Shown: in pieces, positions 1-64,000 of the stretch
Position numbering within the stretch: position 1 is the stretch's first letter
How the letters are laid out: each line of letters opens with the position of its first letter
Source: Undaria pinnatifida
Lineage: Eukaryota; Sar; Phaeophyceae; Laminariales; Alariaceae
Direction: 5' to 3'
DNA: 64,000 nt
NCBI GenBank assembly: GCA_012845835.1
Contig: JABAKD010000023.1
Span: 9,057,840-9,121,839 of the forward strand
Position numbers and translations under genes: made by a program
The notes under the pieces: generated by a model
Told to the model about the DNA's origin: nothing
What the model saw: only the letters and a program-made list of their open reading frames with translations
Databases searched by the model: none

Positions 1-6
1 ACCACG

Positions 7-239
7 GACGCGTCCTACGATAGAGGTGAACCCCTTTTTTCGGCAGGCTCCCCTCTTTGGGAGCTTAACCCCTTTACAACTGGAAACCCGTTTTTGGGGA
101 CAAAATTACTTGGATTTAGTATAGAGAGGGGTTCGGGGGCTCTAAAGGGGTTAAGATCTCTCCCAAAAACTGATTTGAGAGAGAGAACAAACTGCTACAG
201 TTTTACGCCGGATGGAAAATACCATACCACCTAGGGATC
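7..239 (-). mobile_element. Family A MITE, half copy interrupted by family B
   Basis: The left end is a diverged copy of the family A terminal repeat (GACGCGT-C-CTACGATAGAGG). The interior matches the 3' half of other A copies in reverse: the gggagcttaa box, tctcccaaaaactgattt, and the CCTAGG centre. It stops at CCTAGG, where a second A copy begins at 240, so half of this copy is missing. A family B element sits in its TTAA (see 69-150). Non-autonomous, with no coding capacity. Confidence 0.75.
69..150 (+). mobile_element. Family B: 82-bp piggyBac-like MITE with TTAA duplication
   Basis: The element begins CCCCTTTA and ends TAAAGGGG, and is flanked by TTAA at 65-68 and 151-154. The A family sequence around it reads gggagcttaagatctctccc when the insert and one TTAA are removed, so the insertion boundary is clear. 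TTAA duplication and CCC...GGG ends are the hallmark of the piggyBac superfamily (known); assignment of this short element to it is inference. Other copies are at 56855, 57083, 58816, and relics at 37800, 42739, 43023 and 50255. Confidence 0.8.
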
Positions 240-569
240 GACGCGTGCTACATACAATATAGGTGCACCACATTTTTTTTTCCGAAGTTCTTCCAACTTG
301 GGAGCTTGTAAGAGATCTTTCTCCGAAAAAAAAAAAGGAATGAAGAAAAAAGAGGAAAACGAAAAAAATGCTAGAGTACTAGTCTACAGCAGGATACAAA
401 ATCTCATGGCCTCGGTCAACACAGAACGAAAAGAATCATCATTAGACTATGCAAAACAAAAAAAATCACCTATATTTTCCCGACCATTTTGGGTTTTATT
501 ATAAGGAGCGACCCCGTCATTCAGAAGCCATCGGAAGAAAAATGCTACCTGTACACCGTAGCAAGCGTC
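240..569 (-). mobile_element. Family A MITE copy
   Basis: Bounded by GACGCGTGCTAC at 240 and an imperfect CCGTAGCAAGCGTC ending at 569. Internal landmarks are the gggagcttg box, the acgattttgggt-like segment and a cattcagaagcc box, in reverse order to the 39676 copy. It contains stretches of A and T but no plausible gene. Confidence 0.75.
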
Positions 570-578
570 CGAAATACA

Positions 579-641
579 ACAACAACAACAACAGCAACAA
601 CAACAACTACTACTACTACAACTACAACAACAACAACAAAA
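579..641. repeat. CAA/ACT triplet microsatellite
   Basis: Runs of CAA interrupted by an ACT block and one CAG. The homopolymeric peptides that appear in several frames are a by-product of the array. Confidence 0.9.
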
Positions 642-689
642 TGCACGGAAAAAAATAACCTGTTGCCGACGGTTTCGGTTTAAGGAGGC

Positions 690-771
690 CTTGGCACCAT
701 TCAGAAGAAGCCGAGTTTCAGACAAAAGGGGGTATGGTACCTTGTTGCCTCCATCGTAGCACGCGTCCACG
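690..771 (-). mobile_element. Family A fragment
   Basis: Contains the cattcagaagaagccgag box and ends TCGTAGCACGCGTCC at about 771, as in the outer end of other A copies. The other end is missing. Confidence 0.6.
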
Positions 772-1369
772 GATGGAGGAGGAAAAGCGTCCGGAGGTGT
801 CGCGACGATGTCAAGAGACACACAAAGCTACCCCGGTGGCTGATGTAGGGGGTGTACCCAAGCCACTATGATAGAGCGAGCTCTTCCGCACACCCGCTGT
901 GGTGTATAGAGCTACTTTTTTCGGGAGGTCTCCATTGGATAGACTACTATTTATAGAACGATGTACACGCGCGGCAGAAACAAACGAAAGGTGACACCCT
1001 CCCGGGGGGTCGGTCGAGTTCTTCCGACGTTGTGATGAAAATGCTTCCGCAGGACGCTCTTTGTTGCGTGTACTTGACAGAGGAGATCAAGTAACAAGAA
1101 AATGTTCACGAAATAACAAGCTTCAAAAACAAATGACCCCCTCTCCCCCCCCGCCCCGCCCCGCCCCGCCTGTTTCGTTCTGTTTTGTTTTGTTTTCCGC
1201 CCAACACTAACAGTGGATGTTCGTACGAGTATTCCGCACGTCAGCGCGCCACCATTACCCCACGACACAGCCGTTACGTTCAAGAAGACAGCACCCGTCA
1301 TTGAACTGATCGATACTTCTCGACCCTCAAAGGAACAAGACCGTATAGTCTGGACACCACGGCTAGGGT
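772..1369. other. No gene recognised
   Basis: Mixed-composition DNA with a C-rich tract at 1141-1170 followed by repeated TGTTT. Frames are short and overlapping, and none resembles a known protein. Confidence 0.6.
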
Positions 1370-1475
1370 CGGGATCAGGTTACGATTGGTCGGGGGTCGG
1401 GTAACGGCTGGCCGCTAGGGTGCGGCTTACGGCTGGCGTAAGGGTACCCCGCTTACGGCTGGCGCTAGGGTTAAC
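1370..1475. repeat. GC-rich minisatellite
   Basis: Three or four imperfect copies of a unit resembling cttacggctggcgctagggt, preceded by GGGTCGGG-type words that recur in the pentanucleotide arrays elsewhere. Confidence 0.6.
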
Positions 1476-1479
1476 TTTT

Positions 1480-1600
1480 TAAGGCATTAGTCTAGTGGGG
1501 TATTAGCTTAGTTTGGGTAAGCTATGGGTTGACCTTTTGCAAGTGGTCAAACGGACTAATACCCCACTAATAACCTTGACATTACCCTCATGCTCCGATG
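1480..1600 (+). mobile_element. S3 SINE relic (tRNA-like)
   Basis: Shares the string cttttgcaagtgg.caaacgg followed by actaatacccca with the tandem S3 copies at 7776-8241. It keeps the A-box-like GTGGTCAAACGG. An inverted echo of the same segment (ggtattagctta) lies at 1498-1510. The B box is not preserved. Confidence 0.5.
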
Positions 1601-1731
1601 GAGGTATCACTTTTGGGCCATTTTTTTTCTGGGTTTGACTGGACTCCTTCACCCAACCTGATCGACATAATAAGGCCATTCTTCTTCAGCACAATCTACT
1701 GCTTCTATGTATAACCTGAACACGGGGACGC

Positions 1732-2055
1732 GTTGTACAGCAGTAGTCTAGAGATGCACCACTTTTTTTTTTCTGAGGAGTTTCTTCAACTAGGCAGCTC
1801 AAGGTCTCTTTCCCACAAAAGAAAAAATGAAGAAAAAAGAGTAAAGAAATGCTCGGAGAATGTACAACAAACAGGAAGGAAAATCCAATGGCCTTGGTAC
1901 AGAATGAGAATCATCATGCGCGAAAAAAAACACCTTATATTTTCCCGACGATATTGGGTTCCTATCTTTTTCGAACGATTTTGGGTTATATCATAGGGAG
2001 CGCCCCGTCATTCAGGAGCCACTTCAGAAGGAGAGCGCTACCGTCCGGGCTCCCT
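1732..2055 (-). mobile_element. Degraded family A copy
   Basis: Outer end tagagatgcaccac, interior cgaacgattttgggtt and gccccgtcattcaggagcc, and a right end that has lost the canonical terminus. Order matches the reversed A consensus. Confidence 0.6.
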
Positions 2056-2170
2056 TTCATCGGATAGCACTTTCGGTTTGCTCAAAATGAATTGACTTTT
2101 TTCGTGCCAGGTATATGGAAGTGACGATTTCCAGTACAAAAGGCGTGCACGTTTACCGTGGCCTGGGTGG

Positions 2171-2216
2171 AGGGTTAGGTAGGGTTAGGTAGGGTTATAG
2201 GTCTGGTTAGGGTTAG
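2171..2216. repeat. Telomere-like TAGGGT repeats
   Basis: Five imperfect GGGTTAGG/AGGGTTA units within the presumed first intron of the GST gene. Too short and degenerate to be a telomere; interstitial. Confidence 0.6.
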
Positions 2217-2237
2217 CTAATAACTGATACCCTTCAC

Positions 2238-2387
2238 CTGGTACACCGGGAGGGCCTTGAAGGAGGAGGCACCGAAGTCTTCGAACGACAGGATCCTGTC
2301 CTCGTAGTCCACGCCGGCCATGGCGAGGGCGATACGGGTGGCCTCGGCGCGGCCGGGGAGTCCGAAGTAGTTCAGTACGGCAGGCAT
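2238..2387 (-). CDS. Glutathione S-transferase, first coding exon
   Basis: Conjugates glutathione to electrophiles; soluble GSTs are cytosolic dimers. The exon encodes exactly 50 residues starting MPAVLNYFGLPGRAEATRIA and ending ...ALPVYQ. This is the GST N-terminal thioredoxin-like fold: the first beta strand with Tyr7 in the catalytic position of sigma-type GSTs, PGRAE starting helix 1, then the GVDYEDR segment. The exon ends CAG followed by GTGAAG, a normal donor in phase 0; reading on meets a stop after seven residues. The start lies in CCAAGATGC after a CCA/ACC-rich leader. A typical GST has about 200 residues, so the remaining exons should lie at coordinates below 2236 or outside the window; I found none in 1-2236. 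It may be a truncated duplicate. Confidence 0.8.
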
Positions 2388-2399
2388 CTTGGCAGTGGT

Positions 2400-2425
2400 G
2401 TAGGGGGTGGTGGTGGTGGCGGTAT
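2400..2425. repeat. GGT triplet tract in the GST leader
   Basis: On the coding strand this is an ACC-rich 5' leader just before the GST start codon. The degraded second GST-like start at 2891 has a longer ACC leader in the same position. Confidence 0.6.
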
Positions 2426-2852
2426 CTGTGGTGGAAGTGGATCAAAAACAGTGAGGAAAAGCGCGAAGAAGGTCAACACGAGCGGTAGAGCAAATGAGAG
2501 GAAGAGGAACGGCTCAGATTGGGGTTAGAGATAAAGCTCGCGTTGTCTGCCGAAAATATTGAGGTAAGGGCTAAGAGGCAGCGGCGGGGGTCCACAATTG
2601 TTCGAGTTCGAATGTCGTCTTGGCAGTGATGACGGTTATAGTGGGTCCTAGATGAGAGGCATGCGAGGGTTAACGCTCCGAGTGGGTTCGGGTTGGGATT
2701 AGGGTCAGGGTTGCGGTTCGTGCTAACGTTACGGGGTCTGGAAATGATCAAGCTGGGGGAGAGATGGGGTGGGGGAATAGAGGGGAAAATCGGCGCTTGG
2801 CTTCGAAAAAGTTGGTGTAAGCGGGGGGGGGAGGGGGGAAGGGAGATAATAT
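2426..2852. other. Upstream of the GST exon; no gene
   Basis: The presumed promoter side of the GST exon. A cactgccaagacg word at about 2616-2628 (minus strand) resembles the GST start context cactgccaagatg but is not followed by GST-like codons. A GGGTTAGGGTCAGGG-like tract lies at 2690-2715. Confidence 0.4.
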
Positions 2853-2891
2853 GCCGTCAGGAAGCTCGAAGTAGGTCAATACGACACGCAT
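2853..2891 (-). pseudogene. Degraded GST-like N-terminus
   Basis: Minus-strand ATG at 2891 opens MRVVLTYFELPDG, which aligns with MPAVLNYFGLPGR of the exon at 2387 (identities at M1, V4, L5, Y7, F8, L10, P11, then G). Similarity ends after 13 codons. It follows an ACC-rich leader like the intact exon. Best explained as a decayed tandem duplicate; the match is short, so confidence is moderate. Confidence 0.5.
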
Positions 2892-2894
2892 TTC

Positions 2895-2962
2895 GGTGGT
2901 GGTGGTGGTATGGGTGGTGGTGGCGGTGGTGGTGGTGGTATTGGCGGTGGTAGTTGATGTGG
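2895..2962. repeat. GGT triplet microsatellite
   Basis: Long run of GGT with GGC and AGT interruptions immediately upstream of the degraded GST-like start. Confidence 0.9.
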
Positions 2963-3185
2963 TGATGGCTTGATCGGAGATATGTGCCCTGGGGCGGCGG
3001 GCGTTCACCCACGTACGACGCAGACGAGAAACGAGTCGACCGAAGGTTGGGGTGTGGTGGTGGCCTGATCGATAAATCTCGAGCGTTGTGCGGCAGCAAA
3101 TAAGGGTCGTTCTTGACTATTGCAATAAATCCATTTTTCGTCCAACCAAGAATCTGAACCGCTCCTGCTACTTACTGTTCCCGAG
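2963..3185. other. No gene recognised
   Basis: Unique-looking sequence between two triplet arrays. Confidence 0.5.
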
Positions 3186-3225
3186 AGCAGCAGCAGCAGC
3201 AGCAGCTAGCTACAGGAGCAGCAAT

Positions 3226-3257
<32 letters not shown>

Positions 3258-3305
3258 GCTGCAGGAGCAGCAATACCCGCAGCAACAACAGCAGCCGTTG
3301 GTGAA
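3186..3305. repeat. CAG-rich triplet array
   Basis: Two main blocks of CAG separated by CAGGAGCAGCAATA-type units. One frame reads through as polyserine/polyglutamine, but nothing around it supports a gene. Confidence 0.85.
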
Positions 3306-3364
3306 TATCATTGGTACTGTATGTGGTACGCAGACAGCACACATATTTTATTCTTATTTTCAAT

Positions 3365-3470
3365 TTTATTTTTATTTTTGTTTTTTGGAATCCTCCGGCG
3401 GATGTTTAAAAACAAAGCTTAAGCTCACCACACTTGCACGTATTTTCATACGCGTCGTGTGTCGATTCAA
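3365..3470 (-). mobile_element. Family D retroposon, 3' part
   Basis: Begins with a T-rich tract (reverse of an A tail), then the tcctccggcggat box, aagctcaccacacttgcacg and tattttcatacgcgtcgtgt, in the order seen in nine other D copies. Confidence 0.7.
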
Positions 3471-3684
3471 CATGATTTTATCAAAAATATGTTGAGGACG
3501 TACGCAGGCAGCACACATGTTTTCGCCGCAGGGTGAACAAAAATTCCGCCGGGTGGGCAAAAGACACCACGGACTAACAGACAGGAGGATATACGTACAT
3601 TTTTCCACACCAAACACGACCCACTGGCTGCAGTGACTGAGCTGCTGGGCACCGGAAGATTCTCGGGAACTGCTGCTGCTTAAA

Positions 3685-3775
3685 TACGAGTACAAGCACG
3701 AGTATCACGCCAGTACACACGAGTACCAGGAGTGCGAGTACGAGTTCGAGTGCCAGTGCCAGTACGCCAAAAGGT
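3685..3775. repeat. CGAGTA-type minisatellite
   Basis: Imperfect repeats of a 12-base unit resembling gagtaccagcac. Confidence 0.7.
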
Positions 3776-4077
3776 AAACGTATGGCACGAGCACAGCAGA
3801 ATACCAGCAACAGCAGTCAGTAGACTGGACTATAGCATCAGTTTCTACGAGAGTGTCAAACTGGACCTGGCTGAACTCTTCACCCGAGCTTCACCAGGTA
3901 CTTTCTTAGCATTTTTTTTTTTTTGTATCTGTACGTAAATGTTCGCTGCAGTCATCTAAGATGAAGACATACCGAAGAAATTCATAACGTGAGATGAACA
4001 GTAGTAGACCGCACAGCAGCAAACACGCCTAAATACCAACATCGACGCTGGCGAACCCTGCCGTATCGGAGGCCCCA
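3776..4077. other. No gene recognised
   Basis: No frame, RNA or repeat signal that I can support. Confidence 0.5.
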
Positions 4078-4440
4078 CGTGTCTCATATCTGGCTCGAGC
4101 TACGCATGCGACATGGCACATGCCACAGCTGCAGCAGCACGCCTCAATTAAAACGAGGTGCCCGCAAGCTGAGTCGAAGACGCTCCAGACGTATCATATC
4201 ATTCGTACGACGAACTACCAAGACCAAACACTCAGATGACATGCAGGGACAGGCTGCACACAGCAAGCAGTAGCCATCCGCAGAAATGGCTACGGGGCTA
4301 TGAAGAGCGACGCTTGCGGTCCACCCCTTAAAGTCGGCTCCGCTCTGAAAACCGTAGGTGTCTCTCTGGCTCGAGCAACTATGCATGCTGCATCCCATGC
4401 CACAGCTACACACGCGCCCGCACCAACATGCCCATGCAAT
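4078..4440. repeat. Diverged direct duplication, about 280-bp spacing
   Basis: Segment 4078-4135 (gtgtctcatatctggctcgagct, then catgcgacat and ccacagctgca words) recurs at 4358-4410 with the same order of words and many substitutions. Confidence 0.5.
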
Positions 4441-4849
4441 CAATGACCGTCCGCGTAATGCCGTACGTACTCGAAGTCTAACCTCATTGATAACGTACAC
4501 GCATCTATCTCCATGTCCTGTCGACCCGGTATGACACGACGATAGCACCAACGAGGGCCACCCGCCCTGTATCCTTCGCGACAACACATACATGCACAAC
4601 CGTACCCCACACCCGTATCATCAATCACGAGCACACGGATAACCCCCCCGCGTAGCACTCGCGATCGAAGCGAAAAACACGTGTGAAGATGAGAGAGGTC
4701 GAACGAAATCCTAGATCCTTGTTTGTCATCTAAAGGCGCATAAATCGGAAAATACAGGATATACCAAAAGACATCGCGGAGTAGCTAACGCCTGACGCTC
4801 ACCGGTGGTGTCTCGGTAGGAGGTTGGAGCGTTTATGTGCTTGGTGGGT

Positions 4850-4908
4850 ACTGGTAGTGGTGGTGGTGGTGGCGGTGGTGGTGGTGGTAGAGGTGGTGGT
4901 TTGTGAGC
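4850..4908. repeat. GGT triplet microsatellite
   Basis: About twenty GGT or variant triplets. No GST-like start is found next to this one. Confidence 0.85.
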
Positions 4909-5710
4909 TAGTGTGCATCGACACATTGTTATATTATCGCATGGTGGTCGAAACGGGACTGTCAGCTTTTCTACTTTTTCGCCCCGGGAACTGCCCGGAA
5001 AACACCCCGACCCAAATTGCCGATTATCCCGATCCCCGTTTTTCAAGTAATAGTAAAAGCGGTACGTAGACTAGACTAGACTAGACTACTTGTATTGTAC
5101 TGATTTTTTTATTTCACATCCCGGCGTTAAAGAAGGACTCGAATGCCCCGCTGACGATTATCGCTGGCTGTTTTGACCGTTTGCTCATCATGGCAGATCT
5201 AGAAGCTAGGCCGACACATTGATGCTGTACCAGGTACAGCAGCATGTCATCATGTTCCTGTACACATGTTCCTGTACATGTGCAAAGATGGCCTGAGTAA
5301 TAGGTCCAAACGGTCAATACTAGAACCGCAGCGAGAGGGGCTGCGGCCGATGTATGGCACACACCACACGCACGAGAACCGCCGAAGGTCTCGTGCTGCG
5401 CCGTATACCCAGATACTTCACCACTCCTTGGACTGCAGGCACTTGTATGCATGTGGACGGAGTCCACCCCACCGATAGATACCATACACCAGAGGACCAG
5501 TGCTATGCCCTCATCCCTGGATTTCTCCGGGCGCATGGGGATGCACGAAAAAACACGATGTGTACCACGTACACCCCACAACAAGCAAAACTACTGCTTA
5601 TACAAGTACAAGGTTTCTGCGCTGACGCTAAACGTTGGAAGGGTTGGTCGAAGCGATTTTGATTTAGTCTATGGTCGTAATGTTAGCACCAAAATTAATG
5701 CCCTGATTTA
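4909..5710. other. No gene recognised
   Basis: Contains a short CTAGA array (5068-5090) and a repeated catgttcctgtaca word (5250-5280). Open frames on both strands are uncharacterised and overlap one another. Confidence 0.5.
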
Positions 5711-5838
5711 TTATAAAAAATGAAAATAAACACTCCAGCTGTGAGATCGAAGATTTCGTCGAAAATCATATTTGCAAGCTGTGTGTGATACTCCGATCGC
5801 GCGTATTACGAGTTGTGTGTCCTCATTAAGGATTTATA
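5711..5838 (+). mobile_element. Family C outer arm
   Basis: Starts ttataaaaaatgaaaata, followed by cactccagctgtgagatcga, the tcatatttgcaagctg word, the ccgatcgcgcgtatta block and gtgtgtcctcattaagga. This is the outer half of one arm of the C foldback, seen complete at 47373-48050. The other arm is absent. Confidence 0.8.
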
Positions 5839-5984
5839 TACCTACTTCGAAGTGCGTACGTACGTGTCGTAGGGCTAATGGCTGACGCCGGAATTCGAAA
5901 CCAAAACACAATGCGGCGTCAACAACACCTATTCTACAGCAGCGTGTTTTCCAAGGTTTTGAGTTCAGATTCTGTCCGTGGGGT

Positions 5985-6350
5985 GCGTACAGAGCCGTAC
6001 GCGGGTAAAATACCCGTGTACCCAACACTTCTGTGTGGGTTCTGTAGAGAATCATACCCGCACTCGAAACTATGAGTAATGTACAAATTCCATAACCTTT
6101 GTACGCGGAACGTCTGTGCAGTCTCGTAAAAAAGCATTCCCGCAGCCGGGGTACGGATGCAACATCTTAATATACAAACCGGTGGCCGAAATTTGTGCGG
6201 CACCCGTTCTGTACGGCACATCCTTAAAATACCCGAAACTTTGTGAGTTCTGTCGGAAAAAAATTACCCGTACTCGAAACCTCTTTGAGTCCAGTATTAG
6301 CCCCCGGCATGGCAGTACCCGGGGTGCGAGAATTCCTTCTGGGTAGAAAT
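5985..6350 (+). repeat. Family H tandem repeat
   Basis: Imperfect 40- to 100-base units built on tacccgaaacttctgtgag then ttctgtcggaaaaaa. Related to 8795-9165. The C-x-x-C-containing peptide it encodes in one frame is probably incidental. Confidence 0.6.
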
Positions 6351-6548
6351 ACCCCAGGTAAACTGACAGGTACAGGTTTTATCCGGGAGGGGGGGTGCCG
6401 AGTATGTTCTACGATTTGACGTCACATCAAACGTCACACACAAACAAAACCCAGAACACAAAAACAACCACACGCCCCTGTGTTAAATTAATAGGTGAGG
6501 ACACAGAGTGCCCCCTGCAGGTCTGCCAATTGGGTAGGTCCTCGGAGA

Positions 6549-6750
6549 GTACTCACTTTCGTTCCTTCGTAGAGATGTAGCTTTATTCGTTTCCACCAGA
6601 GCCCGGGATAGCTTCTGAGATCGGAGGCGCGTGCCTCCGATCTAATTCCTAACTTCCCCGAATATAAACCGCCAACCTAATCATACGAAACCCATCCAAA
6701 TGATCTCAAATTCGGATACCTACAGGCCTTTCGAGGCCGTATCTTAACAC
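6549..6750 (+). repeat. Family J dispersed repeat, copy 1, with hairpin
   Basis: About 200 bases nearly collinear with 21222-21424. Contains a 26-base stem at 6618-6643 (AGATCGGAGGCGC, then GTGCCTCCGATCT) with one position that would be a G-U pair in RNA. Ends gaggccgtatctt.acac in both copies. No terminal repeats or coding capacity; may be part of a larger retroelement or a structured RNA. Confidence 0.75.
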
Positions 6751-6762
6751 TAGCCCACCCTG

Positions 6763-7263
6763 ATGAGTCGCATATGCAGAAATATGGGAGATTCGGGGAA
6801 ACTCCGGTTCAACGAACTAGACCATGAGTCGAAGATGCGGCTCCTCAAACCCCACTCCCACACCTCTAACCGTCTGGCTATGGAGCCAGGAACACGCGAC
6901 CTGCCCTCATCGGGCACAGAACTACTGTACGTAAAAACAAACATGGAGAAACACAACGGTACAGTCCGTGGGGCAGTGGTGAACATGGATGACGCTTGCC
7001 CTCTCGGAATGGATCGCCGCAGCAGACGCATCTATCTACAGGCCCTCAGAATGGATCGCCATCAATCAGGCACACACCGCCTGGCCCGAGTGGCAGCAGT
7101 CTACCTGATTATCGACAGCGACAAAAACTCGCCCGTAATCAAGTCGACGACTATCTACGACTCGAAAGGGAGAGTGGCTGATCCGCCGGGGGGCACCGTC
7201 AAGGCCGTCTACCGGAGCGAGAGCGTCCGCGAGCGGTCGTTCATGTACTCGCTGAGACTCTAA
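6763..7263 (+). CDS. Unrecognised 166-codon open frame
   Basis: Uninterrupted frame beginning 13 bases after the J repeat. It encodes a basic, hydrophilic protein with no signal peptide, membrane segment or motif I recognise; overlapping frames on the minus strand are also open. It has no splice or promoter evidence. It could be a transposon remnant or chance. I assign no function. Confidence 0.2.
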   Translation: MSRICRNMGDSGKLRFNELDHESKMRLLKPHSHTSNRLAMEPGTRDLPSSGTELLYVKTNMEKHNGTVRGAVVNMDDACPLGMDRRSRRIYLQALRMDRHQSGTHRLARVAAVYLIIDSDKNSPVIKSTTIYDSKGRVADPPGGTVKAVYRSESVRERSFMYSLRL

Positions 7264-7529
7264 GTCGTCCCGGGCCGGAGCTGAGATAAGGGGGGTTGCC
7301 CCCATTTGCACTACTACACCGGCTTTTCACCACTACTACTAGCACGAGTGACACTGTACCTCGCGAACGAAACTAATAGTAATGTAGAAGATTTTTTTGT
7401 CGCCGTAGCTTACAGGTGGGAGAGGGAGCGGGGTGGCGGTAGGGGTAGGGGTTGGGGATTAACCGCGTGTTGCGGGTTAACACAGAAAATTAGGAGAGCA
7501 CGAAATCTCAGGGTCGTGAACGGGACATG

Positions 7530-7618
7530 TTCATAGGGGGGGGTCACTCGCGCGAGTGACGCGAAGTCACTTCAAAAATAGGCCCCACAAGAGACCCCCG
7601 GCCCCACAGTAGCCTTGG
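7530..7618. mobile_element. Family I fragment
   Basis: Contains the perfect 18-base palindrome GTCACTCGCGCGAGTGAC (7543-7560) and ends with the agtagccttggtc word that ends the full I element at 18804. Confidence 0.5.
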
Positions 7619-7619
7619 T

Positions 7620-7775
7620 CCCGTGTTAATGACTTACTGGTGCATTCATCCGTTTGACCACTTGCGAAACGTTAACCAATAGCTTACCCAAGCTAATCCT
7701 TACAACACTCTCCGCCCCTTAAACGGCGGGATACCAGGTTGGCCGGATATGTGGGCGGACCTGTCAATATCCAAG
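7620..7775 (-). mobile_element. S3 SINE relic
   Basis: Carries catccgtttgaccacttg and gttaaccaatagcttaccc as in the two copies that follow, then diverges. Confidence 0.55.
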
Positions 7776-8008
7776 CGGTTTCAATTCCTGGGGATACCGG
7801 GGAGAATATTTTTCAAGTTCGACATGGGGAACAAAGTCTGAAAAAGTTTATCCTTGTGGAGGGTGGGATTTGAACCCACGACCCAAAAAAAACATGATAT
7901 GTCGACGACGCCATTTGTTAAGGGATTATTGGGGTATTAGTCTCATCCGTTTGGCCACTTGCAAAAGGTTAACCAATAGCTTACCCAAATTAAGCCTGTT
8001 ATGGGAAT
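7776..8008 (-). mobile_element. S3 SINE-like element, tandem unit 1
   Basis: On the minus strand the unit has an A-box-like TGGCCAAACGG and, about 75 bases on, a B-box-like GGTTCAAATCC in a GTGGG...CCCAC stem, followed by a non-tRNA body. This resembles a Leu/Ser-type tRNA head, but no clean acceptor stem or anticodon loop can be drawn, so I call it a tRNA-derived SINE rather than a tRNA gene. Confidence 0.6.
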
Positions 8009-8241
8009 CGGTTTCAATTCCTGGGGATACCGGGGAGAATATTTTTCAAGTTCGACATGGGGAACAAAGTCTGAAAAAGTTTATCCTTGTGGACGGTGGG
8101 ATTTGAACCCACGACCCAAAAAAAACATGGTATGTCGACGACGCCATTTGTTAAGGGATTATTGGGGTATTAGTCTCATCCGTTTGGCCACTTGCAAAAG
8201 GTTAACCAATAGCTTACCCAAATTAAGCCTGTTATGGGAAT
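8009..8241 (-). mobile_element. S3 SINE-like element, tandem unit 2
   Basis: Exact head-to-tail copy of 7776-8008 with the same 233-base length and only a few differences that I could see (for example gagggtggg against gacggtggg). Near identity implies recent duplication. Confidence 0.7.
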
Positions 8242-8794
8242 GTTAGCACATAGCCAGTATGAGTCAATGTTCAGTAGCACTGCACTTGTACGTCGTAGAT
8301 AATCGTAGATAGATATCTGTTATGTGTCGGTAGGTATGTAACGTGCGTATGAATATGCGGAGGAATCTCTGTTGCCTTGACGAGTAGCTCACTCTCGTGT
8401 GGATCCTTCCGGGTTGTCTAGCATCGTAGCCATCCTGGTAATCTCCAGTAGTACCAAGCCAATTTCTGGACTCCTGCATAGTCTGCGGCTTATCTGTGTG
8501 TGTTGGCCACATAAGCGCCAGTGTTTACAACATCTTTACATCTTCTCCTCAACACGGAAGCACTCGAGCCTTCCAGGCTATCCACTGCACAGCAGTGTCA
8601 CCAACCCGACTAGCGTCGGGGACACAGCCTCTCTGCCACCGTGCTGGGGTATACCACAATATCCATAATAGAGCCTCATAACACCCGCCAGACAGGAACG
8701 ACGAGCGACACAAGCACTACTACTCGCTAGCCAACAGACCCTGCCGCTAAAAGAAATGCGGTCGTTCCACGCAAAGGAGGCGACCGCAGCAGTT
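8242..8794. other. No gene recognised
   Basis: Several overlapping short frames; nothing supportable. Confidence 0.5.
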
Positions 8795-9165
8795 CCACAC
8801 CGCCCGTACCCGAAACTCCTGGACACCCGGCAATAACTCATGTGAGCTCTGTAAACCGACTGAGAAATACCCTGGGAACAGGTATAGTCCATACCCCTCG
8901 TGCTTGTACCCCTGTGCGGGTACGGACACGCTGGTATCACACATGTTGTACCCCACCCGAAACTCCCGCGGGTTTTGTGCAGCACCCATACACTGCCCAA
9001 AACTTCTGCGAGTTCTTCTGCGCAATAGCAAAATACATGCACCCCGAAATTATCTGTGAGTTCTGTAAGAAAAAATATACCCCTGCCCGAGACTTCTGTG
9101 AGTTCTGTAAGAAAAAAAATACCCCTACCCGAAACATTTGTGAGATCTGTTGCGGACCATAGCGC
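8795..9165 (+). repeat. Family H tandem repeat
   Basis: Units share ttctgtgagttctgtaagaa followed by aaaataccc.t.cccgaaac, two nearly perfect at about 9050-9130 and more diverged ones before. Same family as 5985-6350. Confidence 0.7.
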
Positions 9166-9180
9166 CAAATGCCTGTGGTA

Positions 9181-9430
9181 GACGCGTGCTACGATAGAGG
9201 TATCACTTTTCGTCTGAAATGGTTTCTGAATGACAGGGTTCTTTGACACAAAATCGTCGGAAAAACGCCATTATGTTTTGCATGATTCCCGTCGTGTACC
9301 TCGGTCATGATATTTTTCATCCGTGTAATCATTTTTACTTTTCTCTAAATCAGTTTTTGGGAGAGGTCTTAAGATCCCAAAATGAGAAAACTTCATAAAG
9401 AAAGTGGTGCACATCTCTATCGTAGCACGC
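9181..9430 (+). mobile_element. Family A MITE, complete 250-bp copy
   Basis: Left end GACGCGTGCTACGATAGAGG, right end CTCTATCGTAGCACGC. Flanked by TGTGGTA (9174-9180) and TGTAGTA (9431-9437), a possible 7-base target duplication with one change. Internal order: ggtttctgaatgacagggtt, aaaatcgtcggaa, cgttgtgtacctcgg..atg, caaatcagtttttgggagag, cttaagatcccaaaatgag. Confidence 0.85.
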
Positions 9431-9437
9431 TGTAGTA

Positions 9438-10597
9438 TCAGTATCGTTGTAGTGACGTATCACAAATTGCTGCATTATTTCGTGTTGTGGCAGGTATACC
9501 GTAGCGCTGAATGTTGCAATCTCGCGATCGATACAACAAACAGGCGATTACTATCGACACAAAACGAAAACAATGCTCGAAGTGGGCGCGGACAAGTACG
9601 TTCCAGCACTCCAGCACTCCGGGTGGGGGGGCGGGTGGGGGGGCGTTGCGGATGACGTAGAGCTTGAAGTGCGCGACGAATCCGACGTTGTCGCCAGGAG
9701 AGCGGCCAGGGGGGCATCTCCCATCTGATGCCTGAAGCCCGCAAAGACCTGTGCAGACAGGCACGCATCGACACCAGCTCTCGGGCTCGCCAAGTACAAC
9801 TGTAGGCGAGGCAGGGTCCGACCTGGCGTGGGAGGCTGAGGAGTATTCCATGGTATCCACCGACCTCGTCGAAATCGAGTCCATGCGCGACGAACGCCGA
9901 GACGCTGCCTTGGGTACAGATCGCGCGATGACTGTGTTGGCCACCCTACGTCACCCTTCTTCGTTGGTCTGGTCTGGTGTTGTGGTGTCGCGTGACGAGT
10001 TTGCGTGGTGGTGTCCGGGCCCTCGTCCCGTCCCCCCGGGTCCGGAGGGCGTTGGTGCAGTGGGAAATCGAGTTATCTCTGCCTGCGTTCCAACCCCCCC
10101 TTTCCCCGCGCTTGCCTTGGCCGGAGAGTCGAGGCGGCTTCTACGACGGCACGGTGACACTGTCGATGGCTCTACTGAGGCACACAAGTTGATAGACACC
10201 GAACCTTTTCCCGTCCGCCTCGACGCCACCCCCCGGCGAACGAGGTGTCTGATACCCAGCGACGTGACGGCGTTGAACCCTGTCGCGACCCTGCCCCCCG
10301 CACGTTGTGCCAGCAAACACAGGAAAACAAAGCGCAACCCAGTGAACAATATCATGACTTTGACATGCTGGTAGTAGTGCAAAACACTGTAAAACAAAGA
10401 AAGCGTCATTCCACCCGTAGTCGGTGGTTTCTCGGTTGAAGAACCCAGCCAGTGTGAGTGTAATCAAGGCCAAAATAGAGTAAAAAACACCGGCAACTTG
10501 TGTTGTTTTACGTCCACATGATGATTGCATATTAGTTTAGTTACGATGATGGTCCCCTCTTGTGATACTACTGTACTGCTGCTTGTAAGCCCGCTGG
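9438..10597. other. GC-rich segment upstream of LINE endonuclease, unassigned
   Basis: 9590-10340 is more GC-rich than its surroundings and open in several frames on both strands, the longest being 207 codons on plus (9751-10374). It could be the first ORF or 5' region of the LINE that follows, but I recognise no zinc knuckle or RNA-binding motif. Confidence 0.35.
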
Positions 10598-11120
10598 GTG
10601 ATTGGGAAAGACGAAGTATGGAAAGAAAGAAGGAAATACGATGCTCGAAGCAAGAGGAGGAGACGCAGGAGGATTCGGAGGGTGACTTGGAAGCCACGCG
10701 CAGATGTAGGGGCCAGATCCAGAGCGAAGGAACTCATCGTTTGTACGTTAAACGTCCGCACGGTCACTTTCAAACACAAGAACGGCATAGGCCACGGCGA
10801 CGTGGTCCTGACTTTTTGCTAGGATGTAGGCTGTGACGTTGCAGGATTTAACGAGGTGAAGCGTGACGGGCAAAGTGTTTCGACAGCAGTCGGATTTATT
10901 GTGCTTTGCTTGGAGGCAGACGACAGCATGCACGGAAAAAAAAGATAATCACAAGCACGGGTAGCTGTTAGAGAGTAGATCGTGGCAGGTATTGACAACG
11001 ATGATATCGCGGTCGAATGCGTCGGTGTTCGATTGATTAAGGTCCGCCTCCAATCCGAAGGGAAATCTACGTGTGTGCATGCTGTAGGGAACGCTCCCAG
11101 AGTTGATGAGAGTACCAACG
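10598..11120 (+). pseudogene. LINE endonuclease (APE type), N-terminal part
   Basis: Around 10730 the frame reads KELIVCTLNVRTVTF, the first conserved block of the AP-endonuclease-like domain of non-LTR retrotransposons. GIGHGDVVL, a single in-frame TAG (10820-10822), then DVGCDVAGFNEVKRDGQ follow; the E in the second block is the usual catalytic glutamate position. After a shift, IKVRLQSEGKSTCVHAV and DESTN are visible up to 11120, where the copia LTR begins. The same domain resumes at 15482. Inactive. Confidence 0.85.
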
Positions 11121-11440
11121 TGTTGATTGTATGCTTTGATATGATACGGCTATGATAACGGTTGAGTATAGTAGGGGTTTCCAGTGATAGATTGGCTACA
11201 TGGTGGCGAGAAATCGGGATGACGGAATTTGTTCCGGGTTGTTCTTGGCCGTCACTCTCCTTCCCCTCTCCTCCGTGTTCTTCTTTTACCGAGTGAGTCT
11301 TCTTCTCTCCACGTTGCGCCCCGGCATGCAGCCGTGATAATATATGATTTTCATTATGCATTTTCCTACCTGCTGCTGACGCAAAACCCCACGGCCGACT
11401 GTGCCATGGGTAAGCCCTCTACGCTTCGTAGGGATTAACA
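11121..11440 (+). repeat. 5' LTR of copia element
   Basis: About 320 bases, collinear with 15161-15477: gatatgatacg.ctatgat, gggtttccagtgata, the CT-rich tccttgttcttctt block, cacgttgcgccccggcatg and gcgcttcgtagggattaaca occur in both in order. Confidence 0.85.
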
Positions 11441-13519
11441 AACGCGATGATTATCGCGTATCGTACGCGGTACTATTCCTGTTCGAAGCAAAAGGGTGTC
11501 GCGAAAAAAGAGCCCTCCCTATGGAAAAGGGCGAGCTGGGTGTCTGATTTGAACCATGCTTGAGGGCGAGGTCAAAATCTGGGTGGTGTGGACGTGAAAG
11601 CCTTGGCAAAGAGAGCGGGGAGCTCTCAGCGGGCCAAGATGCGGGAGCTGGAAGAGCTGCTCGCAAGAAGGGACCAACTCGAGAAATAAACCGAGGGTGG
11701 TTTCCGTTATGGTCTCGGGGCCATCGACCATATTTCGACAGGATGGGACGAGTTGTACCGATTCGAAGGTCGGATTGAGGAATGAAAACTCATCATGTGC
11801 GAATACTCGCAAATACTCCTCGAGCTCTCTTTACAACAGGAGCAAATTCGAGAGATTTCGCAGCCAACCCAGAAAGAAGATAGGGGAACGGGCTTGGCCA
11901 GGTGTATGTCACAGCTCGTAATCCCACTGCTTGAGACTGGGAGCGAGAGCATTGCACAGCAGCAGCCACAGGAGCAATAGCAGCAGTTCGAGGCGGAGGA
12001 AGACGGGATGTGGTTGAGGCCAACAGATATAATATGGTGGAGTTGGAGACGGGGGAGGAAGAACAAGAGGAGTTGTTGAAGCTGCACCGAAGCAGCAGCA
12101 GCAGCTGCAACTTCCAGCGGCACCACCCCCTGTTTGGGAGTCACAGCTCGTAATCCTACTACTTAAGACTGGGAGCGAGAGCACTGCATAGCAGCAGCCG
12201 CCGCCGCAGCAGCAGCAGCAGCGGTTTGAAGCGGGGGGACAAGGCATGGTGATTGATGTGGGCAACAAGAGGGGGGATTTGGAGACGGGGGAGAAGGGAT
12301 GGCTCGACGGCTTGGTTGTGAAACTAAACCTCGAGCCGAATCTGTCGTGCTCCATGGGAGCGGCGGCTGCTGAGCCCATTGACGTATGGGCGAGGGCTGA
12401 AATCGGGACAAGGTAGCTGGTTGCGATGGAGGACGCTGGGTGTGGTAGGCACGGACACCCAGGCAGGGAACCCTTCCCACCGTTTGCACCAGACAAAGGC
12501 AACAATCAGGTCATATCATGTAGCCATTTTCCCGCCTGTGCGTTGTCGTCATTCTAGATAGAGTAATACACCAGGTAATAATGGAGTTTGCTGTGTGAAA
12601 ATTCTTCATACGACGTATGAACTGTCGAGATATATAACACTGCTAACTCTAGTCTACGGCAGCAGTATTTGACTGATGTCGTAGCGATTGCATGTTATCC
12701 TTTGTGGCTGAGGCGTTATCTTTTCGCATTATTTGCGGCTCGCATTATATGCGGTGAAGACTTCGTTTTTCGCGTTTTATCATAGCAAAGGGCAGAGTAG
12801 CTTGGCCCAAGGGACCGGCAGGGTAAATGATTGTGGCTGTCGCCCAGCCCCTCTTGCCCCGACCACCGGCAACTGTGATTGCTTGTGGTATGATAGCTCT
12901 GCTGATCAACCGGTTACTACTACAGACCATTTCAACTCCCCCCGCCTTTATCATGCGCGTGTGCAGAGTATTCTGGTACGTGCTGTATCTGTATGCCGTA
13001 GTACCAAAAAGAATGAGCAGGGGGAATAGGGTAGATTATAAGGCTCATATATTCCGCAGGTGCTCAAACATTTTATGTACGTAGTATATAAGCATTTTGA
13101 GTCCGAACGAAAATGGCCAATAGGCCTGCGTTTGTTATAGAGTTACCTGATACCGTATTAGACTAGACTATATATAGTCTACGCGTTTTAGTCAAGCTTT
13201 TCAAACATTTTAAAGGATCGTTATTTCTTCATCACCGTAGCTTATCAAGTTGCAGCATGGATTGAAACTCCTGCAGCACTGTGATACTACGTGTCGCTCT
13301 TTCGGGAAGGAACGTGCGGAATAACTTGACCCTCGATAGAACAACATCGTGATGTGTAGCGAGGCGTTTGCGCTATGATTTATCGGTACTCTGAAACAGA
13401 AAGAAACACGCGGTTGAATTCGTGCTACACCGGCATCAAACAGTTGTCGAGTCAACTCTGAAACATACCGACTTTATTTCGGGATTTGCGGCGAATGGCG
13501 ATATATGCGTTTGTTCGGG
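11441..13519. other. Copia interior, 5' part, uncharacterised
   Basis: Includes a helical, charged frame around 11590-11690 (KMRELEELLARRDQLEK) which could be coiled coil. No gag zinc knuckle, protease DSG or integrase motif was found. 12560-13450 has only short frames. Confidence 0.4.
11908..12300. repeat. Tandem duplication, about 233-base offset, with CAG tracts
   Basis: The segment starting tcacagctcgtaatcc at 11909 recurs at 12142, each followed by actgggagcgagagca, a CAG/CCG tract and a gagacggggga block. Lies in the copia interior. Confidence 0.7.
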
Positions 13520-13755
13520 TAGGAGAAACCCGTTCGAGAAAGGTCTCAAACTCGACGAGTTCGATAAGTCTGAGCCCGAGGGCGACTGGCCTTTTTCGTG
13601 AACTCGTGGAATGCTTGATGTGGTTTGAGAACCAGACACGTCCGGACATTGCCAACGTAGTGAGATCGGTGGCTAGGTGCACGGATTCGCCGAGGAAGGT
13701 ACAATGGAAGACTCTGCAGTTAGTTTGTGTTCTCGTTTTCACCGGGATTTTATGA
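13520..13755 (+). pseudogene. Ty1/copia reverse transcriptase-RNase H junction relic
   Basis: One frame reads LFRELVECLMWFENQTRPDI then ANVVRSVARC and VQWKTLQLVCVLVFTG. This is the block in copia polyproteins between RT and RNase H (LMWL..TRPDI..AV..LAR, then W...K.IL.YL.GT). The upstream RT palm with its catalytic aspartates is not found, so this is a remnant. Confidence 0.75.
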
Positions 13756-13948
13756 TGAAAACTTGATTTTGGAGAACGATGAAATATCTCATTCTTTGGT
13801 ACGTTAGGTTCGCTGTTTCTTCTTCTACAGTTTGGTGATGATTTGGAGATTTTTCGTTTCCACTTCAGTATTGGATCGGTGATCATGGACGTTGTGTCGT
13901 ATATTATGAGCTGGAAAAGGACATTTTGGGGCTTGGGGACGGAACGAA

Positions 13949-14192
13949 CGCATGCTACGATAGGGGTAACACTTTTCTGCTTTTTGGTTTGCCCAATGAC
14001 GGAGCTCCTCAACCCAAAATCGTCGGAAACTGTCCATTTTTTGCCAGATTCTCGTTCTATACCTAGGCCATGGGATTTTTCATCCGGTCAGCAGTATTAT
14101 TTTTCTCCAAATCAGTTTTTGAGAGAGATCTTAAGCTCCTAAACTAAGCAACCTTAGGTTAAAAGTGGAGCACCTCTATCGTAGCACGCGTC
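13949..14192 (+). mobile_element. Family A MITE inside the copia element
   Basis: Left CGCATGCTACGATAGGGGT, right CACCTCTATCGTAGCACGCG then TC, with all internal boxes (ccatgggatttttcatccgg, caaatcagtttttgagagag). It lies between the two copia relics at 13532-13604 and 14388-14460, so it is younger than the copia insertion. Confidence 0.85.
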
Positions 14193-14387
14193 AACGGTTT
14201 TAGCAAACTGCCCGGGGTCAGCCCTGCGTAACCAGTCTATGGTTTTCTCAAACCAGCCCAGTCGTGAGACCCAGCTGAGCCAAATCGTTTAGCTTATTTC
14301 CTGCGAGGAGGGGTCACGCCCACCTGCTACCGCTTGTACGGGGTAGGATTTGCTTGACCACGTAGTGGATTCGGGAAGGCTCGCTAA

Positions 14388-14460
14388 TTTCGAAAAGTGT
14401 CTCAAACTCGACGAGTTCGATACGTCTGAATCTGAGGGCGACTAACTTTCTCGCGAGCTA
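14388..14460 (+). pseudogene. Second copy of a copia RT segment
   Basis: tcaaactcgacgagttcgat, then ctgaatctgagggcgact and ttctcgcgagct, match 13532-13604 with scattered changes. The encoded register matches the start of the RT/RNase H block, then decays. A partial internal duplication of the copia element. Confidence 0.6.
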
Positions 14461-15160
14461 AACGGAGTATTGATTTTTCTTGACTTTTGAAAACGGATAA
14501 GAATTTTGCATATATTAGCTGGATTTTGGATTTTTTAGAAATGCGTAGTATTTTGATAGGTAAGTAACTGTTTCTTAGCTTTCGAAATAGATCTAATACT
14601 TATCACGATTGCGTTGTCTAATATATATGGCATTATTTTACTCTAGATTTGAGCATTTGGGATCTGCACGGATTTTTGGTATGCACCCAGCCGGAAGGCA
14701 TTTGTGAACTTCGAAGGTGGAGTTTTCTAGACTGCTGCTGTCCAATCACACTTACTTGCTGGCAGCTCTATTCTATGGAGCAAATAACCGTTTTATAAGG
14801 AAGGCTGAGTGCTGATAATGGGACCGATGTTTGAGTTTTCGGATTTTTGAATTTGGAATCTGGATTTCATCTTTGATTTTCGCCCTATGTTTGGATCTCG
14901 GATTCGAGTTTTGTGTTTTTGGACTTAATATTTTATTACTTGGATCTTAGATTCGCGAAGATTGATGTTGGATACTATCCCTGAATTGTGTCTCTAGAAT
15001 TATGGAGTAGTGTTTTTCAAGGACTATGGTCCTGCAATCTTTCTTTTTTGTCAAAGTAGTACTGGGAGGATATTGATTAGCCGCATTTTTCAATGAATCG
15101 TTTTACCCTGATGATATGATAATATAGCATCATGCCGTATCATTTACGTAGCAGGGAAGC
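14461..15160. other. AT-rich copia interior, 3' part
   Basis: Repetitive ggattttgga and ttcgaattttg-like words, no reading frame. Probably decayed 3' end of the element. Confidence 0.4.
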
Positions 15161-15477
15161 TGTTGATTCTATGCTTGGATATGATACGACTATGATGATG
15201 GATGAGTATAGTATGGGTTTCCAGTGATAAATTCGCTACGTGGTAGCGGGATATCGGGATGACGGAATACATCACAGGCTGTTAGCCGTCACCTCTCCTC
15301 CTCCTCTCCTCCTTGTTCTTCTTCTACAGGGTGAGTCTTCTTCTCTCCACGTTGCGCCCCGGCATGGAGCCGTAGTAATATAAGATATTCATGATGCATT
15401 TGTCTACCTGCTGCTGACCCACTATCCCACGGCTGTTGTGCAATGGGTAGGCCTTCTGCGCTTCGTAGGGATTAACA
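15161..15477 (+). repeat. 3' LTR of copia element
   Basis: About 317 bases matching the 5' LTR throughout; ends cttcgtagggattaaca. A diverged solo LTR lies at 43310-43745. Confidence 0.85.
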
Positions 15478-15481
15478 AATA

Positions 15482-15905
15482 CAACGAGAAACACCGCGCT
15501 TATTGTTTGCACTTAGCGAGGTGGTCATGGGGATCCCCAGCGGGGCGCTTCCTTGTCCTCATGGGCACGAATGCTCTTACTGGCATACAATGGATTGGAG
15601 GTGGGCCAACCGCAAAGTGCTGGGCACATACGGGTGTGATGAATTGATCGATAACGGAGGGCGACTTTCACAACGTGCAACAGACAACAAGCTCGATCTC
15701 CCCAACACATGATGCTCTGCCGGCACTTGCGGAATATCGTACACGTTCTCAAACCCCGAACCGTGGAAAGGCCCAGTATCCATTCGATTACGTCCTGGTA
15801 CTTCAAGATGGCAGACAGACGACTGGTGTGCAGAATCATTGTGCTGACTCCGCCCTGCGAAACTCCTGAGTCGGACCATATTCTCGGCTTAGGAAGTTTT
15901 TGCTT
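15482..15905 (+). pseudogene. LINE endonuclease, C-terminal part
   Basis: Spread over three frames: RFLVLMGTNALTG, then VLGTYGCDELIDNGGRL and DNKLDLPNT, then TPNRGKAQYPFDYVL, then ADRRLVCRIIV and ESDH. These are the late conserved blocks of LINE AP-type endonucleases (the ..DANA.TG, D-YVL and SDH positions), in order. At least three frameshifts separate them. Continues the domain begun at 10598. Confidence 0.85.
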
Positions 15906-15956
15906 CTTCGGTCACTTTCGGGTCACTTTTGACCGAATGGACGGAAGAGAGTCAGC

Positions 15957-16760
15957 GTAGACCGGCGGGCTGTTGACCTACCAAGGTTGATGGCGGGCCC
16001 CGATCTCCTAGCGGACCTCAAGACCGTTGCTGTGGTAGGTGGGGTATATTTGGCGGTTCTGGTTGCGGTGACTTGGAACTACGCGCGCGAATGGCTCCTC
16101 CGTTCATTTGCAGCCGCCATGCCATGGAATGGTGCAATCTACGCCGCACCAAACAGATCAGTCCGACACAAATTCACTGAGGTACGGAGTCGCTCGGGTG
16201 AGTGGTTCAAACCCACTTCTAGTGGCAACAGGAATACCCCCCCTTTGCGTAGCCATGGTATCAATAAAGCGACAACCACCCAACTGTTCTCCTCTTCATC
16301 CGGTGCTACTATCCGTAGCGCTGATGAAATGTCCATATGATCGCGGCGCTAACTGAGACCCTGCTGTGGGAACATGTAGCCTTGTATTAGGTGGAAGAAA
16401 AAGCACCGAGGGGTCGGTGTGCGACCCCGAGGAGACGAAAGTGGAGTTGGATGCGTAATGGTAGGCAAGGGACCACGTGATGAAACAGTTTTGTTCTGCT
16501 CCGAACGATTGTAGTCCACGGCGGGCCTTGAAGGGGATTATTAAGGTGTGTAGAGGTTCTTCGTCGAAGAGTATGTCAGTCAATTCGAAGGGCGTATTCG
16601 AGAAGACGATCAGATTGGCTTCTACAAGCATGTCAAGGGGATCGATGTAGAAGGGAAGAGAACGTTTAACTCGAGGTATATCAAGAAGGAGAAAAATTGA
16701 TAGCTACGAGACAATGTTCTCATCTAGGATCGTTGGGAGATGTAGTTAGATAAACTACAA
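15957..16760 (+). pseudogene. LINE linker between endonuclease and RT
   Basis: Begins VDLPRLMAGPDLLADLK at about 15975. Around 16558-16690, EEYVSQFEGRIRE and then GFYKHVKGIDVEGKRTFNS in successive frames, followed by LRDN, are typical pre-RT sequence of this LINE type. A 117-codon frame (15987-16340) covers part of it but is not a separate gene. Confidence 0.75.
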
Positions 16761-16779
16761 AACATCAATTTGCCGGTCC

Positions 16780-17765
16780 ATGGCCCGACATCATGAGCGA
16801 GCCCAAAGTTTGCCCCCTGTGCAGGCCGCAAGATGAATATTCAGTCTAGGTACGAAGTGGAATAACCGATCCGTGCGATGGCGAGCCGCAAGACGGCCGG
16901 GCCTGATGGCCTCCGGGCCAAATTCCTGACGATCTTCGCTGACGAAGGAGAATCGGGCACGCTCCACGGCTAGGGCAGTAGCACGAGATCTTCGTCGCTG
17001 TGTGGAAGGGAAGTGGCATTTCGCAACAATGGGAACAAGACGCAACGATCAAGGTTCTGCTCAAGAAAGGAGATCGGACGGAGCGTGACAATTATAGCGG
17101 CAACTCCTTCATGGTGCACGCCGGCGAACCACTCCTCAAAGTCATTGTGCGGGTCACTCCCGTGACTACTGCGAGGGCGAAGGTGTTTTGCCGGAGGAAC
17201 ACTGTCGAGTTGACCCCAGCGCTCAACAGTTGACATGACCTTCGGAGTATGACGACAGCAAGAACTGGCGCGGAAAAAAGACACCCTGTACCCATTGCTT
17301 CGTCGACTCCCCCTCGACATATGTATCTGTTTAGAGAATTTTTCTGTGAACTATCCCAGCTCGATTCGGCGTGCCACCGAAAAGTCTCCTTGCTATCCGC
17401 CAATCGCACGACTCCAGGCGAGCAGGCGTGCGGTTAGACGATGGTGAGTGCTCGGATATGTTCGACGCGGAGGTTCGGCAAGGGTATGCGCTTGGGCATC
17501 TGTTATGCCTCATGTTTTTCGTGGCGGTAAAGTGTGTGGCTGACAAACATTTATTTGCTGACGCAGCCATCATGGACAGTATGGTGTAGCTTCGAGGATA
17601 GAAGCAGAAGGGAGATAAGAAGGCCAGACCACAGGGGGGGAAGAGTAGTCGGGCGGGGGAATGAGGAGCAGCCCAAGGAGTTGTGGGGCATGCTGCACGC
17701 TGCCAATGCGTAATTCGTATCGTGATCTCCAGGAGGGTTGCAGAGGATGGATCGCACCCTATCCT
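16780..17765 (+). pseudogene. LINE reverse transcriptase, inactivated
   Basis: KTAGPDGLRAKFL (about 16889), EIFVAVWKGSGISQQWE and IKVLLKKGDRTERDNYSG match RT fingers motifs (A-GPDG, NYR). FGVPPKSLLAIRQSHDSRRA and RLDDGECSDMFD with VRQGYALGHLLC (about 17362-17510) match the palm region before the catalytic loop. The YADD position reads HAAN (17696-17707) within PKELWGMLHAANA. The first catalytic-Asp block before FGVP is not recognisable. Enzyme dead. Confidence 0.85.
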
Positions 17766-18110
17766 ACGCTGACGTGAGCTTAAAAAACGAACACTGCCGG
17801 GAGCCTTATGGCGACGGCGCCGGCTCGAGGAAGATATTCTTCGCAGGTTTGGTGGTATGTGTAGGAGCTTTTTCCGCGGGGCGTCATGGAACTGGTCGGG
17901 GGCAATGACTACTCCGACCGAAAAGAGAAGGAGTGGAGAGAAGCACACTTCCAAGAATATCTAAACGAGGAGTTCGGCGTCCAGTTCGAATGGTAGCACG
18001 GCGGGACGATCGAGATCTTCCTGCGGAAAAGGGCAGGGGGCGGAAAGGCTTAGACCGGCAATGCGACGCGCGATGGTTGTAACCGCGACAACAGGACCGT
18101 TGGAGTCATC
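17766..18110 (+). pseudogene. LINE C-terminal region, internally deleted
   Basis: RKIFFAGLV and, in another frame, GVMELVGGNDYSDRKEKEWR to EEFGVQFEW are C-terminal blocks normally several hundred bases beyond the YADD motif. Here they follow within about 120 bases, so the thumb region is deleted. RRAMVVTATTG at about 18064 may be the end of the ORF. Confidence 0.65.
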
Positions 18111-18144
18111 CCACGCTGAGGGTGCGGTAGAATCTTCCAGGGCT

Positions 18145-18540
18145 GTTTACGAGTGAGGTCAAACCTCACGGGTCGGGTGGGGTCAAGTCGGGTCAGCTGA
18201 CCCGACCCGACCCGCGAATGTTTCGAGACGTCTTTATCCGACCCGATCCGACCCGCGATATTTGGAAACCCTCTGACCTGGCCCGATCTGACCCGCGAGA
18301 TTTTAGAAGCTCTTGACCCGAGCCGACCCGAACCGTGAGATTTGAAAAACTCCTGACCCAACTTGACCCAACCCGCGTGATTTGAAAACCTCTCGACCTG
18401 ACCCGACCCGGCCCGACTCGCCATACTCCGAGTAACTCATAAGGTGCGGGTTTTATGCACGGGTCAGGTTGAATGGACCCGTGACATATCTCACGGGTCA
18501 CAGTCGAAAAGTCACGGGTCAAACGATGTCTGGATATGAC
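18145..18540. repeat. Degenerate GACCC tandem array with spacer units
   Basis: About six units of roughly 60 bases: clustered CCCGACCCG words followed by cgcgagatttgaaaac-like spacers. Same pentamer as 41800-41950. Confidence 0.8.
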
Positions 18541-18543
18541 CCA

Positions 18544-18804
18544 GGCTACGGTAGGGGGGTCCCCTTTTGGGCCTTTTATTTCAGTGGCTAGGAGTCACTC
18601 GCGCGAGTAACCCCTTTGTTCCTATGCAATCTTACGTTTTCTTTATGTTTCACATTGTGACGAAATCAATCCGCAACATGCAAAGGTGATCTAAGCTGCG
18701 CCAAACGAAGTACCTAAACCATCTTCATCCGTAGGATACAGAGCTACTCGTGCGAGTGGCTCAAACACACCAGTGAAAATGGGGGTACCCCCCCTACCGT
18801 AGCC
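18544..18804 (+). mobile_element. Family I element, 261 bp, terminal inverted repeats
   Basis: Ends GGCTACGGTAGGGGGGT and, inverted, ACCCCCCCTACCGTAGCC. Internal palindrome-like GTCACTCGCGCGAGTAAC near 18593 and ctactcgtgcgagtgg near 18753. Non-coding MITE; no clear target duplication. Confidence 0.7.
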
Positions 18805-19560
18805 TTGGTCATATGTACCTTGGTCTGTTGGTTGGTCCATGGTCCCTTGTACTTTTCCCAGGATGTCGTGCTCTCTGGTTTTTTTACTGGCATTGTTTGC
18901 AGTTTTTACGTGTAGTGCGCGCGAAAAAGGAGAAAGACTGCAACCCACACGTCCGCAATTGACCCTGTGTCCGTAGCGAGAGACCCCCGGGTTGACCGAT
19001 GAGTGAGCTAGCTATCTATACAGTCTCCGGCACCGGCAAGCAGCCTAGCTGAGCCGCCTCCGGCAGCCAGCCTACAACTGGGGCGGTGGATCTGTCTGCG
19101 GGGGCTGCGATCCGCGAGGATCCGGGGCTGGTGATTGGTGCTGCGCTGCTAATGCTGCCGCTGCTGCTTCGCCGACGACTGTCCTTGCCATTTTACGTGT
19201 GGCCACTTATCATACTGGTATGATAATTCTTTTCGGTCATTCAGTGTCTACACAAGTCGTAAATGGGTTCTTACACAGCCATGCATGTGTCGTCTTCATT
19301 GTTGCACTCTGCAATGCAGCAAGTGTGTGTGCCCTGCATGGCTTGTTTTAGTGGACTTGAATGGACGACAATATACCTGAAAAATGTCTACGACTCCATC
19401 CGACACGGTATTCGCGTAGTGATACTTTGTGCCTAGTAATACGAGAGAAGTTACCACCTGGTACGAACTTTCTGGACGTGTTATGATAACATATATACGA
19501 TATTGGAGTATCACCCTTGGACGAGAGAGGCTTTCGTGCAGGAAGCGGCAAGTTTTGTAT
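18805..19560. other. No gene recognised
   Basis: Unique-looking sequence with short frames only. Confidence 0.5.
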
Positions 19561-19564
19561 TATT

Positions 19565-19885
19565 TTCGGACCCGCGGGTCCGGCCCGCGGGGCCCCGGCA
19601 CGACAATAAGGGCCCTCCGGAAGGCGGCTGTATGTTTGAAAAAGGCGGATCTGCAGGAAAGATCCGCGGGTTCGACCCGCGGGTCAGCCAGAGACAACCC
19701 GCGCGGGTCATGGTGGCTTGACCCGCGAGTCACCCGTATCTCGCGGGTCATGGCCCGCCGACTCGGCCCGTGAGATACAATAAAACCTCTTGACCCGAAC
19801 CGACCCGACCCGACCCGACCCGACCCGCGATATTTTGAAAACCCCTGACCCGACCCGGGGGTCGGGTCATGACCCGCGAAATCCC
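19565..19885. repeat. GGGTC/GACCC palindrome-rich array
   Basis: Pentamers occur in both orientations, forming many short palindromes such as gacccgcgggtc, then a run of CCGAC (19800-19830) and the cgcgatattttgaaaacccc spacer seen at 18145-18540. Confidence 0.7.
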
Positions 19886-20662
19886 CTGGAAATTTCTGAG
19901 CTCGTAAACATGAGGCAACTCAATATCTCTCCCGAAGCAAGGCTTCGAAGAGCATTCGTTCGTGCAACCCGACCAACATTTCCGTGCGCTAGTCCTAAAA
20001 AAAAAAACACCATTGTACTCATAAGGTCATCATACTAACCGAATAGTTCCACGCTTACGGGAGAGCTCGCAGTCGGCGAGAAGAGAGAAAAAAAAAAAAT
20101 GGGGCCCAAACCTTGCAACCCCTGCCGAAAGATGATGACTCCTTGCCGACAACGCGCCGGGACCGCGTTCTACGATGTAGTAGGGGGGAAGCACGTTTTG
20201 CCTGAAGGCCATTTAAGACTCACGGCTTTCCTACAGGTATACCGAGGAACTTTATGATAGAGATAGTCGTTGAAAAGGAATTTCAGCTCTTCAACACTAT
20301 CCACTACGTAGTAGACCTGTAGGCCATGATCTGGGACCTCTTGTTGGTCAGGTTTTGCCATATTTGATTTTTCTCAAGCTCAGTTGTGTTGAGTGAGGTA
20401 GCTGCAGTTTGACTGATTCTACGATGGCCCCCCCCCAAAAAAAAAACAGCGGTTTTCTTCGACGAGCGTTTTTCATTGTGGCTGTTCGACACGAGGAAGG
20501 ATGATATTTGAAAAATCCAATCTTCTCCACATATCTTCTTGTTTGTAACGAAGACGGTCGAACGATGACGTCGGCGGGGGGCAATGAGGGGCACGGTATT
20601 TGAAAAGATACGGCCGGGAGCTGGCTTCGAAACCGGCCATTTCGTGAAAGAAGTGTTGGGAG
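19886..20662. other. No gene recognised
   Basis: Contains A10-type runs and a ggaccgcgttctacgat word that may be a family A remnant. Confidence 0.4.
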
Positions 20663-21124
20663 GGGCTACCGTAGAACGACCCTAACCGTCAACTGAGGCT
20701 CCAGGCTCAGAAAATAGATAAGCACCCCCTAATCAAGCACGCGTCCGGGGGGAGGGGGGGGGAGGAGAGGGGGTAGCGTTGGGCACCCTATGACAAATGC
20801 TCCTGTACGGAAATCACTTTGGGAGCATTTTTTTTTGCAGTGGAGCCTCGGGGTCACTCGAGTGCGAGTGATCCTCACCCTCCCCCCCATTATTTCGCGG
20901 CCTTCAGCTTCGTGATGTTTTTAGGTTTGACGATTTGAATCCGAAATGGAATAATGGTAAAAGCTAATCTACACACTGCGCCAAAAAGAATCGCCCCTGA
21001 TTTTTTTTTTCTTCTCTTTCTTGTCAATAAAAGTGAGGTTCGTTACAAGAGTTAGTCGTGCGCACGAATGGTGAAAATCTGGTAGTGAAGATGGGGGTGT
21101 TGCTGCGCCGCCCCTACCGTAGCC
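20663..21124 (+). mobile_element. Diverged or interrupted family I element
   Basis: Left GGCTACCGTAG and right CCCCTACCGTAGCC. Contains gggtcactcgagtgcgagtg near the middle and ctgcgccaaa..gaa words shared with 18544-18804. A 200-base G-rich insert (20690-20870) makes it longer. Confidence 0.5.
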
Positions 21125-21221
21125 TTACCCCTATCTACGTAGATGCTGTTCTGGATCTGGCCATCATCTTTCGAGCTCGTACCGTCTCGGGAGGTCATGG
21201 CGGAGACCGCGCGCCCGCGAA

Positions 21222-21424
21222 GTACTCACTTTCTTTTCCTTCGTAGAGACGTAGATTTATTCGATTCCACCAGAGCCCCGGATAGCTTCTGAGATCGGAG
21301 GCACGTGCCTCCGATCTATTTCCTAACTTTCCCGAATATAAAACGCTAAGCTTACCATACGAAACCCATCCAAATGATCTCAAATTAACTTAATTACAGG
21401 CATTTCGAGGCCGTATCTTGGCAC
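21222..21424 (+). repeat. Family J dispersed repeat, copy 2, perfect hairpin
   Basis: Collinear with 6549-6750. The 26-base inverted repeat at 21292-21317 (AGATCGGAGGCAC, then GTGCCTCCGATCT) is perfect. Different flanks from copy 1 show it is dispersed. Confidence 0.8.
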
Positions 21425-22144
21425 AAAAGGTCTCGGGAAAGTTGTGAACTTCACAGCTACCGCACCCGACCCGCGTATACAAACATGGTACACGATAGGG
21501 GGGTTACTGTTAACCGTGCGCCCGCGTGTCCTTAAACCATAGACCCTCGGGCCTAGTATGGTCCTACGGACAATGGCCATGCGTGATTGTGAATACGCCC
21601 CCACCCCATCTCACAAATGGGCACCCTCCCCTGATCTCTCTGGTGTGTCTCAATTGATTTGTGATATCCTGGAGCCCTATATCGATCCTCCGCGACACAG
21701 GTATTGGCATCGACTGGCCGTTTTGATGCGACCCCGGCATAGATAGAGAAAACTCGACAAAAAAAAATACGAGTGAACGGAACAACAACGGCAAGAGCAA
21801 GGCGACACCAACTAATTGCACACACATGCATCTACATCTCTATCTGGTGCCTGGCGTTGTGATGTTAATTTTCGTGCATTTTGTAATACTTGTACACCAG
21901 TTTCGTTTTGTCTCATATCGTCTTTTTTTTTTCTTTGCGCTTTTTCTTTCTCCTTCGCACGCCCTCCCTTGACGTAGCTCAGGTTCGGGGTGACTAAGCA
22001 GGCTCTCCTTCCATTCCTTGCGGAGAACACGGTCCAGCTTTTGATTTTCTCCTACACAAAAGGGTGTGTACCTCGTACGTGCTACCGGATACATTGTTGA
22101 AAACCAAAAAGAACTGCACTCACTCCCACAGTTCAACTCAGCCC
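21425..22144. other. No gene recognised
   Basis: Overlapping short frames on the minus strand rich in K and R; no family recognised. Confidence 0.5.
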
Positions 22145-22255
22145 AGCTAATATATATATATATATAGCTCAGCAGCGCAGCGCAGTACCGCGCGTTGCCG
22201 TGCGTTGCCGTGCGTTGCCCTGCGGTGCGGTGCCGTGCCGTGCCGCGCTGTATGA
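22145..22255. repeat. TA tract and TGCCG-type minisatellite
   Basis: A (TA)8 run at about 22149-22166 followed by repeats of gcgttgccgt and gtgccgtgcc. Confidence 0.8.
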
Positions 22256-22790
22256 TGCTAAAAACCAGGTACCAGATACCCACCGGTATGTATGTCCAGG
22301 TATGTATGTATGTAGTATGTGTGTACTCTTTTTTTCGCTTTCTTCAGTTGAACAACTAACTGTTGTTGTTGATTGTCCTCTGATGTGTGTGTGTGTTTTT
22401 TTTTAATTTTACAGCCTGCCGTAGTGCCGATCAGACGACATCGTCAACAAGCGCACAGCACAGCACAGGGCAATCAGCTCTGCATAACAAGCGCCTGTTG
22501 GCATGATCAACAATCATGGGCCTCTGCTTTCTGCCCCCTTCACGTACAGTAGTAGTAGTACTGCTACCGGACACCACGTGTTCTTCCTTGCGCGAGCGTT
22601 GCGGCGTGAGCCGCCCGCTGTGGGGACGAGCCCTTGCTATGCTACGAAGTACATTTTAATTTCTAACGGATTTCTGGGGTCTTCAGTCATCAAGATCCAG
22701 GATCCACGCAGTGCGAACAAAAATCAGTAAAAAAAACGGAAACGACAACAAAAACCCTGCCAGATACCAGGTATACGATATATATATGCG
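22256..22790. other. No gene recognised
   Basis: Contains GTATGTATGT and GTGTGT tracts; no gene. Confidence 0.5.
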
Positions 22791-22883
22791 ATCAGGGTAC
22801 ATCACACACATCTTGCAAAGATGAGTTTCGACAAAATCTTCGATCTCCCAGCTGGAGTGTATTTCCATTTTTTATAATATACC
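22791..22883 (-). mobile_element. Family C outer-arm fragment
   Basis: cttgcaaagatgagtttcga to cccagctggagtgtatttcc then ataatata, the outer end of a C arm in reverse orientation. Carries the conserved ATGAGTTTCGAC frame. Confidence 0.75.
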
Positions 22884-24380
22884 TCGTGCCCAGGATCCAA
22901 CCGACCGAATGTCGTAGAAACAAAACATATATCTGCCTTCTTCTGCCGATTAGTTTTCAAAGCTATTTTGTGATACTCTGTGTAGACTTCTGTCCACTGC
23001 CCACATGTAGTGGCCGCCATCCTCAAGAAGTCGAAAGTTTTTGCCGGGAAAAATCGTCAATAATCCCGAAAAAAATATACGCTGTGGATATACGGTCGTT
23101 TTCGTCGTTTCTCATATGGCTATGTTCGAGATAATAATTTCAATTTTTCTTAATAATTATGTATCTATTTTTCTATTTTCCGATTTAATTATTTGATAAA
23201 AATTGACAAAAGTCAGCTGTGAGTATACTACCATCGATTGAATATGGTTGAAACACAACAAACTTTGCAAGCTGCGTGGTACACCTATCTGTATTATTTC
23301 GCAAATTATACGATACACACAGAGTAGTAGTTAATGTTTTAGTTGCATAAAAATTACAGAAGGAGGTCCTTCGCGCGACGCCGTGTTAATCATCATCCTC
23401 CATGAAAGATATAGTCGAGATGGATACAAGTAGTAGGTCGATTTGCAATTTTGACTTTTTTTTCATATATTATTCCATTTTTCACACACCCGAACATCGA
23501 TCGATCGGTCCCGCGCACGAGAAGGTGTGTTATATACGAGTAGGCATACGTATAAAATACTCGTTTCGTCCAACTGGCGCTGTCACTATATATAATAATA
23601 CCGCAAATTGATTATTTCACCTAGGTCCTACTTGTTGGACTCCCCTGTGCTGCAGCAGCAGCATTTTCTTCACCAATCACACTGCTGCTCTTCTTACTAA
23701 GTCTCCCTGTCTCGCGTGGAGTACTTAGCAGGCACATTCAGTCGCAGTATATATACAGTTTTAACGTGTCTTCTATGGTACTTCTGTACGTACTATATAT
23801 ATTATTATAGTCTACGGCAGCTACTCGTACGTGACGTGCCTTTTATTATTACTTATCGTAGGCTACTCTATACGCACACGCATGGCGCCATATGATATTA
23901 TTTCTTGTTTTCGAGTTATGATCTGCTTTTCCACAACCATGTCAGGTAAAAATGCTTTATCTCGAACAAATCCATGTTTTCGACCAAATCAGTCAAATAT
24001 CTAAGACGACCTCAAGAACATAGTTTCAAAATCGAACAAAAGCAAGCCAAATTTCGAGTTCATAACAAAAAAAAATACCGTAAAACAGATAGATACCCCG
24101 AAAACCGACAAAAATGATAAGAATCTACCACCAGAAACTGCGGATTCAAGAAAATAAAACAAACATTTGAGCATTGGGAATGGGACGCACACGGAACATA
24201 AAAAATACCACAACAAAAACTGGGGGTCCCATCACACCCAAAGATTCCCACCATATTGTTTTCTCTTTTGTCATATATCCCACCACGACGCTTCCGATGC
24301 TATAGCAGCTCTGGCGTGAACTCTTGACGGACAAGCTCTGCTGGTGGTGTTGCCCTGCCCTGCTCTGCCCTTCCCTTAGG
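22884..24380. other. AT-rich region, no gene
   Basis: About 1.5 kb, the most AT-rich part of the window, with short frames only and no recognisable RNA or repeat family. Confidence 0.5.
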
Positions 24381-24391
24381 ACGCGACGTCA

Positions 24392-24784
24392 ATGGCGCGC
24401 GGAGGAGAGTCCTCGTGGACGCGTCCTTTCCGGTCACGGGGCGGGTCGCAGTCTAGCAGCAAGGAGCCGGGAGATATTGTCAACCCGAAATCTGCGGGAG
24501 GAGGAGGACCAGCGGCAGCAGCAGCGGCGGCGGCGGCGGCGGCAGGAGCAGATGCAGAAGCCGCAGCAGCAGCAGGGGCAGCAGCAAGAGGGTCTGCAAC
24601 AGCAGCAGGAGCAGGAGGAGAAGGAAGAGGAGGGGGACGAGGAGGAGGAGGAGGCGGAGGAGGAGATAAAAGCAAGAAGAACAAGCAGCAGCAGCAGCAG
24701 GCTTCTCTGGAATCGCCTGTCGCGGGGACGCCGGTAGAGTGGTCAGCTGTGATGACAGAACAGCAGAGGAGATTCGGCATCAAG
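24392..24784 (+). CDS. Possible low-complexity coding exon
   Basis: Frame of exactly 131 codons from ATG at 24392 to AAG followed by GTGAGA, a good donor in phase 0. The product starts MARGGESSWTRPF, has polyalanine, GGRGG-type glycine-rich and KKNKQQQQQ tracts, and ends EWSAVMTEQQRRFGIK. Immediately upstream, a pyrimidine-rich stretch ending CCCTTAG (24390 region) could be an acceptor, so the exon might start earlier. Composition is consistent with a disordered N-terminus of a nuclear or RNA-binding protein, but no domain is visible. It may be only a CAG/GGA repeat tract. Confidence 0.35.
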
Positions 24785-25360
24785 GTGAGACAGAGGCCCT
24801 GCAGCGGGCAAGGCAAGGTCAGAAAAGGCACGCACAGCAGGTGCCTCTGCGGCTCCGCTCCGTGTACGCCTGCCTGCCTGCCTGTATGTGGTCGCCAACC
24901 GGACCAGTTTCGGCTGAGCTTCATACGAGTTGAACGTACGATGAGAGAACTCCACTTGACGTGTACCTGGTATTTTGGGGATGTTTCTTGTTTTCTTGTT
25001 TCGCGATTATTTGGTTGTGTACTGGAAATAGGCACTGTGTGCACAATAGATGGAGAAAACTGTTTCGTTAGAAACATACAAGAGAGCCAGAATTGCTATT
25101 TTGGTAGTCCGTAGCGGAGCATTTTAGGTCACCGGTGCAGCTCCGCGTACTGCTCTGCCTGGTAAATTTTTCACCCACAGAAGAATGACTTTTTTATTTT
25201 TTTCCCCCCCCGGCGGGAGAACTTGTACGTGCATGATATCGTATACCAAATGTGCAGCAAACGTGAGAGATCTTATAAAACCAGATACAGCAGTATGTAT
25301 CAAATGGTATCATTGGGCCAAACCCTCCTGTTTTTGCTCATTATTCTGTGTTATTAGCTG
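24785..25360. other. Presumed intron or intergenic DNA
   Basis: Reading through the donor stays open to 25114 without any recognisable domain. No convincing next exon was found. Confidence 0.4.
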
Positions 25361-25530
25361 TTGGTGGTCGTGGTGATGGTGGTGGTGATGTTTTTTTCAC
25401 ATTAACTCGCCTAATCAAGTCCGCGGCCACAGGACAGGCTCCAGATATTCTGGAGCTGAGGAATACCCCAGGGAAAAAACACAAACCAAATTGAAAAGGT
25501 GGTACACGCATAGACTATATCACAGCTGAC
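25361..25530 (+). mobile_element. Family E element
   Basis: GGT tract, then ttcacattaactcgcctaat, caagtccgcggccacaggac and aggctcc, then a gaataccccagggaaaa tail ending near cacagctgac. Aligns over about 170 bases with the insertion at 62659-62879. Confidence 0.7.
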
Positions 25531-25639
25531 ACAATGCATGCCTCCGGCCAGAAACATATGAAAAGTGAAATCGGATTATCTACTAGGTCCCAAGGTACCT
25601 GGAAATTTATCTTCGCGCCTTTTCTTTCTCGTTCTCCCT
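25531..25639. other. No gene recognised
   Basis: Short spacer between E and S2. Confidence 0.4.
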
Positions 25640-25793
25640 CCCTGTATCACCTGTAACTCAGATGCAGGGGTCACTGCCTCTTCTCCCCCACTCCCCACTC
25701 ACTGCAGCAGTGCGTGCCTTCATGTTAATCGCGAGAAGACTACGATTTCAGCTCTTCTTTCTTCCCTCGTCGACTCCCGTCGAATTGCAGTGG
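25640..25793 (-). mobile_element. S2 SINE body fragment
   Basis: gtaactcagatgcaggggtc, ctccccactcactgc, atcgcgagaag and ccctcgtcgactcccgtcga match the S2 body at 31230-31554 in the same orientation. The tRNA-like head is missing. Confidence 0.7.
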
Positions 25794-26309
25794 ATCATAT
25801 GATTTTAGAGCTACCCACAGCTCTACCGTACATCACAGCAGCAGTACAAGCCTCGCAACTGGTTGTTGTTGTTGTTGTTGGTATGTGCGAGTAATGCTGT
25901 GACTGTGCCTGGCACGACAGGGAATTGGTATGCCTAGCCTGCGAGTATGAATCGCAGTATACAGGTACAAGGGAACTGATACATTTTATTTTTCTAGGCT
26001 TTGTTTTAGTATCCGGCACGGGGGCGTCGATGACGTTGTTGGCACAACTGCTCTCGGCCAAAACAGCCATGCGCATGTGGTAGACCATACATGAGGCAAT
26101 GCTCCCACTCCTACAAGCACTAGGGTTCGAAACCCAATGTGGTTGCTCGGATGTTGGTTGGATGACGTCAACTGCTGCTTTGCTATTTGCTGGCTGTCAC
26201 TTGTTCTTTGTTTTTCATTTTCGTCGTTCCGTCCTGTTTTTTTCCTGGCTCCCTATTTTTTCCGGTTTTTTTTTTCTTTTTCTTTTCTTTCTCTTCTTTT
26301 TAACTGCAG
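25794..26309. other. No gene recognised
   Basis: A (GTT)5 tract at 25862-25878. A pyrimidine tract ending aactgcag at 26309 looks like a splice acceptor, but the following sequence is repeat K. Confidence 0.4.
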
Positions 26310-26490
26310 ATGGATGGTCTGGTGTGCTGGCTTTAGTGGCTTGCATAATTTTGTTTTTCGCCCGCCTGCTGCTACTAGCACAGCAGTAGATGCGATTGAC
26401 ATTGCATGGCCAGATCACCTTGTTGTATATCTCGCAGTTTGTGACCACAGAGCTCGTCTCTCTGTCAAGCATCAGCACGGACACTTTTGA
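26310..26490 (+). repeat. Family K dispersed repeat
   Basis: gctggcttgc.ta.ttt.gttttt, then gcatggccagatcaccttg and gtttgtgaccacagagctcg, recur on the minus strand at 49570-49730 and partly at 56592-56660. One frame gives a hydrophobic segment in both long copies (LALVACIILFFARLLLLA here), which may reflect a former coding origin. Confidence 0.6.
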
Positions 26491-26735
26491 TAGTTGTGCT
26501 GTATGTAGATGGGTGAAAACATCAGTTAATGTAAGTTATCACACATATACGATCAAAGCACGTTTGAGAAGGGTTTTATGTGTCACATGATACACACAAA
26601 ATCAATATCAGGGCGAGGGCGAGACCCGGTGAGTTTTCAGCAGCTATGTATGATTGCTGGAGCTTTTTGTAGGGGTATGACAGGAGTTCCTTTGCTGCCG
26701 ACGAGCTGGTAAGTACTGGTGTTTCGAGAAAGATT

Positions 26736-26872
26736 CTTCTTCAGGTTAACACCAAGTGTGCGTTCTGCAGATAGACAAAACTGGTACACAAACGAAAGTG
26801 TATGGAGCTTGAGCTTTTTTTACCCGGATCTTCAGGAGGATAAAAAAAAAAAAAAAAAAAAAACTCCTGAAA
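26736..26872 (+). mobile_element. Family D variant with long poly(A) tail
   Basis: ggttaacaccaagt, gtacacaaacgaaagtgtat then ggagcttgagc, cttcaggaggataa and an A run of more than 20. The tail and aggaggataa end are shared with D; the upstream half is shared with 46870-46985. The 3' A run indicates retroposition. Confidence 0.7.
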
Positions 26873-28051
26873 TTCCAAGTACTCTTATAGCCTAAACGTA
26901 TATACGAAGCAATTCGCCCACGAAATGGAGGCCAAAGAAGAATCGCACTCTAATATCAAGTAGTTTACCGATCAAAACATTGGGTTTCGAAGGTTCTGGT
27001 AGGTTTTGACGTATAAAATCAATGTAACAAAATTGGAAAATGTGCGCGTTTCACAAACACGAGATACCAGAGTACAAGTATCATACGTATGCAGTATGAT
27101 CTCCCTCTTCCGTCTTGATCTTTATGTTACGCGAGGCCTCGTCGTTGGTAGGTACAGACGTACATATAGCGTTGTCGTCATCGCCGTCGTCATCGTCATC
27201 GCTGTATATCTCGTCATTATTTTTGTTCACCGCCGAGCCTCGTCCCGGGGCCCTCTCGTCCCCCCCCCCCCCCCGACCCGCTCCCCCCTTCGGGTACGCA
27301 GTGACCCCCCCTCCCTTGTGCTACTCAGTACTATGTGGTGACAAATGTAGTCACTCTTTCCTCTATTATCCTGTGGGAGAATATGTCAGGTAAGTTCAAC
27401 AATTTGTCACTGAAGACAGCTGTCACGACTCTTGGGCCCGCCCCCCCTTCCTCCCGTGCAAAATAGGGTGTGCGTGATGTTTGTCTCCTGCACGCAAGGG
27501 CCACCTGTTGCCTCGCAAGACCCACTTGTTACCCAGTAGTACCAAAGCTTTGATAAGGAACCGAGATATTGGTTTTTGGCTGTAGTACTTTTTTTTTCAC
27601 GTTTGAGAAAGCGTTTTTTCACACAATTTTTCGCATGCTGAACCGCTGCCGACTTTCTCACGTCCTTAGAAATGTTAGCCTAAGTTTCTTGTTGGGCTCT
27701 ATTGGGAGGGCGAGAAGCGACTACGAGTAGGTGCCCTTGGAAAACGCTCGCAAGAAGCAATAAGCAGCACCAGCACCCTCAGAGAGCACCCACAGAAGAA
27801 GCAGTACTCTTACTAAGTACGAGAACGTATCAACAATCAACACAGACAGCAGTAGTGGTTTTGCTGCTGCATGTAGGTGGATGGAAATATCTAAGAAATA
27901 TCAGTGTATTGTGAAGAACTCGCACACGCACCCTCACCTCTTCGAAATATCCAACAGAAGCGAGCAGCAGTGTCGTACGATTACTACGCACTCCGTATTA
28001 TACTAATACTACGTACACCAGCAGGAATACAGGTCACGAAACGATAAGCCA
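26873..28051. other. No gene recognised
   Basis: Contains a cgtcatcgccgtcgtcatcg tract (27175-27215) and a C15-type run (27260-27276). Frames are short. Confidence 0.5.
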
Positions 28052-28215
28052 ACTTCAGTTTTTTTTTTTTTTTCTTATCCTCCGGCGGATGGGACAAAAT
28101 AAAGCTCAAGCTCACCACACTTCCACGTATTTTCATACGCGCCGTGTGTCGATTCAACTCAGTTGCTTTCGCCACTCAACGCGAGCTGGCGCACCCTTCG
28201 GATCCCAGCTTCAGT
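28052..28215 (-). mobile_element. Family D retroposon
   Basis: Starts with a T run (reverse A tail), tatcctccggcggatggg, aagctcaagctcaccacact, cacgtattttcatacgcgcc, gtgtcgattcaactcagttg and, from the D head, acgcgagctggcg.accctt. Confidence 0.75.
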
Positions 28216-28904
28216 ACACACCCGGCTCCAAACGTTTCGGAATTTCTCGTGAAACTCGGACTCAGCCTGATCGATTGCCTCATTATTAATCGTTTTTTTC
28301 GTACCCGGTTTGGTTTAGAACATGTTACATCCGCAAATGTGTTTCCACCCCTGTGGCACTGGTGGTAGCACAGGAAGGAGTGTATGGACGGGTCTTTCTG
28401 ACCGTCGTCGCCCATAGGAAGGAAGGAGTCACATAGTACCTTTGCATCTTAGAATACTTGGCATGAGAACAGCGCATGGCCACTGCAGTGTGTGTACCCG
28501 ACACCTCGATACCCGATAGTAGCGTGTGTACCCGATGGTAGGTTGGTGGCACCACCACCGTTTTGTTGGTTCGTGGTTTTTTTTTTTTTTTTTTGCGCGT
28601 TTCGTCGATTTCGTTGTATCTATACCTAGTACTACAACTGGCGCTTCTTTATTTCCAGTTTCTGTCCGTGTTCTGTAGACTAATCATGATGTGAACGAAC
28701 GAGCTCGCCTCGTTTTCGTCAGCAAGACCCTCAGACTGTCATGGGCATGATGGGTGGAAATAGCAGTTAATTGTGAAGAACACTCACGACGATTGACGGA
28801 ACCTTAACTACTGCTGTATCAAGATGTGTGTTGTTCTTAGAAACTCCGCCCTCCTCTCACCGGTTATACGACTTACAGGATACACTTGATAAACTGATGC
28901 ATTT
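28216..28904. other. No gene recognised
   Basis: A T17-type run at 28577-28594; no gene. Confidence 0.5.
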
Positions 28905-29113
28905 CAGATTTTGTCCCCCTCAAAAACGGGTTTTATGGTTTCCGCGCACAGACTGACTAACATCACCCTGTCGACCCTGATAGCTACACTGTTGAAGTTC
29001 CAAGGGGAGTCGCCGACCTATATCCTTAATGAGGACACACAACCCGTAATACGCGCGATCGCAGCATCACACACAAATTGCAAAGATGAGTTTCGACAAA
29101 ATCTTCGGCCTCA
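28905..29113 (-). mobile_element. Family C arm, interrupted at 29113
   Basis: tttgtccccctcaaaaacgg, ttccgcgcacagactgacta, gaccctgatagctacactg, gagtcgccgacctatatcc and gcaaagatgagtttcgacaa in the order of a complete C arm. The arm stops at ...ggcctca and resumes as tcacagctgaagtg at 30112 after the Harbinger-like insertion. Confidence 0.8.
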
Positions 29114-30111
29114 GGCCGTTTCTTATAGCATTGGATTCTCATCTTCGATTCCGCCAGAATCCGATTCGGCAAAATTCGGGCGGAGAAGAAAGCCCGACCT
29201 TTCTTATAGCGAACGGATTTTGTCAGACGGATTTCAGCAGGACTGTCATTTTTTTTTGAAAACAGCGCGCGCAAAACCCAACACCACACAGCAGCAGCAG
29301 CAGCACACAGCAGACCGATACAGACATACAGACGCAGCGCAGAGGCAGCAGACCACACGCAGCAGACCACACAGACGTTGCAAACATGCCGGACCAAGAG
29401 GCACCAGAGTCGCTGTTGCTAAGCTACAACAGCCTGGCGGAAGCAGCTATAGAGCATTTTGCAGAGTGCTGTGTTGGAGGCATGACACAGAAGCAGATAC
29501 TCATGCAGCTCCTCCAGCTCCTGCCACCAACCCGACTTTGTGTAGTCTTTGCGAGGGTGCACACGCCGCCTCTTGACAGCCCTTGACATCTCATCGTCCT
29601 CTGTGTCGGGCTCTAGCTCGTCTTCGTAGTCTTGTAAGATGAGGTCCCAGGTGGCGACACTACGCTGCTGCTGCAGATGGAAGGCAGCTAGCGTGGTGGC
29701 AAAGACAGCAGAAACGTCGACACCAGCTTTTTCTCTCGCTGTCGCGGCCATTTGATGGTGCACCACGCGTCCCGAGGGCAAGCCAAGTTCGTAGGCTAGC
29801 CCACGGGCGACGCCCAGCAGCCCTAACAGCGCCGGCACTGCAGCACGCATGTGGGGTAGCCCGATGTGTGTGTGTGTGTGCGCGCGCGCGCGGCGCAACC
29901 AGAGAGTTTCAAATAATCCGAGACAGAAATCCGGGTTGGGCAGCGTCTCGGATTTTGGTCAGGAATCCGAGTGGCCGCAACTCGAAAAGCTGAAATCGGA
30001 TTTTTCCGAATTGGATTGTGCCAAAATCCGTGTCTATAAGAAGGCGGAAATGGGCTCAAATCGGATTCTGGCGGAATCGAAGATGAGAATCCAATGCTAT
30101 AAGAAACGGCC
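29114..30111 (-). mobile_element. PIF/Harbinger-like element with perfect 53-bp inverted repeats
   Basis: Ends GGCCGTTTCTTATAGCATTG (29114) and its exact reverse complement at 30111; the inverted repeat is perfect over 53 bases (29114-29166 and 30059-30111). TCA flanks both sides (29111-29113 and 30112-30114), and the flanks join into a normal C arm, giving a clear target site. A 3-base target duplication and GG-starting ends fit PIF/Harbinger (known), though that group usually duplicates TWA. It carries a transposase-like N-terminal fragment on the minus strand. 998 bp is too short for an autonomous element. Confidence 0.8.
29419..29898 (-). pseudogene. Harbinger-type transposase, N-terminal fragment (tentative)
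   Basis: 159-codon frame inside the 998-bp element. After a hydrophobic start it has MAATAREKAGVDVSAVFATT, an acidic DYEDELEPDTEDDE stretch, a basic KRRRVHPRK cluster and DYTKSGWWQELEELHEYL. The order acidic stretch, RRR cluster and YxxSxWW is like the region ahead of the DDE domain in Harbinger-type transposases; this is pattern recognition, not alignment. The catalytic DDE domain is absent. An opposite-strand frame of 66 codons at 29386-29586 is considered a shadow. Confidence 0.45.
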
Positions 30112-30135
30112 TCACAGCTGAAGTGTATTTTTATT
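30112..30135 (-). mobile_element. Family C arm, terminal piece
   Basis: tcacagctgaagtgtatttt completes the arm broken at 29113. Confidence 0.75.
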
Positions 30136-31229
30136 TTTGAAATGTACAAGGGCTCCGCATGGCCGCCAGCATTCGCCGGCGCCCTTGCGTCGGGTAGGGC
30201 ATGCCAGCACTTCGACAAGTTACGGTGTAGCTGTCCGATTTGACATTCATTGAACTTTAAAGTAATGTCAAGAGTTCAATACGAACATGAGATTATGCAA
30301 GTCATAATTTGACAGAATAAGAACGCCATATACAACAAAGAGGGCAAGGATTGGCAGGACACATTGTTGTCAAATGCGCCGTCAAGTAAAAGTTGGCGTA
30401 TATAAAAAAAAAATACCGAAAGAGTATTGAAAACCTGCTTCGCCTCTAGGCGAAACGAAAGAGGGTGTGGCATCAATGAAACGACTCCACTGCTGTCCCC
30501 GTGGCAATGGAGGTTCGAAGTCGACATGATGCAAAGTCGGTTTGCATCAAACGTCGAAATGGGGCCATGTCAACCGGTGAGGTTTTGAAAGAAGAGCTTT
30601 CTTTATTACCTTAAGGCAGTCGCATTGATTGGTCTCCGTGGTCACGGGGGAGGAGGAAAACGAAGAAGAGGAGAGCAACCTCTCGTGGCGGCGGCGTTGT
30701 CTAAGATAGATACGGGGGTGGCTTTGCTCGCACGGGAAGGTGGCGTAGCGCTTCTCTGTTTTTCTCGGGAAGGTGGGATATACGTATGTATCTCCTCTCT
30801 TTGCTTCTCGGGTGCTTTCACGTTGTCGAAATCGGACTTGTCGAAATCGGACTGTCGAAATCGGACGCGCCCCCTCAATAAATAATATCTGGAATGTCTC
30901 TACCATGACGACTGCTGACAGTGTCGTGCGCATTTCCTACTTGGAGACCAACATATTATTTACTGCTAGTATTTTTCATTTCCGACTGGAAGTCCAACTT
31001 CAGCAGAAAAAAATTGGTGCAGACAATCTAGTATCTTTCAGGATGTACTACTACTGCACCAAAAAGAAGTACGAGTCTGTCAATATTTTTTGCGTAGAGA
31101 GGAGAATGGACACATACAAATACAAAATCCCGGACAGGATAAGGGTGTGTGTGGTTGTAGTAATTTACCTCTGTCGCAGGGCTGTGACTCACATCTGCAA
31201 CCTTTTTTCTTCCTCACCCCATTCACTAT
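30136..31229. other. No gene recognised
   Basis: Contains three gtcgaaatcggac repeats (30829-30866) and two ctcgggaaggtgg words. Frames are short. Confidence 0.5.
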
Positions 31230-31554
31230 CCTTGCACCACTCTCGCGCTCCCGCCCAGTAGTAACTCAGATCCGGGGTCACTGAGCAGGCTCTTCTTCTC
31301 CCCCCTCCCCACTACGGCACGTGCCTTCATTTTTGTCGCGAGAAGTAGTCAACATTTTCTTCCCTCGTCGACTCGCGTCGAATTGTACCTACCCACGCTG
31401 CTAGGCGCTCTCAGCAGTTGATCCCTTGTGTTTTTTTTCGCACTTTTTGAAAATGTAGTCAAATCTCATCATGGTGGGAATCGAACTCAAGGACAAACAA
31501 ACGTAAGTTAGCAGTATTCGAGGGTAAAACCACAAGACCACCGGGGCGACCGGC
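31230..31554 (-). mobile_element. S2 SINE, full length with tRNA-like head
   Basis: Read on the minus strand it begins GGTCGCCCCGGTGGTCTTGT (A-box-like) and, about 50 bases later, GAGTTCGATTCCC (B-box-like), then a body with ggatcaactgctgagagcg, gcgagtcgacgagggaag, tctcgcgacaaaaatgaagg and cggatctgagtta. The internal promoter arrangement is that of tRNA-derived SINEs. Non-coding. Confidence 0.75.
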
Positions 31555-31674
31555 TGACAATTGAATACAACAAAACCGGATCTAAATAGACTATAGAGAT
31601 TACATATTACGATGGTTGACGCCGCGTTACCCAGAGAGGTGTTGCCTGTGAAGTGGTGTCAGTCGACATTGTTG

Positions 31675-31733
31675 ACTGATGGAGCCTGTCCTGTAACCGC
31701 GGACTTGATTATGTAAGTTGATGTGACAACAGC

Positions 31734-31765
<32 letters not shown>

Positions 31766-31767
31766 CT
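31675..31767 (-). mobile_element. Family E element, short copy
   Basis: Minus strand: (TTG)n tract, gtcacatcaacttacataat, caagtccgcggttacaggac, aggctcc. The 3' half after ggctcc is not recognisable. Confidence 0.65.
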
Positions 31768-31822
31768 AGGGAAGTCAATATTTTCCCCTCCCAAGTCCCG
31801 AAAGTGGAGGGGATGAACACGC

Positions 31823-31890
31823 CCCCCCCCCCCCCCCCCCCCCTCCCCGCCGCCTTAGCATAATACCCCCCCCCCCCCACGCCCCCCCAA
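31823..31890. repeat. Long C homopolymer tracts
   Basis: A run of about 20 C followed by C-rich sequence and a second run at 31867-31879. Confidence 0.9.
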
Positions 31891-32888
31891 TGACGCTGTA
31901 GAACATTTTTTGTATATGGTGTTGGCCTTGGTTGGCAACGACGCTGCCGTAAAACATGCCAACCACTGCGTGAGCTAGACAACCAGGGTACTGTTTTTTT
32001 TGTTGCTCTGTTTCGGCGGTCACCATGATAGTTATCGAATTGCATCAAATTGTGCGGGGTTGTTGTTGTTGTTGTTGTTGTTGTGCGGGGTGGAGAACCT
32101 TTACTCCACACACGGGGAATTATCGCATCACGTGGTGTGAATATGGTAAGGCACCCACGAGGCAGTTACATATTACTACCCATTCATTGCTGTCTCTGGA
32201 GTGACCACACCAGAAAACAAAGGAACTCATTGGCGCTGTCATCCGTAAGCAAGAAAGTAGGCACAAGGTGCCGAAGTCCGTCCTACGAGCGGTTTTTGGA
32301 AGGATGCAGTTCACCCTTTATGCGACTCGCCGAACACCTCACGGCGCTTCGCGCTTGGTGCAAGCACTGCCTGTCTGGTTAGTGAAAACCCGGCGCGCTC
32401 CGTCCCGGCATAGTAGGGATGCGAGGGTATATGTTCATACGACTACGGCCGTGCACAAATTGACACCCCCCCCCCCACCCACGCAAAGGCAAACACGTAG
32501 TTGTGTTAAAAACGTATATTACCAGGTACCAGGTAATATTTTCTACCCTTCAACCCATCAACAGCGTTGAGCATTCAGTTATTTTGTAGCGCCACAGCGG
32601 AGTGTCCACAAGAACGCCCTGATTAATATTCATATATACCCTGATACCCGGTATCTGACAGTTGACAACAGCAACCAACAGAAGATAAGAGGTGGCTGAT
32701 GAGGACGTAGCCCCTCGCGATCCTAGAACTACGTCACCACAGTCAGTAGCCCCAAGCCACAAACATTTACGATCCGAGCTTACATGCTCAAGGCTTCCGA
32801 GTGGGGTAAACTCCCGACCCAACCAGGAAGCCTAAGCCCTACCCTAGCCCGCCAAAAACATACAAACCCCGAGGGGTGTATATAAGCC
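31891..32888. other. No gene recognised
   Basis: A (GTT)7-type tract at 32059-32082, a repeated accaggt word at 32521-32535, and a ccctaccctagccc telomere-like word at 32840. Confidence 0.5.
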
Positions 32889-33190
32889 GGTCGCCCCGGT
32901 GGCGTATGAGGTTGTCGTCGAGCCTGGTATAGGTCAGTTTCGTGAGTTCGAGTCCTCCCGAGTGCATTCTCGTATCATTTCGTAGGGAGTTTTTCTTACT
33001 CACAAAATTGAAATGCGATGAGCGCGAGAGCGTGAGTTAGCAACACTCGATGAAAAGTCGACGAGCAGTGTGATTGCTGAACCCAAAGCGAGATAAAAAG
33101 TTGAAAAGGCAAGAACCGGGGGGAAAAGGGACGACACAACCTGCCTGTGGGCACGGCTTGTCCAGAAGCTGTGAAGTAGAAGCGTGCAAA
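32889..33190 (+). mobile_element. S1 SINE, full length
   Basis: Head GGTCGCCCCGGTGGCGTATG with A-box-like TGGCGTATGAGG and B-box-like GAGTTCGAGTCC about 45 bases later. The body has gcgcgagagcgtgagttagc, aacactcgatgaaaagtcga, cgagcagtg, gcaagaaccggggggaa and cggcttgtccagaagctg. Five other copies share this order. tRNA-derived, non-coding. Confidence 0.8.
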
Positions 33191-33457
33191 ACGAAAAAGG
33201 AAAGCATACAAGCAGGCACCGTTACCCCCTAATAAATTACCGGTAGTTGTATTAATAGCATACCGATGTACCTGATATCAGATCCAAACCCGGCCAGAAG
33301 CGTACTATCAATGGTATTATCATGTTATTTGTAAGCCCTAACCTAGCCCGAAAACCATACGCGGTCGGATCGTGTTGTGTCTGTGAAATACTCTGCTTTT
33401 TTTTTGGCAGGAGTGCATGCATGGCTCTTCATGTTTTTTTTTTCTTCATCCCATTTA

Positions 33458-33623
33458 GTATCCTCGCACTACTCTCGCCCTCCCTCCCTCCCTCCCAGTA
33501 GTAACTCAGATACGGGGTCACATTGCGGGCTCTCCTCCCCCGTCCCCACTAGGGTACGTGCCTTCATTTTTATCGCGATAAGAGTTCAGCATTTTCTTCC
33601 CTCTCATGGACTCGCGTCGAATA
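33458..33623 (-). mobile_element. S2 SINE body fragment
   Basis: gtagtaactcagatacgggg, tccccactagggtacgtgcc, atcgcgataagag and ttccctctcatggactcgcg then tcgaat match S2. No head. Lies between two oppositely oriented S1 copies. Confidence 0.7.
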
Positions 33624-33660
33624 GTCTTTTTTTGTATTTTATTTAATCTTTCGCACACTT

Positions 33661-33960
33661 TTTCTTTCCAGCTTCTGAACAAGCGGTGGTCACAGGAAGG
33701 TGTTGTCTTTTCCTTTCCCCCCAGGGTTCTTTCCTTCAATTTTTATCGCGCATAAGGTTCAGTAATCCCACTGCTCGTCGTCGATTTTTCATCGAGTGTC
33801 GCTAACTCACACACGCTCTCGCGCTTTCCGCAAGTCAAATTTGATGCACGAGAAAAAGTCCCCACGAATTTATACGAGTATGCACTCGGGAGGATTCGGA
33901 CTCACGAAACTGGCCTATACCACGCTCGAGGATAACCTGATACGCCCCCAAAGCGACCGG
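33661..33960 (-). mobile_element. S1 SINE
   Basis: Reverse orientation, with the head at 33890-33960 (gattcggactcacgaaactg and cgaggataacctgatacg). Body boxes all present. Confidence 0.8.
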
Positions 33961-35187
33961 TGTCTAGTATACACTCTTAGCTGGGGGTGTACACACATTT
34001 TTCAACCCTACCCTAGCCTCAGGCATATAGAGGGTGGGATAAGGGTGTGGGGTTGGATTAGGGTTGGCCAATCTAAATGGAGGTGTGGTTTATTGGGGGT
34101 GAGCCGGCAACGCTTTTCACTTTTCACCCTCTGTCTCAAACACCAGAACCCTCACAATGACGTGTGTCTAGCAATTTGGTGCCACGAGTACACTTCGAGG
34201 AGGTCTCGTCGACCGATGACGTACGATACGAAACACGTGTTTTTTTTGTGTTTTTTTGGCTGGTATTTCCTCTTCGGTTTCGTTTTCTTCGTCCTGCTGA
34301 CGTTTTGACATGATGTCGTGTGATACATAGGATCCTGGAAGCGATCGCCATTTGATGCGTCGACATGGCCGGAGTGCAATCAGCAACTGTGCAATCAGCA
34401 ACACAGAATACGAATGATGTGATATAAATGAGTTTTGATTAAAACTTCGATCTGACAGCTGACGGGCTATTTTCATTTTTTTCAGTATGTGTCGTATAGA
34501 AGAGATAAGAGACAGTTAGCTATGGTTTTTCATCCTGTGTAGAGACAGAAAATCTGAAGAAAAATCTGAAGTCGAAATACTTTCTTGTTGTGTGTTTTGA
34601 CACCACGAAACGTTTTTGACCCCCAGGCGATTATGGAGGAAGGCAAAGATTTTGTCTAACGTACAGGGTACGAAAAACGTAAGGAGCAGAGTCTAAAATG
34701 AATAACCGGTAGTTACATCGTACATGACATAGCAGGCAAGTGCCATTCCTCAACAAGTGCAGTGAATCCCAGACACCACCGCAGACACCACGAAGATACA
34801 AGTGTAGAGATTCCTGGCCACGGCTCGGTTCTCTCCTTTCGCATAATGTACCTCTCCATGGATCCGCTCCATTTGAATATCATATTTTCGTCATTTTCTT
34901 AATACTATTGATTACGTTCGGTCCGGACCTGCAAACCCAAACTCTGGTTTGGTTCACTTCCAACGGCAATCGGACAGAAGCCGTAGGAAAGTCTCTACGG
35001 TCGTTGCCAGATTGCTATCTCTTGTTTTGCTAATTTCACGGGCCGAGACCGTGTACTTTTGGGGGCGATAATTCTCAGGGATCGGTTCGGTTCGGAACCG
35101 CACATACATGCGGTGGTAGTCCTACGGTTTGGTTCGGTTGTTTCAACCGATAGCGATGACCAAATAAGACCGAACCCAACCCAACTC
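33961..35187. other. No gene recognised
   Basis: Telomere-like ccctaccctagcct at 34006; a long T run at 34240. Short lysine-rich minus-strand frames near 34200 look incidental. Confidence 0.5.
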
Positions 35188-35335
35188 ACCCGAACCCAAC
35201 CCAACCCAACCCAACCCAACCCAACCCAACCCAACCCAACCCAACCCAACCCAACCCAACCCAACCCAACCCAACCCAACCCAACCCAACCCAACCCAAC
35301 CCAACCCAACCCAACCCAACCCAACCCAACCCCAC
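35188..35335. repeat. CCAAC pentanucleotide array
   Basis: About 28 nearly perfect CCAAC units. It translates in every frame without stops, which explains the long apparent frames here. Confidence 0.95.
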
Positions 35336-35368
35336 CCCACTCCACCCCACCCCATCCCTCCCCACCAA

Positions 35369-35470
35369 CCGAACCGAACCGAACCGAACCGAACCGAACC
35401 GAACCGAACCGAACCGAACCGAACCGAACCGAACCGAACCGAACCGAACCGAACCGAACCGAGCCGAACC
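35369..35470. repeat. CGAAC pentanucleotide array
   Basis: About 20 perfect CGAAC units. Separated from the CCAAC array by only 33 bases of CCCAC-type transitional sequence; the pentamers differ by one base. Confidence 0.95.
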
Positions 35471-35880
35471 GACATCGGGGAACCGTAAAATAGCCCTCTA
35501 AGCTGCTGGTACACGAAAAAAAAACAGCTTGTACGTCGTTGAGTACCCCGATTCGCATGATATGATATCTGATATTCGTGTGACACTATTGAAAGGCATC
35601 TCGAGCCTCAAGGATTTTTGATGTTAGCTATTCCTACTTTACTACTGGCACCGTAGTACTGGCTACGGGCCGACTCGTACTGCTGTTGTTGCTGTTGCTG
35701 CGGATGCCGCCGCTGTGCCGCCGATGTTTGATGAGCACACGGATGTATATCACTCTTCATGGCGTTTTCGTGTTGAAGATGCACGGGGGGTATGCAGAGG
35801 CTCGCTTCGGAAAATTGCAGATTCCACATTTTCCGATTAATATTCACATGACCAAATACCATTTTTTTGTTTTTTTTTTT
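35471..35880. other. No gene recognised
   Basis: Contains a short CAG/CAA-type tract at 35680-35705. Confidence 0.5.
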
Positions 35881-35881
35881 C

Positions 35882-36174
35882 TTTCACACTTCTACTCTCC
35901 GGCTTCTGGACAAGCCGTGGTCACAAGTGTCGCCCCTCCTTCCCCCCGGTTTTTGCCTTCAATTTTTATCGCGCATAGGGTTCATCAATCCCACTGCTCG
36001 TGGGTTGTTCATCGACTGTTGCTAACGCACGCTCTCGCGCTTTTCGCAAGTCAATTTGTGCACAAGAAAAAGTCCCCACGAATTTGTACGAGTATGCTCT
36101 CGGCGGGGCTCGAACTCACGAAACTGACCTTCACCAAGCTCGAGGATAACCTGATACGCCACCGGGGCGATCGG
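35882..36174 (-). mobile_element. S1 SINE
   Basis: Head at 36105-36174 with gggctcgaactcacgaaact (B box reversed) and cctgatacgccaccggggcg. The body is complete. Confidence 0.85.
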
Positions 36175-36194
36175 CATATTATATATATATATAT

Positions 36195-36295
36195 GTACGC
36201 GCGATCGGAGTATCACACACAGCTTGCAAAGATGAGTTTCGACAAAATGTTCGATCTCACAGCTGGAGTGTATTTTTAATTTTATAATATATCTA
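36195..36295 (-). mobile_element. Family C outer-arm fragment
   Basis: gcgcgatcggagtatcacac, agcttgcaaagatgagtttc, then cacagctggagtgtattttt and ataatata. A (TA) run separates it from the S1 copy. Confidence 0.8.
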
Positions 36296-36782
36296 TGTTG
36301 TACCAGGTATTATTACACCACAGATATTTAGGATTGTGACCGATTTTTTTGTTCCACGTCTGGATACCGTTCTCAACCCGGTGGGGTTTCTATTCCATGG
36401 CGTTAGTGTGTTTTCCGCCCGTTGCAGGGCTTTTGACTTTTGGTAGAGCCTGGGGGAGCGTGTCGCCCCCGCACCCGGCAGGGGACCTCGAAAGGCCCTT
36501 CGATATGTGTTTATTCAAGAGCGTCCCGTAGTTTTGCCCCGTGCCTGCTGTTGTGCTCAATCGGGCTGCTAATAAACACGGCTGGCTCACTTGAGCCTGG
36601 GTCCACAACGATAGCTGCACCTCGGCAGCTCTCTAAGGTGCGTTGTAGCACGCGCTTGCTTGGGGAGGAGAGTTGTCGTATACAGCCACAACTAGCTGTG
36701 GAGGAAAGGGACTTCACGCTATGGCCCCCGGCCTGACAAGCGTTGGAAGCGTCGACAGACCTCCTCAGTGGCAATGCGGGAA
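36296..36782. other. No gene recognised
   Basis: Open on both strands with near-coding composition. One minus-strand frame (36511-36819) has a KRLVGHVLRVPALPLRR segment that loosely recalls LINE C-terminal sequence; too weak to assign. Confidence 0.3.
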
Positions 36783-37260
36783 CTCTCAAAACATGTCCCA
36801 CCAGCCTCTTGTCAGCCAAGTTTCGAAGTCACCTCCTCCGCCCTGGGACCCGAATGCCTTGCGCAGGGAACGAAGAAGAGCAAGATCTGTGTGTGTCCGC
36901 GCGAAACTTGGACCAAAAAGAGAAATCTGTGGATGTGAACGTGGGCATTTTGGCATACCAGGTATCATTCGTTCTTACGGGTTGAGAACCCCAATTTATT
37001 ATATTCTTTAGAAGAAAAAAAACTGTATATTTTGACTCAACCTTTTTTTGTCCCAAAACTTGGAAGCCGTCTTCTGCGCCCAAGCACCCGAACCCGCTGT
37101 GCAGGGGGCTAAACCAAGGGCTAAACAGTGCCATGTGTGTATCATATGTGCGTGGAACTGCGCCCGCACAACGGTTCAAGTGATGTAAAACGTGCGCATT
37201 TTTGCCGGACTTTTTTTTTTTTCCCGGTTTAGAAACCCACTACCCTGGTGAGTTGTTACA
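36783..37260 (+). repeat. Family G dispersed repeat, two diverged units
   Basis: Words gtttcgaagtcacctcctcc, cgcgcgaaacttgga, ccaaaacttggaagccgtct, caagcacccgaacccg and a ttttgccgg..ttttttt..ccggttt block recur in 38745-39215. Confidence 0.5.
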
Positions 37261-37607
37261 AGACGTGTGCTGCGACGAAGGTGGCACTTTAGGGGTGAGA
37301 TATTTTCCGGGTGACGCTTTCGACAGCACGAGGCGCGCGAGGTGGTTATGAAACCGTTAGGGAGTTTGTGGAGACAAGAGGGATGTTTCTCCCGGAGGCA
37401 CATTGTATGGAACTTTGGAGGGAGGTCCCCACTAGTTTATCTTCTGTCGTGGTATATATATATATACCTGTGTTGTTCTATATTCTGCTTCCTGTCGACA
37501 TGCACCCCAGCCTCCCGTGCTGCCAACATGAGAACCCGCCCGTCAGTCCATCCCGACCCGAGCACCTACCAGTGGATGAATCTTAACAGACGCAGCTGCT
37601 TCACCTT

Positions 37608-37790
37608 ATTTTTTTTTTCCTCTTCTTTTTTAATCCTCCGGCCGGATGGGGGGAAAAAAAGCGCAAGCTCACCACACTTCCACGTATTTTCATGTGCGTC
37701 GTGTATCGATTTAACTCAGTTGCCTTGGCAGTCCAGCGCTAGCTGGCGTGTAGCCACCTCCTATACCCACAATCGTCGGTGAGCGCATCT
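37608..37790 (-). mobile_element. Family D retroposon
   Basis: T run, aatcctccggccggatgggg, gcaagctcaccacacttcca, cgtattttcatgtgcgtcgt, gattta.actcagttgcc and agcgctagctggcgt from the D head. Confidence 0.75.
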
Positions 37791-37799
37791 TGGAAGACG

Positions 37800-37893
37800 C
37801 AGCTCTTTATCCCCTTTTTCAGCGCCAGCCCCCAATACCCTCCCCACCCTTATTTCAAGTAGTTCTGTTAAAAAAAACGGGTTTCCAGTTGTA
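37800..37893 (-). mobile_element. Family B relic
   Basis: Starts atccccttttt, has cccccaataccctccccacc, tatttcaagtagttctgtta and acgggtttccagttgtaaaa. The A-like sequence cccaaaatcgccggaa follows directly, the same junction as at 58896. Confidence 0.6.
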
Positions 37894-38062
37894 AAACCCA
37901 AAATCGCCGGAACGTTGTCAATCTTTGTTTGGCGATGTGTTTTGTTATAGACCTAGGCCGTGAGATTTAGTGTAGTCCATCGCCTTTGCGCTACTACTGC
38001 TTTCCTCCCAGAGTTGTTTCGTTTTGGGTGAGGAATAAAATTTAAAAGTGTGGAGCTCCTCG
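37894..38062 (+). mobile_element. Family A fragment
   Basis: cccaaaatcgccggaac, the tagacctaggccgtgagatt centre, and gtgtggagctcctcga near the end; the terminal repeat is poor. Confidence 0.5.
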
Positions 38063-38299
38063 AGTGGCTATGAATGGGCCTCAGAAAACGAGTGGTGCGA
38101 TAGAGGTGAGTTGTGCCACTTTTTGTTGTGACTTTCCTCACTCACTCCAGGAGGTTGAAACATGTCCCCCAAAAAAATGTTTTTTTCTTTCGGAGAAGAA
38201 ATTCCCCACCCAGAGTAAAAATACCAACACTTGCCATTATAGTAGACCACAAATACGACCCTCCAAATAAAAACTCATCTGTATTGTATTTTACAAGTG

Positions 38300-38380
38300 C
38301 CAACAACGCAGCTTGCCAAGATGAGTATTGACCCGAAAATTCGTCGAACTCACGGCTGACGTCCTTGAAATTTGTTTATT
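38300..38380. mobile_element. C-prime motif (variant of family C core)
   Basis: cgcagcttgccaagatgagt, then attgacccgaaaattcgtcg and aactcacggctgacgtcc. ATG at 38321. A single extra A breaks the MSIDPK frame. Confidence 0.6.
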
Positions 38381-38514
38381 AAAAAAATACTGCTGTCCGG
38401 ATAAACGTTGGGTGGTTGGACATGATGGGTGACGGAATGCAATGTTATCTTGTACTTCGAAGTATTACATTTTGAGTTATGAAACTTGCTAAAGACGGGT
38501 GATCGGGTATAATA

Positions 38515-38585
38515 ATACGCAGCTCGCAAAGATGAGTATCGACCCTAAATTCGTCGAACTCACAGCTGACGTCGTTACAACATTT
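38515..38585. mobile_element. C-prime motif
   Basis: cgcagctcgcaaagatgagt, then atcgaccctaaattcgtcga and actcacagctgacgtcg, open frame MSIDPKFVELTADV from ATG 38532. Related copies are at 43555-43620 and 55935-55990. Confidence 0.6.
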
Positions 38586-38624
38586 TTTTTTTTACAAAAC
38601 GTATTCAACGGAGGTCACGTAAAA

Positions 38625-38722
38625 AAAAGCTCGAATTTTCGGACGATTTTGGGTCAAGGAGCCGCGTCATTCAGAAACCATTGCAGACGAACAGTAGTGA
38701 TACCTCTGTCGTAGCACGCGTC
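38625..38722 (-). mobile_element. Family A terminal fragment
   Basis: ggacgattttgggtcaagga, gcgtcattcagaaaccat and tacctctgtcgtagcacgcg followed by TC: one complete end of an A element. Confidence 0.75.
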
Positions 38723-38744
38723 ATGGGTCACCTGTACCCCGTAG

Positions 38745-39215
38745 CATGTGTCGTCAACCCCATTTTACTTTCTTCGTTCAAGGCGACTGTTCGAAAACTT
38801 CGAACATCAGTGTCATCTCCTCCGCCGAAGCACCCGAGTCCCTCGGGCACGGGCACGGGAGAGGACCCAGAATATGTTTTTGGGGGTGAGATATATATGG
38901 ACCTCCTCAGAGTGGTCATGAGCCTCAAAAAATAAAAAAGGGTGGGCCTCTAATACCCCGTAGCATGTGTCGCCAACCCCATTTTACTTTCTTTGTCCTA
39001 GGCGACAGTCCGAAAACTTGGAACAGCAGTGTCATACTCCTCCGCCTAATCACCGGAATCCCCATTGGGCGGAGGCCGAGGAATTACGATCTACGCGTGT
39101 GTGTATGATACGTGCGTGAAAATGAGTCCGAAAAACACCTCAGGTGATGATGTTATATGTGTGCGTTTTGTCGGATCATTTTTTTACCGGTTTAAAAAGC
39201 CAATACGAGAGCCTA
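38745..39215 (+). repeat. Family G dispersed repeat, tandem units
   Basis: ccccgtagcatgtgtcg, caaccccattttactttctt and gtccgaaaacttggaac occur twice (38747 and 38957) with a period of about 210 bases, and match 36783-37260. Confidence 0.65.
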
Positions 39216-39675
39216 AACGTTTGTCCGAGGTGTGTGCCCAAAAATGCCTCCGCGCTTATTTTGTGAAGGTAGGCACGATTAACCACATGTACGAACCTCA
39301 CGAGAAAAAAGAACCGTAGAATACTTTAACGGAGACAAAAAAAAAGGCTTCTCGATTTTTTTTTCGATTCCGGCCCTAAACACCGAAAGCGCGAACAGTA
39401 CTTGTAGTGTACTTTATAAAAGCTTAATTTGGCGAAAAAGGTTGCGTCTAGTACATACTTTCCGAAGTAAAACAATGCCACTTGACTCGCTAACTAAGCT
39501 ACGAGCACGTGTTGGCGGTCTGGTTTTTTCCCCCGGCGAGACCTCTTTATGGTGTATATACTAGTTCTAGTGTGGAGAGTTCCATGTTGGCTGTCCGCGT
39601 CAAGAGGCAGCAATGCCGCCGATTACCGCGTCAAGATCTACTTACTAAACTGAAAACAGTGCCAAGAGACGCGGA
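39216..39675. other. No gene recognised
   Basis: Short frames, two A8/T8-type runs. Confidence 0.5.
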
Positions 39676-40645
39676 GACGTGTGCTACGATAGAGGTGCGA
39701 GCACTTTTTTTCGTCTGGAACGGTTTCTGAATGACGGGGCTCCTTAACCCAAAATCGTCGGAAATGGATCTTTTTTTCGTTGCATACGAGCACTTTTCGA
39801 GTCTGAAACGGTTTCTGGATGATGGGGCTCCTTGACCCAAAATCGTCGGAAATTGGCCATTTTTTCGTTGCATTCGAGCATTTTTCGAGTCTGAAACGGT
39901 TTCTGGATGACGGGGCTCCTTAACGCAAAATCGTCGGAATTGGCCATTTTTTCGTTGCATTCGAGCATTTTTCGAGTCTGAAACGGTTTCTGGATGACGG
40001 GGCTCCTTGACCCACAATCGTCGGAAATGGATCTTTTTTTCGTTGCATACGAGCACTTTTCGAGTCTGAAACGGTTTCTGAATGACGGGGCTCCTTGACC
40101 CACAATCGTCGGAAATGGATCTTTTTTTCGTTGCATACGAGCACTTTTCGAGTCTGAAAAGGTTTCTGAATGACGGGGTTCCTTAACCCACAATCATCGG
40201 AATTGGCCATTTTTTCGTTGCTTACGAGCATTTTTCGAGTCTGAAACGGTTTCTGGATGACGGGGCTCCTTAACCCAAACACGTCGGAAATTGGCCATTT
40301 TTTCGTTGCATACGAGCACTTTTCGAGTCTGAAACGGTTTCTGGATGACGGGGCTCCTTGACCCAAAAACGTCGGGAATTGGCCATTTTTTCGTTGCATA
40401 CGAGCACTTTTTTCGGCTGAAACGGTTTCTGGATGACGGGGCTCCTTGACCAAAAATCGTCGGAAATTGGCCATTTTTTCGTTGCATGATTCTCGTTGTG
40501 TATCTAGGCCTCGTTTTTTTTTTTCGTCCAGTGCAGCAGTTTTGTTTTTCCCCCAATCTGGTCTCGGGTCAAGACACGTCCTAAGCTCCCGAGAGCGAGG
40601 AATCTAAAAAAAAACGTGGTACACCTCTTCATCGTAGCACGCGTC
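39676..40645 (+). mobile_element. Family A element with nine internal 88-bp repeats
   Basis: Left end GACGTGTGCTACGATAGAGG, right end TCATCGTAGCACGCGTC. The segment that is single in other A copies (ggtttctgaatgacggggct to aaaatcgtcggaaat, then cgttgcat) is present nine times. The aaaatcgtcgg box occurs at about 39751, 39839, 39927, 40014, 40101, 40190, 40277, 40365 and 40453, a period of 87-89. The single 3' half (gtatctaggcc, ctccgagagcgagga-like end) follows. The long minus-strand frames here are a by-product of the repeat. Confidence 0.9.
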
Positions 40646-40724
40646 AAAGACCTGAGGTCGACCACCCGGCCAGAAACCTATTGAACCCGAACCCGAACAC
40701 GAACGCTATGGAGCAGATATGTCC

Positions 40725-41300
40725 CGAGACGGTCAGTCAAGGGAAGCCGTCCAGCGGTCAAGGGTCCGCTCCTTCCACACTCAACCCTACTAGTTATTCG
40801 AAAAAGAGAACCAAAGATGTGAGGGGGCGGGCGGTCTGTCAAGGGAAAGCCTCCAGCGGTCAAAGGTGTAATACCGATTGTTCTACACTGAAACCTACCT
40901 GGTAGTAATTTGGCGTCAGTCAAGGTAAATTATTGGGGGGGAAAACAGCGAAGTGTCAGGAGACGGTCAAATCAGTCAAGGGAAAGCGTCCAGCGGTCAA
41001 GGGTGTCAAACCGATCGATCGTTCCACACTAAATTCTACTAGTTATTGGAAAAAGAAAACCAAATACCGGGTATGTCAGGGGGCGGTCTGTCAAGGGAAA
41101 GCGTCCAGCGGTCAAGGGTGTATAACCGATCGTTCTACACTAAAACCTAACAGTTTGGCGTCAGTCAAGGTAAATTATTGGGGAAAAAAAACAGCAAAGA
41201 TGTCAGGAGACGGTCAAATCAGTCAAGGAAAGGCGTCCAGCGGTGGAGGGTATCAAACCGACCGATCGTTCCACACTAGAACCTAGTTATTTGGCGTCAG
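40725..41300 (+). repeat. Tandem repeat, five units
   Basis: Units start gtcaagggaaagcgtccagc then ggtcaagg (about 40735, 40847, 40977, 41091, 41221). Alternate units carry either the tactagttattggaaaaaga or the ggcgtcagtcaaggtaaatt spacer, so the higher-order unit is about 245 bases. Confidence 0.85.
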
Positions 41301-41799
41301 TCAAGGTAAACTAACGTTGCCGTCCGTCAAGTGTGGCAGCGCCGTCTCCTGGCACATTTGCTATGGGGTGACCTGTACTTGGACGCTGTGGCTTGTGAAG
41401 GCTCTCGGCTGACCCGGCCTGCTTGGATGACGTGCCGGGAAAATGCATTTACTTGCCCGGATCGGGGGATACTGTGGCTTGGATAGACTCCATTAATAGG
41501 TTGATTGGGCCGAATGAGATCCCCCTCAGCCAACCTGAGTGCGTACTATACGATACATAGCAAGAGCTTTTCACGGGTCATTATGTTATGATTGGTTGTG
41601 TTTTCTTGGCATTAAACCTTTTATTTTCTGCCCGTCAACATCGAGCACGTTAATCGCGGCAATTATTCGTCCAGCGAGAGACAGGCAAGCTCTGGGATCA
41701 CCAACTTCGAGCTAGCGCCGCCGGTCGGGCGGGTCGGGGCCCGGAGGGTTTCAACAGCCTTGCAGATTGAGCCAGATCTGGTCAAGAGATGTTCGAACT
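41301..41799. other. No gene recognised
   Basis: No supportable feature. Confidence 0.5.
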
Positions 41800-42015
41800 C
41801 TCACGGGTTGGGTCGGGTCGGGTCGGGTCGGGTCGGGTCGGGTCGGGTCGGGTCGGGTCGGGTCGGGTCGGGTCGGGTCGGGTCGGGTCGGGTCGGGTCG
41901 GGTCGGGTCGGGTCGGGTCGGGTCGGGTCGGGTCGGGTCGGGTCGGGCCGGATCACCCTGACACGGTCCGACCCGCGGGAAGTGATCCGACCCGCGAGAA
42001 GTGATCCGACCCGTG
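41800..42015. repeat. GGGTC pentanucleotide array
   Basis: About 28 perfect GGGTC units (41805-41947) followed by three ccgacccgcgagaagtgat-type spacer units pointing the other way. Confidence 0.95.
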
Positions 42016-42154
42016 AACAGCACCTGGTAAATAGCTACCTTAAGAAGATTTTCTACCGGCCTTTAAATGCTACCCCGTATGAAAAAGGCCGGTAGTGTAG
42101 ACTGTAGTAGTGTGGTATCGTAGGTATTGCCCCTTTTGACGGATCCCGCTATTG

Positions 42155-42190
42155 AAAAAAAAAATATATATATATATATGTTATATATAT
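42155..42190. repeat. A run and TA microsatellite
   Basis: A10 then (TA)9 and a second short TA run, at the edge of the C fragment. Confidence 0.9.
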
Positions 42191-42312
42191 GACCTATATT
42201 CTTAATAAGGACACCCCCCCCGTAATACGCGCGATCGAAGTATCACACACAGCTTGCAAAGATGAGTTTCGACAAAATATTCGATCTCACAGCTAGAGTG
42301 TATTTTAATTTT
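42191..42312 (-). mobile_element. Family C arm fragment
   Basis: acctatattcttaataagga, cccgtaatacgcgcgatcga, gcaaagatgagtttcgacaa and tcacagctagagtgtatttt. Confidence 0.8.
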
Positions 42313-42548
42313 TGTAATATATATATACTGTATATATCTAGGAGACCTCATTTTTTCCATTTTTCTTCGCACCGCTTTTGACAACTTTGAAAATCTCTCA
42401 TAATGGACGCAAGACCCAATATATAGGGGGCCGCATGTCGTTTGAAAGAGGCCGTGACACAACAGTCTTCCGCTTATAAAATGCCAAATAAACTGCTGGC
42501 AACCTTCAGACGCGCTGAAGGGGCCCCTCGGTATGTATATGAGAAAAA

Positions 42549-42594
42549 TGAAAATCCCCATCCGCCGGAGGATAAAAAAAAAAAAAAAAAAAAG
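42549..42594 (+). mobile_element. Family D 3' end with poly(A) tail
   Basis: aaaatccccatccgccggag then gataaa and a run of about 20 A. Strongly 5'-truncated. A C-like cagctgtgaaatcga follows. Confidence 0.7.
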
Positions 42595-42738
42595 TACACG
42601 TCAGCTGTGAAATCGACCAAAAAATTATTTTTCATGATCAAATTTTCGGGGGACCCTGTCGCCTCCATGCGCTCCGCATGGTCCCTTGAAAGGGGTGTGT
42701 ATATAAGGGACCCTGCCTCCCCCCCGGTGCACTCCTTA

Positions 42739-42812
42739 TGGCCCCTCAACCCTGCCCTACACTATCTTCAAGTAATTTTGTCCCAAAAAACAAGTTTCCA
42801 GTTGTAAAGGCG
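42739..42812 (-). mobile_element. Family B relic
   Basis: ggcccctcaaccctgcc, tcttcaagtaattttgtccc and aagtttccagttgtaaaggc, followed by TTAA (42813-42816); the 5' end reads TTAT. Confidence 0.6.
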
Positions 42813-43022
42813 TTAAAAGCCGCCACCTGCAGAGTTTTGAACGTGGGGATTCCTTCGTCACTGCTGGGGTTGACGGCTCTGCGCGTGCGTTAAGGGGCGA
42901 GAGTCCCTGCCGACCGGCGTCACAGCTGTTTCAAGACACGAACCCATCAAGTGTAGGTATATCTGGCGGTAAACGGAAACTACGAAGTTCCGTTTAAGAA
43001 TGGAAGTCCTGGAGTCCGTTTC

Positions 43023-43095
43023 ACCCCTTTAGAGCCCCCAACCCCCGTACTAATTCCAAGTAAATTTATCCCACAAAACGGATCTCCTCTGTCTA
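43023..43095 (-). mobile_element. Family B relic
   Basis: cacccctttagagcccccaa, taattccaagtaaatttatc, ccacaaaacggat. Only the 5' terminus is good. Confidence 0.55.
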
Positions 43096-43309
43096 CAACC
43101 AAGTGTAGAAACAAATGGCCATTCTTTTTTATTCAGTTTTTTGTTTGGTGCATCGCAACTCTCGCCTGTAAAAACCTAACACCGCCCCTGACTGGACCCT
43201 ACGTGAAGGTTAGATCTGGTACGTAAAGAAGAAAGGGGGGAAAAAACGGCCATGTTGGAACAGTATCTTCTTGGTTTTAGGAGGAGTTCCGTGTGCACCG
43301 GTTCGCATC
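43096..43309. other. No gene recognised
   Basis: Short spacer sequence. Confidence 0.4.
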
Positions 43310-43745
43310 AAAGGTGTTTGTTGTATGCTTGGGCACGATACGGATATGATGACGGTGGAGGGTTTAGTATAGTAGGGGTTTCCGATGATAGGTTGGCTAC
43401 ATGTTGGCGGGATATCGGGAGGATGGCGGAATATGTTCCCTATCTTTTTTGGAGATATTTCTTGTACCGAGTACACGCCTTCTTCTCTCGGAGGCATGAA
43501 GCCGTGATGATAATAGTGAGAACATCCGTAGGACAAAAGAGCGGCCGGTGGGTCACGCCGCTTGCAACGACGAGCATCGACCGTCGACCCTTACTGTATC
43601 GAACTCATAGCTGCCGTGTTTAGAAGACTTCTTCCAAAAAAATAATGTATTCCTGATGCGTTTGATCCGCCTGCTGATGATCCACCACAGCAGTAGTAGT
43701 TCTGCCCTGTGCAATGGGTTAGATCTTCGGCTTGAGGAGCTCTAT
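43310..43745 (+). repeat. Diverged solo copia LTR, interrupted
   Basis: tgtttgttgtatgcttgg, cacgatacggatatgatgac, gtaggggtttccgatgatag, ggttggctacatgttggcgg, then ctgatgatccaccacagcag and ctgtgcaatgggttagatct match the LTRs at 11121 and 15161. A C-prime-like segment (43555-43620) interrupts it. No second LTR nearby. Confidence 0.65.
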
Positions 43746-44455
43746 AAACCCCACCTGAAAACATAATTTAAGAAAAATCAAAGTGCAAACGGATGAACAA
43801 TCCAATAGCCTAGATGTAAAAACGGAAAGAAATGCAAAAACAACCAAAATAATCCAGCGTTGCTGGGTTGAGGAGTCCTGAGTTTTTCAAAACAACCCTT
43901 CACCCTCAAAATGCGCTACAGCAGTAGTATTGCAAAACGTAGCAGGCTCGTTTCGGTCGCTTCGTGGGGACCGACGAACAAGGCTATGACACCTCTGCAT
44001 AGCGTGAGGTTATTCTTCCTCCGGTGTTGGCGCTCTTGCCGTTTGCGTTGTTGTGGCGGTTATGGTGGTAACCCCCGATCGATTGTGAATGTTTTGATCA
44101 AAAAGAACGTTTCGATCAGCGGTAGGTCAGGTGGTCAGTGATTGGGGCGCTTGCTGTTTGATGGAGAGACCACCGTACAAAACACCGACATTATTTGCAG
44201 GCAACAAACACCCCCTTGTACAAAAGATCGTTGCAAGACCGCTGTCTGATTGACTGATCGAGGGTAACTGGTCCCGATCGAGGGTAACTGGTCCCGATCG
44301 AGGGTAGCTGGTCCCGCGGCTGCCCTTTTTATGTTGCGGGGGGGGGGGGGGGGGGCGTAATGGAATCGCGCAGCAGATCCGCGCGACCTCCCCAGCCAAC
44401 ATCGAGCCTTCCAAAGGCCTGGCGTCAGGGTCAGCGTTGTTCTCACGTTAGGATT
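43746..44455. other. No gene recognised
   Basis: Contains a three-fold gatcgagggtaactggtccc repeat (44257-44314) and a G run of 17 or more at 44338-44355. Confidence 0.6.
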
Positions 44456-44717
44456 GGCGCATGCTACGACGTAAGAGGCACTTTTCGTCAGAAATGGTTT
44501 CTGAATAATTGGGCTTCTTAGCCCAAAATCGTGGGAAATTGACCACTTTTTTTTTGCATGATTCTTTTTGTGTACCTACCTAGGCCATGGGATTTTTTTC
44601 ATACGGTAGCATTTTTTTTTTGTTTTCCAAATCTGTTTCTGGGAGAGGTCTTGAGCTCCCAAAATTGAGGAACACACCTCCGGAAAAAATCGGTGCATCT
44701 CTATCGTGGCACTCGTC
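44456..44717 (+). mobile_element. Family A MITE copy
   Basis: gcgcatgctacgacgtaag to atctctatcgtggcactcgt then C. All internal boxes present, including aaatggtttctgaataattg and ctaggccatgggattttttt. Confidence 0.8.
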
Positions 44718-44754
44718 GATTTTTCTTGCCGATACATGAAAACATTTTTCAATT

Positions 44755-45895
44755 TTTGACGAAATTTCGGGGTTTTACCGAAATCAACGAGGGTTGAATC
44801 TTCACGAGTACGAGCCTCAGTTGGCTCGCGAAACAATCGTCCACCCGGCACAGAACCGTCGGTAAGGCAGCAACACTCGCGGAAGTCACCCTCGTGGTTG
44901 TTTCACTGGAGTCGGTCCTACGTATAGGCAGGTGTCCGTGCCTTGGGGAGTGGAATCCATCACCAACTCGTCGCGCTTACAACGCCCAACGTGACGAAAG
45001 TCTCAGCTACTGACGTCAGCGAGCTCGTTCGGGCGGCCGCCTCGGTGCGGTCACTTTGTCAACTCGACGAGAAAGCTCAGCAGCTCTCTGCGCCTTCTGC
45101 GGTTAGTCATGACCTGCCAATGACCTTGGGAAAGACCATGCTCAGTCTCGTGCGCTCGCGAGTGGTGGCACAGCTCGAGCGGTACGGCTGCCCGATCCTC
45201 TACACCCTTGCACCTAAAATTCAGTTGTTTCCTGACAAAAACTGAAGAACTTACGAGGCGAGTTTTTGCGATTAGGGTCGTTCCCAACGAAGCTACGTAT
45301 TTTTGGGGTTTTTACAGAAATTTTCGGCTTTTCTCGAAATTATGTCGGGAAAAACCTAAAAAGTCCACACCCGTAAAAACTGCCCATTTGGCAAGTTTTT
45401 CAGCTTTTTGAGGGAAAAGGCTGAAAAAATTAGGTACAAGGCTGTAGAGGATTGGGCAGCGGCACCGCTCGAACTGTGCCACCACTCGCGAGCGCACGAG
45501 ACTGAGCAGGGTCGTTCCCAAGGTCATTGGCAGGTCATGACTAACCGCAGAAGGCGCAGTGAGCTGCTGAGCTCTCGTCGTCGAGTGGACAAAGTGACCG
45601 CACCGAGGCGGCCGCCCGAACGAGCTCGCTGACGGCAGTAACTGAGACTTTTGTCACGTTGAGCGTTGTAGCGTGACGAGTTTGTGGTGGATTTCACTCC
45701 CCAAGGCACGGATACCTGCCTACGAGTAAGGCCGACTCCAGTGGGACAGCCACGTGGGTGCCTTCTGCGAGCGTTGCTGCTGTAGTGACGGTTCTGTGCC
45801 GGGTGGACGATTGTTTTGGGAGACAAGTGAGGCCCGTACTCGTGAAGATTCAACCTTCGCAGATTTCGGTAAAATGCGGAAAATCTCATCGAAAA
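44755..45895. mobile_element. Large inverted repeat, 470-bp arms
   Basis: Left arm 44755-45224 and right arm 45421-45895 are reverse complements with scattered differences; 196-bp loop. Landmarks in both are gttgaatcttcacgagtacg, acaatcgtccacccggcaca, cgagctcgttcgggcggccg, gcggttagtcatgacctgcc and ctcgtgcgctcgcgagtggt. Each arm carries a version of one reading frame (left 44943-45245): SAVSHDLPMTLG, LLSLVRSRVVAQ and CPIL are kept in both. Family not recognised; may be two opposed copies of one retroelement fragment or a foldback transposon. Confidence 0.75.
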
Positions 45896-46869
45896 CAGAA
45901 GTGTTGTACAGAGTACACCGACCCTTGCAGTTTTTATGTTTTTCCCATTTTTTTTGCAGGAACAAATGATACTTTCGGCAAAAAACCGAAAATACTTGTT
46001 AACTAATAACGGCCCTTAGGCCTGGGGCGAGGGTTCGTTTGCGTCGAGGTGGGTGTGAGCCAACGCTTGATGCCTAATAAAGGTTGAAAGTGACTGGGAG
46101 GAGTTTCACGAGTATTATGTTGAAAGTGGCGTTTGTGCTTTGTTGGCCCATAGTGGTGCCCATACCTGGTAGCCCCTGTCGGCGGCTAATTAGGCTCCGT
46201 TTTTGGAGGACCCAGGTCCACCACGTCAACGTGTAGGATTGAGTCGTCGTGGGATGAGGCTGCCACGTGGGTGCAGGTTCGATGTGGGTACGCGTATGCG
46301 TAGATTGTGAACATATCTGACAAGTCCATGCCTACAAGTAACAGAGGGCAACAAACAGCAGTCCCCGATGGTACTTCAATGCCAGGTGTATGCCGTTCAA
46401 TAGTGGTATCTTCAAGTTGAATATTGTTTGAGTGGTGGGATGTAGGGGAGGAGGGAGGAGACTACCTCTCGAGGGATCTCATCACCGGTCTGAACAGTTG
46501 GTTGATGAATCTCGGGTTACCGGCTTAAAGCGTTCACGGCTTCCCGATTTGACGAGTCACGAGGTTGCGATGTGTGCGTTTACGTTGATTGGACACGCAC
46601 GGCACCGACCTACAAATGGCCAGCCCGCCTACGACATATATATATATATATACCTGTCGATATAATAAACGAAGCTGGTTGTCAACCAACCGACTTTTGG
46701 ATCTGGGTTGTCAACTACCACTCTTGACCGGACACAAGAGGGGCGGCTTGGGTATTTTATACGGGTATCATAGCACTATTTCAAATACGTCAGCTATGAC
46801 TTCGGCCAATTTCAAGGGTCGATACATCGGAAAAAAATTGGTGCTATATCAACGGTGGGGACTATCCCG
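45896..46869. other. No gene recognised
   Basis: A (TA)9 tract at 46637-46655 and uncharacterised frames. Confidence 0.5.
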
Positions 46870-46985
46870 GAGAGGCGAGGTTAACACCAAGTTTTCGTTT
46901 CGCAGATGGACAAAAAGTTGTACACAAACGAAAGAAAGTGTATGGAGCTTGAGATTTCTTTACCCGGATCTCCAGGAGATCTAAA
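46870..46985 (+). mobile_element. Family D variant
   Basis: gaggcgaggttaacaccaag, cgcagatggacaaaaagttg, tacacaaacgaaag, gtgtatggagcttgagattt and atctccaggagatctaaa, collinear with 26736-26872 but without the long A tail. Confidence 0.65.
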
Positions 46986-47034
46986 ATATATACTGAGTAT
47001 ATATATTATAAAAATTACAATACACCATGTATCA

Positions 47035-47255
47035 ACGCAGCTTGCGCTGCCGGAGTAGTAACGGGGACCGCTGGTCAGGACAGCTCGCGCTATCTCGGGA
47101 ACCGAAGGACACGCCAGCAAACCAGCTGGATTGCGAATGCAATTGAGTTGAATCGACACATGACGTGTATGAAAATACGTGGCAGTATGGTGAGCTTGAG
47201 CTTTTTTTTTCCCCATCCGCCGGAGGATAATGACCAAAAAAAAAACTACAATAAA
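47035..47255 (+). mobile_element. Family D retroposon, near full length
   Basis: Head gcagcttgcgctgccggagt, agtaacggggaccgctggtc, aggacagctcgcgctatc, gaaggacacgccagca; body attgcgaatgcaattgagtt, gacgtgtatgaaaatacgtg, gtgagcttgagctttttttt, ccccatccgccggaggataa, then A-rich. No A or B boxes seen. Confidence 0.75.
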
Positions 47256-47372
47256 ATAAAAATATGTCCGATATCCAACTCCTGTAAGGTTTGTTTTGGG
47301 CGTATCCGATCGCCCCTCACCGGTAGTTGAAGCGGTGACGGGTTACTGATTGGCAGCAAATATTTTTCGTAT
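47256..47372. other. No gene recognised
   Basis: Short spacer with no feature. Confidence 0.4.
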
Positions 47373-48050
47373 ATGTTATAAAAATAAAAATACACTCCAG
47401 CTGTGAGACCGAAGATTTTGTCGAAACTCATCTTTGCAAGCTGTGTGTGATACTCCAATCCTGCGTATTACGGGTTGTGTGTTCTCATTGAGATATAGGT
47501 CGGCGACTCCCATTGCAACTACAGTGTAGCTATCAGGGTCAACAGGGTGATGCTAGTCAGTCTGTGCGCGGAAATTATGAGACCCGTTTCCGAGGGGGAC
47601 GAAATCTGACAGCTGTGGAAGGAAATGCATCTGTTTATCAAGTGAATCCTGTACGTCGAATAACCGGTGAGGGGAGGGCGGCGTTTTGAAGGACGTGGGG
47701 GCCTGATTTTGATCAAAAGGGCCGGGGGTGGGTGTATACATGTTATTTCGAACACGCCAGCTGTGAGTCGACGAATTAATAAGTGGTCACTATATGCATT
47801 TCCTTCCACAGCTGTCAGATTTTGTCCCCCTCAGAAACGGGTTTTATAGTTTCCGCGCACAGACTGCCTAACATCACCCTGTTGACCCTGATAGCTACAC
47901 TGTAGTTGCAAGGGGAGTCGCCGACCTATATCCTTAATGACACACAACCCGTAATACGCGCGATCGGAGTATCACACACTGCTTGCAAAGATGAGTTTCG
48001 ACAAAATATTCCATCTCACAGCTGGAGTGTATTGTTATTTTTATAATATA
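47373..48050. mobile_element. Family C foldback element, complete
   Basis: Arms 47373-47645 and 47791-48050 are inverted copies: ataaaaataaaaatacactc, cagctgtgaga.cgaagattt, aagctgtgtgtgatactcc, cggcgactccc, gatagctac, tgtgcgcggaaa and gacagctgtggaaggaaatg read from each end inwards. The 145-bp centre holds a second, partial cagctgtgagtcgacgaatt. No transposase. Thirteen other partial arms are scattered through the window. Confidence 0.8.
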
Positions 48051-48689
48051 TACACATCTACAGGCTGCGTGATACTTCAGCCGCGCGTTTTTGCAGAGTG
48101 CTTCCTCTATGAGGCTCTATAGTAGGCCAACGACTCCCTTGAATGCGGTGAGGGTCAGCAGGACAATTTTACCATCAAAGGGCGATTTCGGTCCTTAATC
48201 TTGTAGACCGTGAGCCTGCTGATAGTTTCACAATCCATGCACCAACCTCCACCTGTACTCTGTTTCTATTTTCGTTCCGTTTTCGTTATTCAGTGAAACG
48301 CTAACCGTACGAGCCCCATACCAAAGTATATATACAAAGTACAGAGTATAACCGCTACCGATTTTTTTTGTTTCATTCATATTTTGGTCACATCTTATTG
48401 CTTTCCAGCTCAACTCGTACAAACACACCAGGTAAGCTTGTAAGAGCAGAACCTTGCAGGAGCAGAGATATAATTTCCCCTCAGCAACCTTCTGGGCAAG
48501 ACACTGGTCACAGACGTCTTCTCTTCTCCACCCCGGTATATATTCTACGTAGCTACATTTTGCGCGCGCGAAAAGTTCATTCAGCATTGCTTCTTGCGGC
48601 GGATGCAATAATCGACGTTATTTTTCGATTTTTTTTTTTCCTTCTGAAAAGTTAGCGTCCAGGGAGGGTAATATGGGGAGAAAAATGGC
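48051..48689. other. No gene recognised
   Basis: No feature beyond a T run at 48626. Confidence 0.5.
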
Positions 48690-49070
48690 GAATAAATATG
48701 ACGATTGCGGCCCGGCTTGCTTCGGTGTGGCGGATGCTGTCGTAGTCGACAAGCTTTTTCGACGATTTTTCACTCTGAAGTTAGGGCCGACGGAGGGAAG
48801 AAGAAGGGGGGAGGAATGACGCAAACAGTGTTTATGGGGGCACAGATTGCTTCGTATGGCGGATGCTGCTGCAGTCGACAAACTTTTTCGACCCGAAATT
48901 TTGCCCAAGGAGATGAGAGGGGGGAAAATGACCAAAGAAAAGTGACGATTGCGCCCCGGGTTGCTTCGGTATGGCGGATGCTGAAGTCGACAAAACTTTT
49001 TCGACGATTTTTCACTCTGAAATTGGTTCCCAAGGAGACAAGAGGGCGGGGGGGGGGGGGGGGCAAAAAA
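48690..49070 (+). repeat. Tandem repeat, three units of about 130 bp
   Basis: Each unit has ttgcttcggt.tggcggatg, ctg...gtcgacaa and ctttttcgacgatttttcac then tctgaa, followed by a G-rich block that ends in a G run at 49047-49064. Confidence 0.8.
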
Positions 49071-49569
49071 ATTGACGAGTTTTTGTAGCATCCTTCACAC
49101 GAAGCAACCCAGCCTGATGGATTATTAGCGGGCGGCGGTTTTGCTGTCGAAGTCCAATGCAAAGGGCCTGTAAGACTCGGGCTTACAGCTTGCGCTGCCT
49201 GCCGTGTGAGCGCTGCATGCTCGCATATACCACGACAAGAACGTGCTGCTTGTACTTTGTTTTTGTCGCTGCGCTAAAATCAAAATATAATCAAGTCTCA
49301 AAAGGGTTTAAATTTAAGAATAGCGCGAAAGAGGTACAGTACTGCAAAACTGGGTGTCGACCACTCAATTTGTCGCACTTACAGCTGACGTATTGGGCGT
49401 ATCATTTAGTTGTACTGATGCAGCTGCTCTAGTGTAATGCGCGTGCACACAGGTATGTAGATTCCAGGGAATCTTGTGTGCGTGTGGTCTTGACGTTTAT
49501 GCTGATATATTCCAGCTGGATCTTTCGACCCATCTAATCTACACCAAGCACAACCAGTGGCCTCGCTGA
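49071..49569. other. No gene recognised
   Basis: gtgtcgaccactcaatttgt and cgcacttacagctgacgta (49348-49390) resemble a C-prime motif. Confidence 0.4.
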
Positions 49570-49730
49570 TGACGAGCTCAATCTGTGGTCGCAAACTTCC
49601 AAGAGACAGATACAAGTTGCAAGTAAGCAAGGTGGTTTGGCCATGCAACGCCAACCGCGATTATTAATAGTACGCTGACAAAAAACGAAAATACGCAAGC
49701 CAGCGCAACAAGCAAGTTGTCTACTACAAG
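49570..49730 (-). repeat. Family K dispersed repeat
   Basis: Reverse-complement match to 26321-26475. The minus-strand frame again gives a hydrophobic stretch (LLVALACVFSFFVSVLLIIA). Confidence 0.6.
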
Positions 49731-49896
49731 CGGTAGGTATGGATGGACGGTGCGGCCCTTCATCGCTTTTCCTTCTGAGAAGGGGGGGGGCGGAGGGGGG
49801 GCGGAGGGCTCGAGAGAGGACGGACGAGTTTTTTTCTTGTCTGCAGTCCATAATATATACTCTGTCATCAAGTTTGACCCAGGAGTCGATAGGGCC
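49731..49896. other. No gene recognised
   Basis: G-rich run at 49780-49805. Confidence 0.4.
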
Positions 49897-50158
49897 GGTC
49901 GTCCGGGTGGTCTAGTGGTTGCCCTCGCACGCTCTTTTTTACCAGGGTTTGTTCTGGGGCAATCATGATGAATCGAAGGAATCTACTGCCGAGAGCATAG
50001 CAGCGCGGATAGGCGCATTTCGACGCGAGTCGACGAGGGAAGAAAGGACCGAATGAAGCCTTAACTCGCGATAAAACGGAAGGCACGTACCGTAGTGGGG
50101 AGGGGCGGGGGAAGAGCCTCCTTGGCCCTGGATCTGAGTTGCGTCTGCAGCAATAGGC
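49897..50158 (+). mobile_element. S2 SINE
   Basis: Head ggtcgtccgggtggtctagt; body ctactgccgagagcatagca, gcgagtcgacgagggaagaa, actcgcgataaaacggaagg, cacgtaccgtagtggggagg and tggatctgagttgcgtc. The B box is degraded. Confidence 0.75.
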
Positions 50159-50254
50159 AAGGGAAACGAGAAAAGAAGAGTGCAACAAAAATAGAGGAGA
50201 CCAGCAAACAACAAAAAACAAAGAGCTCATGATTGTGTTTTTTTTTGTTCCATC
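50159..50254. other. No gene recognised
   Basis: A-rich spacer. Confidence 0.4.
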
Positions 50255-50345
50255 ACACCCCCCAGAGTTCCAAAGGCCTTCACTACACTAATCCCAAGAT
50301 ATTTTTCCCCGAAAATGGGTTTTTATATGTTGAAGGCGGTAATCG
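50255..50345 (-). mobile_element. Family B relic
   Basis: cccccagagttccaaaggcc, tcccaagatatttttccccg and aaaatgggttt keep the B order with many changes. Confidence 0.4.
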
Positions 50346-50632
50346 TGCTTGAGAGGGGAGAACAGAGAGCGGAGGATGGGGGTGGGGGCGGGTTTGTCCG
50401 TGTCAGCAGTCCATCCAAATTTGCGTGCAAATTTGTCTGTTTGATCATCGTGCAGCAGTTGTCCGGAAAAATAATAAAGGTCCGGCGAAACAAACGCCAG
50501 TGCCACTCTGTACAGTCTGATTGGCTATTGTGCTTGCAGGTATAGTCTATATATAACTGTATGTATACGAGTATATTTGTTTACTATTAATACAAGGATA
50601 CCAGGTATATACGAGTATTGTAAGAACTTATA

Positions 50633-50769
50633 CCATTAATACACTCCAGCTGTGAGATCGAAGATTTCGTCGAAACTCTTGTAAAAATTTCAAGTACACT
50701 CCAGCTATGAGATCGAAGATTTCGTCGAAACTCATCTTTGCAAGTTGTGCGTGATTCTCCGATCGCTCG

Positions 50770-50815
<46 letters not shown>

Positions 50816-51012
50816 GGGTGGATGTACCTGGTAGGTCGGTTACTCCCCTCAGAACTACAGCAAGCAGTAGTGTAGCTTGTACCAGGGTCAACAGGGTGAT
50901 GCTAATCAATCTGTGCGCGGCAACTTATGAAACCCGCTATTGAGGGGGACAAAATATGACGGCTGTGGAAGGAATGTATCAGTTTATCACGCATGTCCTG
51001 TACGTCGTATAC
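50633..51012 (+). mobile_element. Family C arm with internal duplication and TAC array
   Basis: The outermost 45 bases of the arm occur twice (50636 and 50694). The arm continues through the TAC array to ttgcaagttgtgcgtgattc, the gtaccagggtcaacagggtg block, atcaatctgtgcgcgg and gacggctgtggaaggaatgt. Confidence 0.75.
50768..50815. repeat. TAC triplet microsatellite
   Basis: Fifteen or so perfect TAC units inside the C arm at the position of the cgcgcgtattacggg box. Confidence 0.95.
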
Positions 51013-51182
51013 CAGGGTATTTGTATATACTCGTAGCAATATACCAGGTACCCGCCGCCATGTGAGATCAGTTTGCACGTTTGACCTTTTCACTTGTGCG
51101 CCTTCTTCCGTATCGTGCGTTTTTAGGCGGGAAAGCGTAGTATTTCCCTGACGAATTTTGATTTCACTTGGTTTTCCGGATC

Positions 51183-51265
51183 TTCCTAGGGCTCCAGCAC
51201 CTTTGTGTGACCACGGACTCTAGATTTTTGACAAGAGTTAATGTGAGAAAACAACAACAACAACC
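51183..51265 (-). mobile_element. Family E element, short copy
   Basis: Minus strand: GTT tract, tctcacattaactcttgtca, gagtccgtggtcaca. More diverged than the others. Confidence 0.5.
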
Positions 51266-51324
51266 AGGTATAGTTATTCAAACAATATATACATACTCGT
51301 ATTTTTGAACGAATTAAAAAAAGT

Positions 51325-51935
51325 GAATAAAAATATGCACTTGAGTTGTGTGTGTGAGATAGACCAACAAGGAGTTTGATCAAAAACTCAGCTTTGCAAG
51401 CTGCGTACAAGTGTTGTATGATGCTTTCGATCGCGCGTGTTACGGGGGGGTGTATACCCTCGTGAAGGATACCGGTCGTGACCCCCCCTGCTGATGCCGG
51501 GATCGACGGGACCAAGACGTCCAGCCTTGTTCTGCGCACGGAAACTGTATAACCCGCACTGAGGGGGACAAAACCAAACCTCTTGTGGAATTCAGAATGC
51601 ATGAAACAAATATTTCTTACAGCAGTGTGGGTATCTTTTGGAGTGGGCTACGTGGGTCTACCGGGTTTGTACGCAAGTTCCCGTGTACACCTCATATCAT
51701 ATAATCCCCCTCAGAAACGGGTTCTTTAGTTTCCGCGCACAGACTGACTAGCATCGCCCTGTTGACCCTGATAGCTACACTGTAGTTGCAAGGGGAGTCG
51801 CCGACCTATATCCTTAATGAGGACACACAACCCGTAATACGCGCGAGCGGAGTATCACACACAGCTTGCGAAGATAAGTTTCGACAAAATATTCGATCTC
51901 ACAGCTGGAGTGTATTTTTATCTTTATAATAGTAT
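51325..51935. mobile_element. Family C foldback, diverged second copy
   Basis: A plus-oriented arm (51325-51605: actcagctttgcaagctgcg, gatcgcgcgtgttacgggg, agggggacaaaacc) is followed by a minus-oriented arm (51695-51935: ccctcagaaacgggttcttt to cagctggagtgtatttttat). The start codon of the conserved motif is ATA here. Confidence 0.65.
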
Positions 51936-52274
51936 CCCACCTTGGCGAGATTTTGACTTTTTTTGCAAAAACGCCGGAAAATAAAAGGATCAACTGCTGA
52001 GAGCGCATGTTACCGCAAAACCTTTTGGTTTTGTCGCTATACTGCTGCCAATATAAATCAAGTCCAAAAAAGGTATTAGGCCGTTTAACACCGCACTTCC
52101 GATATGGGGACAAAACACTTGGGATTAGACTGAACTTAGGAGTTGGAAAATGGGTCAAGCCGCTTAGTGCTTGCTCGTTCAGTTCTTACGCGTTTTAGAA
52201 GTACGGTAGGTACCCCTTGAAAAGTTCGAACTCAGTGTCCACAAACGTAGGGTGTTTTTTTCTACTGGAAAAAA
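51936..52274. other. No gene recognised
   Basis: No supportable feature. Confidence 0.4.
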
Positions 52275-52460
52275 GATCAGGTGTAAATGTTCTTGCCTCC
52301 GAGACATGAGGGGGCATTTTTACTCACGCTTGGAGAAGAACGCAGTTTATTGTAAATACTCTTGTCTCCGAAACAGGGGGAGGCCTTTATTGCCGACACT
52401 GGAGAAGAAGCACACCGATTACAAGTAATACTGTCTCCGAAAACTTGGGTGCAGTCCATA
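52275..52460. repeat. Tandem repeat, three units of about 80 bp
   Basis: gtaaatgttcttgcctccga, gtaaatactcttgtctccga and caagtaatactgtctccgaa, each followed by a ggagaagaa box. A related unit is at 53020-53070. Confidence 0.7.
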
Positions 52461-52689
52461 AGCCCTTTGGAACTGCGTGTGTAGTTCTTGATCGCTTTAC
52501 AGCTTCGGGTAACTTGTAGAGCTGCGGGCAGCCTTTGAAAAATATCTCCACGAAACAACGCGGGTGTTTTTTTTATTTTATTTGATGCTCGAAATAGCCC
52601 GACAACGTGTCCAAGTACTCTCGCCGAGTGCATAGTAGTGCTCGAAGAGGGTTTTTTCTTGAAAAAAAATGACGAGGGAAAAAAAAAAC

Positions 52690-52945
52690 GCGCGAGAGAG
52701 CGTGAGTTAGCAGAATTCGACGAAAAAATGATATATGACGTGTATGGTATCACATCGATTGTATTCCCTTGAAAAAACACGAGCGAAATAACGCGAGAGG
52801 CGTGATTGAGCGAAATTCGATGAGTATTCGACGACGAGTATAGAGAGCTGAGAAGTGGGGATGCCGAAGCCTATGCGCGATAAAAACGAAGACATGCACT
52901 TGGGGGGAAACATGGGGAGGACACCTGTGACCGTGGCTTGAAGAT
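52690..52945 (+). mobile_element. S1 SINE relic, body only
   Basis: cgcgagagagcgtgagttag, a 70-base interruption, then gaaattcgatgagtattcga, ctatgcgcgataaaaacgaa and gtgaccgtggcttgaag. No head. Confidence 0.55.
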
Positions 52946-53589
52946 GGCTGAGGGTAAAATTTGAAACCTTTTTTTGGGTTAATCTGGAGAGTTGAAGTGA
53001 TGATTAACCAAAAAAAGAAACTGTCTCCAGAAACGTGGGTGGCTTTTAGGAACTGCGGGCGTAGTTCTTATGGAACTGCGGGTTCAGCTATTAATTACGC
53101 CGTCGGAACTGCTAGTGCGGGTTCGGCTCTCACGCCCTTCGAGACCACAGAGGAAAAAATTGATGACGAAAATTGTCGATTACGGCATCGGCCACTGCTG
53201 TTGGTTACCGATGATGAAAAACGTGGGGTCCGACCAGGGTGCCTGGGGGGGTTGGAATAGCATACACTTGACATCAAAAACGTAAAAATGGAGCGGCAGG
53301 GGGAGGGGGGGGGGGGGGGAGGTACTCATTTGTTGCTTGCCTTAGTCATTCGGCCATTGACTGCGCATCGCTTTCGAGACGGAGCTTGGGCGGGGGGGGG
53401 AGGGTCTTTTAATCCAAGCGATTCAAAGATAGGAAAAACATGAGGAAAAGAAAACCTGTGTTGTCCTATTATTGGATCGTCCTGCGATCACAGCGCTCCG
53501 GTTAGTTTTCCCTTCCTGACCATTTTTTGATGTGAGATGTCGAAAACATGACTGCCCAGGCGCCTTCGGGTCCCAAATGAACAATTGCG
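52946..53589. other. No gene recognised
   Basis: G-rich runs at 53296-53320 and 53391-53402. Confidence 0.5.
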
Positions 53590-53785
53590 CACCTCATGTA
53601 GATAATGTAGATCATACCGATCATGCAGATCATATACATCATGTGACTCATGTAGATCATGTAGGTCATATACATCATATAGATCATAGCGATCACATGT
53701 ATTTTATAGATCATATAAATCATTGATTATCATTGAGACCATAGAAGAGGTTATGCATATATTATAGATCATGTAGATCATACAT
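53590..53785. repeat. GATCAT minisatellite
   Basis: Imperfect 9- to 12-base units resembling catgtagatcatatacat. Related words recur at 53985-54035. Confidence 0.85.
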
Positions 53786-53887
53786 ATGCGCGATCGGAGT
53801 ATCACACACAGCTTGCGAAGATGAGTTTTGCATTTCGACAAAATACTCGATCTCACAGCTGGAGTGTATTTTATTTTTTGCAATATA
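53786..53887 (-). mobile_element. Family C outer-arm fragment
   Basis: gcgcgatcggagtatcacac to tcacagctggagtgtatttt, with a 7-base insertion after ATGAGT that breaks the conserved frame. Confidence 0.8.
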
Positions 53888-54049
53888 TAATCTACAGTAG
53901 ATCGTGTATCTGCCATTGTGATGCGTTGTGCAGGATGTGTACATAACGAGTACTGAACCGACCCCTGGAAATTTTCGCTATAGATCATGCAGATCGCACG
54001 GCTCCCGCCAGGTAACATGAGCTACAGATCATACAGATTGTCCGTGAGC

Positions 54050-54318
54050 CGTGCAACGGTAGAGGTGCATCACGTTTTTTCTGAGGGTCCCCGCTTGAAG
54101 AGCTCTACCAGGCATGCCTCACCCAAAAACTGACTTGTTGATAGAGTAAACCGAAAGCGCAGCTCGATGAACAGACGCATAAATGGCCTGGTATAGAAAT
54201 AATTAATGTTGCGATAGATGAAGCGTCATTCCGACGAACTGCGGGGGTAAGGAGGACCGTCTTTAAAAAAACATCCTCATCAAGAAAATGCCACCTCTAT
54301 CGTCGCTCATGCAGATTG
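54050..54318 (-). mobile_element. Diverged family A copy
   Basis: gcaacggtagaggtgcatca to gccacctctatcgtcgctca, with aaaaactgacttgttgatag and gcgtcattccgacgaa inside. The ends pair over about 12 bases. Confidence 0.6.
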
Positions 54319-54744
54319 TACGGCTCCCACCCGGTAACATGAGCTGCGTTGTACGGATCGTCCGTGAAAGATCTAGATCACCAAGTGGGGCTCATCTATT
54401 CTGACGTGTGCTAGTGTTTGCAAGGACTCGTGCGGGACGGGTGCAGGCCGCGTCAGCATGACCCCTACTCTTGCCGCTGCGCGCGCTTAGGCTACAGCGG
54501 TGATTCACATATTTGACCTTTCCAACCAGTTTACCCCTGTGATACCATTAGGGGTCGCACTTCGACCGGTGTTTGGTATGGGTTAGGATTGGGATTATTT
54601 AGGCATGGTTGAAAAAAACACGATAGTGTAGGACACCCTCACGCTACGAGGCATGGTACTCGTACGAGTAGGCGCTTGGATTTGCACGTCCCCTCCGTGG
54701 TCGTCGTTGCTGTTGTTGTTTTTTTGTCGCTGTGCTGTGATGTA
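54319..54744. other. No gene recognised
   Basis: No supportable feature. Confidence 0.5.
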
Positions 54745-54909
54745 GTGAACGAATCGAAGCGAGTCGTCAAAATGCTGAATTCTCCTCGCGATAAAAAAAA
54801 TGAAGGCACGTTCCTGGTATTGTAGTGGGGGGGAAAGGGGAGGAGGGCTCCGCTATGTAACCCCGAATCTGAGCTTACTACGTTTGACCCCGGATCTGAG
54901 CTTACTAGG
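54745..54909 (+). mobile_element. S2 SINE body fragment
   Basis: gaatcgaagcgagtcgtc, ctcctcgcgataaaaaaaat, gaaggcacgttcctgg and a duplicated ccc.gaatctgagcttacta end. Confidence 0.6.
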
Positions 54910-55040
54910 TTTTTTTTTTTTTTTTCATCCGGCGGATGGGGAAAAATAAAGCTGTAGCTCACCACACTTCCAAGTATTTTCATACGCGTCGTGTGTCGAT
55001 TTAACTCAGTTGCTTCCGCAGCCCAACGCTTACTACTGCT
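54910..55040 (-). mobile_element. Family D retroposon
   Basis: T run of about 17, catccggcggatggggaaaa, ctcaccacacttccaagtat, tttcatacgcgtcgtgtgtc, gatttaactcagttgc. Confidence 0.75.
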
Positions 55041-55758
55041 GAGAGGGAGGGCGAGAGTAGACCGAAGTTAATAAATGAGATGGAGGAACAAATATATAGA
55101 CTATATATGTATGTGTGTGTAAACTCCGAAAAGGGTCAGGCCGGTTAAAAAGAACTGCGGATGGTTGCCTTTCAGAAGTGTGCGTACTGCTGTACGTTTT
55201 TTGTTGCGTGTTACTTGAGGGCGCCCGGACAGTCTTGTCTCGAGACCTCACGCAAAAAATGGTCAGAATGGAAAATCAACCGGAGCGCTGTGATCGCACG
55301 ACGATTTCGGTAAACATTTTTTTTTTTTTTTTTTTTTTTAAACGGCTTGGTTGTAGAGACCCCCCTGCCCCCCCCCCGCCCCCTCCCCTTGTCCGCTTGC
55401 AAATCGTCCTGCGACCAGCGCTCCAGTTGGCTTTTCCATTCTGACCATATTTGATGTGAGATGTATGTTGTCGCAATCCCCGGGCACGCTCGTGTTACTT
55501 GCCGAGAAAATGGTAAGTTTGTCTATGTACCATTATTATTTTATTATTATGGATATTATAGCCTTTTGTATGTTGTTATTCATGTTGACCCCGACATCAT
55601 GCATATGATAGGAGCCATAATACCATGTATTCAAGAGATGGTCGTGTGTAATTGTCTGCTTTATTTACCGTTCCTCTCTATGTTATGTTTTCGTAACGCT
55701 TTTTTTTTTCGGTTCTGCGCGCACTTTTTGTTCCCTGCCTCTATTGATAGCATTCTAT
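55041..55758. other. No gene recognised
   Basis: T20-type run at 55319-55339 and C-rich tract; a 106-codon plus frame (55461-55781) is hydrophobic but unrecognised. Confidence 0.4.
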
Positions 55759-55863
55759 TTACGGGGGACCATAGTAAATAGGATCAAATATTGTTAGTCA
55801 AAATAGGGAAATATATTGGTTTTTGTCTGTACCGTAGGTCCTGTTTACTATGGTCCCCCGTAA
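55759..55863. mobile_element. 105-bp MITE with perfect inverted ends
   Basis: TTACGGGGGACCATAGTAAA at 55759-55778 is the exact reverse complement of 55844-55863. The AT-rich 65-bp interior is unrelated to other families here. The only copy in this window. Confidence 0.75.
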
Positions 55864-55934
55864 TACCTCCTTAAATTTCACCTCCGAAGGAAGAAAAAAT
55901 ATTCATCTGTGAACACGAGCGGCCGTCGTATCAC

Positions 55935-55995
55935 GCAGCTTTGCCCGAGGTGGGCGTCTATCTTAAAATCTACTGAACTCACGACTGACGCGTTT
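55935..55995. mobile_element. C-prime motif, diverged
   Basis: tcacgcagctttgcccgagg to aactcacgactgacgcg; start codon lost. Confidence 0.4.
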
Positions 55996-56027
55996 AATAG
56001 ACTAATTTTTTTTCACCTGGTATGATA

Positions 56028-56122
56028 AACGCGCGATCGGAGTATCACACACAGCTGGCGAAGATGAGCTTCGACGAAATCTTCGAACTCACAGCTGGGG
56101 TGTATGTTCATGTTCATAATAA
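56028..56122 (-). mobile_element. Family C outer-arm fragment
   Basis: cgcgatcggagtatcacaca to actcacagctggggtgtatg. The frame from ATG 56063 reads MSFDEIFELTAGV, intermediate between the C and C-prime peptides. Confidence 0.75.
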
Positions 56123-56184
56123 ACTGTGCATTTTGCGGTTTTTGTATCCGCGTTTGGCATTTGCGTGGCTATTTTATTTTATTT

Positions 56185-56302
56185 TTGTAAGCGGATGGGG
56201 AAACATAAGCTGACCTCACTTATTTATACCACGTATTTTCATCTACGTCGCGTGTCAATTTAGCTCATTTGTATTCGCAATCCAGCGCCAGTCGGCGTAT
56301 CC
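56185..56302 (-). mobile_element. Family D fragment
   Basis: gcggatggggaaacataagc, ctgacctcacttatttatac, cacgtattttcatctacgtc, gcgtgtcaatttagctcatt. Confidence 0.65.
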
Positions 56303-56424
56303 TGCGGCTTCCGTGGTGGCTACAGATCTCCTTGTACTGCTGTGTCTGCGATGTATATCTCTTGCCCGTACCGTTGTTTGTGACCCTGGTATGGTATAAG
56401 CTACACTACACTACTGCTGTACCT

Positions 56425-56582
56425 CCAAGGGGAGTCGCCGACCTATATCCTTAATGAGGACACCCACCCAGTAGTAGTACGCGCGATCGGAGGAGCGCAC
56501 ACAGCTAGTAGTTTGCAAATATAAGTTTCGACGAGAAATCTTAGTCTTCGATCTCACAGCTGGAGTGTAGTTTTTGTTTTGC
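56425..56582 (-). mobile_element. Family C arm fragment
   Basis: caaggggagtcgccgaccta, atccttaatgaggacac, gcgcgatcggagga and tctcacagctggagtgtagt. Confidence 0.75.
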
Positions 56583-56591
56583 ATATATTTA

Positions 56592-56660
56592 TTAGTGTAG
56601 TTTGTGACCACAGAGCTTGTCCCTCTCAAGGATGTCGGTATGGACGCCGGGTACGCTGGT
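56592..56660 (+). repeat. Family K fragment
   Basis: gtttgtgaccacagagcttg then tccctctcaaggatg matches 26448-26480. Confidence 0.5.
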
Positions 56661-56854
56661 TGTCGATGGGTGCGAAAGGGCAGTTTAATATGAACACATA
56701 CACTCTTACTGTGGGTGGGTGGGTGGGTGGGTGTGCTGTTCACCTTATACTCTCATTTCTGTTGATACGACTCGTTTATATTCAGGCCAACCAGTGTCCG
56801 TGTCGATGCCTCCTACTTACAAGAGACTAGATGACACTGGTTTCCCCGATTTAA
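56661..56854. other. No gene recognised
   Basis: Contains a GGGT tetranucleotide run (56714-56734). Confidence 0.5.
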
Positions 56855-56936
56855 CCCCTTCACAACTGGAACCCCTTTCTTGGGGACAATTTTACTCGAA
56901 TTTAGTATAGGGAGGGATTTGGGGGCTCTAAAGGGA
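56855..56936 (+). mobile_element. Family B MITE, 82 bp
   Basis: CCCCTTCACAACTGGAA to GGCTCTAAAGGGA, flanked by TTAA at 56851-56854 and 56937-56940. Same length as 69-150. Confidence 0.8.
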
Positions 56937-57082
56937 TTAAGAGCGCCCCGTGTCGAGCCGAATTATTTATCTTGCGCTCTCAACTGTAAAACGCTCTTAT
57001 CTGTAGCGGAAAATGTTCACCAACCTTTTGGGTGTAGCGGGACATGCCGATTTGGCCGCTTTTAGTTCCCGAATGGGCTTAA

Positions 57083-57164
57083 CCCCCTTTTCAACCCCAA
57101 CATCCCTCCCTGTACTAAATTCAAGTAAATTTGTCCCCAAAAAGGGTTTCCAGTTGTGAAGGCG
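57083..57164 (-). mobile_element. Family B MITE, 82 bp, reverse orientation
   Basis: CCCCCTTTTCAACCCC to CCAGTTGTGAAGGCG, flanked by TTAA (57079-57082) and CTAA (57165-57168). Confidence 0.75.
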
Positions 57165-57499
57165 CTAACTCGGGTGCTCTCAAATTGGGGTACCCAAAAC
57201 TGTGTTCGTAGTATGACAAACACCCATCCCATCTTTGTATCTTGCAGTCGTGTGTATCCCCGAGTATTTCCAGCACGGTCACTTTTGTTTTTCGGAGACC
57301 AACGGTGGAATGGGTAGGGTGGACCGGTACTGGACCGAGTCCGACGGAAGGCTGTTTTCTCATGGCCGGGGGTTTTGTTGGTAGGTGAGCTTGCGCAAGT
57401 CCCGCACTACCCGGAACGATGCCGTTCCGGGTGGCTATCTCCGCCGCACCTGATCCTCGGGGGCCAGTCAGGTCGGGTTGACGTACTCACGCATCCGTA
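57165..57499. other. No gene recognised
   Basis: No supportable feature. Confidence 0.4.
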
Positions 57500-57712
57500 T
57501 ACAACGGCAGCTTGCGCTGCCGGAGTAGTAACTCGTGCCGCCGGTAGGGACAGCTCGCGCTATCGTTATCGCGGGATCCGAAGGACACGCCAGCGAAACC
57601 AGCTGGATTGCGAATGCAGTCGAGTTAAATCGACACCCGACGTGTATGAAAATACTTGGGAAGTGTGGTGAGCTTGAGCTTTATTTTTCCCCATCCGTCG
57701 CAGGGTATATGA
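57500..57712 (+). mobile_element. Family D retroposon, near full length
   Basis: gcagcttgcgctgccggagt, gtagggacagctcgcgctat, gaaggacacgccagcgaaac, ttgcgaatgcagtcgagtta, gacgtgtatgaaaatacttg, ttatttttccccatccg. Ends before an A tail. Confidence 0.75.
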
Positions 57713-57727
57713 TACTCGTAGATAGAC

Positions 57728-58066
57728 GGTCGCCCCGGTGGTTTAGTGGCCACCCTCGAATGAGCCTCGAATGAGCCTCGAATGAGCCTCGAATGCTACT
57801 AGGGTTGTTTGAGGGGATCAAAATCCAAGGGGATCGGCCTTTTTTTTGTTTATTCGCACCAGTAAAATATCAGAAAGGAATCAACCGCTGAGAGTGTCTA
57901 GCCGCCCGCGTGGGTGGTGGGCGGAATATGATGCGAGTCGACGAGGAAAGGGAAAGGCCGGAATCTTCTCGCGATAAAAACGAAGACGCGCACCTTTTAT
58001 TGTAGTGAGGAGGGGGAACAAGAGCCTGATTAGTTTCCCCGGATCTGAGTCACGTCTATGGAGGGA
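57728..58066 (+). mobile_element. S2 SINE with 11-bp expansion in the head
   Basis: Head ggtcgccccggtggtttagt; CCTCGAATGAG is repeated four times at 57753-57793, replacing the anticodon-arm region. Body caaccgctgagagtgtct, gcgagtcgacgaggaaaggg, tctcgcgataaaaacgaag, cggatctgagtcacgtc. Confidence 0.75.
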
Positions 58067-58679
58067 GAAGGAGGGAAAAAAGTGCGAAAGTAATGGAAGG
58101 GATGAGCAAATAATTCAGTAGGTATAGCAAAAAAGAGATCCCGGATTCATGCGTAACTTGGTGATTTCACGTTGATGCGGAAGAAGGATGGCGTGGCGGC
58201 GTGTGTTCAATCTGTCCTGCCCCTGTGTACAGAAACTTCCGGCGTGCGCTTGCTTCCTCATATACCTCCGTAGTATTTTTTCCAAGATGATTTTCGTCGA
58301 TCCCAGGGTGTTTTTTTTGGGGGGGGGAGATATATTCTTCGATTTCAGAGTTGTTGGAGGCCTGTCCTGCTGCGACCACGGGCTATTCATTGATCATGAC
58401 CATGGGATCGTGTGGGAAAACCAGCAGCAGCAGAAGCAGCAGCTTCTAACGTTGTACGGGGATCTAGGGAGGGACTCGGCGTAGATGCACTTTCGACGGG
58501 GCGCGATGGCCACCCGGACATGACCCCCCCGGCCCCGCCGGACCTGGGCAAGCAACTCATGAGTACGCCCCCCCCCCCCCGCCCTCCCGCCCCCCGGACC
58601 TGAGCTTTTCAAAACTGAATAACCTCTGCCTAGGGAAATGTTGAGCTTACGCTTCGTTTATGCAGTAGTGGTTCCTCTA
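58067..58679. other. No gene recognised
   Basis: Short CAG tract at 58421-58442 and C run at 58570-58581. Confidence 0.5.
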
Positions 58680-58747
58680 TAGTGCCGTTATGTGCAAGCC
58701 AGATATAACGGCACTGTAGCGGAAACCGGCACTACGGCACTACACAT
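58680..58747. repeat. Family L minisatellite outlier
   Basis: ataacggcactgtagcggaa then accggcactacggcactac, the same unit as 60275-61000. Confidence 0.6.
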
Positions 58748-59125
58748 GTGCTACGAAAGAGGTGGCCCTTTTTTTTGTCTACAATGGTTTATTGACGACG
58801 GGGCACCCACCTTAACCCCTCTAGAGCCCCCAGATCCCTACCTACACTATCTTTAAATATAATTGTCTCCAAGAAGGGTTTCCAGTTGCAAAGGCGTTAG
58901 CCGAAAATCGTCGGAATCTCGTTTTTTTTTGTTCTGCACTACAGCACTATTTATACCAGGTAGTAGTTTTCGTTGCGTACCTACTACTAGACCATGGGAA
59001 TTTTTCATCCTGTCAAAAGCAGTTCTAGTTTTGTTTTTTTCTGCCAAATCGTTTTTTTTTTGGGAGAGATCCGAAGCTCTTCGCGTGAAAAAAAACTGGG
59101 AAAGTAAATGGTGCATGTCTTAAAC
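58748..59125 (+). mobile_element. Family A MITE with nested family B
   Basis: gtgctacgaaagaggtgg left end, tggtttattgacgacgggg before and gccgaaaatcgtcggaat after a B insertion (58816-58896), then ctagaccatgggaatttttc and tgggagagatccgaagctct. The right terminus is degraded. Confidence 0.75.
58816..58896 (-). mobile_element. Family B MITE, 81 bp
   Basis: CCCCTCTAGAGCCCCC to TTTCCAGTTGCAAAGGCG, flanked by TTAA (58812-58815) and TTAG (58897-58900). Uncut A copies have ccttaacccaaaatcgtcgg here, so the target TTAA is confirmed. Confidence 0.8.
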
Positions 59126-59345
59126 GGTGTATGAATGACGGGACACTTTTCGACCAAAATCGTCGGATTTAAATCGTCGGATTTTTTTTTTTCAATTTTC
59201 TTTTTTTTCGGCGCTAGTTTTCGTTGTAATTACCGCAACTAGGACACGGGAGTTTTCATCCTACGCCGGTAGCAGAGTTGGTTTTTCTCCAGATCGGTTA
59301 TTGGAGAGGTCTAAAGCTCCTCCGGTCAGGGCCCTCGCGAAAAAC
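59126..59345 (+). mobile_element. Family A fragment
   Basis: gtatgaatgacgggacactt, ccaaaatcgtcgga (with a short duplication), actaggacacgggagttttc and ggagaggtctaaagctcct. Confidence 0.6.
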
Positions 59346-59945
59346 AATGGTGCACCTTAAAAACGATTTCTGAATGAAGGGGCAACTTATCACCCAAAAT
59401 CGTCGGGATTTTTTCTTGTTTTTTTTTCTGCACTAGTTTTCGTTGTATGTACCTGGTATGCATGTTTTGTTTTTTTTTGGACACTTCTAGTTTTAAGCTT
59501 CTGGACAAGCCGTGGTCTCAGGTGTCGTCCCTTCGTCCCCCCGGTTCTTGCCTTCAATTTTTACCGCGCATAGGGTTCAGCAATCCCACTCACTGCTCGT
59601 CGATTTTCCATCGGGTGTTGCTACCTCACGCTCTCGCGCTTTCCGCAAGTCAATTTGTGCACAAGAAAAAATCCCCACGAATGTATGTATGCGAGTATGC
59701 GCTCGGCGGGCTCGAACTCACGAAACTGACCTATACCAGGCTCGAGGATAACCTGATAGGCCACCGGGGCGACTGAATCATACGTATATATACCTAGGCC
59801 ATGGCATCTTTCATCCTGTACCGGTAACACTTTTACCGCGGTGTTTCTCCATGTCGGCTTTTGGGAAAAATCGAAAAAAGTCGAAAGCTCCGCAAGTAAG
59901 GACCTTAACAATTTAAAATTGGTGCACGTCTACAACAGTAGCATC
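59346..59945 (+). mobile_element. Family A copy interrupted by an S1 SINE
   Basis: 5' half 59350-59480 (gatttctgaatgaaggggca, cacccaaaatcgtcggg, ttttcgttgtatgtacct) and 3' half 59785-59945 (cctaggccatggcatctttc, tttctccatgtcggcttttg, ggtgcacgtct) flank S1. Confidence 0.7.
59481..59774 (-). mobile_element. S1 SINE inserted in family A
   Basis: aagcttctggacaagccgtg to ccaccggggcgac; B-box-like gggctcgaactcacg reads cgggctcgaactcacga. Complete body. Confidence 0.8.
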
Positions 59946-59969
59946 ATTTTCTTTTCTTTTTTTCTTTGG

Positions 59970-60261
59970 CGCACGCTTCTACTTCCAGCTTCTGGGCAAA
60001 GCCGTGGTCACAAGTGTCGTCCCTTCTCCCTCCCGGTTCTTGCCTTCCATTTTTATCGCGCATAGGGTTGAGCACTCCCACTGCTCGTCGATTTTTCATC
60101 GAATGTTGTTGACTCACGCTCTCGCGCTTTCCGCAAGTCAATTTGAGCACAAGGAAAAGTCCCGACGAATTTATACGAGTATGCACTCGGCGGGGCTCAA
60201 ACTCACGAAACTGACCTATACCAGGCTCGAGGATAGCCTGATACGCCACCGGGGCGACCGG
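59970..60261 (-). mobile_element. S1 SINE
   Basis: gcttctacttccagcttctg to tacgccaccggggcgaccgg. Highly similar to 59481-59774. Confidence 0.85.
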
Positions 60262-60394
60262 GTAGTCATGTCACTACCCTGCACACTGCCACTACTTGTT
60301 GCTCCCCTCCGTGCCAAGCGATTTCACAGGCACTGTAGCGGGCAACCGGCACTACTCAACAGGCACTATAGAGGAAACCGACACTACTCCGCGC

Positions 60395-60720
60395 ACTGGA
60401 CGCAGTGGTATCAGTGTTCGTCTGAAGTGATTTGTGAATAACGGGAGGGCTCCGCAAGCCCAAAATCGTCGGAAATGAGCCATTTTTTTTGCGTGTTACC
60501 CCCTCGTGTACTCGTAGGCCATGGGGATTTTTTATTCGGTGGAAGTTTTGTTTTTTCTCCAAATCAGTTGTTGGGCGAGGTCTTAAGCTCCGAATTAAGG
60601 AACCCCAGAAGTATGAGAATACGTGGAAGTGTGGTGAGCTAAAGCTTTATTTTTCCCCATCCGCCGGAGGATAAGAAAAAAAAAAAAAACAGAAAAAAGC
60701 GGTGCACCACTCCGGTAGCG
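60395..60720 (+). mobile_element. Family A copy with nested D retroposon
   Basis: cgtctgaagtgatttgtgaa, cccaaaatcgtcggaaatg, tgtactcgtaggccatgggg, caaatcagttgttgggcgag and gtcttaagctccgaattaag, then D, then aaaaagcggtgcaccactcc. Confidence 0.75.
60611..60689 (+). mobile_element. Family D retroposon, 5'-truncated, with target duplication
   Basis: gtatgagaatacgtggaagt to ccatccgccggaggataag and an A run of about 14. CAGAA flanks it at 60606-60610 and 60690-60694. Truncation, A tail and target duplication together show target-primed reverse transcription. Confidence 0.8.
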
Positions 60721-61082
60721 TGGGTCACTCACTGCTTGTTGCTCTTCTCTGTGCCAAGCGATTTCACGGGTACTGTAGCGGGCAACCGGCACTACTCAAC
60801 AGGCACTACGACTCCGCGCGTTGCCACTGCTTGTTGCTCCCCTCGGTGCCAAGCGATCTCACAGGCACTGTCGTAGCGGGCAACCGGCACTACTCAACCG
60901 GCACTGTAACGGAAACCGGCACTACCCCGCGAACAATGCGACTACTTGTTTCTCTGTGCCGAACGACTTGACAGGCACTGCAGCGGGCAACCGGCACTAA
61001 AGCCATCCAACGGTGGGGGGTGCATGTTGTGGACCAAACGTTTCAGATTGGTTGAGCTCCTCGAGTGTTGGACTATCGTGTC

Positions 61083-61120
61083 TCACGAGTATACTACTAC
61101 TACTACTACTACTACTATTT
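61083..61120. repeat. ACT triplet microsatellite
   Basis: About eight ACT units. Confidence 0.9.
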
Positions 61121-61552
61121 ACGAGTATTTACAATAATGTTTGTATTTCTGGTATTTAGGACTATGGCACAGAAATCTTGGGGTTGGAGGAACGAATATC
61201 TGCCTAGGGGGTCTTGTTTTGGGTGAGATGTTGGCCTTCCTCGTGTTAGTGTAGGAGTTCAAAAGCTTCTGCTTCCCCCCTCTATTGCGGGGGACAGTGT
61301 ATATATAGCAAAATAGAACCCTCGATACGCACTAAATTGCAAAATCCTATATATATATATATTTTTTTTTTTTCTTGCCAAGCATCTTGGTCCTGATTAC
61401 TGCATTCGTTTGTAATAGCGCGGGATGGCTCACTGCTCAACCGGCGCCAGTGCGAGGCACCTCTGCTAGTTTGTTGTACCTGATATTTTTGGTACTGGAA
61501 TGTGGCGCGAGGGGGGGTCGGTGTGGTATGGATGAACATTCGGATGTGCCAC
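61121..61552. other. No gene recognised
   Basis: (TA) tract and T run at 61350-61374. Confidence 0.5.
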
Positions 61553-61820
61553 AATGATCATCCTACCCGCGGGCATAGTCCCACCATGATCCCACCTGGA
61601 CCTGAAACCCTCCTCCAAACCATTAAAATAGTTACCCCGGCATGCAGCAAAATGGGTCGGCGTGCGCTTCCTTCGTATACGAGTGTTTACTAGACAACAT
61701 CGTCCTACCCGGGCATAGTCCCACCATGATCCCACCTGGACCTGAAACCCTCCAAGCAATTAAAATAGCAGCCGCCTCTGCATGCGGAAAAAACGGTCGG
61801 CGTGCGCTTCCTTTGTACTA
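61553..61820 (+). repeat. Tandem duplication of about 145 bp
   Basis: tcctacccgcgggcatagtc and gtcctacccgggcatagtcc both continue ccaccatgatcccacctgga, cctgaaaccctcc, attaaaatag and ggtcggcgtgcgcttcctt. Confidence 0.85.
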
Positions 61821-62590
61821 GTATATATATATACTAGAAAATACACGGGGGGGGCGGTCGACGTCGATTATCTTTAGGCGTAACTAACTTATCTTCCCGC
61901 CCGAAATATGATCCCACACTGACGTGATCTCTTCAAACCGACCTCCGTTTGGGTATAAGGCATAAGTTTGTAATATACTGTTAATGATAGAGCGCCACAG
62001 ACAGTAGTTTGGAGCGCTATTTTTTTGTTTCGTTGCAAGCGGGTTTTGCACGAGAAACGGTTTTTTTTTTTTACCAGATACACAGGGGGAAGTGTTTTGT
62101 TTAGACTGGAGTTACGTGTGCAGCACACCCCTAGGCCCTGCATGACAGAAAGAACATAAATAGTTTTTTGAGCCTCTGGGCCAAAATGAGAAGTTCTTCC
62201 TACTCGTTGACGTCACGACCCGCACGCCCTTGTGAGGCCAGTCATGATTTTCCCAGCGACCGCACATTTGTTAGCGCACGCATCCAGTGCCCGTCCTGAT
62301 CATTATTTGCCCTACCGTAGAGAAATACCAGCTCTGGGGTCACAGGCATTCCCGTCCTGCGAGAGCGGGTACGAGTTCTGTGGTCGCAGGCAAGGCCGCA
62401 GGCAGATCGACACACTACCACCTTGATTCGCGAGACGGAGAAAACGAAACTTCGTCGCGCAGATTGGCCGAGGTAAGGGAAGGCAAGGGCAGCGTTCCCT
62501 TGGTACGAAGAGAGCATGGCGAAAGCGAGCGAAGAACAAGGAAGACAATGACTTGTTGGCATTGTGGGGACCCCAAATAAACAAAGAACG
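61821..62590. other. No gene recognised
   Basis: 206-codon minus frame (62242-62862) runs through repeats and is not considered a gene. Confidence 0.5.
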
Positions 62591-62985
62591 AAAACGAAAT
62601 GTCGGGAAAAAGTGACGATCGGCCAGGCCAGGCTCACAACGATGCAACGTGAACTGCTACTGCTGTATGTTGTTGTGGTTGGTGGTGGTTTTAGTGGTAG
62701 TGGTTCTGGTGGTGGTGGTGGTGGTGGTAGTGTTCTCACATTAACTCGTATAATCAAATTTGCGGTCTCAGGACAGGCCCCGGTCACTCTTGAAGTGGTA
62801 GAATACCCATGGGAGAAAATAGAACAACATCGAATGTGGTATAGGTATGCTTGGTATAGCATTGCTGAAGCAAGTCGCTAGATTAGGGGATGGTGTGTTT
62901 TTTGCCGAATTCCAGTGTAGCTGGTAAGGAGATATGCTACACGAGCGTGGGTGGCATGAGCTATCGTACGCTGCACATCCATGCC
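62591..62985 (+). repeat. Dispersed sequence with E insertion (filled site)
   Basis: 62591-62658 and 62880-62985 together align with the uninterrupted 63245-63410: tgacgat, cgatgcaacgtgaactgct, agattaggggatggtgtgtt, gagatatgctacacgagcgt. Confidence 0.65.
62659..62879 (+). mobile_element. Family E element, about 221 bp
   Basis: Begins with a GTT/GGT tract, then ctcacattaactcgtataat, caaatttgcggtctcaggac, aggccccggtcac, and a tail gaatacccatgggagaaaat to ttgctgaagcaagtcgct. Absent from the paralogous site at about 63322. Short flanking match ctgct against tcgct. No terminal repeats or coding frame. Confidence 0.7.
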
Positions 62986-63244
62986 CATGGTTTGTAGTAT
63001 CCATTCATTTTTCTCCTTACTTAATTATCTTATACAAGTACATGAGTTCGGGCAGAGGTATTCGGAACAGAGTATTCGAGTAGCCACACGGAGTCCTCCT
63101 GAAATTAGCCGCATCGTGGGCAATTACAGGTAAACAAATTAACGGGCAGCGTTGCTGGTACACACCCAAGAGCGTAACAAAAAGCAAGCAACAAAACACG
63201 AAAAAAACTAACTTAGCCCCCCGTCCCTAATAGCTTCCAAAAGG
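62986..63244. other. No gene recognised
   Basis: Nothing supportable. Confidence 0.4.
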
Positions 63245-63410
63245 GAAACAAAAAGTCGACCAAAACTGACGATTGCAGAATCAGCCACGGATCACACGAC
63301 GCAACGCAGACTGCTAGATGAAGGGGTGGTGTGTTTTTATATCGGATTCCCATGCTAGGAGATGTGCGACGCGAGCGTAGCATGAACTACGTACGGTACG
63401 ATGAAAAGCT
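63245..63410 (+). repeat. Dispersed sequence without E (empty site)
   Basis: gacgcaacgcagactgctag, atgaaggggtggtgtgtttt, tcggattcccatgctaggag and atgtgcgacgcgagcgtagc align with the two halves around the E element at 62659-62879. Confidence 0.65.
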
Positions 63411-63558
63411 TACGCCTAGGCCTCTGGCAAGACCTTTTCTTTTGTTTAGTGTATTATTGCGTATGTAATGTTATGTATACGTACAGCAGTAGTACCTGGT
63501 GTATATATACCCTGGTATGTGAATTTCAATAGGTTATACCTGATACATGATATGGACC

Positions 63559-63848
63559 GGTCGCCCCGGTGGCGTATCAGGTTATCCTCGAGCCTGTTAT
63601 AGGTCAGTTTCGTGAGTCACCGAGCCCCGCCGAGTGCATACTCGTATAAATTCGTTGGAACTTTTTCTTGAGTACAAATTGGCGTGCGGAAAGCGCGAGA
63701 GCGTGAGTTAGCAACACTCGATGAAACATCGACGAGCAGTGGAACTGCTGAACCCTATGCGCGATACAAAATTGAAGGCAAGAACCGGGGGGGAGAAGGA
63801 CGACACCTGTGACTACGGCTTGTCTAGAAGCTGGAAAATAGAAGTGTG
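63559..63848 (+). mobile_element. S1 SINE
   Basis: ggtcgccccggtggcgtatc, aggttatcctcgagcctg, B-box region changed to gagtcaccgagcccc, full body to acggcttgtctagaagctgg. Confidence 0.85.
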
Positions 63849-63906
63849 AGAATTAGACAGAAAAAAAATGGAACAGTATATTGAGCTCGTAGCCAACGGA
63901 GTGCTG

Positions 63907-63968
63907 GGGTGAGAGGTGGTCTATGAAAGGTGGTCTATGAAAGGTGGTCTATGAAAGGTGGTCTGTGA
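63907..63968. repeat. 14-bp tandem repeat
   Basis: aggtggtctatgaa repeated four times, the last copy with one change. Confidence 0.9.
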
Positions 63969-64000
63969 TGAGCCCGCGTTTCCTCGCTTATTTTGTCGCC

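Follow-up and report, generated by a model that had tools for sequence, protein, structure and literature searches.

Features of the locus

The window (the whole stretch of 64,000 nucleotides analysed, from contig JABAKD010000023.1 of Undaria pinnatifida) contains at 29114..30111 an element that was assigned to the non-autonomous PIF/Harbinger elements on the evidence of its inverted ends, its empty sites and a long relative. It measures 998 bp between flanking TCA triplets (left 29111..29113, right 30112..30114). Its terminal inverted repeats are perfect over 53 bp and lie at 29114..29166 (plus strand) and 30059..30111 (minus strand). An inverted-repeat search of the window returned arms of 54 nt with 100% complementarity (29113-29166 and 30059-30112), and the repeat is given as 53 bp because the outermost A/T pair is part of the TCA triplets. 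No exact inverted repeat in the 64 kb is longer than these arms; the second longest, of 47 nt, belongs to a palindromic element at about 45.0-45.6 kb. An exact match of 53 nt is well outside chance expectation. The length, perfect ends and TCA flanks given in the preliminary description, made from the sequence alone, were thus confirmed by exact repeat search. Inside the ends the TTTCTTATAG...GGATTTTG motif recurs in degenerate form; a subterminal copy was found by eye on the left (29200..29225, plus strand) and by repeat search on the right (30019..30042, minus strand); bases 29213-29225 of the left copy pair with 30019-30031.

A minus-strand open frame spans 29419-29958. Known transposase coding within it consists of the first 82 codons of a transposase gene, without the catalytic domain, at 29506..29751 with the ATG at 29751, and would reach 29850 if a second, in-frame ATG located there upstream were used. 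Coding is limited to 29506 onward because an internal deletion joint, identified by comparison with the long relative L148 and consisting of the 7-bp microhomology TGCAGCT, lies at 29504..29510; the remainder of the frame past the joint (29419..29505, minus strand) is not transposase. The short element also retains, on the plus strand, the start of a putative second gene in tail-to-tail arrangement (29386..29510, ATG at 29386), which it has in common with the long relative as far as the joint.

Insertion site

The surrounding sequence is a dispersed host repeat whose copies are ragged at the 5' end and nearly fixed at the 3' end; its 5' part is at 28833..29113 and the 3' part at 30115..30153 (both plus strand). 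Matches to it stop 23-39 bp beyond the insertion joint in 12 of 13 rows and 15 bp beyond it in the remaining row. By analogy, ends of this kind suggest 5'-truncated LINE copies. Further copies of the host repeat are located at 47.4-48.05, 51.7-51.9, 42.2, 36.2 and 5.7 kb of the window.

When the flanks of the element were joined through one TCA, all 13 copies of the host repeat in the window that span the insertion point (13/13) were free of the element; five partial rows that do not span the point and two rows of the locus itself were left out of this count. The triplet at these paralogous empty sites is a single TCA in 11, TCC in one and TGA in one. A single TCA in 11 of 13 empty sites indicates that the triplet most likely pre-existed and was doubled on insertion, and by this comparison TCA is most likely a genuine 3-bp target-site duplication. 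The 13 empty sites support the boundaries that had been placed at the TCA flanks. The description of the surroundings as decayed is fair for the immediate flanks, the host repeat matching the 13 spanning copies at 75-90%.

Long relatives and their transposase

Three long relatives with the same ends were obtained from the genome, the recovery of full-length relatives having been proposed as a check. L148 (C44) is an element of 7,947 bp with AAA on both sides; L149 and L150 are each flanked by TAA left and right. The 998-bp form corresponds to bases 1-400 and 7342-7947 of L148 at 98.5% and 99.3% identity, respectively, with the two L148-derived arms overlapping by TGCAGCT at the joint, so that by arithmetic 6,948 bp (6.95 kb) is absent from the short form. 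Judged from this alignment, the 998-bp element is an internal deletion of the long relative at a 7-bp microhomology. The TGCAGCT joint is identical in all 25 copies of the 998-1007-bp class (25/25). The other 31 short copies have four joints with 17, 11, 2 and 1 members, giving five joints among the copies read, some of which are perhaps nested in others. As with deletion derivatives of the Tourist-like MITE type, the short form has no transposase of its own, carries the ends of an autonomous element and is present in several copies.

Minus-strand frames of L148 in three exons, joined by predicted GT-AG introns, give a protein of 463 aa; the exon joints were selected by the analyst from the open frames, and the protein is accordingly a predicted splice model. 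L149 and L150 give a 463-aa protein that departs from that of L148 at a single residue, and have in common a 1.7-kb CGGGT-rich insert (2774-4494 in L149, 5416-7117 in L150) within predicted transposase intron 1. CGGGT arrays similar to this insert are also present in the window at 41804-41951.

The spliced protein matched the Pfam families Plant_tran (E 1.7e-27) and DDE_Tnp_4 (E 2.7e-20), both above the gathering scores, and exons 2 and 3 of L148 were above them as well. A protein search of the same genome returned 20 matches, 3 of this family (99-100%) and 17 others (37-61%). The exon breaks are at the same places in loci L184-L187, which belong to other families and are 40-61% identical, and the acidic motifs GSTDVTH, VDNGY and ESxRKDVEC are kept in the alignments of L184, L185 and L187; the L187 transposase frame contains a stop. 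The DDE transposase expected of a PIF/Harbinger element is therefore encoded by the partner L148, and the window copy is without the domain. The assignment to PIF/Harbinger made at first sight is borne out by the DDE_Tnp_4/Plant_tran transposase of these long copies, which share the ends of the element.

The minus-strand frame of the window is identical to residues 1-82 of the transposase and then continues across the joint into unlike letters, which agrees with the earlier view of the internal frame as the front of a Harbinger transposase that has lost its catalytic domain. A match of this frame to an unrelated protein would have argued otherwise, and none above chance was seen in Pfam or PDB. 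Four window frames gave one Pfam match far below cut-off (Spo16_C, E 0.11), and the minus-strand frame gave four PDB matches at E 0.41-1.4 that were read as chance; blanks of this kind are expected of a transposase without its catalytic part. In PDB, exon 2 gave one match (E 0.73) and the spliced transposase 0 matches at E up to 1.

L148 also carries plus-strand open frames opposite the transposase strand in a tail-to-tail layout. A second gene, for a Myb/SANT-like DNA-binding protein, is part of the PIF/Harbinger pattern; the candidate plus-strand frame of L148 had no Pfam match, and no tblastn match in four related Harbinger loci.

Copies and target sites in the genome

The element was searched against the host assembly of 511,146,479 bases in 68 contigs. 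Among the 40 of 97 initial candidates that were scored, there were at least 26 near-full-length copies of 99-100% identity together with shorter forms, and at least 3 places that match only the right-hand ~608 bp. A search of the assembly for the terminal repeat, using a 25-base pattern with up to 2 mismatches, found 90 forward and 92 reverse ends and 0 with the reversed control, which corresponds to ~91 insertions. The 53-bp end, which had been proposed as a probe of the genome, is thus found at about 90 insertions.

Sixty of the ~91 insertion loci were read, and 59 sites remain after exclusion of L136, in which the left end is lost. The flanking triplets are identical at 55 of them: 30 TTA, 23 TAA, 1 TCA and 1 AAA, the sole TCA being the window copy and the sole AAA the long copy L148. 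They are unequal at L120 (TTT/TTA), L123 (TTA/TAA), L191 (ATA/TTA) and L206 (TTA/TTT). When duplication lengths of 1-10 were tried, 3 bp fitted 55 of the 59 sites and every other length 0-3 sites. L191 (C22:5744175-5745205), with no matching triplet, has TTATA on both flanks and fits 5 bp. L192 (C23:8575715-8576745) is inside a CCCTAACCCTAA telomere-type repeat and also fits 9 bp, owing to the surrounding repeat. The expectation that other copies would have the same target length therefore stands as a rule, with a 5-bp exception at L191. The half-sites have A at -10 in 58 of 110.

The 3-bp duplication of PIF/Harbinger (PHIS superfamily) is accordingly present in the family, and in the window copy by way of the paralogous empty sites. 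The TWA target of PIF/Harbinger is found in 53 of the 55 matched triplets, the exceptions being the window copy and L148. TCA had been called unusual for the group, and at 1 of 55 it is. The best reading of the insertion at TCA, on these counts, is that an enzyme which prefers TWA landed off its consensus, as it rarely does.

L119 (2500-3308) lies exactly in a TAA that a different inverted-repeat element had duplicated as its target; that element has GGGCCCGAATT ends and a TAA beyond its other end too. The same GGGCCCGAATT end also borders L173 and L175, making 3 of the 59 sites with L119.

The window copy (L118) is identical to L119 and L120 over 998 bp, and such identity of two other copies implies that movement was recent, as the preliminary description had proposed from the terminal repeats. 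In the 998-1007-bp class (n=25) the mean pairwise difference is 0.34% and the maximum 0.8%, with 20 of 300 pairs identical over the aligned bases. These values support recent movement of the family, and by their identity the copies would point to current activity.

Proposed mechanism and alternative readings

The reading preferred here, with a probability of about 0.95, is that of a non-autonomous, internally deleted PIF/Harbinger element mobilised in trans at T-N-A sites by the transposase of the long copies. In Ping/Pong the transposase works together with the product of the second frame. Here the DDE transposase of the long copies, probably with the putative product of the second frame, would bind the ends of the short copies, excise them and reinsert them at T-N-A targets, nearly all of them TTA or TAA, which would be cut with a stagger of 3 nt; the triplet would be doubled when the gaps are repaired. 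For the window copy the same machinery would have taken a TCA in a dispersed repeat that is itself old. The most likely source of the internal deletion is the repair of an excision gap, either interrupted or mediated by microhomology.

The short form preserves two gene starts facing each other, and a more far-reaching proposal is that short copies may express the N-terminus of the transposase in truncated form, with 110 or 143 aa, as well as convergent transcripts, and so damp the long copies, and that the transposase may tolerate TCA, AAA and an occasional 5-nt stagger, making the target rule looser than TWA. This is considered unlikely.

TNA duplications are the classic pattern of Ectocarpus Harbingers, which have two tail-to-tail genes, in the part of PMC12477816 available; as TNA is already described there for brown-algal Harbingers, TCA is taken as a rare variant and gives no new target rule. 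The opposite-strand frames of L148 are in the layout described there, and the matched triplets conform to TNA in 54 of 55 cases, with the AAA at L148 falling outside the TNA group.

The family could instead belong to another group of the PHIS superfamily with 3-bp duplications, in which TCA would count among the regular targets. In the available part of PMC4482050 the target of PIF/Harbinger is TWA, that of Pangu ANT, that of NuwaI CWG and that of NuwaII C|TNA|G. TCA is compatible with TNA, and an excess of C at -1 / G at +1 (seen in 46 of 110 half-sites, where a frequency of 25% would give 27.5; binomial p 8e-5) amounts to a weak flank preference like that of NuwaII, with which the 54 of 55 TNA triplets also agree. 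However, 64 of 110 half-sites are without the flanking C/G, a preference far from strict; of the 55 matched triplets 53 are TWA, with 1 TCA and 0 TGA, and this makes membership of such a group very unlikely. Pangu and NuwaI are ruled out by the absence of ANT (0/55) and CWG (0/55) duplications, and Spy, which makes no target-site duplication, by the empty sites together with the matched triplets at 55 of 59 sites.

The identical copies present in the genome would also be accounted for if the copy had come to its place by gene conversion or as part of a segmental duplication, and not by transposition. The flanks of L118, L119 and L120 have nothing in common except one 35-bp repeat match at unlike positions, their triplets differ (TCA, TAA and TTT/TTA, respectively), the window copy is flanked by a doubled TCA against a single TCA in 11 of 13 empty relatives, and no second locus with the element and the flanks of the window copy was met among the loci read; such an origin is highly improbable. 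A shift of both boundaries outward by one base (AGGCC...GGCCT, 1000 bp), with a duplication of 1 bp, would be compatible with the pairing of the adjoining A and T and with the empty sites taken alone. Its probability is negligible, since 55 of 59 sites, this one included, have matching triplets next to GGCC, a regularity not expected from a 1-bp duplication.

Comparison with described elements

GGCC-type ends are typical of PIF/Harbinger. The present family has them in common with PIF/Harbinger and the Tourist-like MITEs (mPing with Ping/Pong), as it does the 3-bp TWA duplications, the DDE_Tnp_4 domain in the long partner and short copies that retain the ends after internal deletion. It differs from these elements in its perfect 53-bp ends with additional subterminal repeats, in the TCA site of the window copy and in the length of its short copies (~0.8-1.0 kb), which is large for a MITE. 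In the available part of PMC2836001 the PIF/Harbinger superfamily is described as mobilising Tourist MITEs, with both ORF1 and TPase required.

A literature search returned no paper combining Harbinger, target site duplication, TCA and TWA. Searches for Harbinger with Undaria gave none on the present family by title, although papers outside the search or Repbase may hold it, and those for Harbinger, kelp, MITE and inverted repeats gave none on kelp elements by title among the matches listed. The family appears to be a new and young one of the well-known PIF/Harbinger kind, and its long partner is in the same genome. With three long copies that have open transposase frames, ~90 insertions, five joints in the copies read and identical copies at unrelated loci, it constitutes, in a large eukaryotic genome, a young autonomous/non-autonomous Harbinger pair suited to tests of deletion-derivative origin and of the strictness of the TWA rule. 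It leaves existing knowledge of the superfamily unchanged.

Other searches and features of the window

No match to the element was found in the phage collection. In the viral contigs the TIR pattern found none, and the minus-strand frame gave 13 pattern matches, 0 of them confirmed. In prokaryote genome contigs a 14-base TIR pattern gave at least 117 scattered matches, read as chance. Rfam gave 0 matches, no tRNAs were found, and ten other window frames gave nothing above cut-off in Pfam.

Three further repeats were seen in the window. A fold-back-like near-palindrome of 1.14 kb at 44753-45895 is 81.6% self-complementary, its exact arms measuring 47 and 45 nt. At 7776-8241 a 233-bp unit is repeated twice in tandem (99% alike), and at 39698-40487 an 88-bp unit is repeated nine times in tandem (~91% alike) and yields long open frames.
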